From contig SCHM01000001.1 in assembly GCA_004123355.1 (NCBI GenBank), positions 10,178,193-10,242,192 on the forward strand: a DNA stretch of 64,000 nt, given 5' to 3'. The notes below the pieces were generated by a model. It had not been told where the DNA came from and searched no databases. It saw only the letters and a program-made list of their open reading frames with translations. The stretch is from Amphirosellinia nigrospora (Eukaryota > Ascomycota > Sordariomycetes > Xylariales > Xylariaceae). Numbering within the stretch: the stretch's first letter is position 1; the number at the start of each line of letters is the position of its first letter. Positions 1 through 64,000 of the stretch are shown here, piece by piece. The position numbers and the translations under genes were made by a program.

Positions 1-1990
1 CTTTTTTATTCGACGATGAAGACTGGAAGATGGCTGCTTATCATGGCCAACGCTCATGAATTGCTGAGTTGTGTGTTATATAGAGATTTCACCCTGACGT
101 AAGGCTTTCGTGACGGATTATCGGGGGACTATATATTCTCCTCGGTTTGTCATACGGGAACGGCCGATTAGTTGAGCATAGGACTAGGACTAGGAGAACA
201 AGTAGGACGGAGGCTAAAATGCGCCTTAACTGTAACAGTCTATGACCAACATTCAATTCGGGTGAAAAGAATTTCCTCGGGACCACCTCCCGCAACGACA
301 GGCCACCGAATCGGAGCCTCGATTGACACATTGATAACTGAAACCCACTTTCCGCATACTTAAAGTAGGCATCTAAAGGCGACCCGCACCGGTGGGACCC
401 GAAGGATGATGGATATAGAGCGGGGATGAGGCAGCTCTAATCGGAGATGTGAAGTCGGAGATGTCAAGAGGGGGATAAGGCTCATTATTGGTTGCTAATA
501 AAATACCTATATCATTGCTCCTCGAAGGCCCGAGGTTATGGTTGCATATGATAGCACAACACTCCCGCATATACCGACCTCGGGAGCGTCTTGACCCCCT
601 TGCCCCCGGAAACGGATCGCCGCCACCGTGTTGGAGGCCCGGAAGCTTACGATTGGTTGTACTATTGCCTAGGTCTATCTAGCAATGCTTCATCCTAGAT
701 GACTAGCTTTTCTAGAAGCATATACTTTCATTTTCTGATGTCATATTCTCAAATGATTGTAGTTTGGGTAATGTTGTTTATCTTTTAGTCTCTCTACATC
801 AGTGTAGCCATGTTCAAGTACACGAAGACCACATGCTAGCGGGTATAAGTCGGCATTAAAAATACAAAGTTGGGCGTCATCGGTAGATCCCACGCCCTAA
901 CAGGGATGTTGATGTTATTCACTTTGTCAGCAAAAAAAGAAACTAAGGACCAGGGGATTCATTTTCCCATATTAAAAAGTATGAGCTCTGAGTTTACTGC
1001 CCATTATATTAATTCCAACTTAGAGCTACGGAAGAAACGGTCTGCATTTCACCTTGTTTTGTCCCATTTTCTGCTAAATTCTTGTGAATGCTTTAGAACC
1101 GTTCAGTCATTAATCTGTTAGTTGATGACCGTATGCGGTAAGCGCCCTGTAAGAAGTGTACACTAGATTAGTGTCGAACCGTTAGCTTGATAGCTCGGAC
1201 AAAGCTGTCTCCGATGATTTGAGCTCCGTACGTCGTTTGGAGCGCCGAATAACCGCTACAATTGATTTGCTATTGGTGGAAAGAAAGGCCTATCCATTGG
1301 CGTATGCTTAGTACTTATACTCCGTATGTGTCTTCGATTCTCTGCATAAAAGTGAATACTAGTAAAGACTTGCTGCATCTAGTCTCGCTTGGAAGATTGC
1401 GCGTGCTTAATGTCTCTCCCATACCTGAAGATTAAATGTTCAGCGAGTCATCCTAATGAGGTAAAGGGTAATTCATCAACGAGGGAACATCATAGATCAA
1501 CACCAAATGCACCATCGAAGGGACAGCTCGATGGCTAGCTTTTAATCGACAGCACGCTGCTAGAGGATGATACCTTTCCTAGACCAATAGCTTAGAAGTA
1601 ATGAAATAACGACCCAAATCGCGGGAATTTGGGGGAAGCAAATCGGTTGTCATTGATTGAGACAGTGGCGATACCAAAACGCCTCATAGGAACTTCACCA
1701 TTCTGTGTTATTTATTTAAGACCATTGAGTCGCCTAGCTGAGGTTCAGCCGTTACGCCGACAAGTTATCGAACGCCATCGCTACTACCCTTACAGGGATT
1801 GACAACATACTTAGTCTTAGGTTTGTTTTATCAGCTGGAGATATTTTGGGGCTTATAATGCTGTACTTGCCCCTTTATTGTAAGGACCCTTCTACATTGA
1901 ACATCAAATAATTAATGCGGTCTTGACCCTACACGCACTATTTAGCGATTACACGATTATCGAGCCCTTAGATAAAACGAGGTTACCGAT

Positions 1991-2407
1991 ATGCGCTCCC
2001 GACCGCTCACGACGCCGTCCCTACAGACGTCTACCTACACCTCCAATCACAACCATAACACAACGAGCGTTGTTGATGGTGAAGCGCTCCAACTAGCTGC
2101 CTCAGATCTAGAAACTAATCAGCTTCTGCCGCGCCGCTATCGTCGACACTGCGTGCGCATACAAGGTCGGCTGACGACTGTGCGTATCGTGTCCGTAGCG
2201 AACCTTCAGCATGCGAAGACGAGCAGCCCGACTACACATATGGATATAAACTTCGAGGATATACATAGACCTCGGCGACTGGGCTCAAATTATGAGAGCG
2301 AGGCCGAAGACGACAACAACAACGAAGGTAGTGAAGATGATGTGGCGGAGTGTGATGCCCAATTTCGAGGTTATGGGATTGGTGGTGCTGGGAATATTCG
2401 TAGGTGA
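1991..2407 (+). CDS. Hypothetical protein, 138 aa, low-confidence
   Basis: This open frame of 138 codons starts at an ATG and ends at TGA in a region where other frames are closed. I do not recognise a family. The protein is basic in the middle (an RRYRR patch near residue 49) and strongly acidic with Asn near the C-terminus (EAEDDNNNEGSEDD). A segment before this (FEDIHRPRRLGSNYESE) has the look of a conserved motif rather than random translation. There is no signal peptide or membrane segment. A hairpin (2432-2453) and a second small open frame (2483-2659) follow within 100 bp on the same strand. The two could be remnants of one multi-exon gene or separate decayed copies. Coding status is uncertain. 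Confidence 0.35.
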   Translation: MRSRPLTTPSLQTSTYTSNHNHNTTSVVDGEALQLAASDLETNQLLPRRYRRHCVRIQGRLTTVRIVSVANLQHAKTSSPTTHMDINFEDIHRPRRLGSNYESEAEDDNNNEGSEDDVAECDAQFRGYGIGGAGNIRR

Positions 2408-2482
2408 TCCATTTTCTAATCATACATGCAATAGCTTCGGATTAGCGAAGCTAAAAGCGTGAAATACATTTAAGGTCGACAG

Positions 2483-2659
2483 ATGGACATCACGCCAAGT
2501 GCATCACCATCATTGTTATCCTTAATCCATCTCTCGTCGTCCCCATCTACGGCCCCTTTAGATACCGGGAAGCTCGACAAGTCGCGGCGGCGCATAGCTG
2601 CCCTACTACGCCGCCTAGGAAATTATAAAGGCAAAGATAAAACTTCAGTTGACGATTAA
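2483..2659 (+). CDS. Small hypothetical ORF, 58 aa
   Basis: A 58-codon open frame runs from ATG at 2483 to TAA at 2657-2659. The predicted peptide is Ser/Pro/Leu-rich at the start and basic at the end (KSRRRIAALLRRLGNYKGK), so it has an amphipathic Arg/Leu segment. The local base composition is richer in GC than the flanks. No family is recognised. It lies 75 bp after the hypothetical frame at 1991-2407, in the same direction, and could be its continuation if there is an unseen intron or indel. Confidence 0.25.
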   Translation: MDITPSASPSLLSLIHLSSSPSTAPLDTGKLDKSRRRIAALLRRLGNYKGKDKTSVDD

Positions 2660-3049
2660 AATTACCGCTTTTATGTTATCAAGCGTTAGATAGAAATGCC
2701 TGATCATGAGGCGATGGGAAGCACAAGTAGTATTTGATGCTCCCCTGGGTGAACTGGTGGAGCGCAAAGCTACGAAGCATTGGCTTATCAGACAAGTTGC
2801 TGTCGTTACGTAGTATTAGCATATTTGTCGTGTTGTCGCATGCTGTTAACCTTAGAGTCTTATGGTTCCTACAGCCAATGACCGGCGGCATGGACGGCGA
2901 GTCAGAAAGCTATCCGCCTACAGCCTGCATACAGCTGTGGCAGTGCTAAGCGATGCCCCAACCGACAGAGGTAGATTTATTTCCGTCGCGTTTCTCTTTC
3001 CCACTCACAATCCTTACTCTCTCTTAAATAATAGCTCCTCTTCAGCGGC

Positions 3050-5208
3050 ATGGCGGAAGTTCTTGGCATAGCCGCGAGCGGCATCACCGTCGCTGAAGTG
3101 GCCGCCCAAGTGGGTAATTCGATCATCAAGCTTAGACAACTATGGCATGAATTCAAAGATGTGCCTTCGTCTATTGAAGATCTTCTTGACCAAATCGATT
3201 GTCTTGATCCAGCTCTTTGGGAGGCCGAGAACACATTTGGCCAAGCCAACCTGTCGCCCATGCTCTGGGACAATAGTCTCGGGGGTCGCAGCATCACCTA
3301 TTGCCGGAAGGCTTTAAGTTCTTTGACAGAACTTGTTGATGAATTATCATTGCAGCTCAGTCGGACCGGAAAGTTTCGGACTAAACTTGCCACAGCCAAA
3401 GTGGTACTGAAAAAGGAGCAGCTTAGAGTACTTGAGAGGAGACTTCAGAATGCCATTGCAATATTGAGCCTTGCTCAAAACTCTTATCTTATGTTAGTGG
3501 TCTGTACGCACTGGTATTACATACACGTTGACAACATCCCAGCGCCCTCACAAGACTTCAACCTCATATAATAATCCAAAGCATGACGGAATCTAAAGCT
3601 CCACTCGTTACGCACCGCCTTCAAGACAATATTCAGCAAGATCAACTGAGTGCCTTCGACGCAAATCAACGGCAGTTTCGCGCTCAGACACTAGGATTAG
3701 CCGATGACGAAGAGCTTGAAGCTCGCACGCTAGCACCCTGGCGATACACGAACAAACGGAAGGATGCCGTTAGTAATATTCGCTTCCGGCTGCCAACGTG
3801 GATGTGTCGAGCTACATGGGAGCTGCGAAGCTTTAGATCATACGGCAATTGGCAGTTTAATCTGCGATTTTACCATACCCTACCTGGCAATAGCGAAGTG
3901 TTCATGGTCGCCAAGTATGGGACACCTAAGGAACTTGACATGTTGTTTTCGAGTGGACGAGCGTCACCATACGACCGTGACGACAAGATTGGCGATACTT
4001 TACTTCATGTAGGTTATTCTTTCCGACTCTAGGGCGAGTCAAGCTCACATTTACCCAGCGCGCAGTTTGGGGCCTGAACAGACCTATGGTCAAGTACTTG
4101 CTGGACATTGGCCTTAGTCCATCTGAAAGCAATCATTATGATAATGAGTAAGGCTTCAGCTATAAACATTCCACTCGTCGGCCGATTTTACTAGAGCTAA
4201 CTAGTAAACAGAACTCCAATAACACATTTGTTCCACGGAGCGTTGCTCAACAAGGATCTCGCCACATTTCTTGCCGACTGGTCTTTCGCGGATGAATTGA
4301 ACAAACTATTTGATGACCAAGGTACTAACATCAACCCTGAAAGCAAAGAGTGTAGTTGCTACATTGGTTTAATATCGAAAGAGTTCTTAAAAATGTTCCA
4401 AGATCATGAATGCCCTTGGCACGAGGGAACAACACTTTCGTCCCGGCTACGAAATTTAGAGCGAGTAGAGCTTTACGCGGTGCACCCAGCAATCATTCCT
4501 GATTTATTTCAGCGGTACTGGACTCAGGACATTCGTGCACTGTGCATTGAATCCACGGCCTCCTTCTCTTTAATCCATTTTGTTGCTTGTGGCTTAGGAA
4601 GTGCCCATGATAACTTAAGTGCGGAATGGGCCTCCCTAGCCGAGATTGTTATAAGCAACACGCCTAATATTCACCACATTAAAGTTTACGTAAACCACAC
4701 CATGAACACTATGTACACTATGTACTATAGCCCTAAACCACAGAGCACTTTAGCTTGCTTGACCCCTTTGATGGCGCTAATCAAGGATTTCATACGTCTA
4801 TATCCGAAGACTTACGGTATAAATATGCCAAAGTTGTCAAGCCGTGTTACTCTATGGCTTTTGGCGGTCCAATCCAGCGGACAAGACTTGGAAGAATATG
4901 GGCGACGCGAGAATGAGTTGCTTGTAGCTAAGGGACTAAACCTCCAGAATGAAGTCGAATTTATACGATGGAATAACCGAACTAGGAGATGGAGAAGAAC
5001 GATTGCTTGTATAAGGGGTTACCAATATGGCCAGGAGCCCAAAGACTGGAAGATTCTCTGGAGCTTCCCCGAGAAAAGCTACTCTGCCGACTTCTGGAGA
5101 CTTGTTGAAAACGGGCCTCAGCTAGTACCGGGGCTTGGGTTGAGGATAGCGATGATGAAGAGGAGTTCGGTGAATGGTTGTAGTCTCTCATTACCTACGG
5201 CATTGTGA
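3050..5208 (+). CDS. Fungal STAND-type N-terminal domain protein with ankyrin-like region
   Basis: Four exons can be joined in frame: 3050-3492, 3543-4008, 4059-4147 and 4212-5208, giving about 664 aa. The introns are 50, 50 and 64 nt, with GTTAGT, GTAGGT and GTAAGG donors and AG acceptors. The N-terminus (MAEVLGIAASGITVAEVAAQ, then LWHEFKDVPSSIEDLLDQI) matches the helical N-terminal domain that fungi place before NACHT, ankyrin or similar modules (Helo-like/PF17111 type). The middle carries an ankyrin-like unit spanning exons 2-4 (GDTLLH, then VKYLLDIGLSPSESN, then ETPITHLF). The C-terminal half is of unknown fold. No NACHT P-loop is visible. The last codons read a random tail, whereas the +1 frame gives an acidic ending (WVEDSDDEEEFGEWL, then stop) typical of such proteins. 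This implies one G missing from the G run at 5130-5133. Function is inferred: proteins with this N-terminus are linked to nonself recognition. Confidence 0.7.
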
Positions 5209-7902
5209 TGTTGAGGGTTAGGCTGGGAGCCTTGGAAGGCGGCCTAACTACTGTGTTATATTGAAGGAATGCTCGCGGTATGATGCTGGTACTTATACAG
5301 GAGCTATTATCAAGTCAAGCTAGGCTTAATCTTGTATAAGCACGCCTAGGACATCACGACAGCTAGTTTTAACCATCACTGGAGAGTTGGTAATAAAGAG
5401 AATAGAAGAAATAGGAAACACCAAGGCAATAGTGATAATCAAAGCAGGCCGTCCTAAAGTATCACTTAGCTTTTCTTACTTATGTAGAGCTATCAACCTC
5501 GTGAATAGGTACATATCATGAACGGTAGGTCCGCAACTCAGCCCTAGCGCTAGAGTGCTCATTTTTAGCGGTGTGAAATATGGCACTTAGATCTTTCTTG
5601 TTACACATAAAGCAGAAAGAAAAGCCGACTCTCTGGAAGTTTTTATGTTACAAATCAAAATAAGAGATAAAGTGGTAAGTCATATATTGTGATAAAACCA
5701 GTATAGTTATGAGGAGGTTGCTTTCCCGCTGCCTATACTGAAGGGCCTTGGCCATTATTACGACCTTCGTCGCTATGCTAGGAGGAGTTAAGTATTTAAT
5801 GGCGGAGACTTGGCTGAGGGGTTCATTTATTGAGTCGTCTTAAAATCATGTGCTATGCACTGTTGTAGTTTCTTATAATAATCACCTTTATTTATCGTGT
5901 GAAAGTTTATAATATTTGTTATGCATCAGTAGCTCAGCGACAGGCACCAAAAGAAAAAGTATATTATCAAAGGCTATGTGATATATGGGGTAAGTCATCT
6001 ATACTTGTTGTTGCGCGAAGGTCTCTAGAACTACCTCACTCTCCAGGTCAAGCACACTATCTTTCATTGGAGAAGCAGAACCTACTCGGATATACTGTAG
6101 CTCAAAAATACGTCCCTAATTAGTTAATCTAATAATTATCGTGCACTTGATTTTCCTACTCCAACTGCAAGCTCGCTTCCTCAAGCGCGTCTGCTCATCG
6201 CCTATAGCTCAGGGTCGGTGAGTTGCATCACATCGCAGGGCTACATGTATTAGCAAATCACATAAGGCCCTTCATTCAGCTAGGGCCTGAATTATTGAAT
6301 AACTATCAGTGTAGCTTACGTGAGCACCAAGTCCTGCCAGGTAACGATTACCAGATACAGAGATCGTCATAAGTAAAACATTCTCGGTTTCTTACTTCAC
6401 AGCGTTAGCTTCGCTTGGATGTTAAACGTTTATATAGATTGCCTTTAACGATCTGCGTGTATAGAACGATGGATATAGAAAGTCTAGTGAAAGTCCAATC
6501 ACCATTTCCGCTCTACTACTTGAGGTTTCCATAACTGCACTAGCAAGTGTCGTCGATCGTTCATGATTTCGATCAAATTTCGCTAGTAGCGAGGTATAAT
6601 TATTCTTAGCGAGCCAGTCAATTCACACAATAGGCATCTCAAGGCAGGAAGCAGTTGCAAATACGACTCGACACGCTTTACAAAGCATTAGCAACTCCAA
6701 CCCTGGATCGTCTCTTTGCTACTCAGTGTGGTAACGTGATCACGAATAGGTATTGTAACGGCGTCATCGTAACCTGCATCGCTCGTGTATGTAGAGCTGT
6801 TGTGTCTCGGCAATCGTCCCTCACAGAATAAGCAATAGCTTAGCTTGGCCGTCCATCGTCGTCAGCTACCTGAGCTACTCCACGAAAAAAGCAGCAATAG
6901 CATTCAATTGACCAACCATATTCAGCGTATACGGGGCCATGGCTTGCTTATCAAGCCATTGGACAAGCAACGATGCCAGGGTCAACCACGCCATTCTTGG
7001 GGAGAGAGGGCTTCCCCGACCCCGCATTGGAGCGGGCACCCCTGGACGGGCAAGTGATATAACATGCGCCGCAGTATTAACGACGCAGCTACAGTATTAC
7101 TAACATATAGGTTTGTCCGACATGGGACGGTGGTCGCGTTCCGCTGCGCTGGGTCTTGGCGGGATGTCGGCAGAAGTGGGAGTGCGACCTCGCCTATCCT
7201 CCCAACACTCGTCGTGAACTCCAAGGCGCGGAGCACATGTCCAAGCTGGGAAAACCAACACCCCATCTAGACGGGATGGCTCTCATGGGGTTCTACCAGA
7301 TTCTGGGCATTGCTACGCAAGTGTGCTCTGAGTTCATTCGCTTGTTTGCTTGTCTTCCGGGGGAGGGGGGTGTCATGTGGGATTTGGTAATAATGTAGTG
7401 TTTCCATGAGAGCCGGGACGGGTATATGTGGAGTTTATTGACGCGAACTTATACGGCTTCCCCACGGCCGGGCGGGTTTATCCCTACCATAATTAGATAC
7501 TGTAGGACGGAGGACATGGTCGCCGTTGTTGGGTGGCACGGCTATCTTCCCTAACTAAGGGTTGTGCTGTGAGTGGATGGACGTAATGAGCTGGGCCGGC
7601 CCTTGTGTTTGGCGAATCCTATCCTGGTTTCTACCGAATGGTTGTGCGGCGCGGTTATATCATGTTGGCGCTTTTGGCTGCGAGAGACAAGTATACTAGG
7701 CAAGCGCTGCTCCCGATCTGTGTTAGACGTGCGTCGGTGTGATATAAGATGTGATAGTGGCCACCACCGGGGAATATGGTGTCTTATGACTTCCTTCTTG
7801 ATTTACTGTCTGTGGCTCACTGTTGAGTTTTTCTTTTTCGCCTAATCTAATAGAACGAACCCGGCACAAGTGTCTGACCATCATAAGTCGGAATTGCACG
7901 AG
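5209..7902. other. Gene-free AT-rich region upstream of the acetate-transporter homologue
   Basis: No gene can be supported. The left part is very AT-rich. From about 6840 the GC content rises, and short overlapping open frames appear without recognisable products. A 16-nt sequence at 6008-6023 is repeated exactly at 21338-21353. The last few hundred bases must contain the promoter of the gene starting at 7903. Confidence 0.5.
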
Positions 7903-9342
7903 ATGGCAAGTCACGATGGCGACTCTGTTACAAAACACCATGATGTCGAGAAGGGACTTCACCGAACGGACACCGCCGTTACGATGCCCCCTGAGCTTTT
8001 TGAAAAGGTGCGATCGTATCTTATATAGTTATCGGATTGTAGTGAAAATGGATTCGTCTCACCTGTCTACGATCCTTCAACCATCCCTTATTCTGTGGTA
8101 TTTATAATTATTGTCTACTCAATTATACCTCACTTTGTCAACCCCAACCCTAGTACTACATTCACATACTTATACTCTCATCTAAAGCTGTACCTCACCC
8201 CAAAAGTACCGCATGTAGGGATTATAACCTACGATTCGCGAACCCAACCGCGCTGGGCTTCGTCGGTTTCGTGATATCCACATTCACGTTCTCCATGGTG
8301 CTGATGGGCTGGGGAGGCTCCGAGGGCTTCGCGCCTGTCGTTGGCATCTTCTTCTTCACTGGCCCCTTGCTTCTAACCTTCGCCATGGTGTTCGAGTGGA
8401 TAATGGGAATTCTTCCCTAGTGAGTTCTTCCCTTTCCCCCTCTGTCAACAGAGCTGGGTCTGGCTTTTTGTCTATGCGATGGTACTATCTGGTCGGCATG
8501 CGAGAGAGTAACAACGGGGCAGGGGAAAGCTTGGAGTATTGCAAAGTGATCTTCCGAAAGAAACATTGACAATACCAAATAAATAGTGATGGTAATGGGC
8601 CTCTTTGCCGTATTTTGGCTCTCGTTCGGGTCCTACAGCTACCAACGCTAAACCTGTCACTTCCATATGCGACAGCCGGCGATCCCACGGGCGCTACGTC
8701 TGCCGCTTTCAACACCGACGTCGGGCTGTATCTTATCGTTTGGGGCTTCGCGCTCTTCACCTTCTTCGTGTTCACGCTCAAGATCAACACCGTCTTTGCC
8801 TTAATCTTCGGTCTTGTCAGCACTGCTGCTTGGATTTTGGCTGGCGCTTGTAAGTCCGCTTTCTCACTCCTCTTCAAGTTCCCCAGACCCAAGCGCCTGG
8901 GTCCAAGAAACATGCTCTTTGTCCTCTGTATCAAGACAAACTCAACTAATACTAACCCCCGCTCTCTCACAGACTTTAAAGTAGCCGCCGGCGACTTCGA
9001 AACAGCTGGGCATCTCCAGACGGTAAGAGGCTCTCACCCTCCCCCCTCTCTCGCCCACTCTCCTGTTCCCCGAATTCTACAAAACCACAACACACAAGTT
9101 CACCTATCGACTAACACAATACATCATGTACAAAACAATAGGCCGGCGGCGCCCTCCTCTTCGTAGTCGCCGCGCTAGGCTGGTACATGACCTTCATAAT
9201 AATGGCGGGCGAGATGCGCATCACACTAAACCTCCCCGTGGGCGATCTCAGCCGGTTCTGGCCGCGGACTGATGTCCCTCTTGCTGCTGCGCCATCTGCT
9301 TCTGCCCCCGCTCCCGCCCCTGTTAGGGAACACGGGGATTAA
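7903..9342 (+). CDS. GPR1/FUN34/YaaH family acetate transporter homologue
   Basis: This is a six-helix plasma-membrane protein family implicated in acetate/ammonium transport (Ady2, AcpA, AdyA). Exons: 7903-8007, 8188-8419, 8587-8849, 8973-9022 and 9142-9342. Exon 1 ends with the family motif MPPELFEK. Exon 2 gives FANPTALGFVGF, the NPT/NPA signature of the family, followed by hydrophobic helices and a WIMG motif. Exon 3 gives MGLFAVFWLSFG and further helices. The last exon ends with NLPVGDLSRFWP and a short Ala/Pro tail. Four one-base losses are needed to keep the conserved frame: in GGG 8218-8220, in AA and TT at 8408-8411 (restoring GNFFP), and in GGG 8628-8630. The first in-frame ATG is at 7903. 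A GTG at 7870 precedes a plausible earlier N-terminus (SDHHKSELHE), so the annotated start may be internal. The family assignment is firm; the substrate is inferred. Confidence 0.85.
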
Positions 9343-10337
9343 TTTGCCCAGGAGTGGAATCGGTGACCGTCATAGGCGAATGGCAAGGAGGGAAAGCAGG
9401 GAAATGTTTGGAGGGTAGGGAGACATATATGCACCTAATGCTATTGGAGAGGTGTGGTGATAAGAATGGATTTTGTGACTGCTAAAGTGTATTAGCTACT
9501 TGCTTATATATCTGTATGTAGCATCTAGGTCCATTGGATTCCTTCGATACAGCTGTCCCGTTTCTTAACACTTAGGCACCCTATCACGTCACACATGTCG
9601 AGCTATCATATCACGGCCGATACCCCTGATCTTAGAAATGAGCGTGAGTCAATCAACCAGACTCGTCTATCGGGTCCTTTTAATTTCAAACCCCAGATAT
9701 GTATGTACATGTTGTACGTGCGTTGGTAGAATGGTAAATCAGACTTGCGTGCGCGCAAGACATGCATTACAAGCCACTGTAAAAAGCAGAGATCTGTCCA
9801 TCCACCCTTCCCTGGCCAGAAAAACCAAGGCGCAGGGTGTTGTAATGCCAGGAATATGACAACCGTCAAAGCAAACAAGAAGCAACGCCAAACTCCTCCG
9901 GATTGGTACAAGAGACGGCCTATTAGGGCACATGGTGATATAGACAAGAATAACAATCAATCACGGGGTTTTTTGCCAGCCAACTCCTGTTCCCCTTACA
10001 AAAACACTTCTCCCTTACTATGATGCTATTTTTCCCAAGCCGGTAATGCGTCTTCGTATGTGCCAATGCTGCTTCTTCTATGTCCAAATCAATTTTCGTC
10101 CTTGGTATAGTGTAGACATCGGCCAAAATAGTCTAGCGATCGGTAAATGCGTGGGATAGACACCAAGATGGTGACTCTTGTAGCCTAGGCGTCACTCATA
10201 GCTCGTAAATGGGACACAGTTGTATCACCAACCCGTCTTTCTGCCTGCAACCCTCCAAAATCCGCGCTTCTATTGGCCCATTCGCTCGCTCGGTTGAGTG
10301 CCAGGGTATTCCTGGTGCCAGAAGGATAGTTCCCATT
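9343..10337. other. Convergent intergenic region
   Basis: This is the space between the stop codons of the acetate-transporter homologue (+) and the CCCH gene (-). Short open frames occur on both strands at 9600-10130 but overlap each other and show no recognisable motif. It probably holds the 3' UTRs of both neighbours. I see no RNA gene or repeat. Confidence 0.5.
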
Positions 10338-12416
10338 TTAACGACCAACAACGCTGTCGACAACCCTCGAGGAACCGCTTTCCTTCTTTCCACCGACGGA
10401 CACTGCACTCGCGTAACTGGAACCCCAAGACCCCATTACAGTGCCAACACCCGAACTTCGCTTCTTGGCGCGTATCGTGCTGTCTCTGTCGCCATCTTCG
10501 TCCATGCTGAAAACGAAGTCACCATCTTCCTGTTCCTCGCCAATGGGTGTGGTATACCGTGCACTGGAGCTGATGGAACCGCTGCTAACATGTCGGTCGC
10601 CGTTGCGCCCGCTTGGTCTCGGGATGTGCGCGTGGGGTGCAACAAGGGCGACTCGCCCCCGCTACCGTTTCCGTCGAGGCGGGTGCGCTGGAGATGTTCG
10701 CTGAGTCCTTCGAGACTGCCGGATCGACTAGCAACACGCGGTCTCATCACTTCAGCACTCAGGCTCGACTGGCGGAGGGGACTACCGATATGTCCATAAG
10801 CTCCGGCACTTGCTCCTACGCCATGTTTTTGGCCTCTTGCTCCTCATGCTGGCGCTGGAACAGAGGACCCCAGCGGCTTGGGCTTGATGCGAGCGGGCTC
10901 CCAAACTTCGAAGTTGGCTCGGCATTAGGTGTCCCAGTTCCACTGATACTGATAATATTGGGAGACGATCCATTCCCTCGGTGGCCATTTAACTCATCAT
11001 CAGCTGCGCGGGAACCGCGACGAGCCTTCTCAGCCGGTGTCAAGAGTTCCTTCAGATTGTCGGGCACATAATCTTCCTCCAAGGAAATTCAGACTCCCAA
11101 TCTCGATCGATGGTGCCAGAGATGACACGAGGGGCACTGCTACTGAGTACTTTGGGTCTAGCATAGCGACTCGAGTGCATCTGCCTGCGGCCGAAGTATT
11201 CATCAGGAGGCTGGGTAGGCGGCGAAGAGCCAGTAACGGTTGAAGAGAGGAGGTCGTTGCTGCCGAAAGCAGAATGGTGCAATAGCTTTAGGGCTTCAGA
11301 GGTGCGGGCATCCTTGGCAGCATTAAGTGATGGGGAAGGCGACTCGAGGCCAAATTGAGAGGGGACAGAAGAGGGCCAAGGCCCTGCAGGGAACCTAGCT
11401 GCGTTGGAAATACCATTCGAATCGAATGAGGCGGGCAGGGCACATCGAGGACGGACAGACCCTTTGCAGCAACCGGCGACAACCCCAAGCCTAACCGTAT
11501 AGGGTCTTCATCGCGAGGAGAGCCATAGCCAGAGCTCGTGTGAGAATAGGTAGTGTCGATCACAGGTACGTTCTCGAAACTCGGGCGGCGATCGATAGCC
11601 TGATATGAGTCGCCCGTGGGATAGGATAGCCGTACGAAGGGCTGTAGGGACCGGCAGCGTCGGCACGCATGAAAGAGTTGGTGAGGGCGCTGTTAGAGTT
11701 GTTGTAGGCGGTAGGGCTGATGCGATTACCCAGGTGTAGCGGCTGGCCGATGGAGATGCCATTTTTGCCGTAGTTAATGCGTCGACCGTCAGCGAGAACG
11801 TGGACGTTGGCACACTTTGGGCCGAACTTGCAATTGCCCTGTGTTGTATTTCACAGATGTCAGTAAAAATAAAACACCGTGTGGCAGCTGAGGCCTTGCC
11901 ACCAGCTCTGCTGCTGCCTCTGCCTCTACGGCGATGGTGTTGTGATACGCCGGGGCAAGACATGTGCCTTGTCCCCTTGTCCCCTTGTCCTGCATCACAA
12001 GCATCGAGGGCGAGGGCCAGGCCCTTAGACAGAGACAGCGAGCGGCAGAGATAAGAGGTGATGCGGTTGTTATCATGTGGATTCGAAGTCGCGTACCTTT
12101 GCAAAGTATTTGCATACCGTCTCCGAGGCGACACCGAGGTCGTGACTGAAGGGGCAGGCCGAGCCAGCCTGACAAGCGCCCTGGCGGAAGAACTTGCAGG
12201 GACGTGGGAGGTGTCTGCAGCAGAAGTCCAGCAACGGTTAGCATCTTGCGACGGAGGAGGCAATGCTGGAGCCGGTAGAAGCGTAGGACGAGACGTACTC
12301 GGTGGGCTGCGCGGGCCATCAAAGCGGGCGTGAGCTGGGGTTGGCCCGGGGCGCCCGCAGTGCCGGCTGGCGAGGGAATTGAGGCTGCCCGACCTCATAT
12401 GGCGATAGTCACCCAT
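10338..12416 (-). CDS. CCCH zinc-finger protein (LEE1-like)
   Basis: The gene reads leftward. Exon 1 is 12416-12299, exon 2 is 12214-12097 and exon 3 is 11838-10338. Introns are 84 and 258 nt with GTACGT and GTACGC donors, and the first has a GCTAAC branch point. Two CCCH fingers are visible: PCKFFRQGACQAGSACPFSH in exon 2, and CKYFAK joined across intron 2 to GNCKFGPKCANVH. The rest is low-complexity Ser/Pro/Gly sequence, ending SSRVVDSVVGR. This arrangement matches the fungal family containing yeast Lee1, whose role is poorly known (probably nucleic-acid binding). Six single-base losses break the frame, near 12199 (CCC), 11625, 11438 (CCC), 11081 (TT), 10820 and 10579 (GG), all on short runs or nearby. 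The frame is open upstream to another ATG at 12659, but that extension is His/Pro/Arg low-complexity, so 12416 is preferred. Confidence 0.8.
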
Positions 12417-13040
12417 TGCAGAGGCGGCGGACGTGGTGGCGGTGGGACTGCTTCGCGGCTCAACGGGGCGGTCAAACCGCAGCGGCAACGAGGTTAGTTG
12501 CAGTGGCGGGCGAGGGCGACGGTGGCGTGGCGATGGGTGCGCTGCTGCAGAGCTGTGGAGGTGAGGGTGAGAATCGAGCTGGCGGCGGCGGCGGCGGTGG
12601 TGGTGGTGAGGAAGGAGGGTCGACGAAGGAGGGGCCGTCGGTGCAGCGGTCGAGAGCATTGGTTGGGTGGCTGCGGGCGCTCGCCCACTGTTTTCCTGCG
12701 ATGCTGCTGTTTCGGGTCGACGACTGTTCTATCTACAGGCGGTATCTCTTATCGCCCCAGCCAGCCATCAAGCAGCGAGGCAGGCGGGCAGGCAGGCAGA
12801 TAGGCGGGTAGAGGAGTCAAGTGCAAGTCTACCTAGTGCTGCAGGTGCAGTGCAGGGTGCAGGTACAGTGTACTGTAGGCCTGTACCACAGCTGTCCTGT
12901 AGGGTACTGCCAGGTATCTGGTACGAATAACGAATAACGAGTCACGCTGGGCGCGGGTCGGGTGCGGTGCAGTGCGGAATAAGTAAGGTACTTAAGGTTA
13001 GCGCCTATGGAGCGCCTGTGCAGGTACTTGTACAGGCACC

Positions 13041-13068
13041 CTGTCAACCTGTCAACCTGTCAACCTGT
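13041..13068. repeat. Short tandem repeat, unit CTGTCAAC
   Basis: Three full copies of an 8-bp unit and part of a fourth lie side by side in the upstream region of the CCCH gene. The copies are identical, so the array is probably recent and may vary in length between strains. Confidence 0.8.
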
Positions 13069-16000
13069 AACCCCCAGCCCCCAGGATTTTAAAGCTGCAA
13101 GGAGCAAGCAAGGTCTTTCTGTCCAGTACGGGAAACCAGGTAGGTGCTGGCAAGCAGCAGCACGCTGTATATTGATGGTACGTAGGTCTCGTGAAACTTG
13201 CGAGCGCATGCGAAGACAGGGAGTCGGCCAATGTTTAGCTGAACACGCATCAAGTACACATTGGTGTCTCTCGTGGGCCAGATATACGGCCGTGAGGAGA
13301 AGCTTACATCGAATCCTCGCCTGTTGTTGGTCTGCCTACAGATGTGGGCTTTCAGCTACGGGCAAGTTCCGCCGCCGTGCTACTAACATCAATAATAATA
13401 GAACGGCTTGCTTGTGGCCGGGTCCAATAAGTGGTTTCCAGGTTCGTGCGGCCGCTAGTCGACTTTCGATTAACCTTTTGCTCTGGTATAATAGGAGTAT
13501 TATTACAGAGTAGATTGCGGAGGAGAGTTAAGGCAAGTAAGATAGATAAATGAGAAGGTATGAAGGTAAGGGTATTTGGCGGGTATCGCTCCTTTTTGTT
13601 CGATACCGTCAGGTGGATAACAGGCGGATCGAGCACGATCCAAATAATTCCGGCTTCTCATCGAGGGGCAAATTGGAGTCATGTAGACACCTGCAGGTTT
13701 TGTAATGGAGGGCAGGCAGGGACATTGATGGGGACCGAAGTGTATCTTTGCCCACGAACAGGATAGCCATACCTCACGCGGCGTCGACGAACCAGGGTCA
13801 CTCTTTGCACTTACAGGCTTCGGCTTATACGAGCCGGGTGCTTGGTTGAGGCTAAGACACGCAACGAGACGGGCCGAGTGCATCTACGATACCAGAAGTG
13901 GAAACTGATCGGTCGACTTGGTGTGGGAGGGTGGGTTGAGAAGGGTCGTCGAGCAGAGAAAGTGCCATTTTTACCTGATACGCCTAGAGGGTGAAGCGCC
14001 AAGGGCAAAGGGCAAAGTGCGAAGGCAGCCATATCAAAGGTCGCCCTATACCCTTCACCGAGATGCTATAATGAGTAACCCGGTACTTGTCTTGTCTATT
14101 ACGCGTACTAACTACGGGCAGCAGGCCTCAGGACTAGTGTAACTGTATTCGCCTAACTGCGAGGCTGTGCCGGAAAATAAACTGGTGGAAGCGAGTTTTC
14201 ATAAATTCCAAGCCTTCAATTTTCTAAGCGTACGGTTGACCATTAAACCTTCAGTTAAAGCCACTTGAGATATTTATGTTTTGTTACCTAAGGCATGATA
14301 AGGAGCTATGTCTTGGCTAGTCCTTGAATACCTTAATAGGTTAAGAAGCTTCATTCTTAGAACTATGATACCATGCTCGTCCTTGTCGTGGCAAGGTGTG
14401 CTATACAGTCTCAGATTAGAGGATGTTTAACATAGCAAGACAATGTAGTTGGTGTATGAAATAGACTTCGGTACACTTGGGGATCTATTGGATGTTAGAA
14501 CAGGCAAGCCTAGCGAGACCAAAAAGATTCCATGTTGTATGAACGATCGGTCATATGCATATGGGCAGTGGTAGCACTTGGGGCGCGATGTAACCCCGTG
14601 AAGGGTGTCGATCATAGAGCTACCCCATACATTGAAGTCCTTGAATATCCGACCACCTTTTTTCTTAACTGGTAAGAGCCTGCACACCCATCGTCATCAA
14701 ACGCACTCCCTCTAGCCTTTGTACAGTGCTGCATGCATCCTTCGTAATTATGATGGGTTGTATTGAGACATAATTGTCTATGGGACACGCGACGAGCGTG
14801 GAACGCGGATGTTGAGGTGACTCACTAACGCTCATCATCTGCTGCAACCTGATCCATTTCGCGGACAAATCTGATCTAGGCTGCAGGCTATCGCTTGCGT
14901 CGGGCTCTTTTCTATGCGAACAGCCCTGGCTGGTACCGGCTGATGTTCAGTCATGGTGGTCCTTTCAGTTGAGTTACTTGTACCGCATGATATGGGTATC
15001 AGAGTAATAACAACCCATTTACTATTTATGGGGAACTTGTAGGAAGCGTTCCAAATGCATTGTTTATACAGTATTAGGTAGGTATTTAGTTGTACAGGGT
15101 GGCGAATACTGCCTTAGCTTAGGTACCTCGAAGTAGATACTTACCATTGTGGTTGCGTGAAGCCTTTGGTCGAGTTGGTTTTGAGCTTCTAGCCGATAAT
15201 GGTTTTGCCAAAGGCCACCATGCACAACTTGAGACATATCGATTCTGATGTGACTTCGATGTCGTACCCAAGTCCCGAGCTTACCATCCACAGCCAGTTT
15301 TGTCTAGCCAATATAATATGCGGTCCATGACAAGGACTTCGAGCACAAGTCAGGCAGATATGGGTTAGGTGACGGATTGTACTCATTGAAGCAACGTGAT
15401 TTTCACGTTAATCTGTGGTAATTAACTGAACTTGTTTCGAGTGGTTTGTTGATATGAATGATGGTCTACTCTGAATGGTCGAAGACAGAATAGTACTGTA
15501 CTACATCACCAACCAATGGATAAGAGAACGATAGGTATAGTTCGACGGAAAGAGAAATAACCTTGAAATATGGGGCGACTGGCTTGACCCGCATTCATTA
15601 CCAAATCACATGCTGCAGATAGATCGGAGGGCGATGCTTTATAATCCTTCTCTTGGCCGATACTGAATTGGACGAATACTTTTTGGTAGTTCCTAGCAGC
15701 AGCATGTTAGGTATCTTACCAACTATAATCGGGCTTATTATTTTCCTGATTAGGTCTTCGGTGGGTAGAGAGATAGTATGATATTGTATTGAGGTTCGTT
15801 ACTTCTGCGAACGTGGGGTCAGCGCACGCGTATAAGCGCGGTGTAAGCATCGGCCAGTAGGGGCCACATCGATGCTGGTGGTCCAACAATGTGATATCTG
15901 ACAAGTTCAAAAATGGCTGCATCGGATAAGCTAAGCGACCAGATCAGCCATGATAGAATGATTAGGTGAGTGCATAAGACAAATAGCTCTTAGCCGATTA

Positions 16001-19000
16001 CGACAGTGGTAGACACGCGGGGGAACGTATGAAAAGTAAGGACATTAGCTAAGTGTGTGCTCAACGATCAGTACCTAAGCTACCAACGAACGTAATAAAC
16101 TCGAGTCGGGTAAATGCGAAACCCCCACGGATCTGATCATGGGACGGATTACAACAGCTGAGCTTACCTCTGGTCTAAGACTATAGTTGACTATTGCAAT
16201 GCACTTGGACAAAATGAGCAATGGAAAGCTGAGGTCAGCGCCTTCTCTGTCTTCAGGATAAATGATAAGATGGACTTGATGATGCTCGGGTTGGTAAGAA
16301 TGCACGGCTGGGCCAGGGCGCCTATCTGCTCAGAGGGGTGGATAAAAAGGCGTCACAGCTATACTGTAAGTAGTTGTCGCGCAGCCAAGACATGGAATCA
16401 ATCGAAAAGGCCGACAGCCGAAGCATACCAGCATTTTATTTTGGCGGGGTAGTAGTGAAAAAGTCTTGTGCATGTCATTACCTATGTTTAGTTTCGATGC
16501 AGTTGTAGTTGTCCATCCGCCGTGGTCTCATCGCTGCCAGTGATGTATGAGACCGGCGTAGCTGCTTAGAGAGGCAAAAGAAAGAGAATACCAAGCATGT
16601 GTTGGTTGGATGTGGTGTGATATGGCGGCGACTAGACTTGCGAAGGCCGTGTTATGCAGTTGGAGGCTCAGCGGGATCGGCAAGAGATGCTGTTCAGTTA
16701 TGCATCACGTATCGCTCCTGTATCTAACATTGGAGGGTTGGATGCGTTGGATGCAAGAGAGAAGCCACATCTGCACGTACAATCATAGATGAATGACCCT
16801 GCCATGTCAGCCCCTGTAGGGGTGTGGAGTACTCATAGGCCCAAATAGAATATGCACCCTTGTCCTTCGGGACTATACACTATTGCTACAACCACTTGGT
16901 ACCCCTGCAACGATGCTGCATTTAGTGCACTAGTACACTGACACACACGGGGTTATTTAGGGCAGGTCTCTTACCACGTCCCTATTAGGAAAGACAGTCG
17001 GTTTTTCGGCTAGATTTGATTGGCCTTTGCCACACCTGGTCAGAGCCGTTCAGGTACACCGTACATCAAGGTACAGACAGTCCTATTCCCCTTGTTCACC
17101 ACTTCTCGTCGCCTCTTCTTCCCCCCTCTTCACATCATATTTGATGTCATTTCTCTCTCTTTTTTCGTACTACAAACTCATTCTTTCTCATATGGCCCAC
17201 TCCGAACCCATGATTATCCCGTCACCAGACTGAAAGTGAACGTTGTATTGGCAAACGGCATGGAATGGTGGAGTGCGCCGGCAGTCTCATGTCGGTAGCC
17301 AAGTCAGGTTCCCATCGCCGCGTCGACCCCGGCACTACACTCGTCGGCTACCTGTACCGTCTGGAACTGATCGCCTTCAAGTGCCGAAAGTGTCATGGGT
17401 CACTTATCAGGTGATACGAAGAAGTCCTATGTCCCTTTGCCAAATCGGGTCCTTATTGCTCGCTGGCTTCACCTCGGTAGGTTTTTTATGAAGACATCTG
17501 AACTAGTAACCGATTTTATGTCTGGGAATTGTTCGGCGTTATGAGCTCAGGTTAGTCCATTGTTGGAGGCATACGACAGCCCTATACCAAACCCACGGAT
17601 CACTTTACACTAGCGACTTAAGATGGTTGCTCAGCTTCAAAATGGATGTTCCGGACACGATAGCTAAACGAAAGACCGAGTAGCCGGTGCATAGCCTCTG
17701 TACCTCTAGCTATTGAGTGCTTTGGTCCAGACGCCGACTGCCCACGCGAGCGTCCTCGCCACGCTCATGATGCGTATCACAATCTTGGTCTAACCTTAAT
17801 AGATATAGCATACCTTTGCAGCCTTTCTACTCATCTCCACCCACATCTTGCCGAAAGAGTCGTCGTGCAGCTACTTTCAAGTCTTCTGATCCAACCAAGT
17901 CGGCCTGGCAATAGGAGACGAACAACTCCATGCTACTCGATGATGTGTATGGATATGTGCTCGATTCAATTGAATATAGCCCTGCAAGTAGATCAGCCTT
18001 CCATTGCCTGCGAATCCTAGAAGATATTCATTACAGCTCCTCAAGCCAGGCTCCAATCAGTCTGGTCATATACATCGATTCATTAGTCGGCCAATAAACG
18101 CTATAAGTATATAACATAGCCGGAATTGTCTCAACTGTCTCAACGTGTAGTAATTCTATGCAAGTGACAGCGTGGGTTTTCGAAGTAAGTTGACTTGGTT
18201 GTTCTAATAGATATCTGTTAATAATACCGCTTCGTTTACTTGCTAGCGTACCGAGAGTCATATACAGGCTAAAGCGGCTATCGAGGATAGTCGATCTTGT
18301 CCTAAATTATTAATTTACGTTTTACACCCCTTCTTGACGATAGTGTTCTTTCAGAGCACTTATATCCCCAAGCTACCTATCCTTATCGCCTACTTGTCAT
18401 TTAATTTTACTTCAAGATGTCGCTGCTTGATAATGACGAAACCCGCCCATATGACCCTAACGTAGTCAAGACGTCAAGTTCTCTATCGAAAAACAGCTGG
18501 ACACGCTAATCTCATGCCCTTCACGGAGCCTTGAGCCAGGTTAAATGTAACTAACTCACACATATTTATACATACTTTTTGTTCTTGTTTATGGCTTTCG
18601 CTTAATCCAGAGCTAGTCAACCTCTCAGTGCGAGGAGGCTTTCCCTTATATCTATTACCATACTGTAGGATCAAGGGCAAGCTCCCTTTCTTAGTTATAA
18701 ACATGAATTTTACGCCCAACCGTCAAGATATCTCACGACGACCGCTAAACGGACCGTCTAATTGCCTCGTCTGCTATTCCCATTCAACCCAACCTCAAAC
18801 CTTAGGCCCCCGCGGGCTCTTCGTCTACCGCAAGGTATTGAGACTTCAAAAAGTGTAGTCATAACCTCTAATGCTCATGGTCACTATGTGTCTATCTCAT
18901 TGTCGAAATTTCCTTCTCTCCATCTACTATGTATAGTAGTAATCTGACTCGCTTACCCCCATGACACCCTTTAGCGTACCCCACACTGTGGCTTCATGTG

Positions 19001-20112
19001 GGCCTGCCTGCAAGTGGCTTGTCGCCTACTTACGCAAGCATCCACTACTACCCTGGTCTATTGTAACACACCAAGGTTTCCCGCATAATCCGAGTCTTTG
19101 GCTTACCAGGTATGGACTGACAATTCCTGGCTACAGAAAAAAGAGAAAGAGAGCAACCCCATGCTAAATATTGGGCTATTAACGATAGTGATACGCAAGC
19201 TATCTCAAATATGGGCCTACGGCTGCATGTACATGTGGTCCACAGGCGTGTTACCTTGATATACCTATATGTTAAGGGCTACAAAACCGGTAATGTACAA
19301 GAAAGGGGCTTCTTAAACGTGGGGGATTCTATAAACCCCGATGAGATTGATCCTCTTTTATGACATCATTGTTGTAGTGTATGTTCTTTCGCCAATAACA
19401 GAAAGGAGCTACTTACAGCTCCCCCACCTATGTTCTGATACCGGCGCCGACAAGCTGAACTTGGCTGCTCATAGCTTTATTACTAGTCGGTGCCGCCGGT
19501 AATATAAGCTACATACAGAAACCTACCTCATGACCAAGGCGAAAGGTGCGATCCAATTCGTGAAACTTGCTCCTCTCAACTTGGTTTCAGGTTTGCTTCT
19601 TCTCGTTTTACAGCCTTACCCTGTCCAGTTGAACACCAACTCTTTACATTTGCAGGCAATCTCACAAACCAGGGCAACGACTCATTAAAACATTCTGGGA
19701 GTGGATTGAATATTCCTATTCCTCTGTTCACAGGAGGAGCACATAATTATCCAGGTATCTTACAGCTTATTATACACGTATGCACCGAAATAGTGGCAAG
19801 TGAATAATCAACATAGGGAGGAGAGAAGAAAAGTGGTAATACAAAACACAACCTTCACGTTTACGCGTCGCACACATGATCTAGCCTGCTGCGCCCCATT
19901 TTATGTCCGCGGCCGGCCATGTGATCTTCCCGGTGCGGAGAGGGTTGGGTGGAGTGGGACGCGGTTCGGTTGGGGGAAGGAGGTGGGAAGGGGGTGAGTT
20001 GAAAAGAAGGGCTTGAGGAAATCCCGGATCCGTCGGTAACACCCGGCGCGCGCGTGATGGTTGGCACACCCACTATCAGTTTATATGACCTATGTATATA
20101 CCTGCCCTACAT

Positions 20113-20144
20113 ATACATACATACATACATACATACATACATAC
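20113..20144. repeat. (ATAC)n microsatellite
   Basis: Eight tandem copies of a 4-bp unit, perfect over about 32 bp, lie in the gene-free block. No gene overlaps it convincingly. Confidence 0.9.
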
Positions 20145-20726
20145 GCAAAGTTGGTGGCTGCGCCTTATATGGGTGTGCATGTGTTATGGGCTGTTTGCTG
20201 ATGTACCTTCTATTTTGTATCTGTCATGTTTATGCTCTTGCTACCCGCCAACGTCATTGGGAAGCCGGTATTCGAGTTTTAGTTAAAAGAAAAAGGGAGG
20301 GGGAGAAGGGTGGTGGCTGAAGGGGGTGTAGTGCTCCTATTAGCTTTGGAGATTTTGGTGGCGCGGTGTTGGTTTGCGCATTTCGGTGTGGCTTTTGGTT
20401 TGGGCTTGTTTTTGTTGCGGCGAGTGACTTTTGCTTGGGGAGATATGGGTTTGAAAAGGGCAATCGAACGTCGTGGAACGTATGCGCTGCTTGCCACTCT
20501 ATTTCTTTCGCGTGCCGTTCTACTGCGACATCTTCCCGAATCAAGAGATGTTCTACAATGCTTGCTATATGCTGTGCATATCAATTGTTTTTACTAATAT
20601 TGTGAATGTGCTTTCATACTACCTACGTAACCTTGGTTAGGTTTATATCTGATTTAGGCCCTTAACGACATCCCATAAACTCAACCTACCTGATATTTGA
20701 TAATATTTTACAAATCAATACCGGAT

Positions 20727-20773
20727 AGTGACGTGTTTCAAACCTGTTTCCCTTAAATTCTCAACACGTCACT
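20727..20773. repeat. 11-bp perfect inverted repeat with CRE-like core
   Basis: The left arm AGTGACGTGTT (20727-20737) is matched by its exact reverse complement at 20763-20773, with 25 nt between. Each arm contains TGACGT, the core recognised by ATF/CREB-type bZIP proteins. No gene is near, so a regulatory role is only a possibility. It may equally be the end of a decayed element. Confidence 0.45.
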
Positions 20774-22354
20774 TGCCCCTAAACATTCAAAACTTGGCAC
20801 TGAGACAAACGTCTATACATATATAGCGAAACTGGCCTGCATAGGGGCTTAGATCCCCCGCACAGCAACAAGAATATACACGTAGCCTCATACCTACGGG
20901 TTCCTGACAAAAGCTGCCATTGAATTTTCACTCTCATCGTGTGATCTCAAAGATTCCGTTACGCCTTTTATAAGGGATCGCCTCACCCGAACCCCCATTT
21001 GCCTCACTTGCCAGGCTTCATGGGCCTGGGATCTGTATGTATATGCCAAGGACTAGCTCTAGGACACTCCCAAGCTCTCCACGTAACAGTGAATATTAAT
21101 ATAGACCTATATCATGACTTGTGAGGTCTTGGCACAGAGAGCGCCTCGATTCTATTTCGTTCTCGCTTACGCAGTCGGAATTTCAATGAGGTATGAAGTG
21201 CAATGTTAACTATGAAGGATAATGCGTAGTAGGGTTTTTCGCTACAATAAAGGCTACAGTTGACGTAATGACAATGCCATCTTGGTCGGATTATCAGGAC
21301 ATTCGCGCGAGCTCCGTAGGATACAGTATGACATCTATTGTTGCGCGAAGGTCCTAGTACCTAATACCTATGTATAGGCTACTCCCATCCACGTACACAG
21401 ATCACAATCCTTTGTTAGAGCCAGCGAGGTAGTACTAGCAAACTACGAAGGTGGCAATAGTATTGCCAAAGCGGTATGCCTAACAGGCCTTAAGCCGTCT
21501 CCCAAGTCAGCGACGATGGCCAAACATATTGCCACATTGCAGAATACAAACAAATATCAAACAAAACACAGCAATTTCTCAACTCTCATTTAGTTTGGGC
21601 AGACTTCCGAAAGCCCATTCACATCGTTATAAGAAAAGCTCTATTCTACTTCTTATCACGTTCAATTCTATGGTACATAGTATATTTTGAATTATTACCA
21701 TCAATCTATTTTTAAGTCATGTAAGTTGCCACGAGGGCTCAGTAGAAGGGCTTGGAATAGCTTCATTCCGATGATTCCAACAATTAGCTATGGCGTCAAG
21801 GACCTCTTACTCCCTAGGTTTTCCTCCGGAGGACTTGGGACCTGACTAGCCTATATATATACAAATAATTCCTAATAATACACGACGGACCTCCGTAGGC
21901 TCTTGTAGCCGGAGTCTGTATGTCTCGGTGAAGGGCCTCGAATAATACGAATAACCGAGGGCTATATCCGCAGGCGAGATCCGTGTAACATAAATCATCT
22001 GGACAACTTAATCAACCGCACTTGAGCTCACATTCTTCTGCCAATATTAGGGACTTGGTTCAAATGCCTGTGCTGACTCATCATGGACGGTCGTAGGGCA
22101 GCGGTGCAGCAGCACTGGCCTACCTAGATAAGGGCTATTAGGACAACTACTGACAAAATATAACAACACTATGAAGCGAAAGATCTTATATATGTGTGTG
22201 TATTATATACGGTCGTACGCAGTTATACGTAGTTATATAAAGCTACCTAGTTAATTAAGTTGTTACATACCACTTAAAAGGTAGAATTGTTCCAAAGGAC
22301 GGGGGAAACGAATGTGTAATTCTAATCAACCGAGATTTCCTATTTAAAACCCAA

Positions 22355-24475
22355 TCAAACAACGATAATAGCTTTTCTATCCTGGAGAATGTCTAACAAT
22401 TGGATGGTCTCATTCGGCGCTTCATTGTAATGCGACCATATGCCCAACCTTTCAAATCTCTTCTTGTCTGCAGAGAGTTGCTTGAGAAGAATGAATTTAT
22501 ATCGACCGTCTCCAAAAACACCCCAGAATAAGATGAACACATTATCGACTGCTGTGGCTTGTTCTGCGCTCATGATGTAGTCAGCTTCGAAAAGAACACT
22601 GAATTCAATACCTGTTTCTGCGTGTACTAAGCGGTAGCTAGGTGGCTTCGTCTCAGACCCCAGGTCGTAAATTCTCGCAAATAATCGGATCCGTTTCCCG
22701 TTGATCTTGAGAAATCCCCCCGTTATTGCGCCTGTCTGGTCGTTTGCAGTAGTGCATTCAGCTTCAATTATCTCAACTGCGAAAGACGTGTCATATTGGC
22801 TCCTGTGATGGACGAAGTTGACGGCCCCAGACACAGACAGCCACGACCAACTTGGTGCTAGATACGTCTCTACTTTTCGATGCGTGTCGCTGATCCACCA
22901 ACAAAGCTGATATGCGAAGTTGTCTTCCCATAAGCCCGCGAGATACCTTCCGCCGTATCCCGACTTTGAGGCTTGATCCGCTATACCGGCGAGAGCTACC
23001 GCGCGATCGGTGTCATATGTCAAACCTAAGCGGAGTAGCGTTGTACAAGGAGCATCCACCTAACAGGTAAGGATTCCGATCCAGAGGAACCTTCCAGGGC
23101 GGCCATGTAATCAACTTTGAAGTTTTTAAGGACGCTCATGCCGCCACATTGGCAGTCAGTCGTCATATTACACTCCCATTTTAACTCGTCGGCATCGTAA
23201 TACGCTATGCGCGGAGAGGAAGTCGCTCTTGGAGAACCCAGCCGCGACTCAAAAGTACCTGCTGGTTTTTCCGACTTGTATAGGTAGTGCCGTAATCGAT
23301 ATGGGTCCAGTGAGGCTGCTGGCGAATGTATTTGGCTATACTTCCGGGCACAGAATGAGTAGGGAAACGATTCGTGAGATTGCTTGATGAGAACAAGTCC
23401 CCGCTCGACTCGTGGGCATGGCACCCCGCGTATTCAAGTATGAGTTCCCGTAAACAGTTCTCATACGTATTGACTCTCTTTCCCAGTCCCCGACGTCATC
23501 CTACACTCATCATCAGCCTAATTTCAAGCAGTACAGTGCGTAGTTCAAGATAATCGTACCTGAATAATGCATAAACTATCAATCCAGATATAGTTGATCT
23601 GCAGTTCTCTCGTTATGCTAATGGCATCTTGGTATAGCTTGGGGATCGAATTCCAGGGATGCTTTGTTTCATGCTCAAGGCATTCGCCTTAGTTAATTTA
23701 AAAGTCTCATTCGCCCCCCATCGATGGCTAAGAGTCATATACCGATCCTTTGCCCCTTCTTCGGTGTCAACAACTCTGACTTGACCCTCCTTCCTGTTGT
23801 TAGAATCTCAGCGTAGAGTGTGTATGAGAGAAGTCTTTACCGTTAGTTTAAGAAGACGAGTTGGTGGCTCCTTATTATCTGTTAGGCAGCGAGAATGCGT
23901 TTCGTCGCATTTCCTGAGCCAATATTTCAGATGTCCCAAACTCTGACTTGAATCCGTTCTTTGAACCGGGTGACAACTTCGTGGGAGAAAAGCCTTGCAT
24001 TTGTCGTTTTCACACGCTAATGTAGAACTTCGTTCAACCACTTCAAAGTTTCAAGTGTCAATGAAAAGTGCTGAAAACTTACCTACAGCTAGATCTTGCC
24101 AAAGGTCGAAATGTCTCCAGTGTTGTGAGTCATGTGAAGCTCCAGTGCGAAGGAACCAACCACCCGTCAAACGTTGGGAGTTTCGATCGTGATTTCAATT
24201 TCTTCTTCATCTTCAGCAATACCTGGCATTATGGGGGTGTCCACTAAGTAAAGCTTGGGCAATGGAGTCCTGCCATACTGACTTGATCTTGGGGATTAGT
24301 GGGCGTTTACCACGGTTAAGCATGCTTTACAGCCCCTTTCTGTTGCGCACCGTCGGTACTGTTTCAGGGATGCACTTCCTGTCTGATTAGCATACTGGGC
24401 TTGCTCACAGGTGGCTACGTTGCAGCCAAAATGCAGATTTCGGCACACGCAGGCTGCAGAAATATCCTCGTTCAT
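22355..24475 (-). CDS. Heterokaryon-incompatibility (HET) domain protein
   Basis: Reading leftward, segments at 24475-23841, about 23789-23560 and 23500-22355 give a typical HET protein. The N-terminal part has WLRKCDETHSRC and PTRLL. Then come the HET-domain blocks: YMTLSHRWG, IWIDSLCIIQ (ending at an intron at 23501-23559) and DWERESIRMRTVYGNSYLN. After this come LSRGWVLQER followed by LSPRIAYYDADELKWEC, then LTYDTDRAVALAGIA and the C-terminal block LAPSWSWLSVSG. Proteins of this type trigger cell death on fusion of genetically different hyphae. At least five single-base losses interrupt the frame, for example at CCCC 23641-23644, near 23210 and at AA 23028-23029. Upstream, Cys-rich coding-like sequence runs to 24475 and a pyrimidine-rich acceptor (cttgcag) just before it suggests a further 5' exon I could not place. 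The gene sits alone in AT-rich DNA. Confidence 0.8.
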
Positions 24476-25559
24476 GTCGTAGGACGTGGTCTGCAAGAAT
24501 CGAGAACATTGAGAAGAAAATCAGTTGTGAGAGAATATTTGCTGGTATAAGATGATGAACGATATGAAATCAAGGACTTATGTACCTATTTGGTCCCAGG
24601 CTGGGAAATACCAGTATTAGTCGCAAAATAGACAGATCATAATAACTTGCCACCGACTCGATGAAACGAACCAAACATAAAAAGTGATTTAGAACGTGCA
24701 CTTTGAAGTGATAAGTGCAACTGCCGTAGGTAGAAGAGGCACCTATCATTACTATCTCATCTTATTACATGTAGGGTAGCATACAGCCCCAAAAAAACAA
24801 AATGAGGCGAACAGCTGCCTGTGGTCGGGCGAAAATAAGCTGTGCATGTCGAAGGATTTCGCCCGATCCTTTAAGAGGCAGCTTTGGCTACATAACACTT
24901 TTTCACATATGATACCCCGCAGGGAGTTTGAGAGACAGAGTAATGTTAATATTAGCGGACGCGTATGAGGGGAAAACGAGAAAGAGGGAGTCCTTGGTGA
25001 TTGGCCTTATTATATAGGGGCTAATCACTCATTATTACTATCTAGCTTCGCCGGGGTTAGAGAATGTGCTCAAAATGGCCACATTTAGTTTCTTACATAT
25101 CACTCTAATACATTCATAATACGGAAAGGGGGGTTTGCTGCTTTGAATGTTTGCATCGTGGACCAGGACGTTACCAAGGAGAACGTGACGAACAATAAAG
25201 TAGCCGTATTTCTCAGGCCAATTATCACCGAATAACCCGGATATCACTGGTATATCTAGTCATAAATGTGACAAAGGCTTTTGCCCAAGTGCTTACAATT
25301 TAAGGTTCTACTCCGGGTATATAAGTAGGGTCTCTAACTTTCTATTTCTCTCTGCAACGTAAATTCGCTATTTGCCCTTATTTACAGACGAATCTAAAGT
25401 TCTCATATCCTCGCAGAACCTCCGGTCGAAGCTCCTCGAGAAGGGCCAGAAGCCATTCAGCCATCTACGACTCGGGTAGCTCATGGTCCTGCGGCTTGTC
25501 CAAATGATAATAGATGATTTCCCAGGTTTAAGTCCTACAACTTTTCGAAACTTTTTCGG
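24476..25559. other. Intergenic, upstream of HET gene and kinase relic
   Basis: AT-rich DNA with no supportable gene. The right side of the HET gene's unresolved first exon may lie in 24490-24800. Nothing recognisable was found on either strand at 24800-25400. Confidence 0.4.
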
Positions 25560-26262
25560 AGAAGAGTGAGCCGGGAAACTATTGTAATGGTGGTGAACTG
25601 GTTCTTATACACCTCGACCTCTACACCCAGCTAGAAGCCTGCACATGGGTGAGTTCTGGCGTTCCCATTTGAGACGGAACTAACTGTGATCCAGATCTAT
25701 CGCCCAATAATATTCTCTTTGGAGGCTACGATTCATTAATTTTCAAACGTTTAGACAAAACGAGCTCCAAGGCCCCTTAGCGCTCAAGGTTATTCGAAGT
25801 GGTACTGCTTACCTCCCCTAACTCATGTTGATTTCTAGAGGCTACTAGTCAGCTGCGACTTTGGTACTGCCAAGGTAGGATGCAAGTATACTGGTGATGT
25901 CATGCCAAACTTTTATCGAGCACCAGAGCTTATCAATGAAGGTAGACTAGGATTCGAAGATCGACATCTGGTCGGTCGGTTATAGGATGTGAGTTCGAAG
26001 TACTAACTCGTTTCTTAATTGTGACTTCAATATAACCTCGCTCTTTGCTCTCAACTTATAGACGAATTAGTCTCACTACCAATAATATTTTCATGTCTCA
26101 GCCCACCAAAATAACCGGAGGGTAATCAGCCTCCCAGGACTGTGTGTGGTTAGGTCCTGTGGCTTGTCTGCGGGACAGCGCCTGGCTAAAATAGTATCTC
26201 TAGCAGGACCTCGGCAGAGAAGCTTCTTCGGGCGAAGTAAGACTGGACAAGAAGGTAAGTCG
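25560..26262 (+). pseudogene. SRPK-like serine/threonine kinase, fragmentary
   Basis: Kinase subdomains can be read in order but in shifting frames. The catalytic loop LHMDLSPNNILFGG is split by an intron (donor after 25654, acceptor about 25693). Then follow the insert GPLALKVIRSGTAYLP, the DFG block VSCDFGTAKVGCKYTGDVMP, the APE-equivalent NFYRAPE and a DSKIDIWSVG block. After another intron comes LAKIVSLAGPRQRSFFGRSK, ending at a GTAAGT donor at about 26262. These are the features of the fungal SRPK-like kinases. The N-lobe, with its glycine loop and VAIK lysine, is not recognisable upstream, and the C-terminal end is not found downstream. Stops after ALKVIRSGTAYLP and a loss near 25761 interrupt the frame. 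Since the whole window has base losses, part of the damage may be artefactual, but the missing N-lobe suggests a true relic. Confidence 0.55.
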
Positions 26263-28843
26263 TACTCGGAGCTCATGTAACCTTACTATTCCTTTTCTAC
26301 ATACAGCCTTCAAAGTAAAAAGTGAATACGCGAAGTAACATACACAGTGGCGTTTCGGTGAGTAGCAGATGAATTCATGCCATGTGTAGTTTTTATACAT
26401 ATGACGCACAGTATCCCAAATTATTCGGCCAGCGCTTATTTCTGAACGAACTTGAAGCGTCATTAGAAGTAGATGATGGCACCTGGTTGTGAGATTCTTA
26501 CAGAAATCTAGGCATATATACCTCACTGGCCGATATCTAGAGGATCAAATTACACCGAATAAGGGTAAATAGTGAAATTTGTTAGGCTCATCTCAATTAT
26601 CGGTCCTACACTGACAACATGAGGACCAGTGATGATAGAAATAGAGGATATTGTCGTCGCCAGTCCATCCATATCTGATCTCGATTTGTGATACCAAGGT
26701 TCTTTCAACCGCTTCCCAGCTTTCAAACACTATAAGATAAATTCGTAATGCTTTGATACTTGGTTACATGCGAACGTCTGCATCTGTAAGCTACGGTAGG
26801 GATCCTTTCCTTTGCTGACTAACACGCCGGCGCTGAAGTGCCACGCCGGCCACCTTGGCCGTCAGCCCGCCCGTTGCGCCGTTTTAGCTCGGCGCGCTAG
26901 CCCCACTTCAGGAACCGTTTTGAAAGGAAATGCCGAGCTCGTCCCACTCCGCGTGATCGCATCGAAGGATTTAGTGACAATATTGGAGATCCCTTACATA
27001 ACTGCTCGCGGGAAAGCGTTTACCTTCTACCCAGACAGTTTGGCTTTTTATTTATTCAATCAAAACCTCACGGGTGTAATTTTATTGTTGTGCTCTCTAT
27101 CATTTCCATCTATCCCTTTGAATGCCCATTTGACCAGCTGACTTAAAGGCGGAATAGGGGGCCGCACACAGTTAGCTACACCCAATAATACTATTGACCG
27201 AGCATAGTTTATTGTTGAATGGGCATACAAGTATGTCCTTGCGGCCCCGTTATTAGTCATCTAGCTCAGCTGAAAGGGCGTTCAAAGGGATAGAAGTCGT
27301 CACAAATTTCCAGATGGCACTGGTGTGAGTGGATCCCGCAATGAACTCCATATACTATGCACACTATCTGGCCGGTAACTCCGTTTTGCGACATAATTTA
27401 CCCCTAGTTCCTGACCCCTTATTTTTAACATACTGTACTCGGATTGCATCAGTAACAACATGTATGGATATAAATGCGTAAGTAGGCATACTTAAAAACG
27501 CTTTCGAGGATGAGAAAATGGCCACGCATGACTCTAACAACGCAAGATCGACGGCCCTTGCGTGACCAATTTTGAGTACAGGGTAAAAGTCTACCCCTCT
27601 TTGTGATTGATCCAGTAACTGTAGTAAGCTACCTGTTCTCTAGATACACGTGTAGGTAAAACAGTCGGGTTCTCTATTACCTGGCAGCAATAGTAGATAG
27701 CGTGGATGAGTGATGGGGATCGAGAAACGTGCTGCACGATAGGATGAGGGATGCTACCAAGTATTTGAATGGGCTGTTTTGATTAAATCGCATTTAAGGA
27801 TGCGGGACCGAAGAGAGCCCAGACGGGGTGGGCCTTGCTACCTCCCCAATCCAGCCATCGACACCGTTCTCGTGGGATGCTGAAGATCTTGGCTGCTTTG
27901 ACAAGCCCTTAGCTCGCCGCGAAGGATCATCTGAGGCTACTCTGTATATAATTACTTATACTGTATAAACTCTAGACTCAGCGACATAAATGCCCAATTT
28001 AGAATACCAAATATCTACCGGCCTGCCGCGCGCTACTATATCCAATATTTATCCTATGTCGTGCCAGGCGCTACAATAAGGAGATATATTTGACTGTAGT
28101 TTACCCTATGGAAGAACATTCCACCGCAACAGATGGACGTCCTCTCGTTCGGGTTGTGCGATGGTGTGTCAAAGCCTTGTGCCTGTCCCTGTCCACATAG
28201 CGGCAAGATCGGCTATACTGTCTTTAACACCTAGCACGGAATACTTACCTTAGTAACATGATAGCTCAATGATTTGATTTGAGAAGCAAGTTGAAGCGTC
28301 GCAGCCTTCAGTACGCCTGATCTTCACGCAACTACTTGGCTGCTTACACTTTCTGCACCATAGAGCACACACTACATAATGTGTAAGCAGCAAGTAATCG
28401 CAATGGGTGGCGATTGTTCCCCAATTCGGACATGTTAGATGCATCCATCTCCCAATCCATCATATCATGGAGCACAGACTTTTCAGGGTTTGATGAAGAC
28501 GGCTAGCTTACTTCGTGAGCCCCCAAACCGCTTATGGGAAGGATCACTTGGCATAACATGGATGCAAAACACCATGATGCTTGTAGCTTTTTTACAAGTC
28601 CACAGAGTTCCCTTCGAAGTGTAATTTTAGTTTCCACATTCGGCCGATTTCCAAACATTCTTTCTTTATACACTTTCCTTCATTATACGCCCAAGTATCT
28701 TCTTCTCGTATTTTCTCCTCCATTTTGTCTCTCCCCGCATTTCGCCATCTACCTAAATTCCGGTCCCAGTTCCCAATGGCCATGTAATCAGCAGCAAGCC
28801 CGACCGACCCCGTTAGCTCGACATCGGTTCTACCGTCGGGGCA
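26263..28843. other. AT-rich region with GC island and foldback element
   Basis: No gene is supported. A GC-rich patch at 26820-26950 stands out in AT-rich DNA and carries an open frame (26812-27141) without recognisable features. A short foldback element at 27110-27293 is listed separately. The remaining sequence to 28840 has no long open frame; its last part is presumably the promoter of the membrane-protein gene. Confidence 0.45.
27110..27293. repeat. Short foldback/MITE-like element with imperfect terminal inverted repeats
   Basis: The left end reads CTATCCCTTTGAATGCCC and then TTTGACCAGCTGA (27110-27141). The right end (27266-27293) read on the other strand gives CTATCCCTTTGAACGCCC and TTTCAGCTGA. 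Further in, GGGGCCGCA is present in both arms. The arms are therefore imperfect inverted repeats of about 30 bp with weaker pairing inward, enclosing 184 bp. There is no coding capacity. A target-site duplication is not obvious, so the boundaries are approximate. It resembles a small non-autonomous DNA transposon or foldback sequence. Confidence 0.5.
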
Positions 28844-30116
28844 ATGGACAACGACCAGCAAAGCATACCTGCTGGGGACATCGGAAACCATGTTCTCCCG
28901 AAAGTAATTGTTATTTTCACCGGCGTTGTGGCATTTGTCGCCCTAATAGTCCGTCTTGTTGCCAGACAGATGATGAGAAGATTAGGTATCGCCGATCTGT
29001 TACTGGTCATATCAATGGTAAGTCGCTTTTAACCACAGCCTCCATCCACCCTGGCAAGCTGACTTTGTTGGTTTTAGGTCTTCTATATCGTTCATCATTA
29101 CAACGCCTGGTGAGTATTAAAATGTCCCGTGTCTGATCCGTCAGTCTTCTCGTTTCGCATGATGTAGCAATTTCTTCGATGTGAGACTTAAATATCTCAA
29201 CTAATATTTTTCCATATACGCAGGCAGGCGGCCATCTATCCTGGGCTCGGTGTACACCAATGGCAATACAATGCTGAGCTTGCTGCTGCTTCACATTATG
29301 TAAGAAGCCTGGGACTTGATAGTTTTTACGGACGGGAGAAAACTAACGACCCTCTAGAATTTTAAGCTTGGGAGTGTTTTCTTTGGCCTTAACATAGCCT
29401 TTCTAAAAATCGCCATCTTGCTCGATTGGATACACACGTTTGTACCTACAGGCACGCGTAATGCTCTCTTTTGGATCCTGCATAGTCTGATTTTCAGCAA
29501 TGCTGTCTTTTACATAATTGGAACCTTTATCGAGGCTTTCCAGTGCCCGCCTGAAGATGTGGGCACTTCAAAATGCAATATTGACGTGGCCAAATACAAC
29601 CTTGCCTCGGGCGTTATCAACGTTATCTCCGACCTTACCATTCTCTTCGCACCCCATTGGTAATATGGAAGTTGAATCTATCGAAGCCCAGAAAGATAGG
29701 TGTATCAGTTCTATTCTTGATTGGTGCTCTGTGAGTATATCCCATGTTAGAATCAACGGAGTTGGCAAGCTAATATGCTCAAATCTATAGTGCCACCGGC
29801 AGCGCCATAGCACGCGTAATCTACGTTACCACTGCTTATAGAACAGGCGATATTTTGTTCAGTGCAGTTACTATCAACCTCTGGGCAATTGCGGAACAGA
29901 CGTTCGGATATCTCGTTATTGGAATCCCGGCTCTTCCAAAAGTCTTGCATAACTTGCCGTGTGTTCAGCGCTTAGGGTCACTTGCCCGATCCAGATCCAA
30001 ACAACCCTCAGGCCCAAGTGGTTATAACAACCGAGGAACATGGCCGAATTCGACTCCGCGAAATTACCACCGAGACATATGGGAAGCAGGCGATCTGGAT
30101 ACGCACGTTCTCGTGA
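28844..30116 (+). CDS. Rhodopsin-domain-like integral membrane protein
   Basis: Exons: 28844-29017, 29078-29109, 29224-29299, 29358-29730 and 29791-30116. Introns are 60, 114, 58 and 60 nt. The protein has the hallmarks of the large fungal 'rhodopsin domain' family (seven transmembrane helices, no retinal lysine required). Visible are a first helix VIVIFTGVVAFVALIVRLVAR, a GLGVHQW motif after helix 2, and FGLNIAFLKIAILL. The ECL-type block QCPPEDVGTSKCNIDVAKYN and the DLTILFAPHWVIWKL helix follow, then a C-terminal amphipathic tail (EEHGRIRLREITTETYGKQA) ending at TGA 30114-30116. Two base losses are needed: one in GG 29659-29660, which restores PHWVIWKL, and one near 29990, which moves to the tail frame. 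The ligand is unknown; some members of the family act in host or surface sensing. Confidence 0.75.
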
Positions 30117-32391
30117 CTATAAAGGGGGGAAGGGAAAAGAAATTCCGCTGCCAGGGCTGGACCGGGTACATGGGAGAGACGAAAGCCGAAATTCCTCAAC
30201 GGAGGCGATAGGTGTTGCGGTTGCCTAATGATGACTTTTATATCCATTTACCAAGCACAGACCGGAGTTCGGCAATGATACCTATCTTTTTCGCTGGAAT
30301 AAATATTAATGTTAAGATACTTGAAGACAAAAGCTACGCGGAAATTATCGTCATATTTATTCACGCATTATACCCATCGATTTCTACGACCTACCTATAC
30401 AACAAGAAGGACTGAAGAGGAATCGATACATCGTTCATCACAAGGGATTTCGGGACGTGATAACGCGAGGGACTCACACGCTGTCACCTGCCCTGATTAC
30501 TATGTAGTAGTCTTAGGACATAGATCCAGACGAGAAGTGCAGAGGGCCTACAGTCAAAGAAAATCCTACACGGGCATGATAATTTGCGGAATGCCAACAC
30601 AAAAAAACCTATGTACAGATGGCTATTTCTGGCCGAGCGTTAATCTGATTATCTAATTACAGTGTGTCATAGTTAGTGACTAAAATTCATATATAATTGG
30701 CGAGTGGTTATCCGAATTAGTATATGCCCAGAAGCGCCAGCCTGCCTATTTTCTAATCCGATCCCCTAATTTTGTAGTATGAATATATATTACGGCATAC
30801 TATCAGTCTCGGCACCAACAGCCCTAGGTAGCGCCAATATTGCTTAGGTAACTACTCATTAGCGGCCTCCAGCTGAACGTGACGCCAGACGCCTCTGTGC
30901 TACTTGGGTCGCGTCCTAATTCCCACGCCTTCGGTTCCACACAACGCTACTGCCGCCCCCGGTCTCCGGAGGGGCGGGCGGCAGTAGCGTCGCACTGCAT
31001 AGTAAATTAGACTGGCTTGGGTATACCGAATCATACCTTGAGTCTTAGTTCGTCTTTTTGTTCTTTTGTTGTGCGTGGCAGGCCGCCACAAGTGTGGCGC
31101 TATTAGTGCGTAATCCAAAATAGTACTGGCCACAGCCCCAGGTTCCCATTATTTCATCTAAGGACATAGAGGCAGAAATACGTTTGATTTGTAACAAGTC
31201 GCATGTATAGCAGGTATATAGTGTTGTTATCGTTCCTGGTTATGTCATTCTTAAATATAATTACTGAACGTTATTAGCATGTATTTGGAAGCAAGAAGTT
31301 GCCTATCTGGGGAGACCGTGCGACCATGTGGGCTGCCGGTTGGGACTCAGAAAATGTAGCACCAACAAAATCACCAGTACTTGTATTTGAGGAATGCAAG
31401 GCGGCCCTAGTATATACTACTAATAAACGGCTATGCAGCTAGCAGGAACGCTACTGGGAGCTCCGAGCTTCCCCGAAAACATGGAATGCCTTCTAGTAGG
31501 GGTCAAGGAGGAGATTTACCTTCCCCGAGACTTGGTAACCTGACACTATGAGGATTGAAACTCCCAAATTGGGCAGGTGGGAAAGATGGGTTGCGCTGCA
31601 AGTTTCAGCACAGGAAACCTGATGCGGGGTTTGCTCTGAGCTTCTTCCGTTAATAATGTAATTTTCGAAAACTGAGTGCATATTGGTGTATTATAGTTCT
31701 TACAGCTCACTTTAATGTGAGATAGCGCACTAGTTAAGCCCTCGTAGCTTGAAACTTACGCTATATCATATAGTTACAAAGATATATTGATTAGTTGTGT
31801 ACAATATAAGAAGCGTAAGAACTCTGTTTCTAGACCCGAAACCGATCGTCTTGGAGGCTTCTATACTATGTGTTAATCATGTGTATGCAATACGGACATT
31901 CCAAATGAATTTTGAGGCAATTTACGTGACACGACGTAGTCATCCACTTGTGGCGATTATAATGGGACGGCGTGGAGTGTATGAGACTTTAGTCAAGTTT
32001 CTTTATAGAAGTAGGGATGTGATACATGTCACACAGATCTAGCACGGAGTTCGCTAAATGTTGAAAATATGTGAGGCAGACTGTTATTTGGGCTATTCGA
32101 TTAAGAATAATATTTACGCCAACTACCTGTCTTTGGCGGTTATGTAAGTAATTGCTTACGATAACGTAGGTTAGGTACTCCCTTTCTGGCTGAAAAATGG
32201 GGTAGATTTAAAAGGGTTGTCACGAATAGGAAGTGTCTATTGCCTACTATATACTGGAATTATGACAAGGTTATTATCCTTTTATACTTCTAAATGATGG
32301 AAATCTAATTTTCGGAGATTGAACAGCTAAGAGACTTGCTGAAAAGACTATATAGAATTAATAGCCTTAGAATTCGTGTATGCAATTACTA
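30117..32391. other. AT-rich gene-free region with GC hairpin
   Basis: No gene is supported. Open frames at 30900-31140 (-) and 31797-32042 (+) have no recognisable product. A strong hairpin at 30944-30990 is listed separately. The last bases lead into the tRNA gene. Confidence 0.5.
30944..30990. repeat. 15-bp perfect inverted repeat, GC-rich hairpin
   Basis: ACGCTACTGCCGCCC (30944-30958) is followed 17 nt later by its exact reverse complement (30976-30990). The loop contains its own palindrome CTCCGGAG. The element is GC-rich in AT-rich surroundings. There is no poly-T after it and no gene before it, so it is not an obvious terminator. It could be the tip of a decayed transposon or a structured RNA. 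Confidence 0.7.
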
Positions 32392-32498
32392 GGCAAGATG
32401 GCCGAGCGGTTAAGGCGGTAGACTCAAGATAAATCTTAACCTTGAAAAGGGGTCTTCTACTGGGGAAACCCGCGCGAGTTCGAATCTCGCTCTTGTCA
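32392..32498 (+). tRNA. tRNA-Leu(CAA) with 26-nt intron
   Basis: The acceptor stem GGCAAGA (32392-32398) pairs with TCTTGTC (32491-32497), with one G-U pair and discriminator A at 32498. The D arm contains the A box (GCCGAGCGGTTAAGGC). The anticodon stem GTAGA/TCTAC is perfect; the anticodon CAA is at 32425-32427. A 26-nt intron (32429-32454) lies one base 3' of the anticodon, the canonical position; introns in tRNA-Leu(CAA) are common in fungi. The long variable arm with GGG/CCC is the class II type expected for leucine. The T arm GCGAG-TTCGAAT-CTCGC (the B box) is perfect. Confidence 0.93.
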
Positions 32499-32832
32499 AC
32501 GATCATTTTATTTTACTCAACCCCGCAATGAGACGGGATATGGATTAGTACACGCTAAGTAGGTAGTTATGGGCGGGAAATTATTTTGCACCAATAGTAA
32601 CTGGCGGTATTCCCCCACTATACCCGCCCTAAGCCTGAAATGGAAATAAAACCTAACAGCTTACTTGTACTCAATGAAAAACACTTTTTTTGCTAACTTA
32701 TATTCTAGCCCAAGGGCGTGAAGATCTCTTAAACAGGAGTCCCTACCCTTATTATATCATTTGATACGGATAATTCGAAGGTCCTAAAATTATATTTCTC
32801 CCTAGACCAAAGCGAATTCCCTCAGGACAGCG
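32499..32832. other. Intergenic, tRNA to SDR
   Basis: No feature is seen beyond the T-containing sequence directly after the tRNA that could end Pol III transcription and the likely 3' UTR of the dehydrogenase on the other strand. Confidence 0.5.
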
Positions 32833-33776
32833 TCATACACATCGGCCACCATCTACTTCAAGATTGACACCTGTAATGAATGAAGCCTCATCGCTAGCAA
32901 GATAGCAACACGCACCAGCAACATCCGCTGGAGTTGACCCCCGGCCTAGTGGTACTGTAGATTCGAAAGCTTTGCGGTTCTCGGGTGTGTTGGCCTTGCC
33001 AATGAAGAGATGCGTCATTCCAGTACTTCCAATTACCGGTGATACTGAGTTGAATCGGATCTGCTGAGGTCCGTACTCAACGGCCATGGTCTACAATAAT
33101 CAATGAATGTATATACAGTGAAGTGGACCGGTGGCTCTTACTTTTGTAGCAGTAATCACTGCCGCTTTGGATGCATTATACCATGTAAGCCGTGGACGAG
33201 GCCGTACTAAAGATTAAGATATTAGTTCTAAGTCTCTCGAATAGGATAGTATAGAAGGAAATAGGACTAGAAAGTATTTATGATATATCCCCGGCTTATC
33301 TAGATAGTAAATAGGTAGTCAAAGGTAGCACTCGAGCCACTTACCTCCGGCCGTAGACGCGATCTGTATAAAAGTCCAGGGATCTTGTTTTCTATGAAAT
33401 ACGGCAAAACCACATTCGTAGACAAATAAATCGACTTGACGTTCACGTTCATGACAAGGTCGAATTCCGCCTCAGCGACTTCTTCGGTAGCTTTTTGTGA
33501 GTAGGCAGCGCCGGCATTGTTGACGACAATATCGAGCTTTCCAAACGTGCCAACGGCTTCTTTCAGCAATCGCACCAATCCTCGCGCTTCGTCACATCTC
33601 CAACCGCGAATGCGCATCCCAGCTCTTTTGCTACACCCCGACCATGGTCTCGGAGAGGTCTGCAATGAGGACTTGAGCACCTCTTCGACGAACTAGTCGC
33701 AATCCCTTTACCAAACCCTGATGCTCCACCTGTGACGATGGCCACTTTTCCTTGTAGTCTTGGCTGCAGGGGTCAT
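32833..33776 (-). CDS. Short-chain dehydrogenase/reductase (classical SDR)
   Basis: Reading leftward, exons are about 33776-33350, 33209-33144 and 33089-32833. The protein would be about 260 aa. The NAD(P)-binding motif TGGASGFGKGIA lies in KVAIVTGGASGFGKG. The NNAG motif follows in LDIVVNNAGAAYS, then a catalytic Ser region (IQIASTAG). The YNASK active site is in the short second exon (LTWYNASKAAVITATK). The C-terminus ends in FITGVNLEVDGGRCV, typical of FabG/glucose-dehydrogenase-like SDRs that act as tetramers. At least five base losses are needed, mostly in GG or TTTT runs, such as CC 33575-33576 (+ strand), which restores EDWVRLL. The 5' end is unsettled: ATG at 33776 is in a different frame from the first motif, so an indel or an upstream exon is involved. 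The substrate cannot be told. Confidence 0.8.
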
Positions 33777-35384
33777 GATCTCGGTTGTGCACGTGCAGAC
33801 AAGGAACCTCAAAGAGAGGCCTCGATATGGGACGGTAGGTTTGACAAGGGAGCCCCTAGAACAATAGCGTGTGTACAACCCTCTTTTTGATGCGTTATGT
33901 ACTTCTTGTCTGACTTCAAAGTGGGAGTCTCGCAGCAACTGAATGCGGGGATGAACTTACGTAAAGCCGGATCAAGCAGCGAGGAGTAGCATTTACGTTT
34001 TGTAACCAGCCTACTTTATCTTCGAGCACTAATGTAGATAGCAGTAACATTCCTTGGAACCTACCGCAAGACCGATGCGAGTGGGTCTCACCCTGCGGCA
34101 GATGGACAGGCCCACAAAGTGATATTGCATACCCAGTAAGGAGTGAGAAGAAGATATCTAGGTTAGGTTGTATTAGAATGGGCGATTTACCTAATTATGT
34201 AGCTTGAGGTTTCAGAGTGTCACGAGTCCAGTACACGTATAGTCAACTGCAAGCAGTCAAGTGCTCGACTTGACAACGTTCTACCTTTTGTAGTGTTGTG
34301 GTATAGTGCAGTTCTGTATCATGACACAGAGCGTAAGTCTTGTACTGTCACGATGTGAGTAGTCACGGCGAAGCCTATAGACAAAGGACGTATGTGTATA
34401 TAGATGGAGACTAGTCATCAGGAGAGATAGATCCCTCGCGCAATAACAAGAGTCTTACCTGCCCCATACCAGAGGTCTTGACATGTACCTCCTTGGGTAC
34501 AACTAAAACTGCTCCTATGTTACTGAATTAGACACGCTAGGAGCTTACTGAGAAAGTATTATTACTCTATCCGCTCAAACAACCGAAACAGGCACAATGA
34601 GCTACTTTTCAAGTGACGGGATATGCAGTAATACTATATCAACTTTTGAGTTTCTAACCACAGTAATCCTGGGGGGCAGGCATGTAGACCAACTGGCAGA
34701 CGATGCTTGTGCCAGGCTACCAGTAACCTTGACCAATAATTATTTCCTCTGTCGATTCTGAGAGCGAGCTCTGACTAAGATATTGATTTGTAACCATAGA
34801 TGTCATTTATTCCGTGAGTGAACTCATCAATGTTTCCTTTGCTCTTACTCTCACGCAATATGCAGCGATCCGAGCACAACCGAAAGTCGCTTACAGAGTA
34901 CATTAACTTTGGCAATTTCAATGATGTAGGTCTCTGGTACATATTAAAGCATCAATATTTGGTTGCCGTGTAAATAGTTTTAATTTAAAGAAGAGGTAAG
35001 TTCCGTTCTTAAGTTTAAGAACAAACGCCTCACTTCCGCAGTCTTTCGGAAACGAACCACTAACTGCTGAGAATTTGGATGTGTATGTTCCATCAGACCT
35101 GACATATGTCATATCCTTCTGTATAAAAATGGAACTTACGGTAAATACGAGCTAGTTGCACCTTGTCATTCCTGAGGAGGGAAACGTCAAGTACGAATGA
35201 TGGATAGCTTCCTCAAGCTTGGGCGGACGGAAGATTAACATGCCCCCTTACTCCTCGAAGTCACGCACCAAAACCACGCCTCCTGGCACAACAGTGGAAT
35301 CAGAGTCGACCAACAATACGGCGTCTATGTGCTTCCATAGCAACTTGTCGACGCTGACCACTAGCAACACTCTCGCCACAGTCC
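33777..35384. other. Gene-free stretch
   Basis: No supportable gene. Open frames at 34918-35112 (-) and 35219-35413 (+) lack recognisable features; the latter overlaps the start of the fascin-like fragment in another frame. Confidence 0.45.
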
Positions 35385-35660
35385 CGGACAGGGTTCGACG
35401 TATACGTTTGTAGAAGCGAGCTCAGAATATGCAATCACGCTTGTAGGCGGGCGTCTGACTGTTGCGTCGGATGCAGGCACCAGAGAGGGGTGGCAATGCC
35501 CTGCGAGGAGCATCCCGACGGCTGGATCGGATTCCGCGATGCCATCTCGGGAGGATATCTAGGGCACAATAACAAAGGCGCATTTACCGCCGAGGCCGAC
35601 AAGTTAAACTCTCGGGAGTCATTGGTCCTCCGTTTGCGAGAGGTTAGTAGCTATAATTTA
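35385..35660 (+). pseudogene. Fascin-like (beta-trefoil) domain fragment
   Basis: The reading STYTFVEASSEYAITLVGGR, then LTVASDAGTREGWQC is followed, after one base loss near 35505, by EEHPDGWIGFRDAISGGYLG and HNNKGAF. The GW.GFR..SG.YLGH.. pattern is the hallmark of the fascin-like repeat seen in many ascomycete proteins of unknown function. In those proteins the next strand block (W..F.ARRH..GGYVLL) follows, but here the sequence ends ESLVLRL and runs into unrelated sequence. No start codon in frame and no upstream half were found. I read it as a fragment of a gene, either decayed or broken by indels. Confidence 0.5.
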
Positions 35661-37928
35661 TGTGGAATGTATAGAAATAAGCTTAAATGCCAACCTAGTC
35701 AATATAGAGACTTATGATGTAGTGACGCGTTCGGAATTTTATAAGGTGTAAGGGAAACGCAAACATGGCTTACCTCTGCTAACGCAGTATGGATCAATTT
35801 ATTATGAAGAGTTGGATTATGAGTCATCTAGCTACAAATCATAAACTCCTCGATGGTAATACTCAGCGTAGGGAAATCATGAAGCATCGAATGTACATCA
35901 TTGGCTGTCTCGAGTTATCTCTAGAATTCAAGATCGACCTAAACGCCTATATTCTATCGGATATTGCTGCATGGTTCACGACAGGTATTTACTTAATATC
36001 ACGGAGCCTAAGACTTGAAATTGCACTGAAAGAAGCTTTCTATTTCAAGATCGGCTTATATTACTGTTACACGGATCTTGCCCACGGATACAGCCCTCAG
36101 CTATTCGTACCATTATGAGGTTCCTTTACCGAGACGTACGGAAGTCCGTGGGATGGTAGGAATTATTTTGTGTATATATAGGTTAGTCAGGTACCAAGTC
36201 CTCCGAAAGAAAACCTAAATAAAAGAGGTCATTTGTCGCCATAGCAATTATGGAATCAATCGGAATGAAGCTAATCTCAAGCCCTTCTACTGAGCTCTTG
36301 TGGCACTCACCGGAGATTTTGGAGCCGTTCTTGGAACAACAAATTACTAGTTAAACGTCATAGTTTAGGTCTGTAACACATTAGGGATCGACGGAGATAA
36401 ACAAGAACATGATATGAGAATTCTTTTGAATAGTGCCGTGTGTGTGTTCTAAACAGAATGAATTGCGTCTCTTAACTCAACACTGAAGAGTTGTAGAAAC
36501 TGAAGAAAGCAGGGAAGTAGAAGGTATATGACGAGACGACGAAGACCATACGCCAACGCTTCATCTACAGGCTTTTATCTAATCGTGTACGTATTTCTAT
36601 GAACATTTGAGAGAACTTCGGTAAGTCAAGCCTATATTTCTAGAGCTAGAAAATCGCGCGCACACACTAGCCGATAGAGGAGGCTATTTATAGGTAGAGC
36701 GGCATCTCTCGAGCAACAGTCCCAACCCAGCGTAACCTTGTGACGTAATTAATCTACGACGCTGAAATGCTTGTCTTGGTGATGGCCAATGGCAAGTTGG
36801 AGATATTAGAGTACTTTTAGCTCAATGCGCTTGAGTTCAACTGAAACCTGGTTTGATGCCAAGGGATAATTAATGGTGAAGTGGAGGCAATTTAGCCATG
36901 AAGAAAAGACAGTACTTGAAAGGAGGAATTTCAAGCAAGAAAAGAAAAGAAAGGAAGAAAAAAATCCTGGACATTTATACAGTCGGAGTTGATATGTATT
37001 ATAAATGCCGTGACACACTTCTCATCCAGCGTATTTATCGTCAGTAGTCGGCCTTTGGTTGGAAAGAATAGTTGTATTGGGGCTTTCGCCCTTCTACGAC
37101 ACTTTAGTCTATACCATCAGATTCTAATTCGTGGTACGCGTCATTCGCTACTTGCATGAAGTTGCGCCGAATATAAATGATGTGCATTGGCTTTAATATC
37201 AAAGCGTCAGTAGATGTGTGGTGATGATCCTCGATTTGGACATCGAGGAGGACGGCGTCACACTAGGGGTTGAGCAACAACCACGGTTTTGCAATATTCG
37301 TGATAGCAATGATCAATTGGTGGGTGAGAAAGACGCTCTGAGCCCAAATGATAGCAGGATAATATATATGAGAACCTAACAGCTGCGTTTCCTAATTAGC
37401 CGGTATGCTCTGACTGGAGCATTCCTGGGCACACGCACCAGCGGAACCGGGGGTCCGCGCCACACGTTGCATGGCACACGGCCGTCGTCCTCCTTCCGGC
37501 ACTTCCCTTTTCGGACTCGCCTCGCATCATCTCGCTTTTTCCCCCTACGTCAGCGGGCAGCCGCGGCTGCATAGTACCGCGCTCTCGGATGGCAGTCCGC
37601 CAAGCATGCCCCCAGATCAAGAATGGCGCTTCCCAGCCTTGCCTACCAGGGCGCGCGAAGCTGGAGTCGCGGGCCGTGTGACTCCAAAAGCGTGTGGGCC
37701 TCGGTGCTGTTAATGGTGGAAGAACAGCGGTGGGAGAGGAACGTCAGTCGGGCCGGGAGGGTTTTCGAGCGCGGCGAAAGGGAAATAGTAGGTTGGGTTT
37801 GGGAGATAGAAAAGCGTGAGGCGTCGCCCATCTTTCTGCTTCGAGTCCTTGGCTTTCGAGCACGCGTCGATCTACCTACTTCGATTCAGCCCTGACTTAG
37901 AAGAACGACACCAACATCAAAAGTCACG
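35661..37928. other. Intergenic, upstream of the AA9 gene
   Basis: An open frame at 35789-36118 has no recognisable features. The stretch to 37.4 kb is AT-rich without genes. The block 37420-37900 is clearly more GC-rich and marks the switch to the gene-dense half; it should hold the AA9 promoter and 5' UTR. Its open frames on both strands have no recognisable product. Confidence 0.5.
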
Positions 37929-39215
37929 ATGAGGAGCTTCGCTAGCATCGTTGCCGTCTCGGCTTTGGCCGTCAACACTGCCTCGGCACACTACATCTTC
38001 CAGCAGCTCACTGCTGGAACAACCAAGTTCGACACCTTCCAGTACAGTACGCAGCCCTGAAGCCTAGACCCTCGCTTGGATCCAGATACAAATCGAGATC
38101 TGAAGCAATCGTGAAGGCTAACATTGATGTTGGGGAATAGTTCGAAAGAACTCCAACTACAACTCTCCTGTGACAGGTAAATTACCATCCCAACTCTCCA
38201 ATACACGTCAGCAGCTATATTGACATCGCTGCAGATTTGACTTCGGACGACCTCCGATGCAATGTGGGCGCGAGCGGCAGCGGCACCGAGACGATCGAGA
38301 TGACAGCCGGCGAAGCTTTTAGTTTCACTCTGGACACTGTACGTGAAGGACCTCAGCTCCCTAAGCCACGGCAACGCACTAACATAACATGTTAGGCCGT
38401 CTACCACCAGGGACCGATCTCCATGTACGTCCATGTTCCTTCTCAGGCGAGTTCATACCGCTAACCTTGCGTCAGCTACTTGTCCAAGGCCCCAGGTGCC
38501 GCCTCGGACTATGTCGGGGATGGAGAATGGTTTAAGATCAAGGATTTCGGTGATTCTCCCCCATGCCCCATGGGACGAATTGATGGTGCTTTGATACTGA
38601 CGAATTATATCAAGGCCCTACCTTTAACGGCGGGAGCGCTACCTGGCCTCTGGATCGTGAGCATCTTCTTTCTTAACCACCCAAGGCCTGCGAAAATGAT
38701 GCTGATCGAGTTCCAGTGACATACTCCTACACCCTCCCCGCGTGTATCGAGGACGGCGAATACCTGCTGCGCATTCAGTCCCTCGCTATCCACAACCCGT
38801 GGCCCGCTGGCATTCCCCAGTTCTATACCTCTTGCGGTACGTATTGTATAAAGCCTTCTTCTAAGGCATCGGGAGCAACGAAAAGGGTTCTCCCATGGGG
38901 ACTGTTCTCGGATTTCACGTTCTGTTATTGACCCTTCGATTATTATAGCCCAGGTTAAGGTCACCGGTGGTTCCGGCACCGCCAACCCAACCAACGTCCT
39001 TATTCCCGGCGCGTTCAAGGACACCGACCCCGGCTACACCGTCAACGTAAGTTGCTTATTGTCTTCTCGCCTTGGTAAGCCAGACGCTGACAATGACTCT
39101 CAGATCTACACCAACTTCAACAATTACACCGTTCCCGGCCCTGCTCCTGTGAGTCTACACCCTCATCAAGAGCATAGCATTCGCGATACTAATGACCCGC
39201 TAGTTGACCTGCTAA
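37929..39215 (+). CDS. AA9 lytic polysaccharide monooxygenase (former GH61)
   Basis: This is a secreted copper enzyme that oxidatively cleaves cellulose or related glucans. Ten exons join in frame with no indel: 37929-38046, 38141-38176, 38235-38338, 38396-38424, 38476-38549, 38615-38656, 38717-38836, 38949-39046, 39104-39148 and 39204-39215. The product is 225 aa. The signal peptide [20 protein letters not shown] is followed directly by HYIFQQL, so His is the mature N-terminus, as the histidine brace requires. The second His is in [17 protein letters not shown], and the axial Tyr is in IPQFYTSC. Cys residues in LRCNVG and YTSC form the expected disulfide. Characteristic family blocks are [25 protein letters not shown] and LIPGAF. 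There is no CBM1. The last exon codes only three residues plus the stop; it gives the usual Cys-terminated end (LTC). The splice sites are read by eye but all keep the family alignment. Confidence 0.93.
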
Positions 39216-39701
39216 ATCATTACGCTTTGGGGTTGCTTACAGTGAAAGTTCCAGAACCCATCTCAACATCTGCTTTAACCCCTTCTGGTAGCCTAATCTT
39301 CACCAGATTGCTTGGAACATGTAGTTTCTGACATTGGTCTTGAGCACGGGGGCACCGTTGCAGGAGCAGGGGGACATTGCAAAACGGCAGGCCGAACTGC
39401 CGAGCATTCCAGATGTATATATTTGTCGCAATAAATCTAAATCCATAGGCGTTGATATATTTCAGTGACAATGTCCTCCCTATCCAAGGAGAAGTCCCTT
39501 ACTAGCTCCCAATGGGCGACCGAACTATCCTGATACGAACGCCTTCGCTACCTAAACCCTATATCATTAGTAAATAAAAAATTCATTTGACCTTTGGACC
39601 TCGAATTCGTCACTGCTAGATGACGGGTCATTGATCCGCTTATGACCCTATCTTCTAACCCACACATACATTGGTGTCTCATTTGGTTTTATCGCCCCTC
39701 G
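39216..39701. other. Convergent intergenic region
   Basis: This lies between the stop codons of the AA9 gene and the membrane-protein gene. It should contain both 3' UTRs. Nothing else is seen. Confidence 0.55.
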
Positions 39702-40877
39702 CTACCTTCTATCGTACGATGGCCCGAGTTCAGCAGGCGGGGTGGGATTCGCAAGTTCCGCAGGGTTATTTGGATTCCCAACAGGGTTCCCGGAAGCAAA
39801 CGGCTTATACTCGGAAGGCTGGAAATCGGCCTGCGGCAACTCGGCGACGAGCCGCTTCCGCCTCCGTACGCGCCAGGCACAGAACCCTGTGGTGGCAACC
39901 AATATTACCGCCGCAATAGAGCCGATGATGATGCCGCCAGCGCGCCCGCCGGGAGAGATCCACTAGTAGAGGGGTTGTGGGTGGGTTGTGTGGTTGGTGA
40001 ATTACTAGTACTGCTGCTGCTCTGTGTGTGGGTAGACGTGACTGGCAGGTCGGATGTTTGATATACGGCTTGGAAGAACGGCGCGCTGACAGAGAAACTT
40101 TCATACTGGGCCGAGTTCAATGAGCCGCCTATGGAGAAGGGTGTATAAACCGGCCCGTCGGTGCCACAGCTGCCAACGAGAAATGAGGTCGTGGGCTTGA
40201 ATTGCACACATGTCTGTCGTTGGTTGATATCTATAATAGGGCTGAAGCCGCCTCTGTGTTTTGGGTGTATTTGGTTAGCTCGGTGCTTTACCTTCTACAT
40301 TGATACTATTACAACAATGTGTGTGACACCAGTGGAGAGAATCCTTTATCTCCTCGGCACCCCTTCTGCCCAGATATGGCTTCAAGGAATGGAACACGAA
40401 TAGACGGAAACAAGTGACTTACTGCGGACAGCATCCGATGGCCGTCTCTCCAGCCGTCAACGGGTACTCGAAGTTGAAATTTGATGATCCCCCGCTATTT
40501 GAGCCCCAACGTTAGTAGCCATAGTAGAATAATCACCGCAGCTCATGGCTGGCTAACGCAGTGGGACTCTAGGGAGAGAGGTAGTTCACATACTGCGTCG
40601 CGGCGACGGCGGACGTGTAGCCGCCAGGGCATACGATTCCAGGTGAGTAGACGCCCCAACCAATGAGAGCTCCGCTCGTTGGTGGCACACTTGTCGCCCG
40701 CGGAGGCCAGCAGTCTTGGTTATCAGTCACGACGCCAGTCATGCATGTCTGCGCGGCCCATCCCTGATCGCACTCATTGCATGCTTGGATTACTTCGGTG
40801 CATGTGTACGTCCAGGTGGCGGTGGTCAATGGTCCTAGATTCGTCCGTGTGGTGCCCTGTATTACTGGTGTCGCCAT
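39702..40877 (-). CDS. Cys-rich single-pass membrane protein, conserved in ascomycetes
   Basis: Reading leftward, exons are 40877-40594, 40494-40423 and 40253-39702, with introns of 99 and 169 nt (GTATGT and GTAAGT donors), giving about 302 aa. The N-terminal region carries a Cys pattern (CTEVIQACNECDQGWAAQTC, then DNQDCWPP, IVCPGGYTSA and AIGCCPQ). Next comes a Ser/Thr-rich stretch likely to be O-glycosylated (THTQSSSSTSNSPTTQPTHN) and one transmembrane helix (GGIIIGSIAAVILVATTG). An RRRKR stop-transfer and a Pro/Asn-rich cytoplasmic tail of about 50 residues complete it. The layout resembles fungal wall-stress sensors or mid2-like proteins, but I do not recognise a named family and see no signal peptide at this start. 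One base loss near 39955 is needed to enter the helix frame. Role as a surface sensor is an inference. Confidence 0.7.
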
Positions 40878-41622
40878 GGCTTCAACATTCAGCTCAAGTA
40901 GGTCAAGTAGGTATTGTGTCGGTCAAAATGTGTGTGGATCTAGTATGCGGAGTAGATGACTATAGAATTCACTCTAGAAATGTGAGAAGAAAAGAGGAGG
41001 AAAAAGTACTAGGCTACGGTATGCGGTCAAGACGAGAGAGAGAGAGAGAGAGAGTCATGATCCTCGTCCCGTCCAACATCGTCAATTAGTCAGTGGACTG
41101 TTGCGGCGCGGTCTGCCGGGAGGCTTGACTATACAAGCCGATGCCTCGGCAAGCCGGCGTCCCTAAAATCCTAAAAATAGTCGGTGATTAGACGATGGCC
41201 AATACAATTCGTATTTGTTTCAGTAGCGCGTTGCGACACTGAAACTACTGTATACCCAAACGAATGATGCGCCGTATTCAGACGGGAGGATTTACTTAGC
41301 TCTTCCGACGCCAGTGGCGATGCATGGGGAAGGGAAGGGAAGGGGGAAGAGAAAATAGAAAGGGGGTTATATGCCTGTAATGTTTCGCATATCGCCGTTT
41401 GACACTGTCTGTAGAGAACATTGGAAGAATAAAAGGCGAAACGAGCCTCATGCAGGCTCATGCCTTGGGTATCTCTTTCCTGCCCAGGTGGACGGGACAG
41501 AGACGATGCGCTGCGGCATCCTCCGCTGAGACCCACAAGGCTGCAACCAAGTCAAGAGCTACCTAGGTACCTATTGTACTTAGGTAGGTATATACAGTAC
41601 AGTACTTGTACATAATCTCGAC
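40878..41622. promoter_or_regulatory. Divergent promoter region
   Basis: This 745-bp space separates the membrane-protein gene (-) from the methyltransferase-like gene (+), so it should hold both promoters. It contains a (GA)n microsatellite at 41034-41054 and, close to the right-hand gene, a cluster of overlapping TAGGTACC/ACCTAGGT words at 41561-41592. A similar cluster occurs at 48679-48725. Confidence 0.4.
41034..41054. repeat. (GA)n microsatellite
   Basis: About ten perfect GA dinucleotides in the 5' flank of the Cys-rich membrane-protein gene. Confidence 0.9.
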
Positions 41623-42415
41623 ATGACAGGTAACCTCCCATCATTGACATACGAGCCCACATCCCGGCTGCTGCTTGAGCTTCTCGGAACCTCTCCTCGC
41701 CACTATCAGGACGCTCTTAGACTCTGTTCCGCACATTTACAACAACAAGAGCGCCGATGAATATAAACCGGAGCCGGGATCGGAACCAGCCCTCATCCTC
41801 TCAATTGGGAGCGGAACCGGCCTACTAGAGGAGCTCTTACACGTCTATCTGAACCGTCAAGATCGCGCGTCAGCCAATTCAGCCCCAACCAAGAAATGGC
41901 GCGTCGAAGGCGTCGAGGTGAGCCCGGCCGTGAACATCTACCTACCAGAAGACCGCATCTACCACGTGCAGGGGACATGGGCCGTCCTGGAGACGCGTGC
42001 TCGTGAAGCCTCGGCGCTCATGTTCGTGTATCCTCGTGATGGGGCGTTGGTACGTCGGTATATTGATGTCTTCAAGACGTCTTCGATGCGGGCCCGAGGC
42101 CAGCGAGGACATGAGGTGAATCGCGAAGCGGAGGTCGACCGTGAGAATGACGGTGCGAATGGAAGTGCAGTCGCGAGCTCAAACCCACGAGCAAACGAGG
42201 AGAACAACGCTAACCACGGCGATGAAACTGGGAGGAACCCGCATGAAGGTGTGCCGCTCGTTCTCTGGCTTGGTCCGAAATGCGATTGGGACCATACTGG
42301 CCTCGCACTGGCTCACACCAATGATGATTTTGAGGTTCTGGAGATGCACCATGATGTTGGGTTGGCCGAATATGAAATGCTCGCTGCTCTTAGACAGAAG
42401 ACCACGCTATTGTAA
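41623..42415 (+). CDS. Methyltransferase-like protein, conserved hypothetical
   Basis: An intronless gene of about 264 aa starts at ATG 41623 (MTGNLPSLTYEPTSRLLLEL) and ends at TAA 42413-42415. One T is missing in TT 41717-41718, which splits the first 32 codons from the main frame. The motif ALILSIGSGTGLLEELL is a good motif I of a Rossmann-type SAM-dependent methyltransferase. It is followed after about 30 residues by an acidic strand end (VEGVEVS) where SAM ribose binding would be. The later part has LMFVYPRDGALVRRYID and VLWLGPKCDWDH. In between lies a charged Asn/Glu/Arg insert of about 45 residues. I do not recognise the substrate. Sequences of this kind are annotated as hypothetical in related fungi. 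The gene is convergent with ATG26. Confidence 0.7.
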
Positions 42416-42981
42416 TTGTCCTGATGCTATCTCTCGACGGTGCTCGTCGTACTTGAAAGGCATGAGAGACACGGACTACGAGAGACGGCAGATGGATTCA
42501 TCAAGAAAAAAAGAAAAAGACTGTTGGTATTATCTAGAACACAGGCTACCGGGAGCTTCCTCTCGTTCCTCTAAATGAGCTTTCGTCTATACAAAGCTTG
42601 AGGTTTCTTCATGGTACACTCTCATAAATGCACCTTGCTATCAAATTGGCCGAACCATTCGTATCTTCGTCAGAATCCATTGACAACGTAGAACTGCGCA
42701 TTAACCTCAGTTGTCCATTATCCTGACCCACACATATCGTGGAACCCAATGTAATAACCCTATATGCCCAAGACACCTGGGCAGTCTATGCAGATATGAT
42801 AAACCGTGGATGACCAACCTCTAAAAATGAAACAACCAAAGATTATACCGATTAGACACCAGGCTCTAGCCTATACTGCGAGCTTCACTACAAGTAAGTT
42901 AGAGAGAAGTCAGTTGAAGCAGATATACCGCGTCCATCCTTCCCGACACCGTCGATACTATGCGACCGTGCAAGACGACTC
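42416..42981. other. Convergent intergenic region
   Basis: It separates the stop codons of the methyltransferase-like gene and ATG26. No gene or repeat is seen; an open frame crossing 42141-42578 is the wrong frame of the former gene. Confidence 0.5.
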
Positions 42982-45900
42982 CTAGGGACTGCTCACGGGG
43001 CTGCTCGCTGTGCCGACTCCGAGTAATCCGCTGCTATTGATGCTGGTTTCCATCTCTGCGAGCACGCTTTTCTTGATGATCAATTCTGGATCGATCTCGT
43101 CGCCCCCGACAAAAGTCCAACTTTCCTCTTCAGATTCATTACCACCTACTGGTTCATCAGGGTTACCAGCTGCTGTCGTGTTCTTGCCCGCCTTCGAAGC
43201 CACGAGACTCTTTGCATATTCGAGATCTCGGTAGATAGACTGAATGGCTGTGTTGACTCCGTCTTCCTGTATTGGGTTAGTCGGAGCTTACTAAAGCTTT
43301 AGAGATTAATACGAACCTTGCGAATGGTCTCGCCTAATACCCTGGCCTTGACAATCATCCTGTCACTGTGAGTGGCCTCCCAGAGGGCCTTCGCAAAGCT
43401 ATTGGCCCCCCATTTCTTGAGACATATGCCAACACCGAGATCTTCGACCCGGCTTCCAAAGAAGAACTGGTCGCCAAAGACGGCCGAATGATGGTAGGGA
43501 TGCCTGCTCGTAGACTGGCACCAGTGGTCCCAGACCTCCGTGGTGGGCGGCAGCGTCAATTTGACGAAATAACCAATCATGCGGTGCACTCTTGATCTGG
43601 AAAATTTCTGGGGGTAGGACATGTTCTGGTACAGAAGCATGTGTTTTGTCCAGGCGGTCTGACCACCCCTTCGATAGGATACATCGTACATCAGCCTTCA
43701 GTACGCCATCAATGACTTCCCTCGTCATCTTCGCTGGGTCGGGCACCATTATTGACCCAAAACCAACGTAAACAAGCTTTTTGCCATCCCTTCGAGCTTT
43801 ATTATAAATTCTCGTAGATCGTCTGGTGGAGTCCAGTCCAGTCCCTCGTCCAGAAACCAGTATCCTGTCACACGAATCAGTCACTGTAGTCCAGGGGAGG
43901 CGCAACCACAGCCGGCGAGAAATTATAAAGAAATGGTACCTTGTTCGGTTGCATCTTCTCCAAGCTAGTGTTAGGTAGACCGAGCAAGCTATTTCGCCAG
44001 CGGTTGACTTGGTGTGCAGTGGCTTTCCAAAACACGTTATCAAACATCACGTAAGTAACATAATTATAGGCACCACCCATCTTGTGTTCGGGCACGATGA
44101 AAGCATGAGGGTAGGCACGTGTGCGTGTCCAGGGCATGGTAAAAGCTCGGAAATAGGGAATATTCAGCGCTTCCGCGATATGAATGCCATGGCACTAGGA
44201 CTTTCAATGAGAAGATCGGAGCCCAGGCATGCAGTATACGCGGATGCTAGTAATCCGTCAAGCCAGCACGAAAGTTGGAATTTGCCTCTCGCAGAAAGGC
44301 CCACGTGAAAGTACCATTCTCAATACAGACACGTAAAAGTTCGCTCGGGTCGCCCGCGACTGGCGCAAATTCAATGCCATGCCCTTCAATCCAAGTTCGA
44401 AATTCGGTGTGAGTTGCGATTCGAGGCTTGTGACCCTCAGCTATTAGGCCTTTACAAAGCGCGATATACGGCTGTACATCGCCTCTTGAACCGATTGTTA
44501 AGCAAGTAATCTTCAAAGATTCTGACGGCTTGAAGTTGAGGAAAGATGCTTTAGGATCATCGAATAATATAGTGGGAGAAGAGTCTGAGATACCAGAAGC
44601 TTCCTGGGGCATCTTGAGTTCATGATCTGTTCCTTCCAGTAAGCGTGCTTCATTGAGAGCGTCACGCTCTGCAAGCGCCTCGTCACCCTCTTCGGCCGGG
44701 TCTTCTTTGAGTAAACCAGTTTCGATTAGGTAGCGTGTCGTCTCGAGACGACGCAATAAAGTCACCGCACAGTCATCTCGGACATCGACTTGACTAAATT
44801 CGAAAAACAGTTCTTCGTGCCCGCGGATAACAATCACCAAGCCAGAATACCCAAATCGAAAACCTTTTTCTTTATCGGCAGTTTCGATATCCGTCAGCGG
44901 AAGAATGAGCTTAGTTCGAGTGCCGGGCAACAGGCTACGGAAACAGAAATGCCGATCGCTGATGTATACCTTGCCATAAGCGGTAAAACACGGATAAGGA
45001 ATCCGAAGTAAGTGGCCCGAAGCTTCTCTTTCTCAGGGAGAGCGAAATGTGCTCGAAAACGTTCCATGGCCGTTGCATGCTGCCCATCGTTGTTGCTGGC
45101 TTCGTCATCTCCTACTTCATCTATTCTAAGGCCGGAGGTTTCATGATAATGTTTCCTGCCCCCCTTCCACATACCTGAAACCTTTTCTACATAACCCATC
45201 GACTCCGTTGCCAATAGGTTACTCATCCGACGACTTGTCTGGTTTAGGTAATTTGCGAAAACGCCAGCTCTTTGCAGAGGATACGTGCCCATTTTCGCTA
45301 GGTTTTGGAGGGTTGGGGTCGTCGCTCGATCTAGGCTCTCTCCAGCACCAAAGCCATTTCCGTGGTTTCCGTGGCCAGTTGTCGTGGCATGACGTAGCTG
45401 TTGAGTTATTTTATCTGGCTGTTCCTCTGAAGCAATTTTGTCTAATGCCCTATCTGTATCCGGAGATCGAGAGGTAGAGGTGGAATGGCGCATAATAGGT
45501 CTATGAAAAACCTCGCTTCCCTAAGAATTTGACTGCCAGATGGATCTTCATTCGACGACGCCACCAGGCCGGACATACTGGGGTCCTCAAGAGACTGGAC
45601 ATATGAATCAGACGACCCACGATGCTCCTGCGATGCAGCGCTGTCGTAGTGATGACTCTTGCCAGGAGACTGAAACCCACTAAAGCTTCTTCGGGTGCGA
45701 CTAGAGCCTATTGGGCTGTTGTGATCTAGACTTCCTCGCCTAGATAGATGAAGTGCATCACGTATTACATCGCCGCTAAACCTTGAGCTTGAATCTCGTT
45801 GGGCCGAGAGGATTGGGGAGATAAGGTTGCCTTGACATTTTCATGGAAATTTGGAGATCTAGGTTCACCGGCTAGGGAACTTCGCTCCTTTGACACCGAG

Positions 45901-47514
45901 CTAATTTTGAGGCCGGCTGCCGGTTGTTGGATGGTGTTTTGATCACCATCACCAGAATGTTGGTCCTCCACTAGTATTTTAAGCACATTGATTGCTTCCT
46001 TTCCGAAGCTGAAGAAAGAGAAAAGTACTGAAATATCGTCAGCCAAAATCTCATTGCAGCTCCCAAGATGAACGTACCTCGTCCATCGAAAATGTTTCGT
46101 CGTTGTCTATAACTCGAAGCTTACAAGTGTCGGCAAACTCAATCATTTGGTTGTCTTCGACATCCAGGATATTTGCAATAGGGAGGGAGATTTTGACGCT
46201 GTCGCCTTCATTGTGTGATCGGAAGATAACACGCTGCAGACTCTTAACCCATTCTTTAGCACTCGGTCCGCTATCTGCTCGGAAATAATAGGTTCGATGA
46301 TGTGTAACAACCGAGAAGTGAACGGCATCTTGGTCGTTATCCGTGATATTTGCCGAGATCGCATAACTAAGGTCAATCTGTCCGTGGGGGAAATAGAGAT
46401 TCGATGCGTCTCGGTAGTGCTAGAACATCACCCTTCAAGCGAAACCAATATCGATTATACTTCGGGTTTCTCTTGCCACTCTTGGCTAGATAACCAGATT
46501 TTGCAATCTCTTTCTGAAGTTGGTATCAGCTAAACTGACCAAGCAATAAGACCATGAACGATCGCTTACAGCTTTCCTGGGTAAATACGCATAAAAGCAA
46601 ACATGCCTCGACGTGATATAAAGTAACCCTGGAGAAGGACGCTTTGAAGTAGCCAGCAAGGGTACTCTGGCATGATTGTCAGCAGCGTATTGGCTTGCAA
46701 TAAGGGTGTCTCTAACCTTCTATAACCTCCTCTGGGTGGTCGAACTCGAATATCTCCTTCAACTTTCGGGCGAGAGCGCTGGGGCCTGTTTCATCCCCGC
46801 TATTTTTTGGTCTTTCGACAAGCCCTCCAGGTCAAAACTGGGCCGCGATGACATCTCTGCTCTAGCCTCCAGCATGCGGCTCATAACTGGTGCTTGTCGT
46901 TGTTCATGGTCAGCTGTGTTTGCCATAGTAGTTGGAGGTGATTCGATGGTAGGGGGAGTTAACGTTTTCCCGTCGGGATGATCACTCGGCTGGGAGGACT
47001 GGGTGGACTTTGATGTTAATCGCTTGCTTAGGGGACTCGTTGGGAAGCGTGACAGCTGAGGTAACGATTGTAGAAGTTGCCCAGATGCTCTCCGTCTTTG
47101 CTTGTTGTCAGCGGCATCCCTCTCTTTGCTAGATGGACTCTTTTCAAGAATAGCTGTCTTCGCTGCTTGTTCGCGTTGCTTGCCCTTCCCCTTCCCGCCA
47201 CTCCTCGTATCGTCGTGGTTCCCATCCTTTTTCTCGTTCTCGTTCTCGTCTTCGTCGCTAGACTGGCCTTCGAAACGATCATTAAAGTCAACAGTCGAGC
47301 CGGCGGCGGCGATAAGCCCGAATATCGACTGGTTCATGTGCATGAAGATGCTTGGACCTTGGCTCGGCGGGAGGACATCTTCATCGGCATCATCGCGGAG
47401 GTCTTTAAAACGATCGGGGAAATCGGTGGTCGGACGGCGTCCTTCGTTATTTTTCTTGAGTATTTTTCTACTAAGGCGCCGGCGTACAGCGTCGTCGTCG
47501 TGATGGGTAGCCAT
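42982..47514 (-). CDS. ATG26: Sterol 3-beta-glucosyltransferase (UDP-glucose:sterol), ATG26
   Basis: It transfers glucose from UDP-glucose to ergosterol at membranes; in some fungi it is needed for pexophagy. Reading leftward from ATG 47514, introns can be placed at 46667-46716, 46514-46569, 46028-46077 and 43267-43316. Domain order: a disordered N-terminus ([20 protein letters not shown]) and a first GRAM domain ([26 protein letters not shown]). Then a PH domain ([20 protein letters not shown]), a second GRAM domain ([20 protein letters not shown]) and the GT1 glycosyltransferase. The last begins [20 protein letters not shown] and carries [13 protein letters not shown] and the sugar-nucleotide motif [20 protein letters not shown]. 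Length (about 1400 aa) and order are as in known ATG26 proteins. Several one-base losses occur, for example at the second GRAM domain (near 44975) and in the donor-binding motif (near 43545 and 43515). It is transcribed divergently from CHL1. Confidence 0.93.
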
Positions 47515-47829
47515 GGCCTCAAGCTGCCTAAGTAGGCGAGGGGGCTGAGGATTTCCTTAAGCAGGCAGACGATGGTAAAGGCTTGCAATAAGCTCCGTTC
47601 GTTGGGGGTTATCTCAGTGTCTTAAGAGCTTGTGACGGTGCAAGGTTATATTGTCTCAAATACCGGAAATCGTGCTTCGGGGGGTCCTAGAAGATATCCC
47701 CAGACGCCAAGCGAGCCAACCAAACAAATGACTTCATGTACACAATTAGACGGAAATGCATCAAGGACCAGAGCACGAAGACGGGCAGATGGGGATGTTA
47801 GATAGACTAAGGCGAAGGATGAAAGAAGG

Positions 47830-48105
47830 ATGTCTACAACTGATACGACGAAGACGACGAGAGCGACAACCACGGCCGAGGACGAGGGCGAAGGCGAAGA
47901 GAGATGGGATCATACACCTGATCTTGATTGGATACCACTATTGAGCTTGAGGCAGGGACATTGTGCGTCACTTGTCGAGGTTCAGGGATTCAGGGATTCA
48001 GCCCAGTTTAGCTTTGTGCTCGAGGAAGAAAAGCCATACAGCACGTATCTTCCTCGAGATGCTGTACTAGTGGAGGTAAGATGGCCGCATGATAAGCCCA
48101 CGTAG
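47830..48105 (+). CDS. Small hypothetical protein, 91 aa, uncertain
   Basis: ATG-to-TAG open frame upstream of ATG26 on the opposite strand. The N-terminal third is Thr/Glu-rich low-complexity (TTDTTKTTRATTTAEDEGEG). The rest (DLDWIPLLSLRQGHCASLVE, then FSFVLEEEKPYSTYLPRDAV) reads like ordinary protein with balanced composition. No family, signal peptide or membrane helix is recognised. It may be a real short gene or an exon of one. It could also belong to the 5' region of a transcript that is not otherwise visible. Confidence 0.35.
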   Translation: MSTTDTTKTTRATTTAEDEGEGEERWDHTPDLDWIPLLSLRQGHCASLVEVQGFRDSAQFSFVLEEEKPYSTYLPRDAVLVEVRWPHDKPT

Positions 48106-48500
48106 GTACGAGCGTGGCGTAGCGGGAGTATGCGTCGGCTCAAAATGGACAGTACTCTGACATGGTGATGCCGACGTGTGAAGATAGACAGTGAATGGCA
48201 GTGGTGCAATTCCTGTGTCGATGACCCATTGGTCGGTGGTGTGGTTGAACGGGATGTACACGCAGGTACCTCTCTACGATCAAGCCCAGCTATCAGCTGT
48301 AAGGCTATAGATAGATTAGGAGGTACACAGATAGCTACAACGTCTTGAGCATCGGCGCAGGAGCCAATCCAATCCACTAATTAGGAGTTATCGATAAACC
48401 GAGAGGCAGGTGCCTGCAGATGACGTTGAGTCACCGCAAGCGTGTACCTAGGGCAGTAGGGGAGGCCCACCGACTAAACGCCCATTGAACGCGGGCGTGA

Positions 48501-48525
48501 CATGACTCTTTCGTAGAGAGTCATG
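48501..48525. promoter_or_regulatory. Palindromic TGACTC pair, possible bZIP (CPC1/Gcn4-type) site
   Basis: CATGACTCT (48501-48509) is repeated as its exact reverse complement at 48517-48525, with a 7-nt gap. Each arm carries TGACTC, the core bound by Gcn4/CPC1-type amino-acid control factors. It lies about 560 bp upstream of CHL1 and about 1 kb upstream of ATG26. Function is inferred from the motif alone. Confidence 0.35.
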
Positions 48526-49086
48526 CGCTACAAAGCTATAAATCACCTGCACTCAGTGACCTGAAGCTACACGTCTGATCTCACTACGGTGCGCAGTATC
48601 ACATGCATCAATGTTAATGTCAGCTTCAACAAGTAGATATAGGTAATTGATTTGGTTTGATTAATGCATACATGTAGATACCTAGGTACCTACCTCCTAC
48701 CTGTGACAGTACCTAGTACCTTACCTTACCGAATAGCATAATTATTAGTTAAGCACCTGGAAGCCGTCGCGACTTATATTTAAAAGCACATCATTACCCT
48801 TAGGTAGGTGCACAGCCACAGCACGGCATTATAAAAGGTTCCTACAGTAACCGTGTTCACGATTGTAATCAATTGTTACCTACGTGGGCACCGCTTCTTT
48901 ATCAGGTCATTGCCTCCAAATCAAAGTCACGAGTTAATGCTTGCATACATTGTGTTGCTGAAGTCGCGAATTTCCAGTGCTAATCTAAAGGGCATCTTGA
49001 ATCCGAACATCAATGAATGCACCTGAGAGCAAAGTGGAACGGATAAAAGATGGTCTCGAGCATAAATTGGCTTTAAAAAACATAAA

Positions 49087-51804
49087 ATGGAGGAGATGAC
49101 CGAGCGAGGCCGGAATATAGATTTCCATCACCCATTCACACCCTATGACGTGCAACAGCAGTTCATGCACACGGTCTATGATGTTCTTGAGCAGGGAAAT
49201 GGTCATATCGGCATCCTGGAAAGTCCCACGGGCACCGTATGGAACTTTCTGTTCAACACTCATCTAGCTAACTACGCTAACGGTCCCTAGGGGAAATCGT
49301 TGTCGCTCATATGTGCAGCTCTGACTTGGCTACGAAATCACAAGAAAAAGACTTATGAAATATCCATCGACACGGCAGCCAACTCATTCAAAGATGAGCC
49401 TGACTGGGTGGTAGAACAGCTGCTTAAGAGGAAGCGAGCTGAGATTGTAGATCTGTGGGAAGAGAGAGAATCAAATCTCCAAAGAATCCGAATAAAGGAG
49501 GCGATTATGGAGGAAAGGGAGAAGAAGAGAAGACGATATGGGAGGCAAATTCTGGTCGTCAGGCTCAAGATCTCGATAGCGACGAAGAAGAATGGCTATT
49601 GGATGAGCAAGAAGACGAAACCCTGCCTAAATTTTCTGATTCAGGCAAAGAGGAAACAGATGTCAGCAATGACGGAGACCAGGTTAAGGTCAGTATGAAG
49701 GCATTTTCAAGCTGATAATTATAACTGACTGGTGGCAGATATACTATACGTCAAGGACGCACTCCCAACTGACACAGTTTATCAGAACTACGCCGACCAA
49801 CATTTCCGCCCTCAGTGCCCGATGAGTTCCTCAATAGTCACGAAAAACACGGCATAGAGTCAGTAAAGCAAGTGCCCTTATCCTCCCGTCAACGGCTCTG
49901 CATAAATCCCTCTGTCACGCGTCTTGGGTCATTATCCGCCATCAATGATCGTTGTTCTGAGCTACAGCAATCCAAGTCGAAAGACAAGTGCGAGTTTATC
50001 CCGAACGCAAATAACGTTGGACAAACTCACCAATTCCGCGATACTGTGCTCGCTACCCTGCCTGATATCGAAGATCTTCATAGCATAGGAAAGGCATTTC
50101 AAATATGTCCATACTACGCTTCAAGGACGGCAATTCCTGGAGCAGAAGTTGTCACTCTCCCATATCCCTGCTGCTCCAACAGTCTGCCAGAGATGCGCTA
50201 GGTATCAAGCTTGATGGCAATATTGTCATTATTGATGAAGCACATAATATTATGGATGCTATCGCAACGTGTATGCCTCTGAAATCTGCCTCAAGGATCT
50301 TGTACGCGCAAGACAACTACTCGAAGTATATGTCAAGAGATTCGGGAAGAAGCTTAAAGGTGAGAATAGGGTCATGGTAGGTCAGGTGGCAAGGGTGGTT
50401 GATGGCTTACGCGCATGGATGGAGAATGCTCTCAGCATCAAAGTAAGGAATCACTCAGATATGGTCGTGCATGGTTGTTGACGGTTCACGTAGGCTGACC
50501 AAGGAATCGTCGATCCGAACGCGCTACTCAAGCATAAGGGCATCGACCAAATAAACCTCTTCAAGCTCATCGATTATGTCCAAGGGTCGAAACTAGCATA
50601 CAAGATTGAAGGGTATGCGGCGCACATCGAAACTCAAGCTGGAACTAAACCAACAACTCCAATTTCATCGATACCCGTTTTACATACACTGCTATCGTTT
50701 CTTGTATCGTTAAGTAACCTCAGTTCCGAAGGGCGCATCTTTTATCACAAAACAAGCCGAAAAGAGCATCAAGATATCAAGCTATCATATCTTTTACTCT
50801 CTCCAGCACATGCATTCTCATCTATCGCATTGAAGGCGCGAGCAGTTATTCTCGCAGGTGGCACAATGGCGCCTTTCGAAGATTACACTGCGCACCTGTT
50901 TCCAGATATGGCACCAGAGAAGATTACTACTCTTAGTTGTGGCCATGTAATCCCAGCTTCCAATCTCTGTGTCTGGACGCTATCATCTTGTCATCCGAAA
51001 AACAATGCCAATAGAATGGATTTTGAGTTCAGTTATCAGAAGCGGGGTAATAAAATAATGATACGCGACCTTGGCCTCGCCATTCTCAACATTTGTACAG
51101 CTATCCCGGACGGCATCGTCATTTTCTTCCCAAGTTATGGATATCTTGAGGAGGTCGTAGGCGTTTGGAACGAGACGGACGGTACCGAGCCCACATCTAT
51201 CTGGAACAAATTACAAAACAAAAAGGCTGTCTTCAGTGAGATGAAGGGGAATTCCAGCGATGATCTTCTTGAGCAGTACAGCAAGGCAATACTAGACGAT
51301 GAGGCTCCAGCGACCTCCACGAAGCCACCTAGTAGAGCTCGTGGGGCCCTCCTACTCAGTGTCGTAGGCGGTAAGATGAGCGAGGGGATCAACTTCTCAG
51401 ACCGCCTAGGCCGTTGTGTCGTCATTGTGGGACTTCCGTACCCAAACATCAACTCTCCGGACTGGAAAGCACGGGTCGAGTACATTGAGTCGACGACGCT
51501 CAAACGGCTGACAGAATGCGATGCGCCCCAGGCTCGGAACGAAGCTGTGGCAGCAGCAAAGCAGGCCGCGAGGGACTTCTATGAAAATGCCTGCATGCGA
51601 GCGGTGAATCAAAGCATCGGGCGCGCAATCAGACATCGTAACGACTACGCTGCGATTGTGCTCGCTGACAGACGATTTAGCACGGACCGAATCAGAGGAA
51701 AGCTGCCCGCATGGATCCAAGGCGGGCTCGTCAACGGCAGTGAAGATGCAGGCCTAGGACAGATGATGAGTAAACTGAGCGGTTTCTTTAGAAGCAAGCA
51801 ATGA
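49087..51804 (+). CDS. CHL1: ATP-dependent DNA helicase CHL1 (DDX11/FANCJ family)
   Basis: It is an iron-sulfur superfamily 2 helicase that acts in sister-chromatid cohesion. Introns are at 49237-49290, 49689-49738 and 50443-50493. The start matches the family ([20 protein letters not shown]). Walker A is split by intron 1: ESPTGT then [11 protein letters not shown]. Motif Ia is [14 protein letters not shown]. Four cysteines of the [4Fe-4S] cluster are visible ([28 protein letters not shown]). The DEAH box is [10 protein letters not shown]. The C-terminal helicase half has [41 protein letters not shown] (motif V) and [15 protein letters not shown] (motif VI), ending [12 protein letters not shown]. 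Base losses at AAA 49547-49549, near 49790, near 50172 and near 50268 break the frame; the 3' half is intact. Confidence 0.93.
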
Positions 51805-53633
51805 AACCAACTAGGCGAGTTGTATGGCTACCGTTTAGGAAGTATTTTGTGTGACATGGGATATTCTCGTGTATAGATAAATGCCCACTCAGGGCATCAA
51901 TAGAGTACTTATAAGACAGTTGCCTACCTTAGCACTCGGCAGAAAAAGCGCAGGGGTAATAAAGGGGGAAATGCAGCTATACACTTGGCAGCACCCAACA
52001 TATACCTACTCAATACCTGAGCCTGATTGTTATAAGTGTAATATGATGTCCTTTCTCGGTGACTATTAATTAGAGCGTCGTCTTGTGAACTATTTCAAAT
52101 ACATCCCAACCTCCAAGGTAGGAGTACTATATATATGGCAAGACAGAGATGCTATTTGTATATATGTGTAATTTCGCTGAGCAATAATGATGATAAGTCA
52201 GCTGCTTCTCATAGGAGATCTCATGCCCTATACTAACGCCACATCAAGCGGCAGTTGGGAATGTCAAGAATGGTGTGATGTGGCTTGACTTCTCCACCCT
52301 CCCATGCATCAAGCTCCTGGCGGCCTGGAGCTTTGCCTCTCACCCCGCAAACGGACAAGGGGCGATGCTAGTGCAGCCGACAGGTATTAAAGGAACCACA
52401 ATCCCCAACCCATTCGGGCGCCCGGTCGCGAGCCTGAAGCACAGAAAGCGAGCGAGAGCGAGGTAAAGAAAAACTGCGGCGACTTCCGTACAGTACGGTT
52501 CCCGCACCGTCTCCCACATCTCTCCATTTCCCTATACATGATACGTTCTTCTGTCAGTCAGCAACCTCAGCTTAGTGGGCACCCTCATCTTGTCCTCGGA
52601 ATGACAGACAGCTGTACATGTAGCACCTCGCTGTACAATACATGCTGTTTACCTTAACTTACATTCCACTACCACTTCGATTGTATGTAAGTAGGCACAC
52701 TTGGAATAACATTGACGATAACGCTTCCCCATTGTTGTCCGCTTGAGCATCTATCACTGCCGGCCGGCGATTGTGGCCTCCACCCTTTATTTTAGGTAAT
52801 CTACTTGTATCATCCCGATGCTAATATAATATCTCTTTACTTCAGCTAAAAGCATACCTACCGGCTGAGTGTGTCGCATGCATTGATCTCGAATTGATTT
52901 GGGAAAAGATAAATTGTAAGCATTACTCCCCATAGTTCATCCCATCATCCATCATTCATCCCAGCTGCTTGCCTCGATGTTGCCCCTCGTCATTTGCCTT
53001 AGGTCCTAATTTATTATTTCTAACATTCATACCCTTACCTACTACTACCGCCTCTCAAGAGCACAGCACCCCTCACATATTTACCATCACCACAATTCCT
53101 ACTGCTGCTTCGTACACTTCTTTTCTAGAGCTACGTGTCTCGTGGACGTGAATTCGAGTGTTCGTTCAGTTATACGCGAGCTCCACCCATAGCGGCTAGC
53201 GAATGCCGAGACCCACTTGAGCTTCTTACCTCTCCGTTATCCTTTTCACGTCTACCCGCCGTCTGTTACGGCAGAGTGGGGAGCTCTCCAATACAGAAAC
53301 GGAGCTAACCAGAGCCATTCGTTCATAGACTAAAGCTCGTCCCGTCGCAAACTTGCACTTCGCCGCCAGAAACCAACCTGATCACTCGAACATTATCATA
53401 GCTCCAAAACTGCCTACATTCTCGAATCCTCATCACTGCTTTTTTTTTCTTTTCTTTTTTTTCCAAACAAATACCAACACGCCTTAAACCGTCCTACCTT
53501 TCCACGTCGAAGCTGTGTCCAACTACTGTCAAACAGACCTCAGTTTCGCCGCCCCTGAAACCTCAGTCATCACCCATTTTGCGAAAAGACGCGCTTTGTG
53601 CATGAGCACCATCGCGCATCCCACGCGCCACAA
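51805..53633. other. Intergenic CHL1-FCP1
   Basis: No gene is supported. Short open frames at 51881-52466 have no recognisable motif. The last 600 bp are pyrimidine-rich, including a long T/C run at 53439-53462, as is common in fungal promoters and 5' UTRs, and lead into FCP1. Confidence 0.5.
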
Positions 53634-56096
53634 ATGGCAAAGACACTCAAGCTTGGACAGCGGCTCCGCTACCAATAACAATCTCCAAAGTCTTTAAAAA
53701 GCCCGGTGATGGCGTGGTGAAGAAGGAACCTAGCGCACAAGTTCGAGCGGAGATAGGCGACTACGACTAACGAAGAACGCACTATCTTGGAGAATGGCAT
53801 TGCGGACTGGGACAGCCTACCGAGGGTAAAATCAAGCAATGGCGCGTCGGTGAGGGCCAGGTCATCCATTCCGACCAAGAGTTCGTCATTGTGGAAGAGA
53901 CCTGCAGTCACGAGGTACAATACGGTCTTTGCGCTCTTTGTGGCAAAGACATGAAACAGCAGGACTGGGCCACCGAATCTCTCGATACGAACGGGCCACT
54001 GTCTCCATGGTCCATGACAATTGTCGCTCTCACCGTGAGCATGGCCAGGCTGCACGAGCGAGATGCAGCTCCAGCGCCGGCTCCTCAAAGAACGCAAACT
54101 CAGCCTCGTTGTCGACCTCGATCAGACCATTATCCATGCTTGCATCGAGCCCACTATTGGCCGAGTGGCAGCAGGATCCCACCAATCCCAATTACGAATC
54201 CGTCAAAGACGTGCGCAGCTTCCAACTCGACGATGGGCCTCGCGGCCTGGCGAGTGGGTGTTTGGTACTACATCAAGATGCGGCCTGGTTTGTTGGAGTT
54301 TCTAGAAAGGATGGCTGAGATATTCGAACTTCACGTATACCATGGGCACGCGGGCCTATGCTCTAAATATTGCAAAGATTGTTGACCCAACTCAGAAACT
54401 ATTTGGCAACAGGGTCATCAGCCGAGACGAGAATGGTAGTATGACCGCCAAAAGCCTCCAACGTCTATTCCCGTCAGCACCAACATGGTCGTCGTGATTG
54501 ATGATCGCGCCGATGTCTGGCCACACAATCGACCGAATCTTATCAAAGTAACACCCTACGACTTCTTTAAAGGCATCGGTGATATTAACTCGAGCTTTTT
54601 ACCGAAGCGCGAAGATATTATTGCGGCATCGCCCGTTCCTGACCAGAAGTCATTTACACCGAACACCAAAACGTCATCCAATACTTCATCCGAGCAGGAG
54701 AAGACCTTAGCCAACGGTGCCGATGATGATGATGCTATCTTACAGTTGCAAACAGAAGAACAAGAGCGAACATTGGAAAAGCAATTGAAGGACAGACCCC
54801 TACTTCATTTGCAAGAGGAGTTGGATCGTGAAGACGAGCAAGCCGAGAAGTTATCTTGCAAGGAGGGCGACAACCAAGAAGTCGACACCAATGGGCATTC
54901 AGAAATACCTAGCCAGTACCATAGGCATAATATTCTTCGTGACGATGACCAGGAACTAATTTACCTCGAAAATCATTTGACCGATTTGCACCGGTCTTTT
55001 TACGAGCAGTACGACGCCCGTGTTGCGACTCACAGCATGGAAGACATCACCTCTAGCTTTATACCTGATGTTGGCCTTACATTAAATTACTTGAAATCGC
55101 AAGTGCTCAAAGACGCGAGGATCGTGTTGTCCGGCCTCGTACCCTTGGGTGTAGACGTACGGAAGTCGGAGATCGGCATGCACGCGCAAGACTTCGGTGC
55201 TGAAATCCGCACACGAGTTGGCCAGAGGTAACTCACCTCGTAATCAGTAGCTCACGTCCGAGGACTCAAAAAGTTCGCCTAGCGGCTCGCATTCCCTCAA
55301 TCAGAATTGTGAACCAAAACTGGCTAGCGGACTCATTGGCACAATGGCGAAAACTCGATGCAACCCCCTATTTAGTCAATATTCATCCTTCCGACCGCAA
55401 TTCCCAAGAAACTCAGGACGTGGCCACTTCACCAATACGGCCTCGGATTACCATCGTCCAGTCCGGGCATCAGAACGTCGAGAAACGCCAGAACGATGGA
55501 GCCGACGATGGTGATGCAGACGATTCGGCCGATGACGATGACGAGAACGATGGAGACGATGGAGACGATGGAGACGATGGAGACGATGCCGAGGATATCG
55601 ATAGGTTCGATGTTATGCCAAGAGAGCTAGAAGACGGCGAAGGAAGCCCAGTTGACGGCATCAATCAAACGGGCTGGGATGACGTGGACAAAGAACTTCA
55701 AGAATTCATGGGCTCCGACGCTGAATCCGATCTCGAGAGCACCATGACGGATCAGAGTAGAGACACAGATAATGACGAACCGAAAAGCAAAAAGCGAAAG
55801 CTCGGGGAAGCGGACTCGGACGGCGGGCTCGAAGGTGCCACGGGAAGTGCTCTATCCAAGAAACAACGCATCGCCAGGGCCCGCACGACAACGCTCCGCA
55901 ATGTGAAAAATGTCGAGGATGATGAAGGTGAAGGCAGTGGGTTACCAACACCGATAGGCACAGGCGACGAGGAGAATGCAGGTGTCGAGGCCGTGAGCGA
56001 GGCCGACGGAGATGGAGCCGACGATGGAGGGGCGACGACTTCGCCGATCTGGAGGCCGAGCTCGAAGCCGAACTCGAGGCAGAGGGCCAGGGCTAA
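53634..56096 (+). CDS. FCP1: RNA polymerase II CTD phosphatase FCP1
   Basis: It dephosphorylates the C-terminal repeat of Rpb1 so that polymerase can be reused, in the nucleus. The N-terminal block LKLGQRLRYPITISKVFKKP fits the family start at ATG 53634. Then come KIKQWRVGEGQVIHSDQEFV, the Cys pair of CSHEVQYGLCALCGKDM, and the catalytic core LSLVVDLDQTIIHACIEPTI with the DxDxT motif. Further blocks are YYIKMRPGLLEFLERM, YALNIAKIVDP, NRVISRDENGSM, MVVVIDDRADVWP and NLIKVTPYDFFKGIGDINSS. A BRCT domain follows (DARIVLSGLVPLGVD to RIVNQNWLADSLAQWRK), then a very acidic tail with a D-G-D repeat. With one G restored at 56029-56032 the protein ends FADLEAELEAELEAEGQG. At least seven base losses cut the frame (53672, 53817, near 54170, near 54340, near 55230 and others). 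A domain this conserved argues for sequence error. Confidence 0.93.
55549..55584 (+). repeat. 9-bp tandem repeat inside FCP1 acidic tail
   Basis: Four perfect copies of GATGGAGAC encode D-G-D units within the acidic C-terminal segment. The copies are identical at the DNA level, so copy number probably varies between strains while keeping the frame. Confidence 0.85.
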
Positions 56097-56694
56097 GTAG
56101 GAACGGGTCGGCTGTACTCGAGCCACGGCCACGAGGGCAACAAAAGAAAGCAGGCGGGCCTCCTGCGGCCTCGCGGGGTTTCCCAGCCCATTCACCGTTT
56201 TGGCATCTTTGGCGTTTAGAAGGCGGTACTAGCGACTGACATTGAGTGAGGTTCAGATGCGGCGTGGTTCTGGTCAACTGCATAGCGATTGCCACGGTTA
56301 TGAATTCAAACGACTTGTTTCTACGGCATAATCTACCTATACGCCCCTCTAGCAATGCATCAGTAAGCTGTATAGCCGTTAGTAGTATGTATAATGTAAT
56401 ATTTCCCAAAGGATTCCCAAAGGGTCAATTTATGTAGTCTTGCCTATGACGATGCTACATTAGGTTCTATTGTAACGAGGGGTATAGTGGCTCACGTGAT
56501 TTGCTTAGCTAATATAACTGGACCCACATGGGGTGAATGAGGTCCCCGATGCGCAGCAGTTGTCGGATTTTGATGGCTCAATTTCGACTTGCCGCTCAAT
56601 TGACGCCAACCACACACCACGACTGTTCGAATTGAGCCGAAACAGTCTAATCTCGACTCACCAAACAGGGCAATTGATCCCCCAGTTGCCCACC
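56097..56694. other. Intergenic FCP1-NDUFA13
   Basis: About 600 bp between two genes on the same strand. It should include the FCP1 3' UTR and the promoter of the next gene. No other feature is seen. Confidence 0.5.
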
Positions 56695-57720
56695 ATGCCG
56701 CAGGATATGCCCCCGTCGGGGCTACGGCCCCGTCCAGTACAAGGTGAGCGATCCCTTTTGAGCTCTTTGATATGCGGATGTGAGCGAGGACTCGACGCAG
56801 GAGAGAAGAGAGAGGAGGGTGTACATTGTATGACAGAAACGAGGCCGTGGCAATTGATAGAATCTGATAAACCGATTCACGACTCACGAAATGCGATCAA
56901 CGGCGAAGCGAAACGGACGAGGAGAATGGAGCTACGCCTAAAGCTTCTATGCTGCGATACACGTCGACGATTACCACTCATACGATTACGATGAGGCGTT
57001 GGTCGAAGAGCCTTTCATTCCCAAGCAGACAAGGGGCAACCATGGCCTGACGGAGACTATGGGTGGCTATTCATATCGAGGATGGACATTGGACCCAATT
57101 TCAGCGCGCATCATTACGCAAAGGGCAAATGCTAACGTGTTACGAAATCAGCGCAACCTGCCCGCGAGCGGTTTCCGGCCTCGGACGTGGCTCATCGCTA
57201 TGGGCGTTGTCATGACATACGGATTCTACAAGCTAGGACAAGGCATCAAGGAGCAGAAGTGAGCCTTTTCTTCTCGCGAATGGGCTGTATATGAATTATA
57301 TTGGCAAAAAACCGAGTAGTTAAGCTGACCGATGAACTTCGTGTAGCGAACTCGCTCGAGAGAAGATGTGGTCCCGGTATTCACCTCATTCCCCTCCTGC
57401 AGGCCGAGGAGGACCGTGATCTCGTCCGCCGACATCTGGCTGATCAGGCGCGCGAGAAGGAGTTGCTTGGAGAGAACTTCAAGGTTTATAACTCTGATAG
57501 GTGCGTTTCTTTTATTCTTCCTTGCTTTTTCCTTGCTTGGCCCCTCTTTCTCTATATATGTTCATTTTACTTGATTGTATCATTATGCAATTGTAAATGA
57601 GGGCCATGGTCCTAAGCGGAGGGGATAAAATTCGAAAGAGCGTAAAACTGATGAGGTTCTGTCTTATGTAGATATGTACGGCCGACATACGCCGTCACAC
57701 CCGCCAACACGACGAAATAA
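56695..57720 (+). CDS. NADH:ubiquinone oxidoreductase subunit NDUFA13/GRIM-19 (B16.6)
   Basis: It is a single-helix accessory subunit of mitochondrial complex I. Exons: 56695-56743, 57152-57258, 57347-57500 and 57672-57720. The first intron is long for this genome (408 nt, GCTAAC branch point). Exon 1 reads MPQDMPPSGGYGPVQYK if the GGGG at 56718-56721 is taken as six G, restoring the family start. Exon 2 gives RNLPASGFRPRTWLIAMGVV and the rest of the membrane helix. Exon 3 gives NELAREKMWSR, then IHLIPLLQAEEDRDLVRRHL and ARE.ELLGENFKVYNSDR. Exon 4 ends YVRPTYAVTPANTTK. The total of about 120 aa fits the family. One extra base (T near 57379) seems to sit between MWSR and IHLIP. Confidence 0.92.
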
Positions 57721-58906
57721 ACCATAGGACAAGCGGGCGATGAATGGCGAGGATATGAGGTCAGTCATATCCGACGACCTCTACTAAATCTGGACAGACC
57801 AAAGACCATGGTAAAAGTCGAGAGCGAGGGAGGGAGATAGAGATATCGCGGTGGGCAGTGTATATATACATCATACCTAGACAAGCATCGCGCCCGAATC
57901 CAAAGATGCGAAGACGTCTTTGTTCGTCTTCTTGTCTAATACGGTTCTTTCTATCGAGAGAGCACTCTACACGCAAATACGTTTTGTGCCCTCTAGCCGA
58001 CTTTGCATTTGATCTGTAATAGGAGGGATGGGAACGCTGCTATTGAAGGAATAATAGGTGAAAGCTCCCCACCAAATCAGAGTAGGCAGCATCCAGCTTG
58101 ATTGGGAAGCGGGCATCAAGTACATCTACATTTCTTAAGCTTAGTTAATTACTAATATAGAAGATATTGATGGATGAAGAAACGACCAGCCAGCTCATTG
58201 ACAAAAACATAGACGATGAAGGAAATATGCATGGGCACACCTAATCGGTAGTTCATTCACGATATAGCTACCGGTGGCTGGCATTATGATGATCTTACAT
58301 GTAGTATAAGAGTTCGCTCTAAATGTCGTTAAATAACAGCACTTATAAAACATGCTCCAGTCAAGTAGAGTTCGTACAGCGCGATGATACACAGGGGCAC
58401 TTGTAGTTTTCTTTCTAGTTCAACGGTGTAGGTTTCTAAAGCGAGTAACGCTCTTCACCAATATTACTGAGCTATCATAATCTACGGTGCAAATCAAGAC
58501 CGACTCTCATGTGATTATAAATATATGCCAGAGTTAACTCCTACCTTGGCGTGGGATATCAGGTCATGGAGTTCACATCACACGGAAAATTCGACACGGA
58601 AAATAGGTGTCTAGCCACTTCAGGCTAGCTTTCTGCTCTAACTCCGCGCCGAGTTGGTTCATCATCCTCATGGAATTTGCCGTTAGTTTGAGCCTCGTCA
58701 GTTACGTCTTGTTGGCAAGATTTCGAACCCCTTGTGAGGAAAGATGAGATATGGTACCTGCGTCTTGGTTGATAAGATGTGTCTGGTCTATAAGAATGAG
58801 AGAGACCCAGGAAGAAGAAAGCATATGTGACACAAGTCAACACCACCCTATTACCTGCAGAGATTCTTTCCCTTCAATATCCCTATACCTCGTTCCTTGA
58901 CTTAAA
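57721..58906. other. Intergenic upstream of second SDR
   Basis: No gene is supported. Minus-strand open frames (57761-57976, 58195-58392, 58625-58846) have no recognisable motif. The last bases hold the promoter of the SDR. Confidence 0.5.
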
Positions 58907-60336
58907 ATGTTCGACGGACAGACTACTAGTGAAGATGTCATCGAGGCTTTCAAGCCTCAGATCAAAGGCAAGACCTTCGTCTTGATAGGTGCCGGGTATC
59001 CTAGTATCGGAAGTCAGAGTGCGTAATTCTCGGAGCTATTTTCTTCCTGTTTTGGCAACTTCTGAGCAGATATCTCCTTTGTGGGGCGTGATGATATCTA
59101 AAGCTTCTGATACCTTCACAGTTGACGCTCTGACCGGCAATTACTAACTCAAGAGTTGTAGTGGCCACCTACCTTGCCGGAGGGTCGCCGGCGCATATCC
59201 TCATCGCGTCTCGGACTGCCTCCAAAGTCGAGCCTTTGCTGAAGACCATTGCCGAGATTGACGGTGCGGTCAAGACCACCTTTGTACAAGTGGACACGAC
59301 GGACCACGAAGCGGTGCGCGAGGCAGCATCCAAGATCCTGGCAGCGGCACCCAAGATCGACGTACTTATTCATACAGCTGGGCCATGGCTACGAAAAGTA
59401 CACACTCGACAAGCAGGGGATAGAATTTCAACTATCTGCCAATCATGTGGGCGGGTTCTTGTTGACGAACCTGCTTGTACCGGCCAGTGCGTAATTCTCA
59501 GAATCATTTTCTTCCTATCCTGGCGACTTTCAGAGCTCAGGATTTCTGTCTTTTTTCTTCTTTGTAACAGATAGTATCCAGAAGCTTGTGAAGTCCTCAA
59601 AATTCACGTTCTAAACGTCAATAACTGACTCCCGAGTGTTGTAGTGCTGGCCGCGGGCGAGTCGCGCTTCGTCAACTTAACGAGCTCTGGGTACCGTCTT
59701 ACTCCTTTCCTCTTTGGCGACTGGAACTTTTCTCGAGCGAGACGTACGACCCTTGGGTTGCCTACGGTCAGGCGAAGACGGCGAACATCCTTTTTGCGTA
59801 CGGCTTGGGCAAGCGCCTTAAACAGCGTGGTCTCGCGGCCACGGTCGTCCACCCAGGATATAATGGCGACACGAAGCTGGGGGCGCACCTCACCTGGGAC
59901 GACTATGGGCTCATCGATGGCGTAATGAGGCGTACTCGTGGTATTGAATGGGTGGTGAGTGATTATACACATGCATGCCATACCTGAACGTACATGTTTC
60001 GGTCCATTCTGCACTGCTCTTCGCTTAAGCGTTGGCGTAATGAGAATCAACGAAATGCTTGACCTTCCCGAAAAGGAGACGATGTCGTGAGAGACAAAAG
60101 TCCATGCTGACCTTTGTATTTGCTCATAGTGGGATGAGCCGAGGTTCAAGAACTTCTCGCAAATAGCAGCAACGTCGCTTATCGCGGCACTTGATCCCGA
60201 TATCCCTGCGAAGTCGCCGGCGTTCCTATACAACAGTCAGGTCGCTGAACCGGAGGAGCACGCGACGGACCCAGAGAGCGTGGAAAAGTTGTGGAAACTC
60301 AGTGAGGAGTTGGTGAAGCAGGAATTCGAGTACTAA
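58907..60336 (+). CDS. Short-chain dehydrogenase (retinol dehydrogenase/WWOX-like SDR)
   Basis: Exons: 58907-59018, 59162-59485, 59645-59954 and 60130-60336, giving about 318 aa. The cofactor motif is in KGKTFVLIGAGYPSIGSQ, with a somewhat unusual GAGYPSIG in place of TGxxxGIG. Then come ILIASRTASKVEPLL, DTTDHEAVR and DVLIHTAGAMAYEKYTLDKQ (after two base losses, at GGG 59380-59382 and about 59388). GIEFQLSANHVGGFLLTNLL and FVNLTSSGYRLTPF follow, and the YxxxK active site is in VAYGQAKTANILFAYGL. VVHPGYNGDTKLG is the typical VHPG block. The C-terminus is WDEPRFKNFSQIAATSL and onward, ending KQEFEY. A third base loss lies near 59728. Introns 1 and 2 are homologous to each other (separate entries). 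The substrate is unknown. Confidence 0.87.
59019..59161 (+). repeat. Intron copy A of a homologous intron pair
   Basis: First intron of the SDR gene, 143 nt, starting GTGCGTAATTCTC and ending GTTGTAG. It aligns with the second intron of the same gene (59486-59644): in the first 43 nt there are no gaps and 35 identical positions. Further matches are GATA, AAGCTT.TGA and TTCAC in the middle and a GAG..GTTGTAG end. Both interrupt the gene after the first base of a codon (phase 1). This is what intron duplication or an introner-like element would leave. Confidence 0.75.
59486..59644 (+). repeat. Intron copy B of a homologous intron pair
   Basis: Second intron of the SDR gene, 159 nt, homologous to copy A. 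Its extra length comes mainly from a T/C-rich insertion in the middle (around 59545-59570). The eight differences in the first 43 aligned bases are all transitions. Confidence 0.75.
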
Positions 60337-62015
60337 TCGATTTGCTGATGACCAATTGTATCGTCCGGTCTGGGATGCATGGAATCACGTATCTTCTGTA
60401 TGAACAGACGCAATGGGTACTGTTTCAGTCTGATTGGCTTTGCTCTGCTTACATGGGTCGAGAAATCTCCGAGACTATCCCTGGCGATTATTTGTAGTGA
60501 GCTTATTCCAGCCGCATTTGATATTCCATTGGTTTACATGTGAAAGTCTTTATTGGTCAACATGTGAAATGAGATTCATGCTCGAATATCAGCACAGTAA
60601 GATGCCATCTCCTCCCCGCTTCCAGGTCGTACAACAAACATATCACTAGCATGATATCGGCAGTTTATTCCGTCCTTGAGTTTGGGATTGGCTAGTCACA
60701 ATATCTACGCTTGGCTCTGAATTCCGCTGATGCTTCATGAGGTTCGACTTGATAGCCATCATAAGGCTTGGCGCTCACCGAGTTAGCCGTTCGACTTGCC
60801 TTTCTCGTCACCACCATGCCTACTTGGGAAAGTGATCGGAGATTCTGGTCTGGCCCTCATTGATGCAACCCAGACTTGTGCTGCGCCGAGGTGGAATCTC
60901 TAAGAGACTATTAGCATTACTAGAGACGTAGATCCGGCCCCGTGGCCGACTGTTACATCGCGTGCTCTTGAACAGCACTTAAACAGAAGGTGACAGCAAT
61001 TGACAGAGCTAAGAGCCTCAAGGCCAGCGCATGGGCGATGTCGACCACACCAAGCTGAAGGTGTGCTGCCGTCTGCCGTATCTAGACCCTGATCGCTGTG
61101 AGCGTCCCGATCGTAGGGTGGTTTTTTAGCCATCCAGCCAAGAGGACCAAGACCCGGGGAGAAAGCTTGTTTATCGCTTGGCAGGGACAGAATCGATTCT
61201 TGGGTCATTAAATGCGTAGTATGCACCGACAAGAATAAAGCAGTCATGTTACAGATTATCTCCAAGCGGCGCGAGAAGACTCACGAAGGCAGGGTGTTTC
61301 AAGACGCCTTCACTTAAGGTCAGTATGGTAGCGCCCCTGTTATCGCGGCTTTTAAGCGCTGATGTCGGCGGGATCCGCCCCTACATAACCCTGCTCTCCA
61401 TGTCGACATCGTTATCCCCGATTACCTACATTGGCTTCCCTACAGTAGCGCAAACGCGCTTTTGCCACCGTCGTTGCTGATGATTAAGTTGAGCTAGAAA
61501 TGAAGCCAATCCAAGTGTAGAAGGCCAAAAGTGGCGAATCATCCGGTAGTCAGTCCCCAGAGCTACCCAACCTACGATAACGATCATTAGCTGGTCTATT
61601 AGAGGGTCGGAAGGTTTATTGGGCCTCGTTGATTCGTGATACCATGTATACGCCTTATGAGCGAATCGTAAGGGGCTCTGTGTGGTATCATCGAGAAAGT
61701 TGGCAAGCGGCATAAGCAGTCAACCTCTCGTGGGCGAGTCGTGACGGCCTGCCTCTATTGGCATGCACCGCGAAGGAACAATCTGGCTTCTCCGGGAACG
61801 ACCATATCACCGGCAATTCACGTTGAACGACGAGAAAGGGTCGATCTCCTGCCTCATTGAGCCGAGGATGTGGCCGAGCCAGCCAGTCACCTGCATGATG
61901 CCTCACGATGTTCAGCAATATATAAACCTCATGTCCGTCCATATGATGAAGGACTTCACTCCCAGCACTCATCGGTTCTCTTCACTGTCTCTGCCTCAGT
62001 CCTCGACTTGTCAAA
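60337..62015. other. Intergenic, SDR to aspartic protease
   Basis: No gene is supported. Minus-strand open frames at 60900-61265, 61426-61713 and 61688-61972 show no family features. The last 100 bp are CT-rich and form the promoter/5' UTR of the protease gene. Confidence 0.5.
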
Positions 62016-63292
62016 ATGGTTCATACTCCCAGCACTCTTGCGCTCTTCAGCGCTGTTCTCGGCGCCGTCTCGGCTGTTCCTACTCCTCAGCCGGGTCGTT
62101 TCACCGTCAACCAGACTCGCAATGCGAACTTCAAGCGACACGGTCCCGCTCAGGTTGCCAAGACGTACCTGAAATACGGACGTCCTGTGCCTGCCGAGCT
62201 CGCCGCTGCCCTGGGCTTGACCAAGCGCAGCTCTGGCTCCGTGAACACGTACCCCGAGGAGTACGACTCGGAGTGGCTGACCCCTGTCCAAATCGGCACG
62301 CCCGCTCAGACGCTCAACCTTGACTTCGACACGGGTTCGTCTGATCTCTGGGTCTTCAGCACCGACACCCCCTCGAGCTCCGTCAACGGGCAGACGCAGT
62401 ACAACCCTAGCAAGAGCAGCACCGCCAAGAAGCTCAGCGGTGCCAAGTGGAACATCGGCTACGGTGACGGCAGCTCGTCCAGCGGTATCGTCTACACTGA
62501 CGTCGTCAAGATCGGCGGCCTTTCGGTCGCCAGCCAGGCTGTCGAGTCCGCCCAGGTCGTGTCCTCCTCTTTCACCGAGGAGGGCAACCTTGACGGCCTT
62601 CTCGGTCTCGCGTTCAGCACCCTGAACACCGTCACCCCCACCCTCAAAAGACCTGGTTCGACAACATCAAGGGAAGCCTCGACTCCCCCATCTTCGCCGT
62701 CGATTTCAAGGCTGGCGGTGTTGGTAAGTCTAGACATAATCCCCATCTATGACTCCCGTGAAGGGTGTTATTTGGCTGAGTTTGCTAACATATCGCCTGC
62801 AGCCGGCACCTATGACTTCGGCTTCATTGACAGCAGCAAGTACACGGGTGCCATCACCTACTCTTCCGTGAGCACTCGCCAGGGATGGTGGGAGTTCTCC
62901 GCCTCCGGCTACGCCGTCGGTAGCAGCTCGTTCAAGTCGTCCAGCATCGACGGCATCGCCGACACTGGCACAACCCTCCTGTACCTGCCCAGCAGCATCG
63001 TCAGCGCCTACTACGCTCAGGTCTCTGGCGCCAAGAGCAGCAGCTCGGCCGGCGGCTACATCTTCCCTGCAGCGCCACCTTGCCCAACTTCACCTTCGGC
63101 GTCGGCTCTGCCCGCGTGATCCCCGGTAGCTACATCAACTACGCTCCCTACTCCGGCAGCAACTGTTTCGGTGGCATCCAGACCAGCTCAGGTCTGCCTG
63201 TCAACATTTTCGGCGATATTATCCTCAAGGCCGCGTATGTCGTCTTCGACAACAACGGACCCCGTATCGGCTGGGCCAACAAGTCCTTGTAA
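62016..63292 (+). CDS. Secreted aspartic protease, pepsin family A1 (penicillopepsin-like)
   Basis: An extracellular acid endopeptidase. The signal peptide is [21 protein letters not shown] basic propeptide follows, with a KR processing site (GLTKR) before the mature start [20 protein letters not shown]. The first catalytic site is in [17 protein letters not shown], the flap in [13 protein letters not shown] and the second site in [13 protein letters not shown]. The pair of cysteines near the C-terminus ([10 protein letters not shown] and SNCFGG) is the usual disulfide, and the end is [13 protein letters not shown]. One intron at 62725-62802 (GTAAGT donor, TGCTAAC branch point, CTGCAG acceptor) is read in frame: KAGGV then [10 protein letters not shown]. 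Two base losses are needed: in AAAA 62646-62649 (restoring [20 protein letters not shown]) and in CCC 63065-63067 (restoring YIFPCSATLP). The codon third positions are very GC-rich. Confidence 0.93.
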
Positions 63293-64000
63293 GCGCTGAG
63301 ATGACTATAAATGGCTGCATAATGTCTTGGGCACGGGTTTGTTCGTCTAGATAGGCTTAGACGACACTGCTAGATAGTGAATGAAAAAAATACTGAGAGC
63401 TCTCTCAAACTTCAATGCATTTTTGGATGGAATTTTTGCGGTTGTTTCGCGTCTTAGAGATTCGAAGAGAGTTCGATGATCATGTGCATGATAACCACAG
63501 CTTATTACCAAGATTAACTAACCCCAGCATAGACGTGGTGGGTGGGAAACGTAGAAAAGTAGATCGCACAATACTTGAAGCCCCTGAGATGAACGAAATT
63601 TGAAGTGAGAACCTTGAAAGTGATGGTCACACTAGTCCGTACTTGTGATAGATGAATAGTAATGAGGTCTCTGCCCGAGAGTCCGTCTCGATCGTTTTCT
63701 CCGAGGCTAGTCTGTCTCGGTGAATTATAATAGGGTGAATGATGGGATATGATGCCGCGCTACTACACTACTATAAGTAAAATGAACCTAGAAACGTATT
63801 CCCCGCTCTCGTGCCTAGGTTAGATAGCCACCGCCCAATCACGATAAGCGAGCTGTGGTCGACAATCTGGGTTCGATTCCCAGGGGAGGGAGGTCTTTTC
63901 ATAATTGGTACCTGGTATTTATAGCTCAGCTACATCCTCTTCATTGCCGTCATCAACAACAAACCAATCCCTCACCACAGCTGTTCCCTTCACAACCGTT
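63293..64000. other. Downstream of the protease; contains an isolated T-arm-like sequence
   Basis: No gene is supported. A tRNA-like T arm (CTGGG-TTCGATT-CCCAG) lies near 63871-63887, but no matching acceptor or anticodon arms were found. The end of the window (from 63930) is CA/CT-rich and could be the promoter of a gene outside it. Confidence 0.4.

Follow-up and report, generated by a model that had tools for sequence, protein, structure and literature searches.

Two similar introns of an SDR gene as probable independent insertions of a large introner family that favours YA|TG sites

The closest described systems are found in Xylariales, where proliferating [D1,2] sister stwintrons, and the 'cropped' sister introns derived from them, are reported from Hypoxylaceae and Xylariaceae in the portions of the literature covered here (PMC8469720, PMC9024468, PMC12403724). 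In Dothideomycetes, a different fungal class, the introner-like elements (ILEs) of Fulvia and Dothistroma place similar introns in unrelated genes, and the consulted part of that study includes genes with two ILEs lying 145-626 bp apart, so that doubling within one gene is already known; its main text, as far as covered, makes no mention of a target or motif (PMC4457414). A eukaryote-wide survey, likewise consulted in part, describes introner families of 5 to >2000 copies, with a range of lengths and an enrichment in genes, among them ascomycete families without target-site duplications (TSDs) and TIRs; insertion motifs that are GC-rich are mentioned generally, and the sections covered name no short target site for the ascomycete families (PMC9860276).

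The family described here, recognized through two similar introns in one SDR-family gene, resembles the Dothideomycete ILEs in occupying unrelated genes, and the families of the eukaryote-wide survey in copy number, length range and gene enrichment. With the [D1,2] stwintrons, as far as the published accounts were covered, it shares the fungal order (judged by ITS), proliferation, and seamless insertion without a TSD. Also common to both are a near-terminal inverted repeat whose 3' arm lies between branch site and acceptor and which brings the terminal Gs together, a symmetry that is weaker in older copies, the occurrence of more than one member in a gene, and a long branch-to-acceptor distance. 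In the same parts of those accounts the two also differ. Each member of the present family is a single canonical intron, whereas a [D1,2] stwintron consists of two nested introns; the sequences are unrelated, the stwintron arms being GUAUAAAAAC / GUUUUUAURY (PMC12403724); copies number in the hundreds, as against 2-61 sister stwintrons per genome (Table 1 of PMC12403724); and insertion follows a clear YA|TG motif, whereas the stwintron papers report no site bias.

The hallmarks of stwintrons were also looked for directly. For the GGT start and internal YAG|T donor hybrid of [D1,2] stwintrons, the required upstream G is found in only 20 of 107 copies, and the internal CAG of the family consensus, as read, precedes A and not T, giving no acceptor-donor hybrid. 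The NTIRE-10 arms of stwintrons, GUAUAAAAAC and the complementary 3' arm, are absent from the family consensus on inspection. The stwintron 5' motif is present in this genome in an excess too weak to speak for or against that family (183 places against 84 in the control, at <=2 mismatches). In the main texts covered, the end sequences of the present family were not found, and a survey may already list it in a table without naming it.

An earlier note on this DNA had cited introner-like elements established in some Dothideomycetes, a context that looks wrong here in view of the ITS and 5.8S sequences, which resemble those of Xylariales. We take the host to be a member of this order, and presumably of Hypoxylaceae. 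A 1.3-Mb contig opens with three 5.8S rRNA copies (C10:104-58492). The contigs seen fall into two size classes, 8-14 Mb (four contigs) and 1.3-1.5 Mb (three), which suggests that small chromosomes, or arms, exist beside large ones.

The SDR gene lies on the forward strand of the window, the 64-kb stretch of DNA that was analysed. Exon 1 (58907..59018) is read as 112 nt that start with the ATG at 58907 and end in ...CAG A, in phase 1. It is followed by the first introner copy (59019..59161; 143 nt, GTGCGT...TAG, flanked by GA|TG), exon 2 (59162..59486), the second introner copy (59487..59644; 158 nt, GTGCGT...TAG, flanked by CA|TG) and exon 3 (59645..59954), which carries the SDR motif YGQAK and whose end, at a GTGAGT donor, is approximate and placed by reading. 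These coordinates agree with those first proposed for intron 1, and move the start of intron 2 from 59486, which is the last exon base, an A, to 59487; 468 nt separate the two intron starts. The Pfam domain adh_short (PF00106) covers residues 27-114 of the spliced peptide of exons 1 and 2, with the junction at residue 39. In exon 2, three-frame translations and reading place a frame change at about 59385-59395, and a second frame change follows in exon 3 after about 59730 (~59730-59745). Both are seen relative to paralogues, and would mean that the gene is decaying or that the assembly is wrong at these places.

The likeness of the two introns was borne out as first described. Over the first 43 positions 35 are identical (81.4%, from BLAST rows), all eight differences are transitions on inspection, and both introns are in phase 1 and split an A|TG codon, the phase of intron 2 being taken from the frame that the 3' half of exon 2 uses, because this exon carries a frame change. 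A genome search with intron 1 and a sequence-only model both put this likeness far above chance. The profile model gives E-values of 7e-29 for copy 1 and 2e-28 for copy 2, both of which are among the 45 copies from which it was built, and in the window it lists only these two introns, up to E = 10.

Searching the genome with each intron, the check that the earlier note had proposed for an introner family, uncovered many copies with common ends, of which 107 could be delimited from GT to YAG. With intron 1 as a DNA query, 40 of 48 candidate places were scored, the query itself included, at E-values of 7e-69 to 3e-9; 39 of these matches begin at query base 1, the remaining one begins at base 5, and the last base is reached by 19 of the 40. 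Intron 2 gave 28 places including itself, and a near-consensus copy gave 40 scored places of 113 candidates, all with E < 1e-29. A 21-nt 3' signature, running from branch site to acceptor, has 219 matches in the 48.1-Mb genome at <=2 mismatches and none in the reversed control, and a 13-nt 5' motif (<=1 mismatch) has 181, as compared with 41 in the control. In the stretches that were fetched, the profile model found 137 distinct matches, with both ends defined in the 107. A full-length copy is present at 54 of the 69 listed 3'-signature places examined; in the subset of 40 places chosen purely by that signature, 28 hold full-length copies and 12 partial matches only. Recapture between the two patterns gives 260-330 full-length copies, an estimate biased low, and simple arithmetic gives ~800 on a detection rate for the 3' signature of 3 in 11 among neighbouring copies, so that only the order of magnitude, from ~260 to ~800, can safely be relied on. 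The exact 3' signature was sought in viral contigs without a match, and a search for known RNA families found none inside three copies, with one sub-threshold match elsewhere in stretch L001.

The members have a median length of 146 nt (n=78), a consensus donor GTGCGT in 54 of 78 copies, and an acceptor that is TAG in 66 and CAG in 12 of the 78. A branch motif is recognizable in 102 of 107 copies, and in 90 the branch A lies 12 nt from the acceptor triplet; in copy 1, the branch site TACTAAC, the 3' arm region and the acceptor TAG are read at 59135..59161 of the forward strand. In the family consensus, the 5' region, corresponding to 59019..59043 of copy 1 on the same strand (..CTCGGAG..), forms a duplex with the branch-to-acceptor region, at a predicted -15.2 against -6.75 +/- 2.41 for shuffled sequences, 10 of 5000 of which were as low. 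This inverted repeat is near-terminal and imperfect, and the minimum-energy fold predicted for copy 1 itself does not contain the 5' arm pairing. Pairing within single copies is weaker in older ones (-7.30 vs -8.40); covariation of the stem within copies was not shown, same-copy pairing being -7.83 against -7.61 +/- 0.17 across copies, with 7 of 59 shifts as low; RNAalifold run on 45 copies does not predict the end stem; and the predicted folding of copies is not clearly better than that of their shuffles (mean z: -0.52 in the best 30 copies and 0.04 in the lowest 20). Dothideomycete ILEs have an unusually stable predicted RNA structure. The modelled terminal stem is at most a property of the propagating form and, since it is weaker in older copies, probably is not needed for splicing.

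Two similar introns in one gene might have arisen by duplication of one of them inside the gene, as a tandem or gene-conversion copy, an origin that the earlier note had offered beside an introner family. Their likeness and their closeness would suit it, and same-strand pairs within 2.5 kb are found 16 times among the 107 copies. Yet over their whole length the SDR introns are 60.8% identical, below the 64.9% mean of all family pairs, and they rank only 75th and 71st among each other's relatives, each having >=70 closer relatives among other copies. Duplication within the SDR gene is therefore a scarcely credible origin for this pair. Elsewhere in the family local copying may have taken place, as in 3 of the 16 neighbouring pairs a copy has its neighbour for its closest relative. 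For instance, C6:3214257 and C6:3214568 are neighbours that are 89% identical and, unlike the SDR pair, stand within each other's four nearest relatives, and are possibly the product of local copying. Crowding of copies takes other forms as well: four same-strand members lie within 1.7 kb, apparently in one gene, at L030 (1502-1647, 1875-2020, 2652-2775 and 3022-3147; C1:10817734-10819379), L006 and L023 hold three members each, and L043 holds two plus a weak third.

Decay by RIP-like C-to-T mutation, which the earlier note had raised to account for the transitions, is not supported by the family. The 107 copies have a ts/tv of 1.93, and the RIP signature looked for among them, an excess of C-to-T change at CpA over CpC, was not seen (0.182 at CpA, 0.198 at CpC); the all-transition pattern of the SDR pair is nothing special. 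Against the consensus the copies have a median identity of 81% and a maximum of 93%, and the closest pairs reach 95%; on these values the family is not too old to be recognized, nor does it consist of identical copies made in one burst.

Reading frames and homology support the view that the copies are introns of protein genes and would be seamlessly spliced. Twenty spliced host peptides, picked by the author from 34 listed, were scanned with Pfam; 19 have a match, and in 17 the domain spans the junction, the exceptions being L021 with no match, L015 with a match that ends before the junction, and L061 with one that begins just after it. The 19 matched hosts are diverse genes, which, with the common GT...YAG ends of the 107 copies, upholds the introner reading of the earlier note. 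Once the copies are removed, Prp2 (L051) and Spb1 (L061) align without gaps to solved chains, and neither the peroxidase (L007) nor the GH67 host shows a gap at the junction. A Sulfotransfer_4-domain gene (L024; C1:12310715) and what looks, from its peptide, like a related sulfotransferase (L082; C1:7885494) carry their introners at positions that read as different, as independent insertions would give.

Two tests of coding frame extend to the family at large. None of 105 copies leaves an open frame when the intron is retained; this open-frame test is weak, since 80 of 105 frames are open after splicing, against 66 with mismatched flanks and 46 in antisense. Among the 25 copies with no open frame, the one inspected, a near-consensus copy, was read as lying ~25 nt upstream of a stop codon. 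With 17 confirmed hosts as its training set, a codon-usage test of 88 held-out copies scored sense above antisense in 76 and above zero in 66, and preferred the in-frame join in 58, where ~29 are expected by chance. Some of the 12 held-out copies whose sense score is not above antisense may be non-coding or antisense. Phase 1 is found in 42 of 72 well-scored cases, an excess that may be due to codons beginning A|T.

For the SDR gene itself, paralogues give a view of the sites without introns. The closest, C4:697129-697662, is 56% identical and has one unbroken frame across both intron positions, as do some more distant paralogues. In an alignment of three paralogues no gap falls at either junction, and length differences of 1-6 residues fall further downstream, within a few residues of site 2. 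Because the closest paralogue is uninterrupted through both positions, both SDR introns were probably gained, a judgement drawn from paralogues of no more than 56% identity and for the two introns of the window only. Loss of the introns from all paralogues is possible, and is a less simple account than gain.

The exon bases beside the introns are clearly biased. Among 107 copies, position -2 is C or T in 84, -1 is A in 56, +1 is T in 84 and +2 is G in 58; chi-square values against the flank background are 182 at +1 and ~45 each at -2, -1 and +2, the next being 20 at +6 (G). Of 106 junctions, 28 show YATR and 49 show A|T, where the flanks have these at 1.4% and 6.4%, respectively; for A|T this is a sevenfold enrichment over background. 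Copies prefer YA|TG without being confined to it, the Prp2 copy being one that sits off-motif, in TG|AA. Adjacent target-site duplication was looked for as flank-to-flank matches of k=1-6, which never rise above shuffles, and offset duplication was sought in 144 combinations, the best giving 7 matches against 1.9 expected (59 shifted controls, highest 5), which we take as chance. In the main texts covered, a YA|TG target is unreported for related fungal families, and to that extent the motif is new.

Such a bias could reflect splicing, if T at +1 and A at -1 were needed beside this donor and acceptor, and its persistence among older copies, 20 of 29 of those scoring below 90 having T at +1, would fit this. 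Ordinary introns of the same stretches nonetheless show the opposite trend, albeit in a small sample: in a strict set of 12, for which the reversed control gave 0, -1 is G in 7, +1 is T in 2 and A|T is never found. Two looser scans for ordinary introns were discarded, the first, of 22 candidates with +1 T in 10, being contaminated by introner copies, and the second, with 35 candidates against 21 in reversed DNA, being mostly false. The intron-free sites also speak against a need imposed by splicing. In the closest SDR paralogue the codon at site 1 is ATT, that is, A|T where there is no element, and at site 2 it is TTG, with the T and G of the motif and no A; and in the GH67 homologue of known structure an Ile stands where the host has its A|TG Met. 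Two other SDR paralogues have ACA at site 1, with TTA and ATT at site 2. A splicing requirement is thus an improbable source of the bias. The same intron-free paralogue and GH67 homologue make it unlikely that the +1 T is carried by the element, and this idea was set aside.

Taken together, the two SDR introns are very probably independent insertions of one introner family, made up of short, non-coding, putatively canonical U2 introns that have multiplied through genes. How they multiply can be proposed only more tentatively. A route through spliced intron RNA is favoured, because the copies occupy sense coding positions and have seamless ends. New copies would start from excised intron RNA, which would reverse-splice into a transcript or into transcribed DNA at YA|TG. 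Reverse transcription, followed up by recombination or repair, would then fix the insertion, and the near-terminal consensus stem that joins both intron ends may aid reinsertion. Reverse splicing might be expected to favour ordinary exon-junction sequence (-1 G, as in 7 of 12 here) rather than YA|TG, and because YA|TG is not an ordinary exon junction, an extra recognition step is called for. A sequence-specific introner could supply it: machinery that reads about four bases would place the excised intron, as RNA or DNA, between the A and the T of YA|TG, leaving no TSD. By analogy, the excised intron with its snRNPs may read the target in a manner resembling ectopic retrohoming of a group II intron, though here the intron would be spliceosomal. 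Group II introns insert ectopically at sites resembling the home site. We regard sequence-specific insertion of this kind as possible and offer it tentatively.

The target also bears some resemblance to that of DNA elements. Helitrons insert at A|T without a TSD, and have TC...CTRR ends and a 3' hairpin. A non-autonomous element that makes no target duplication (Helitron-like, Crypton/tyrosine-recombinase-like, or using a single-strand transposase) might insert at YA|TR, with mainly sense genic copies surviving; the A|T target, the lack of adjacent duplication and the partly palindromic site resemble rolling-circle insertion, and the consensus carries the imperfect near-terminal inverted repeat. 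However, copies lie mostly in sense within coding sequence (76 of 88 held out), and the consensus, when read for Helitron ends and a hairpin, has the ends GT...GTAG rather than TC...CTRR and no strong 3' hairpin. The Helitron-type A|T target, at 49 of 106 junctions, is itself a preference and not a rule. The genome search for a Helitron_like_N domain returned 0, as did the same search in its 14 controls. Such a DNA element is an unlikely though possible alternative to an intron spread through its own excised form.

Spliceosomal intron gain is a long-standing open question, and the sections covered of the eukaryote-wide survey report ascomycete introners as outliers without the marks of DNA transposons (PMC9860276). 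The present family, which is large, inserts seamlessly at a defined motif and has host paralogues that lack the introns, offers a handle on the mechanism of gain, and the YA|TG motif predicts where new copies should land. If insertion is indeed sequence-specific, it would represent a specific route of mobilisation for ascomycete introners, which have so far seemed untargeted.
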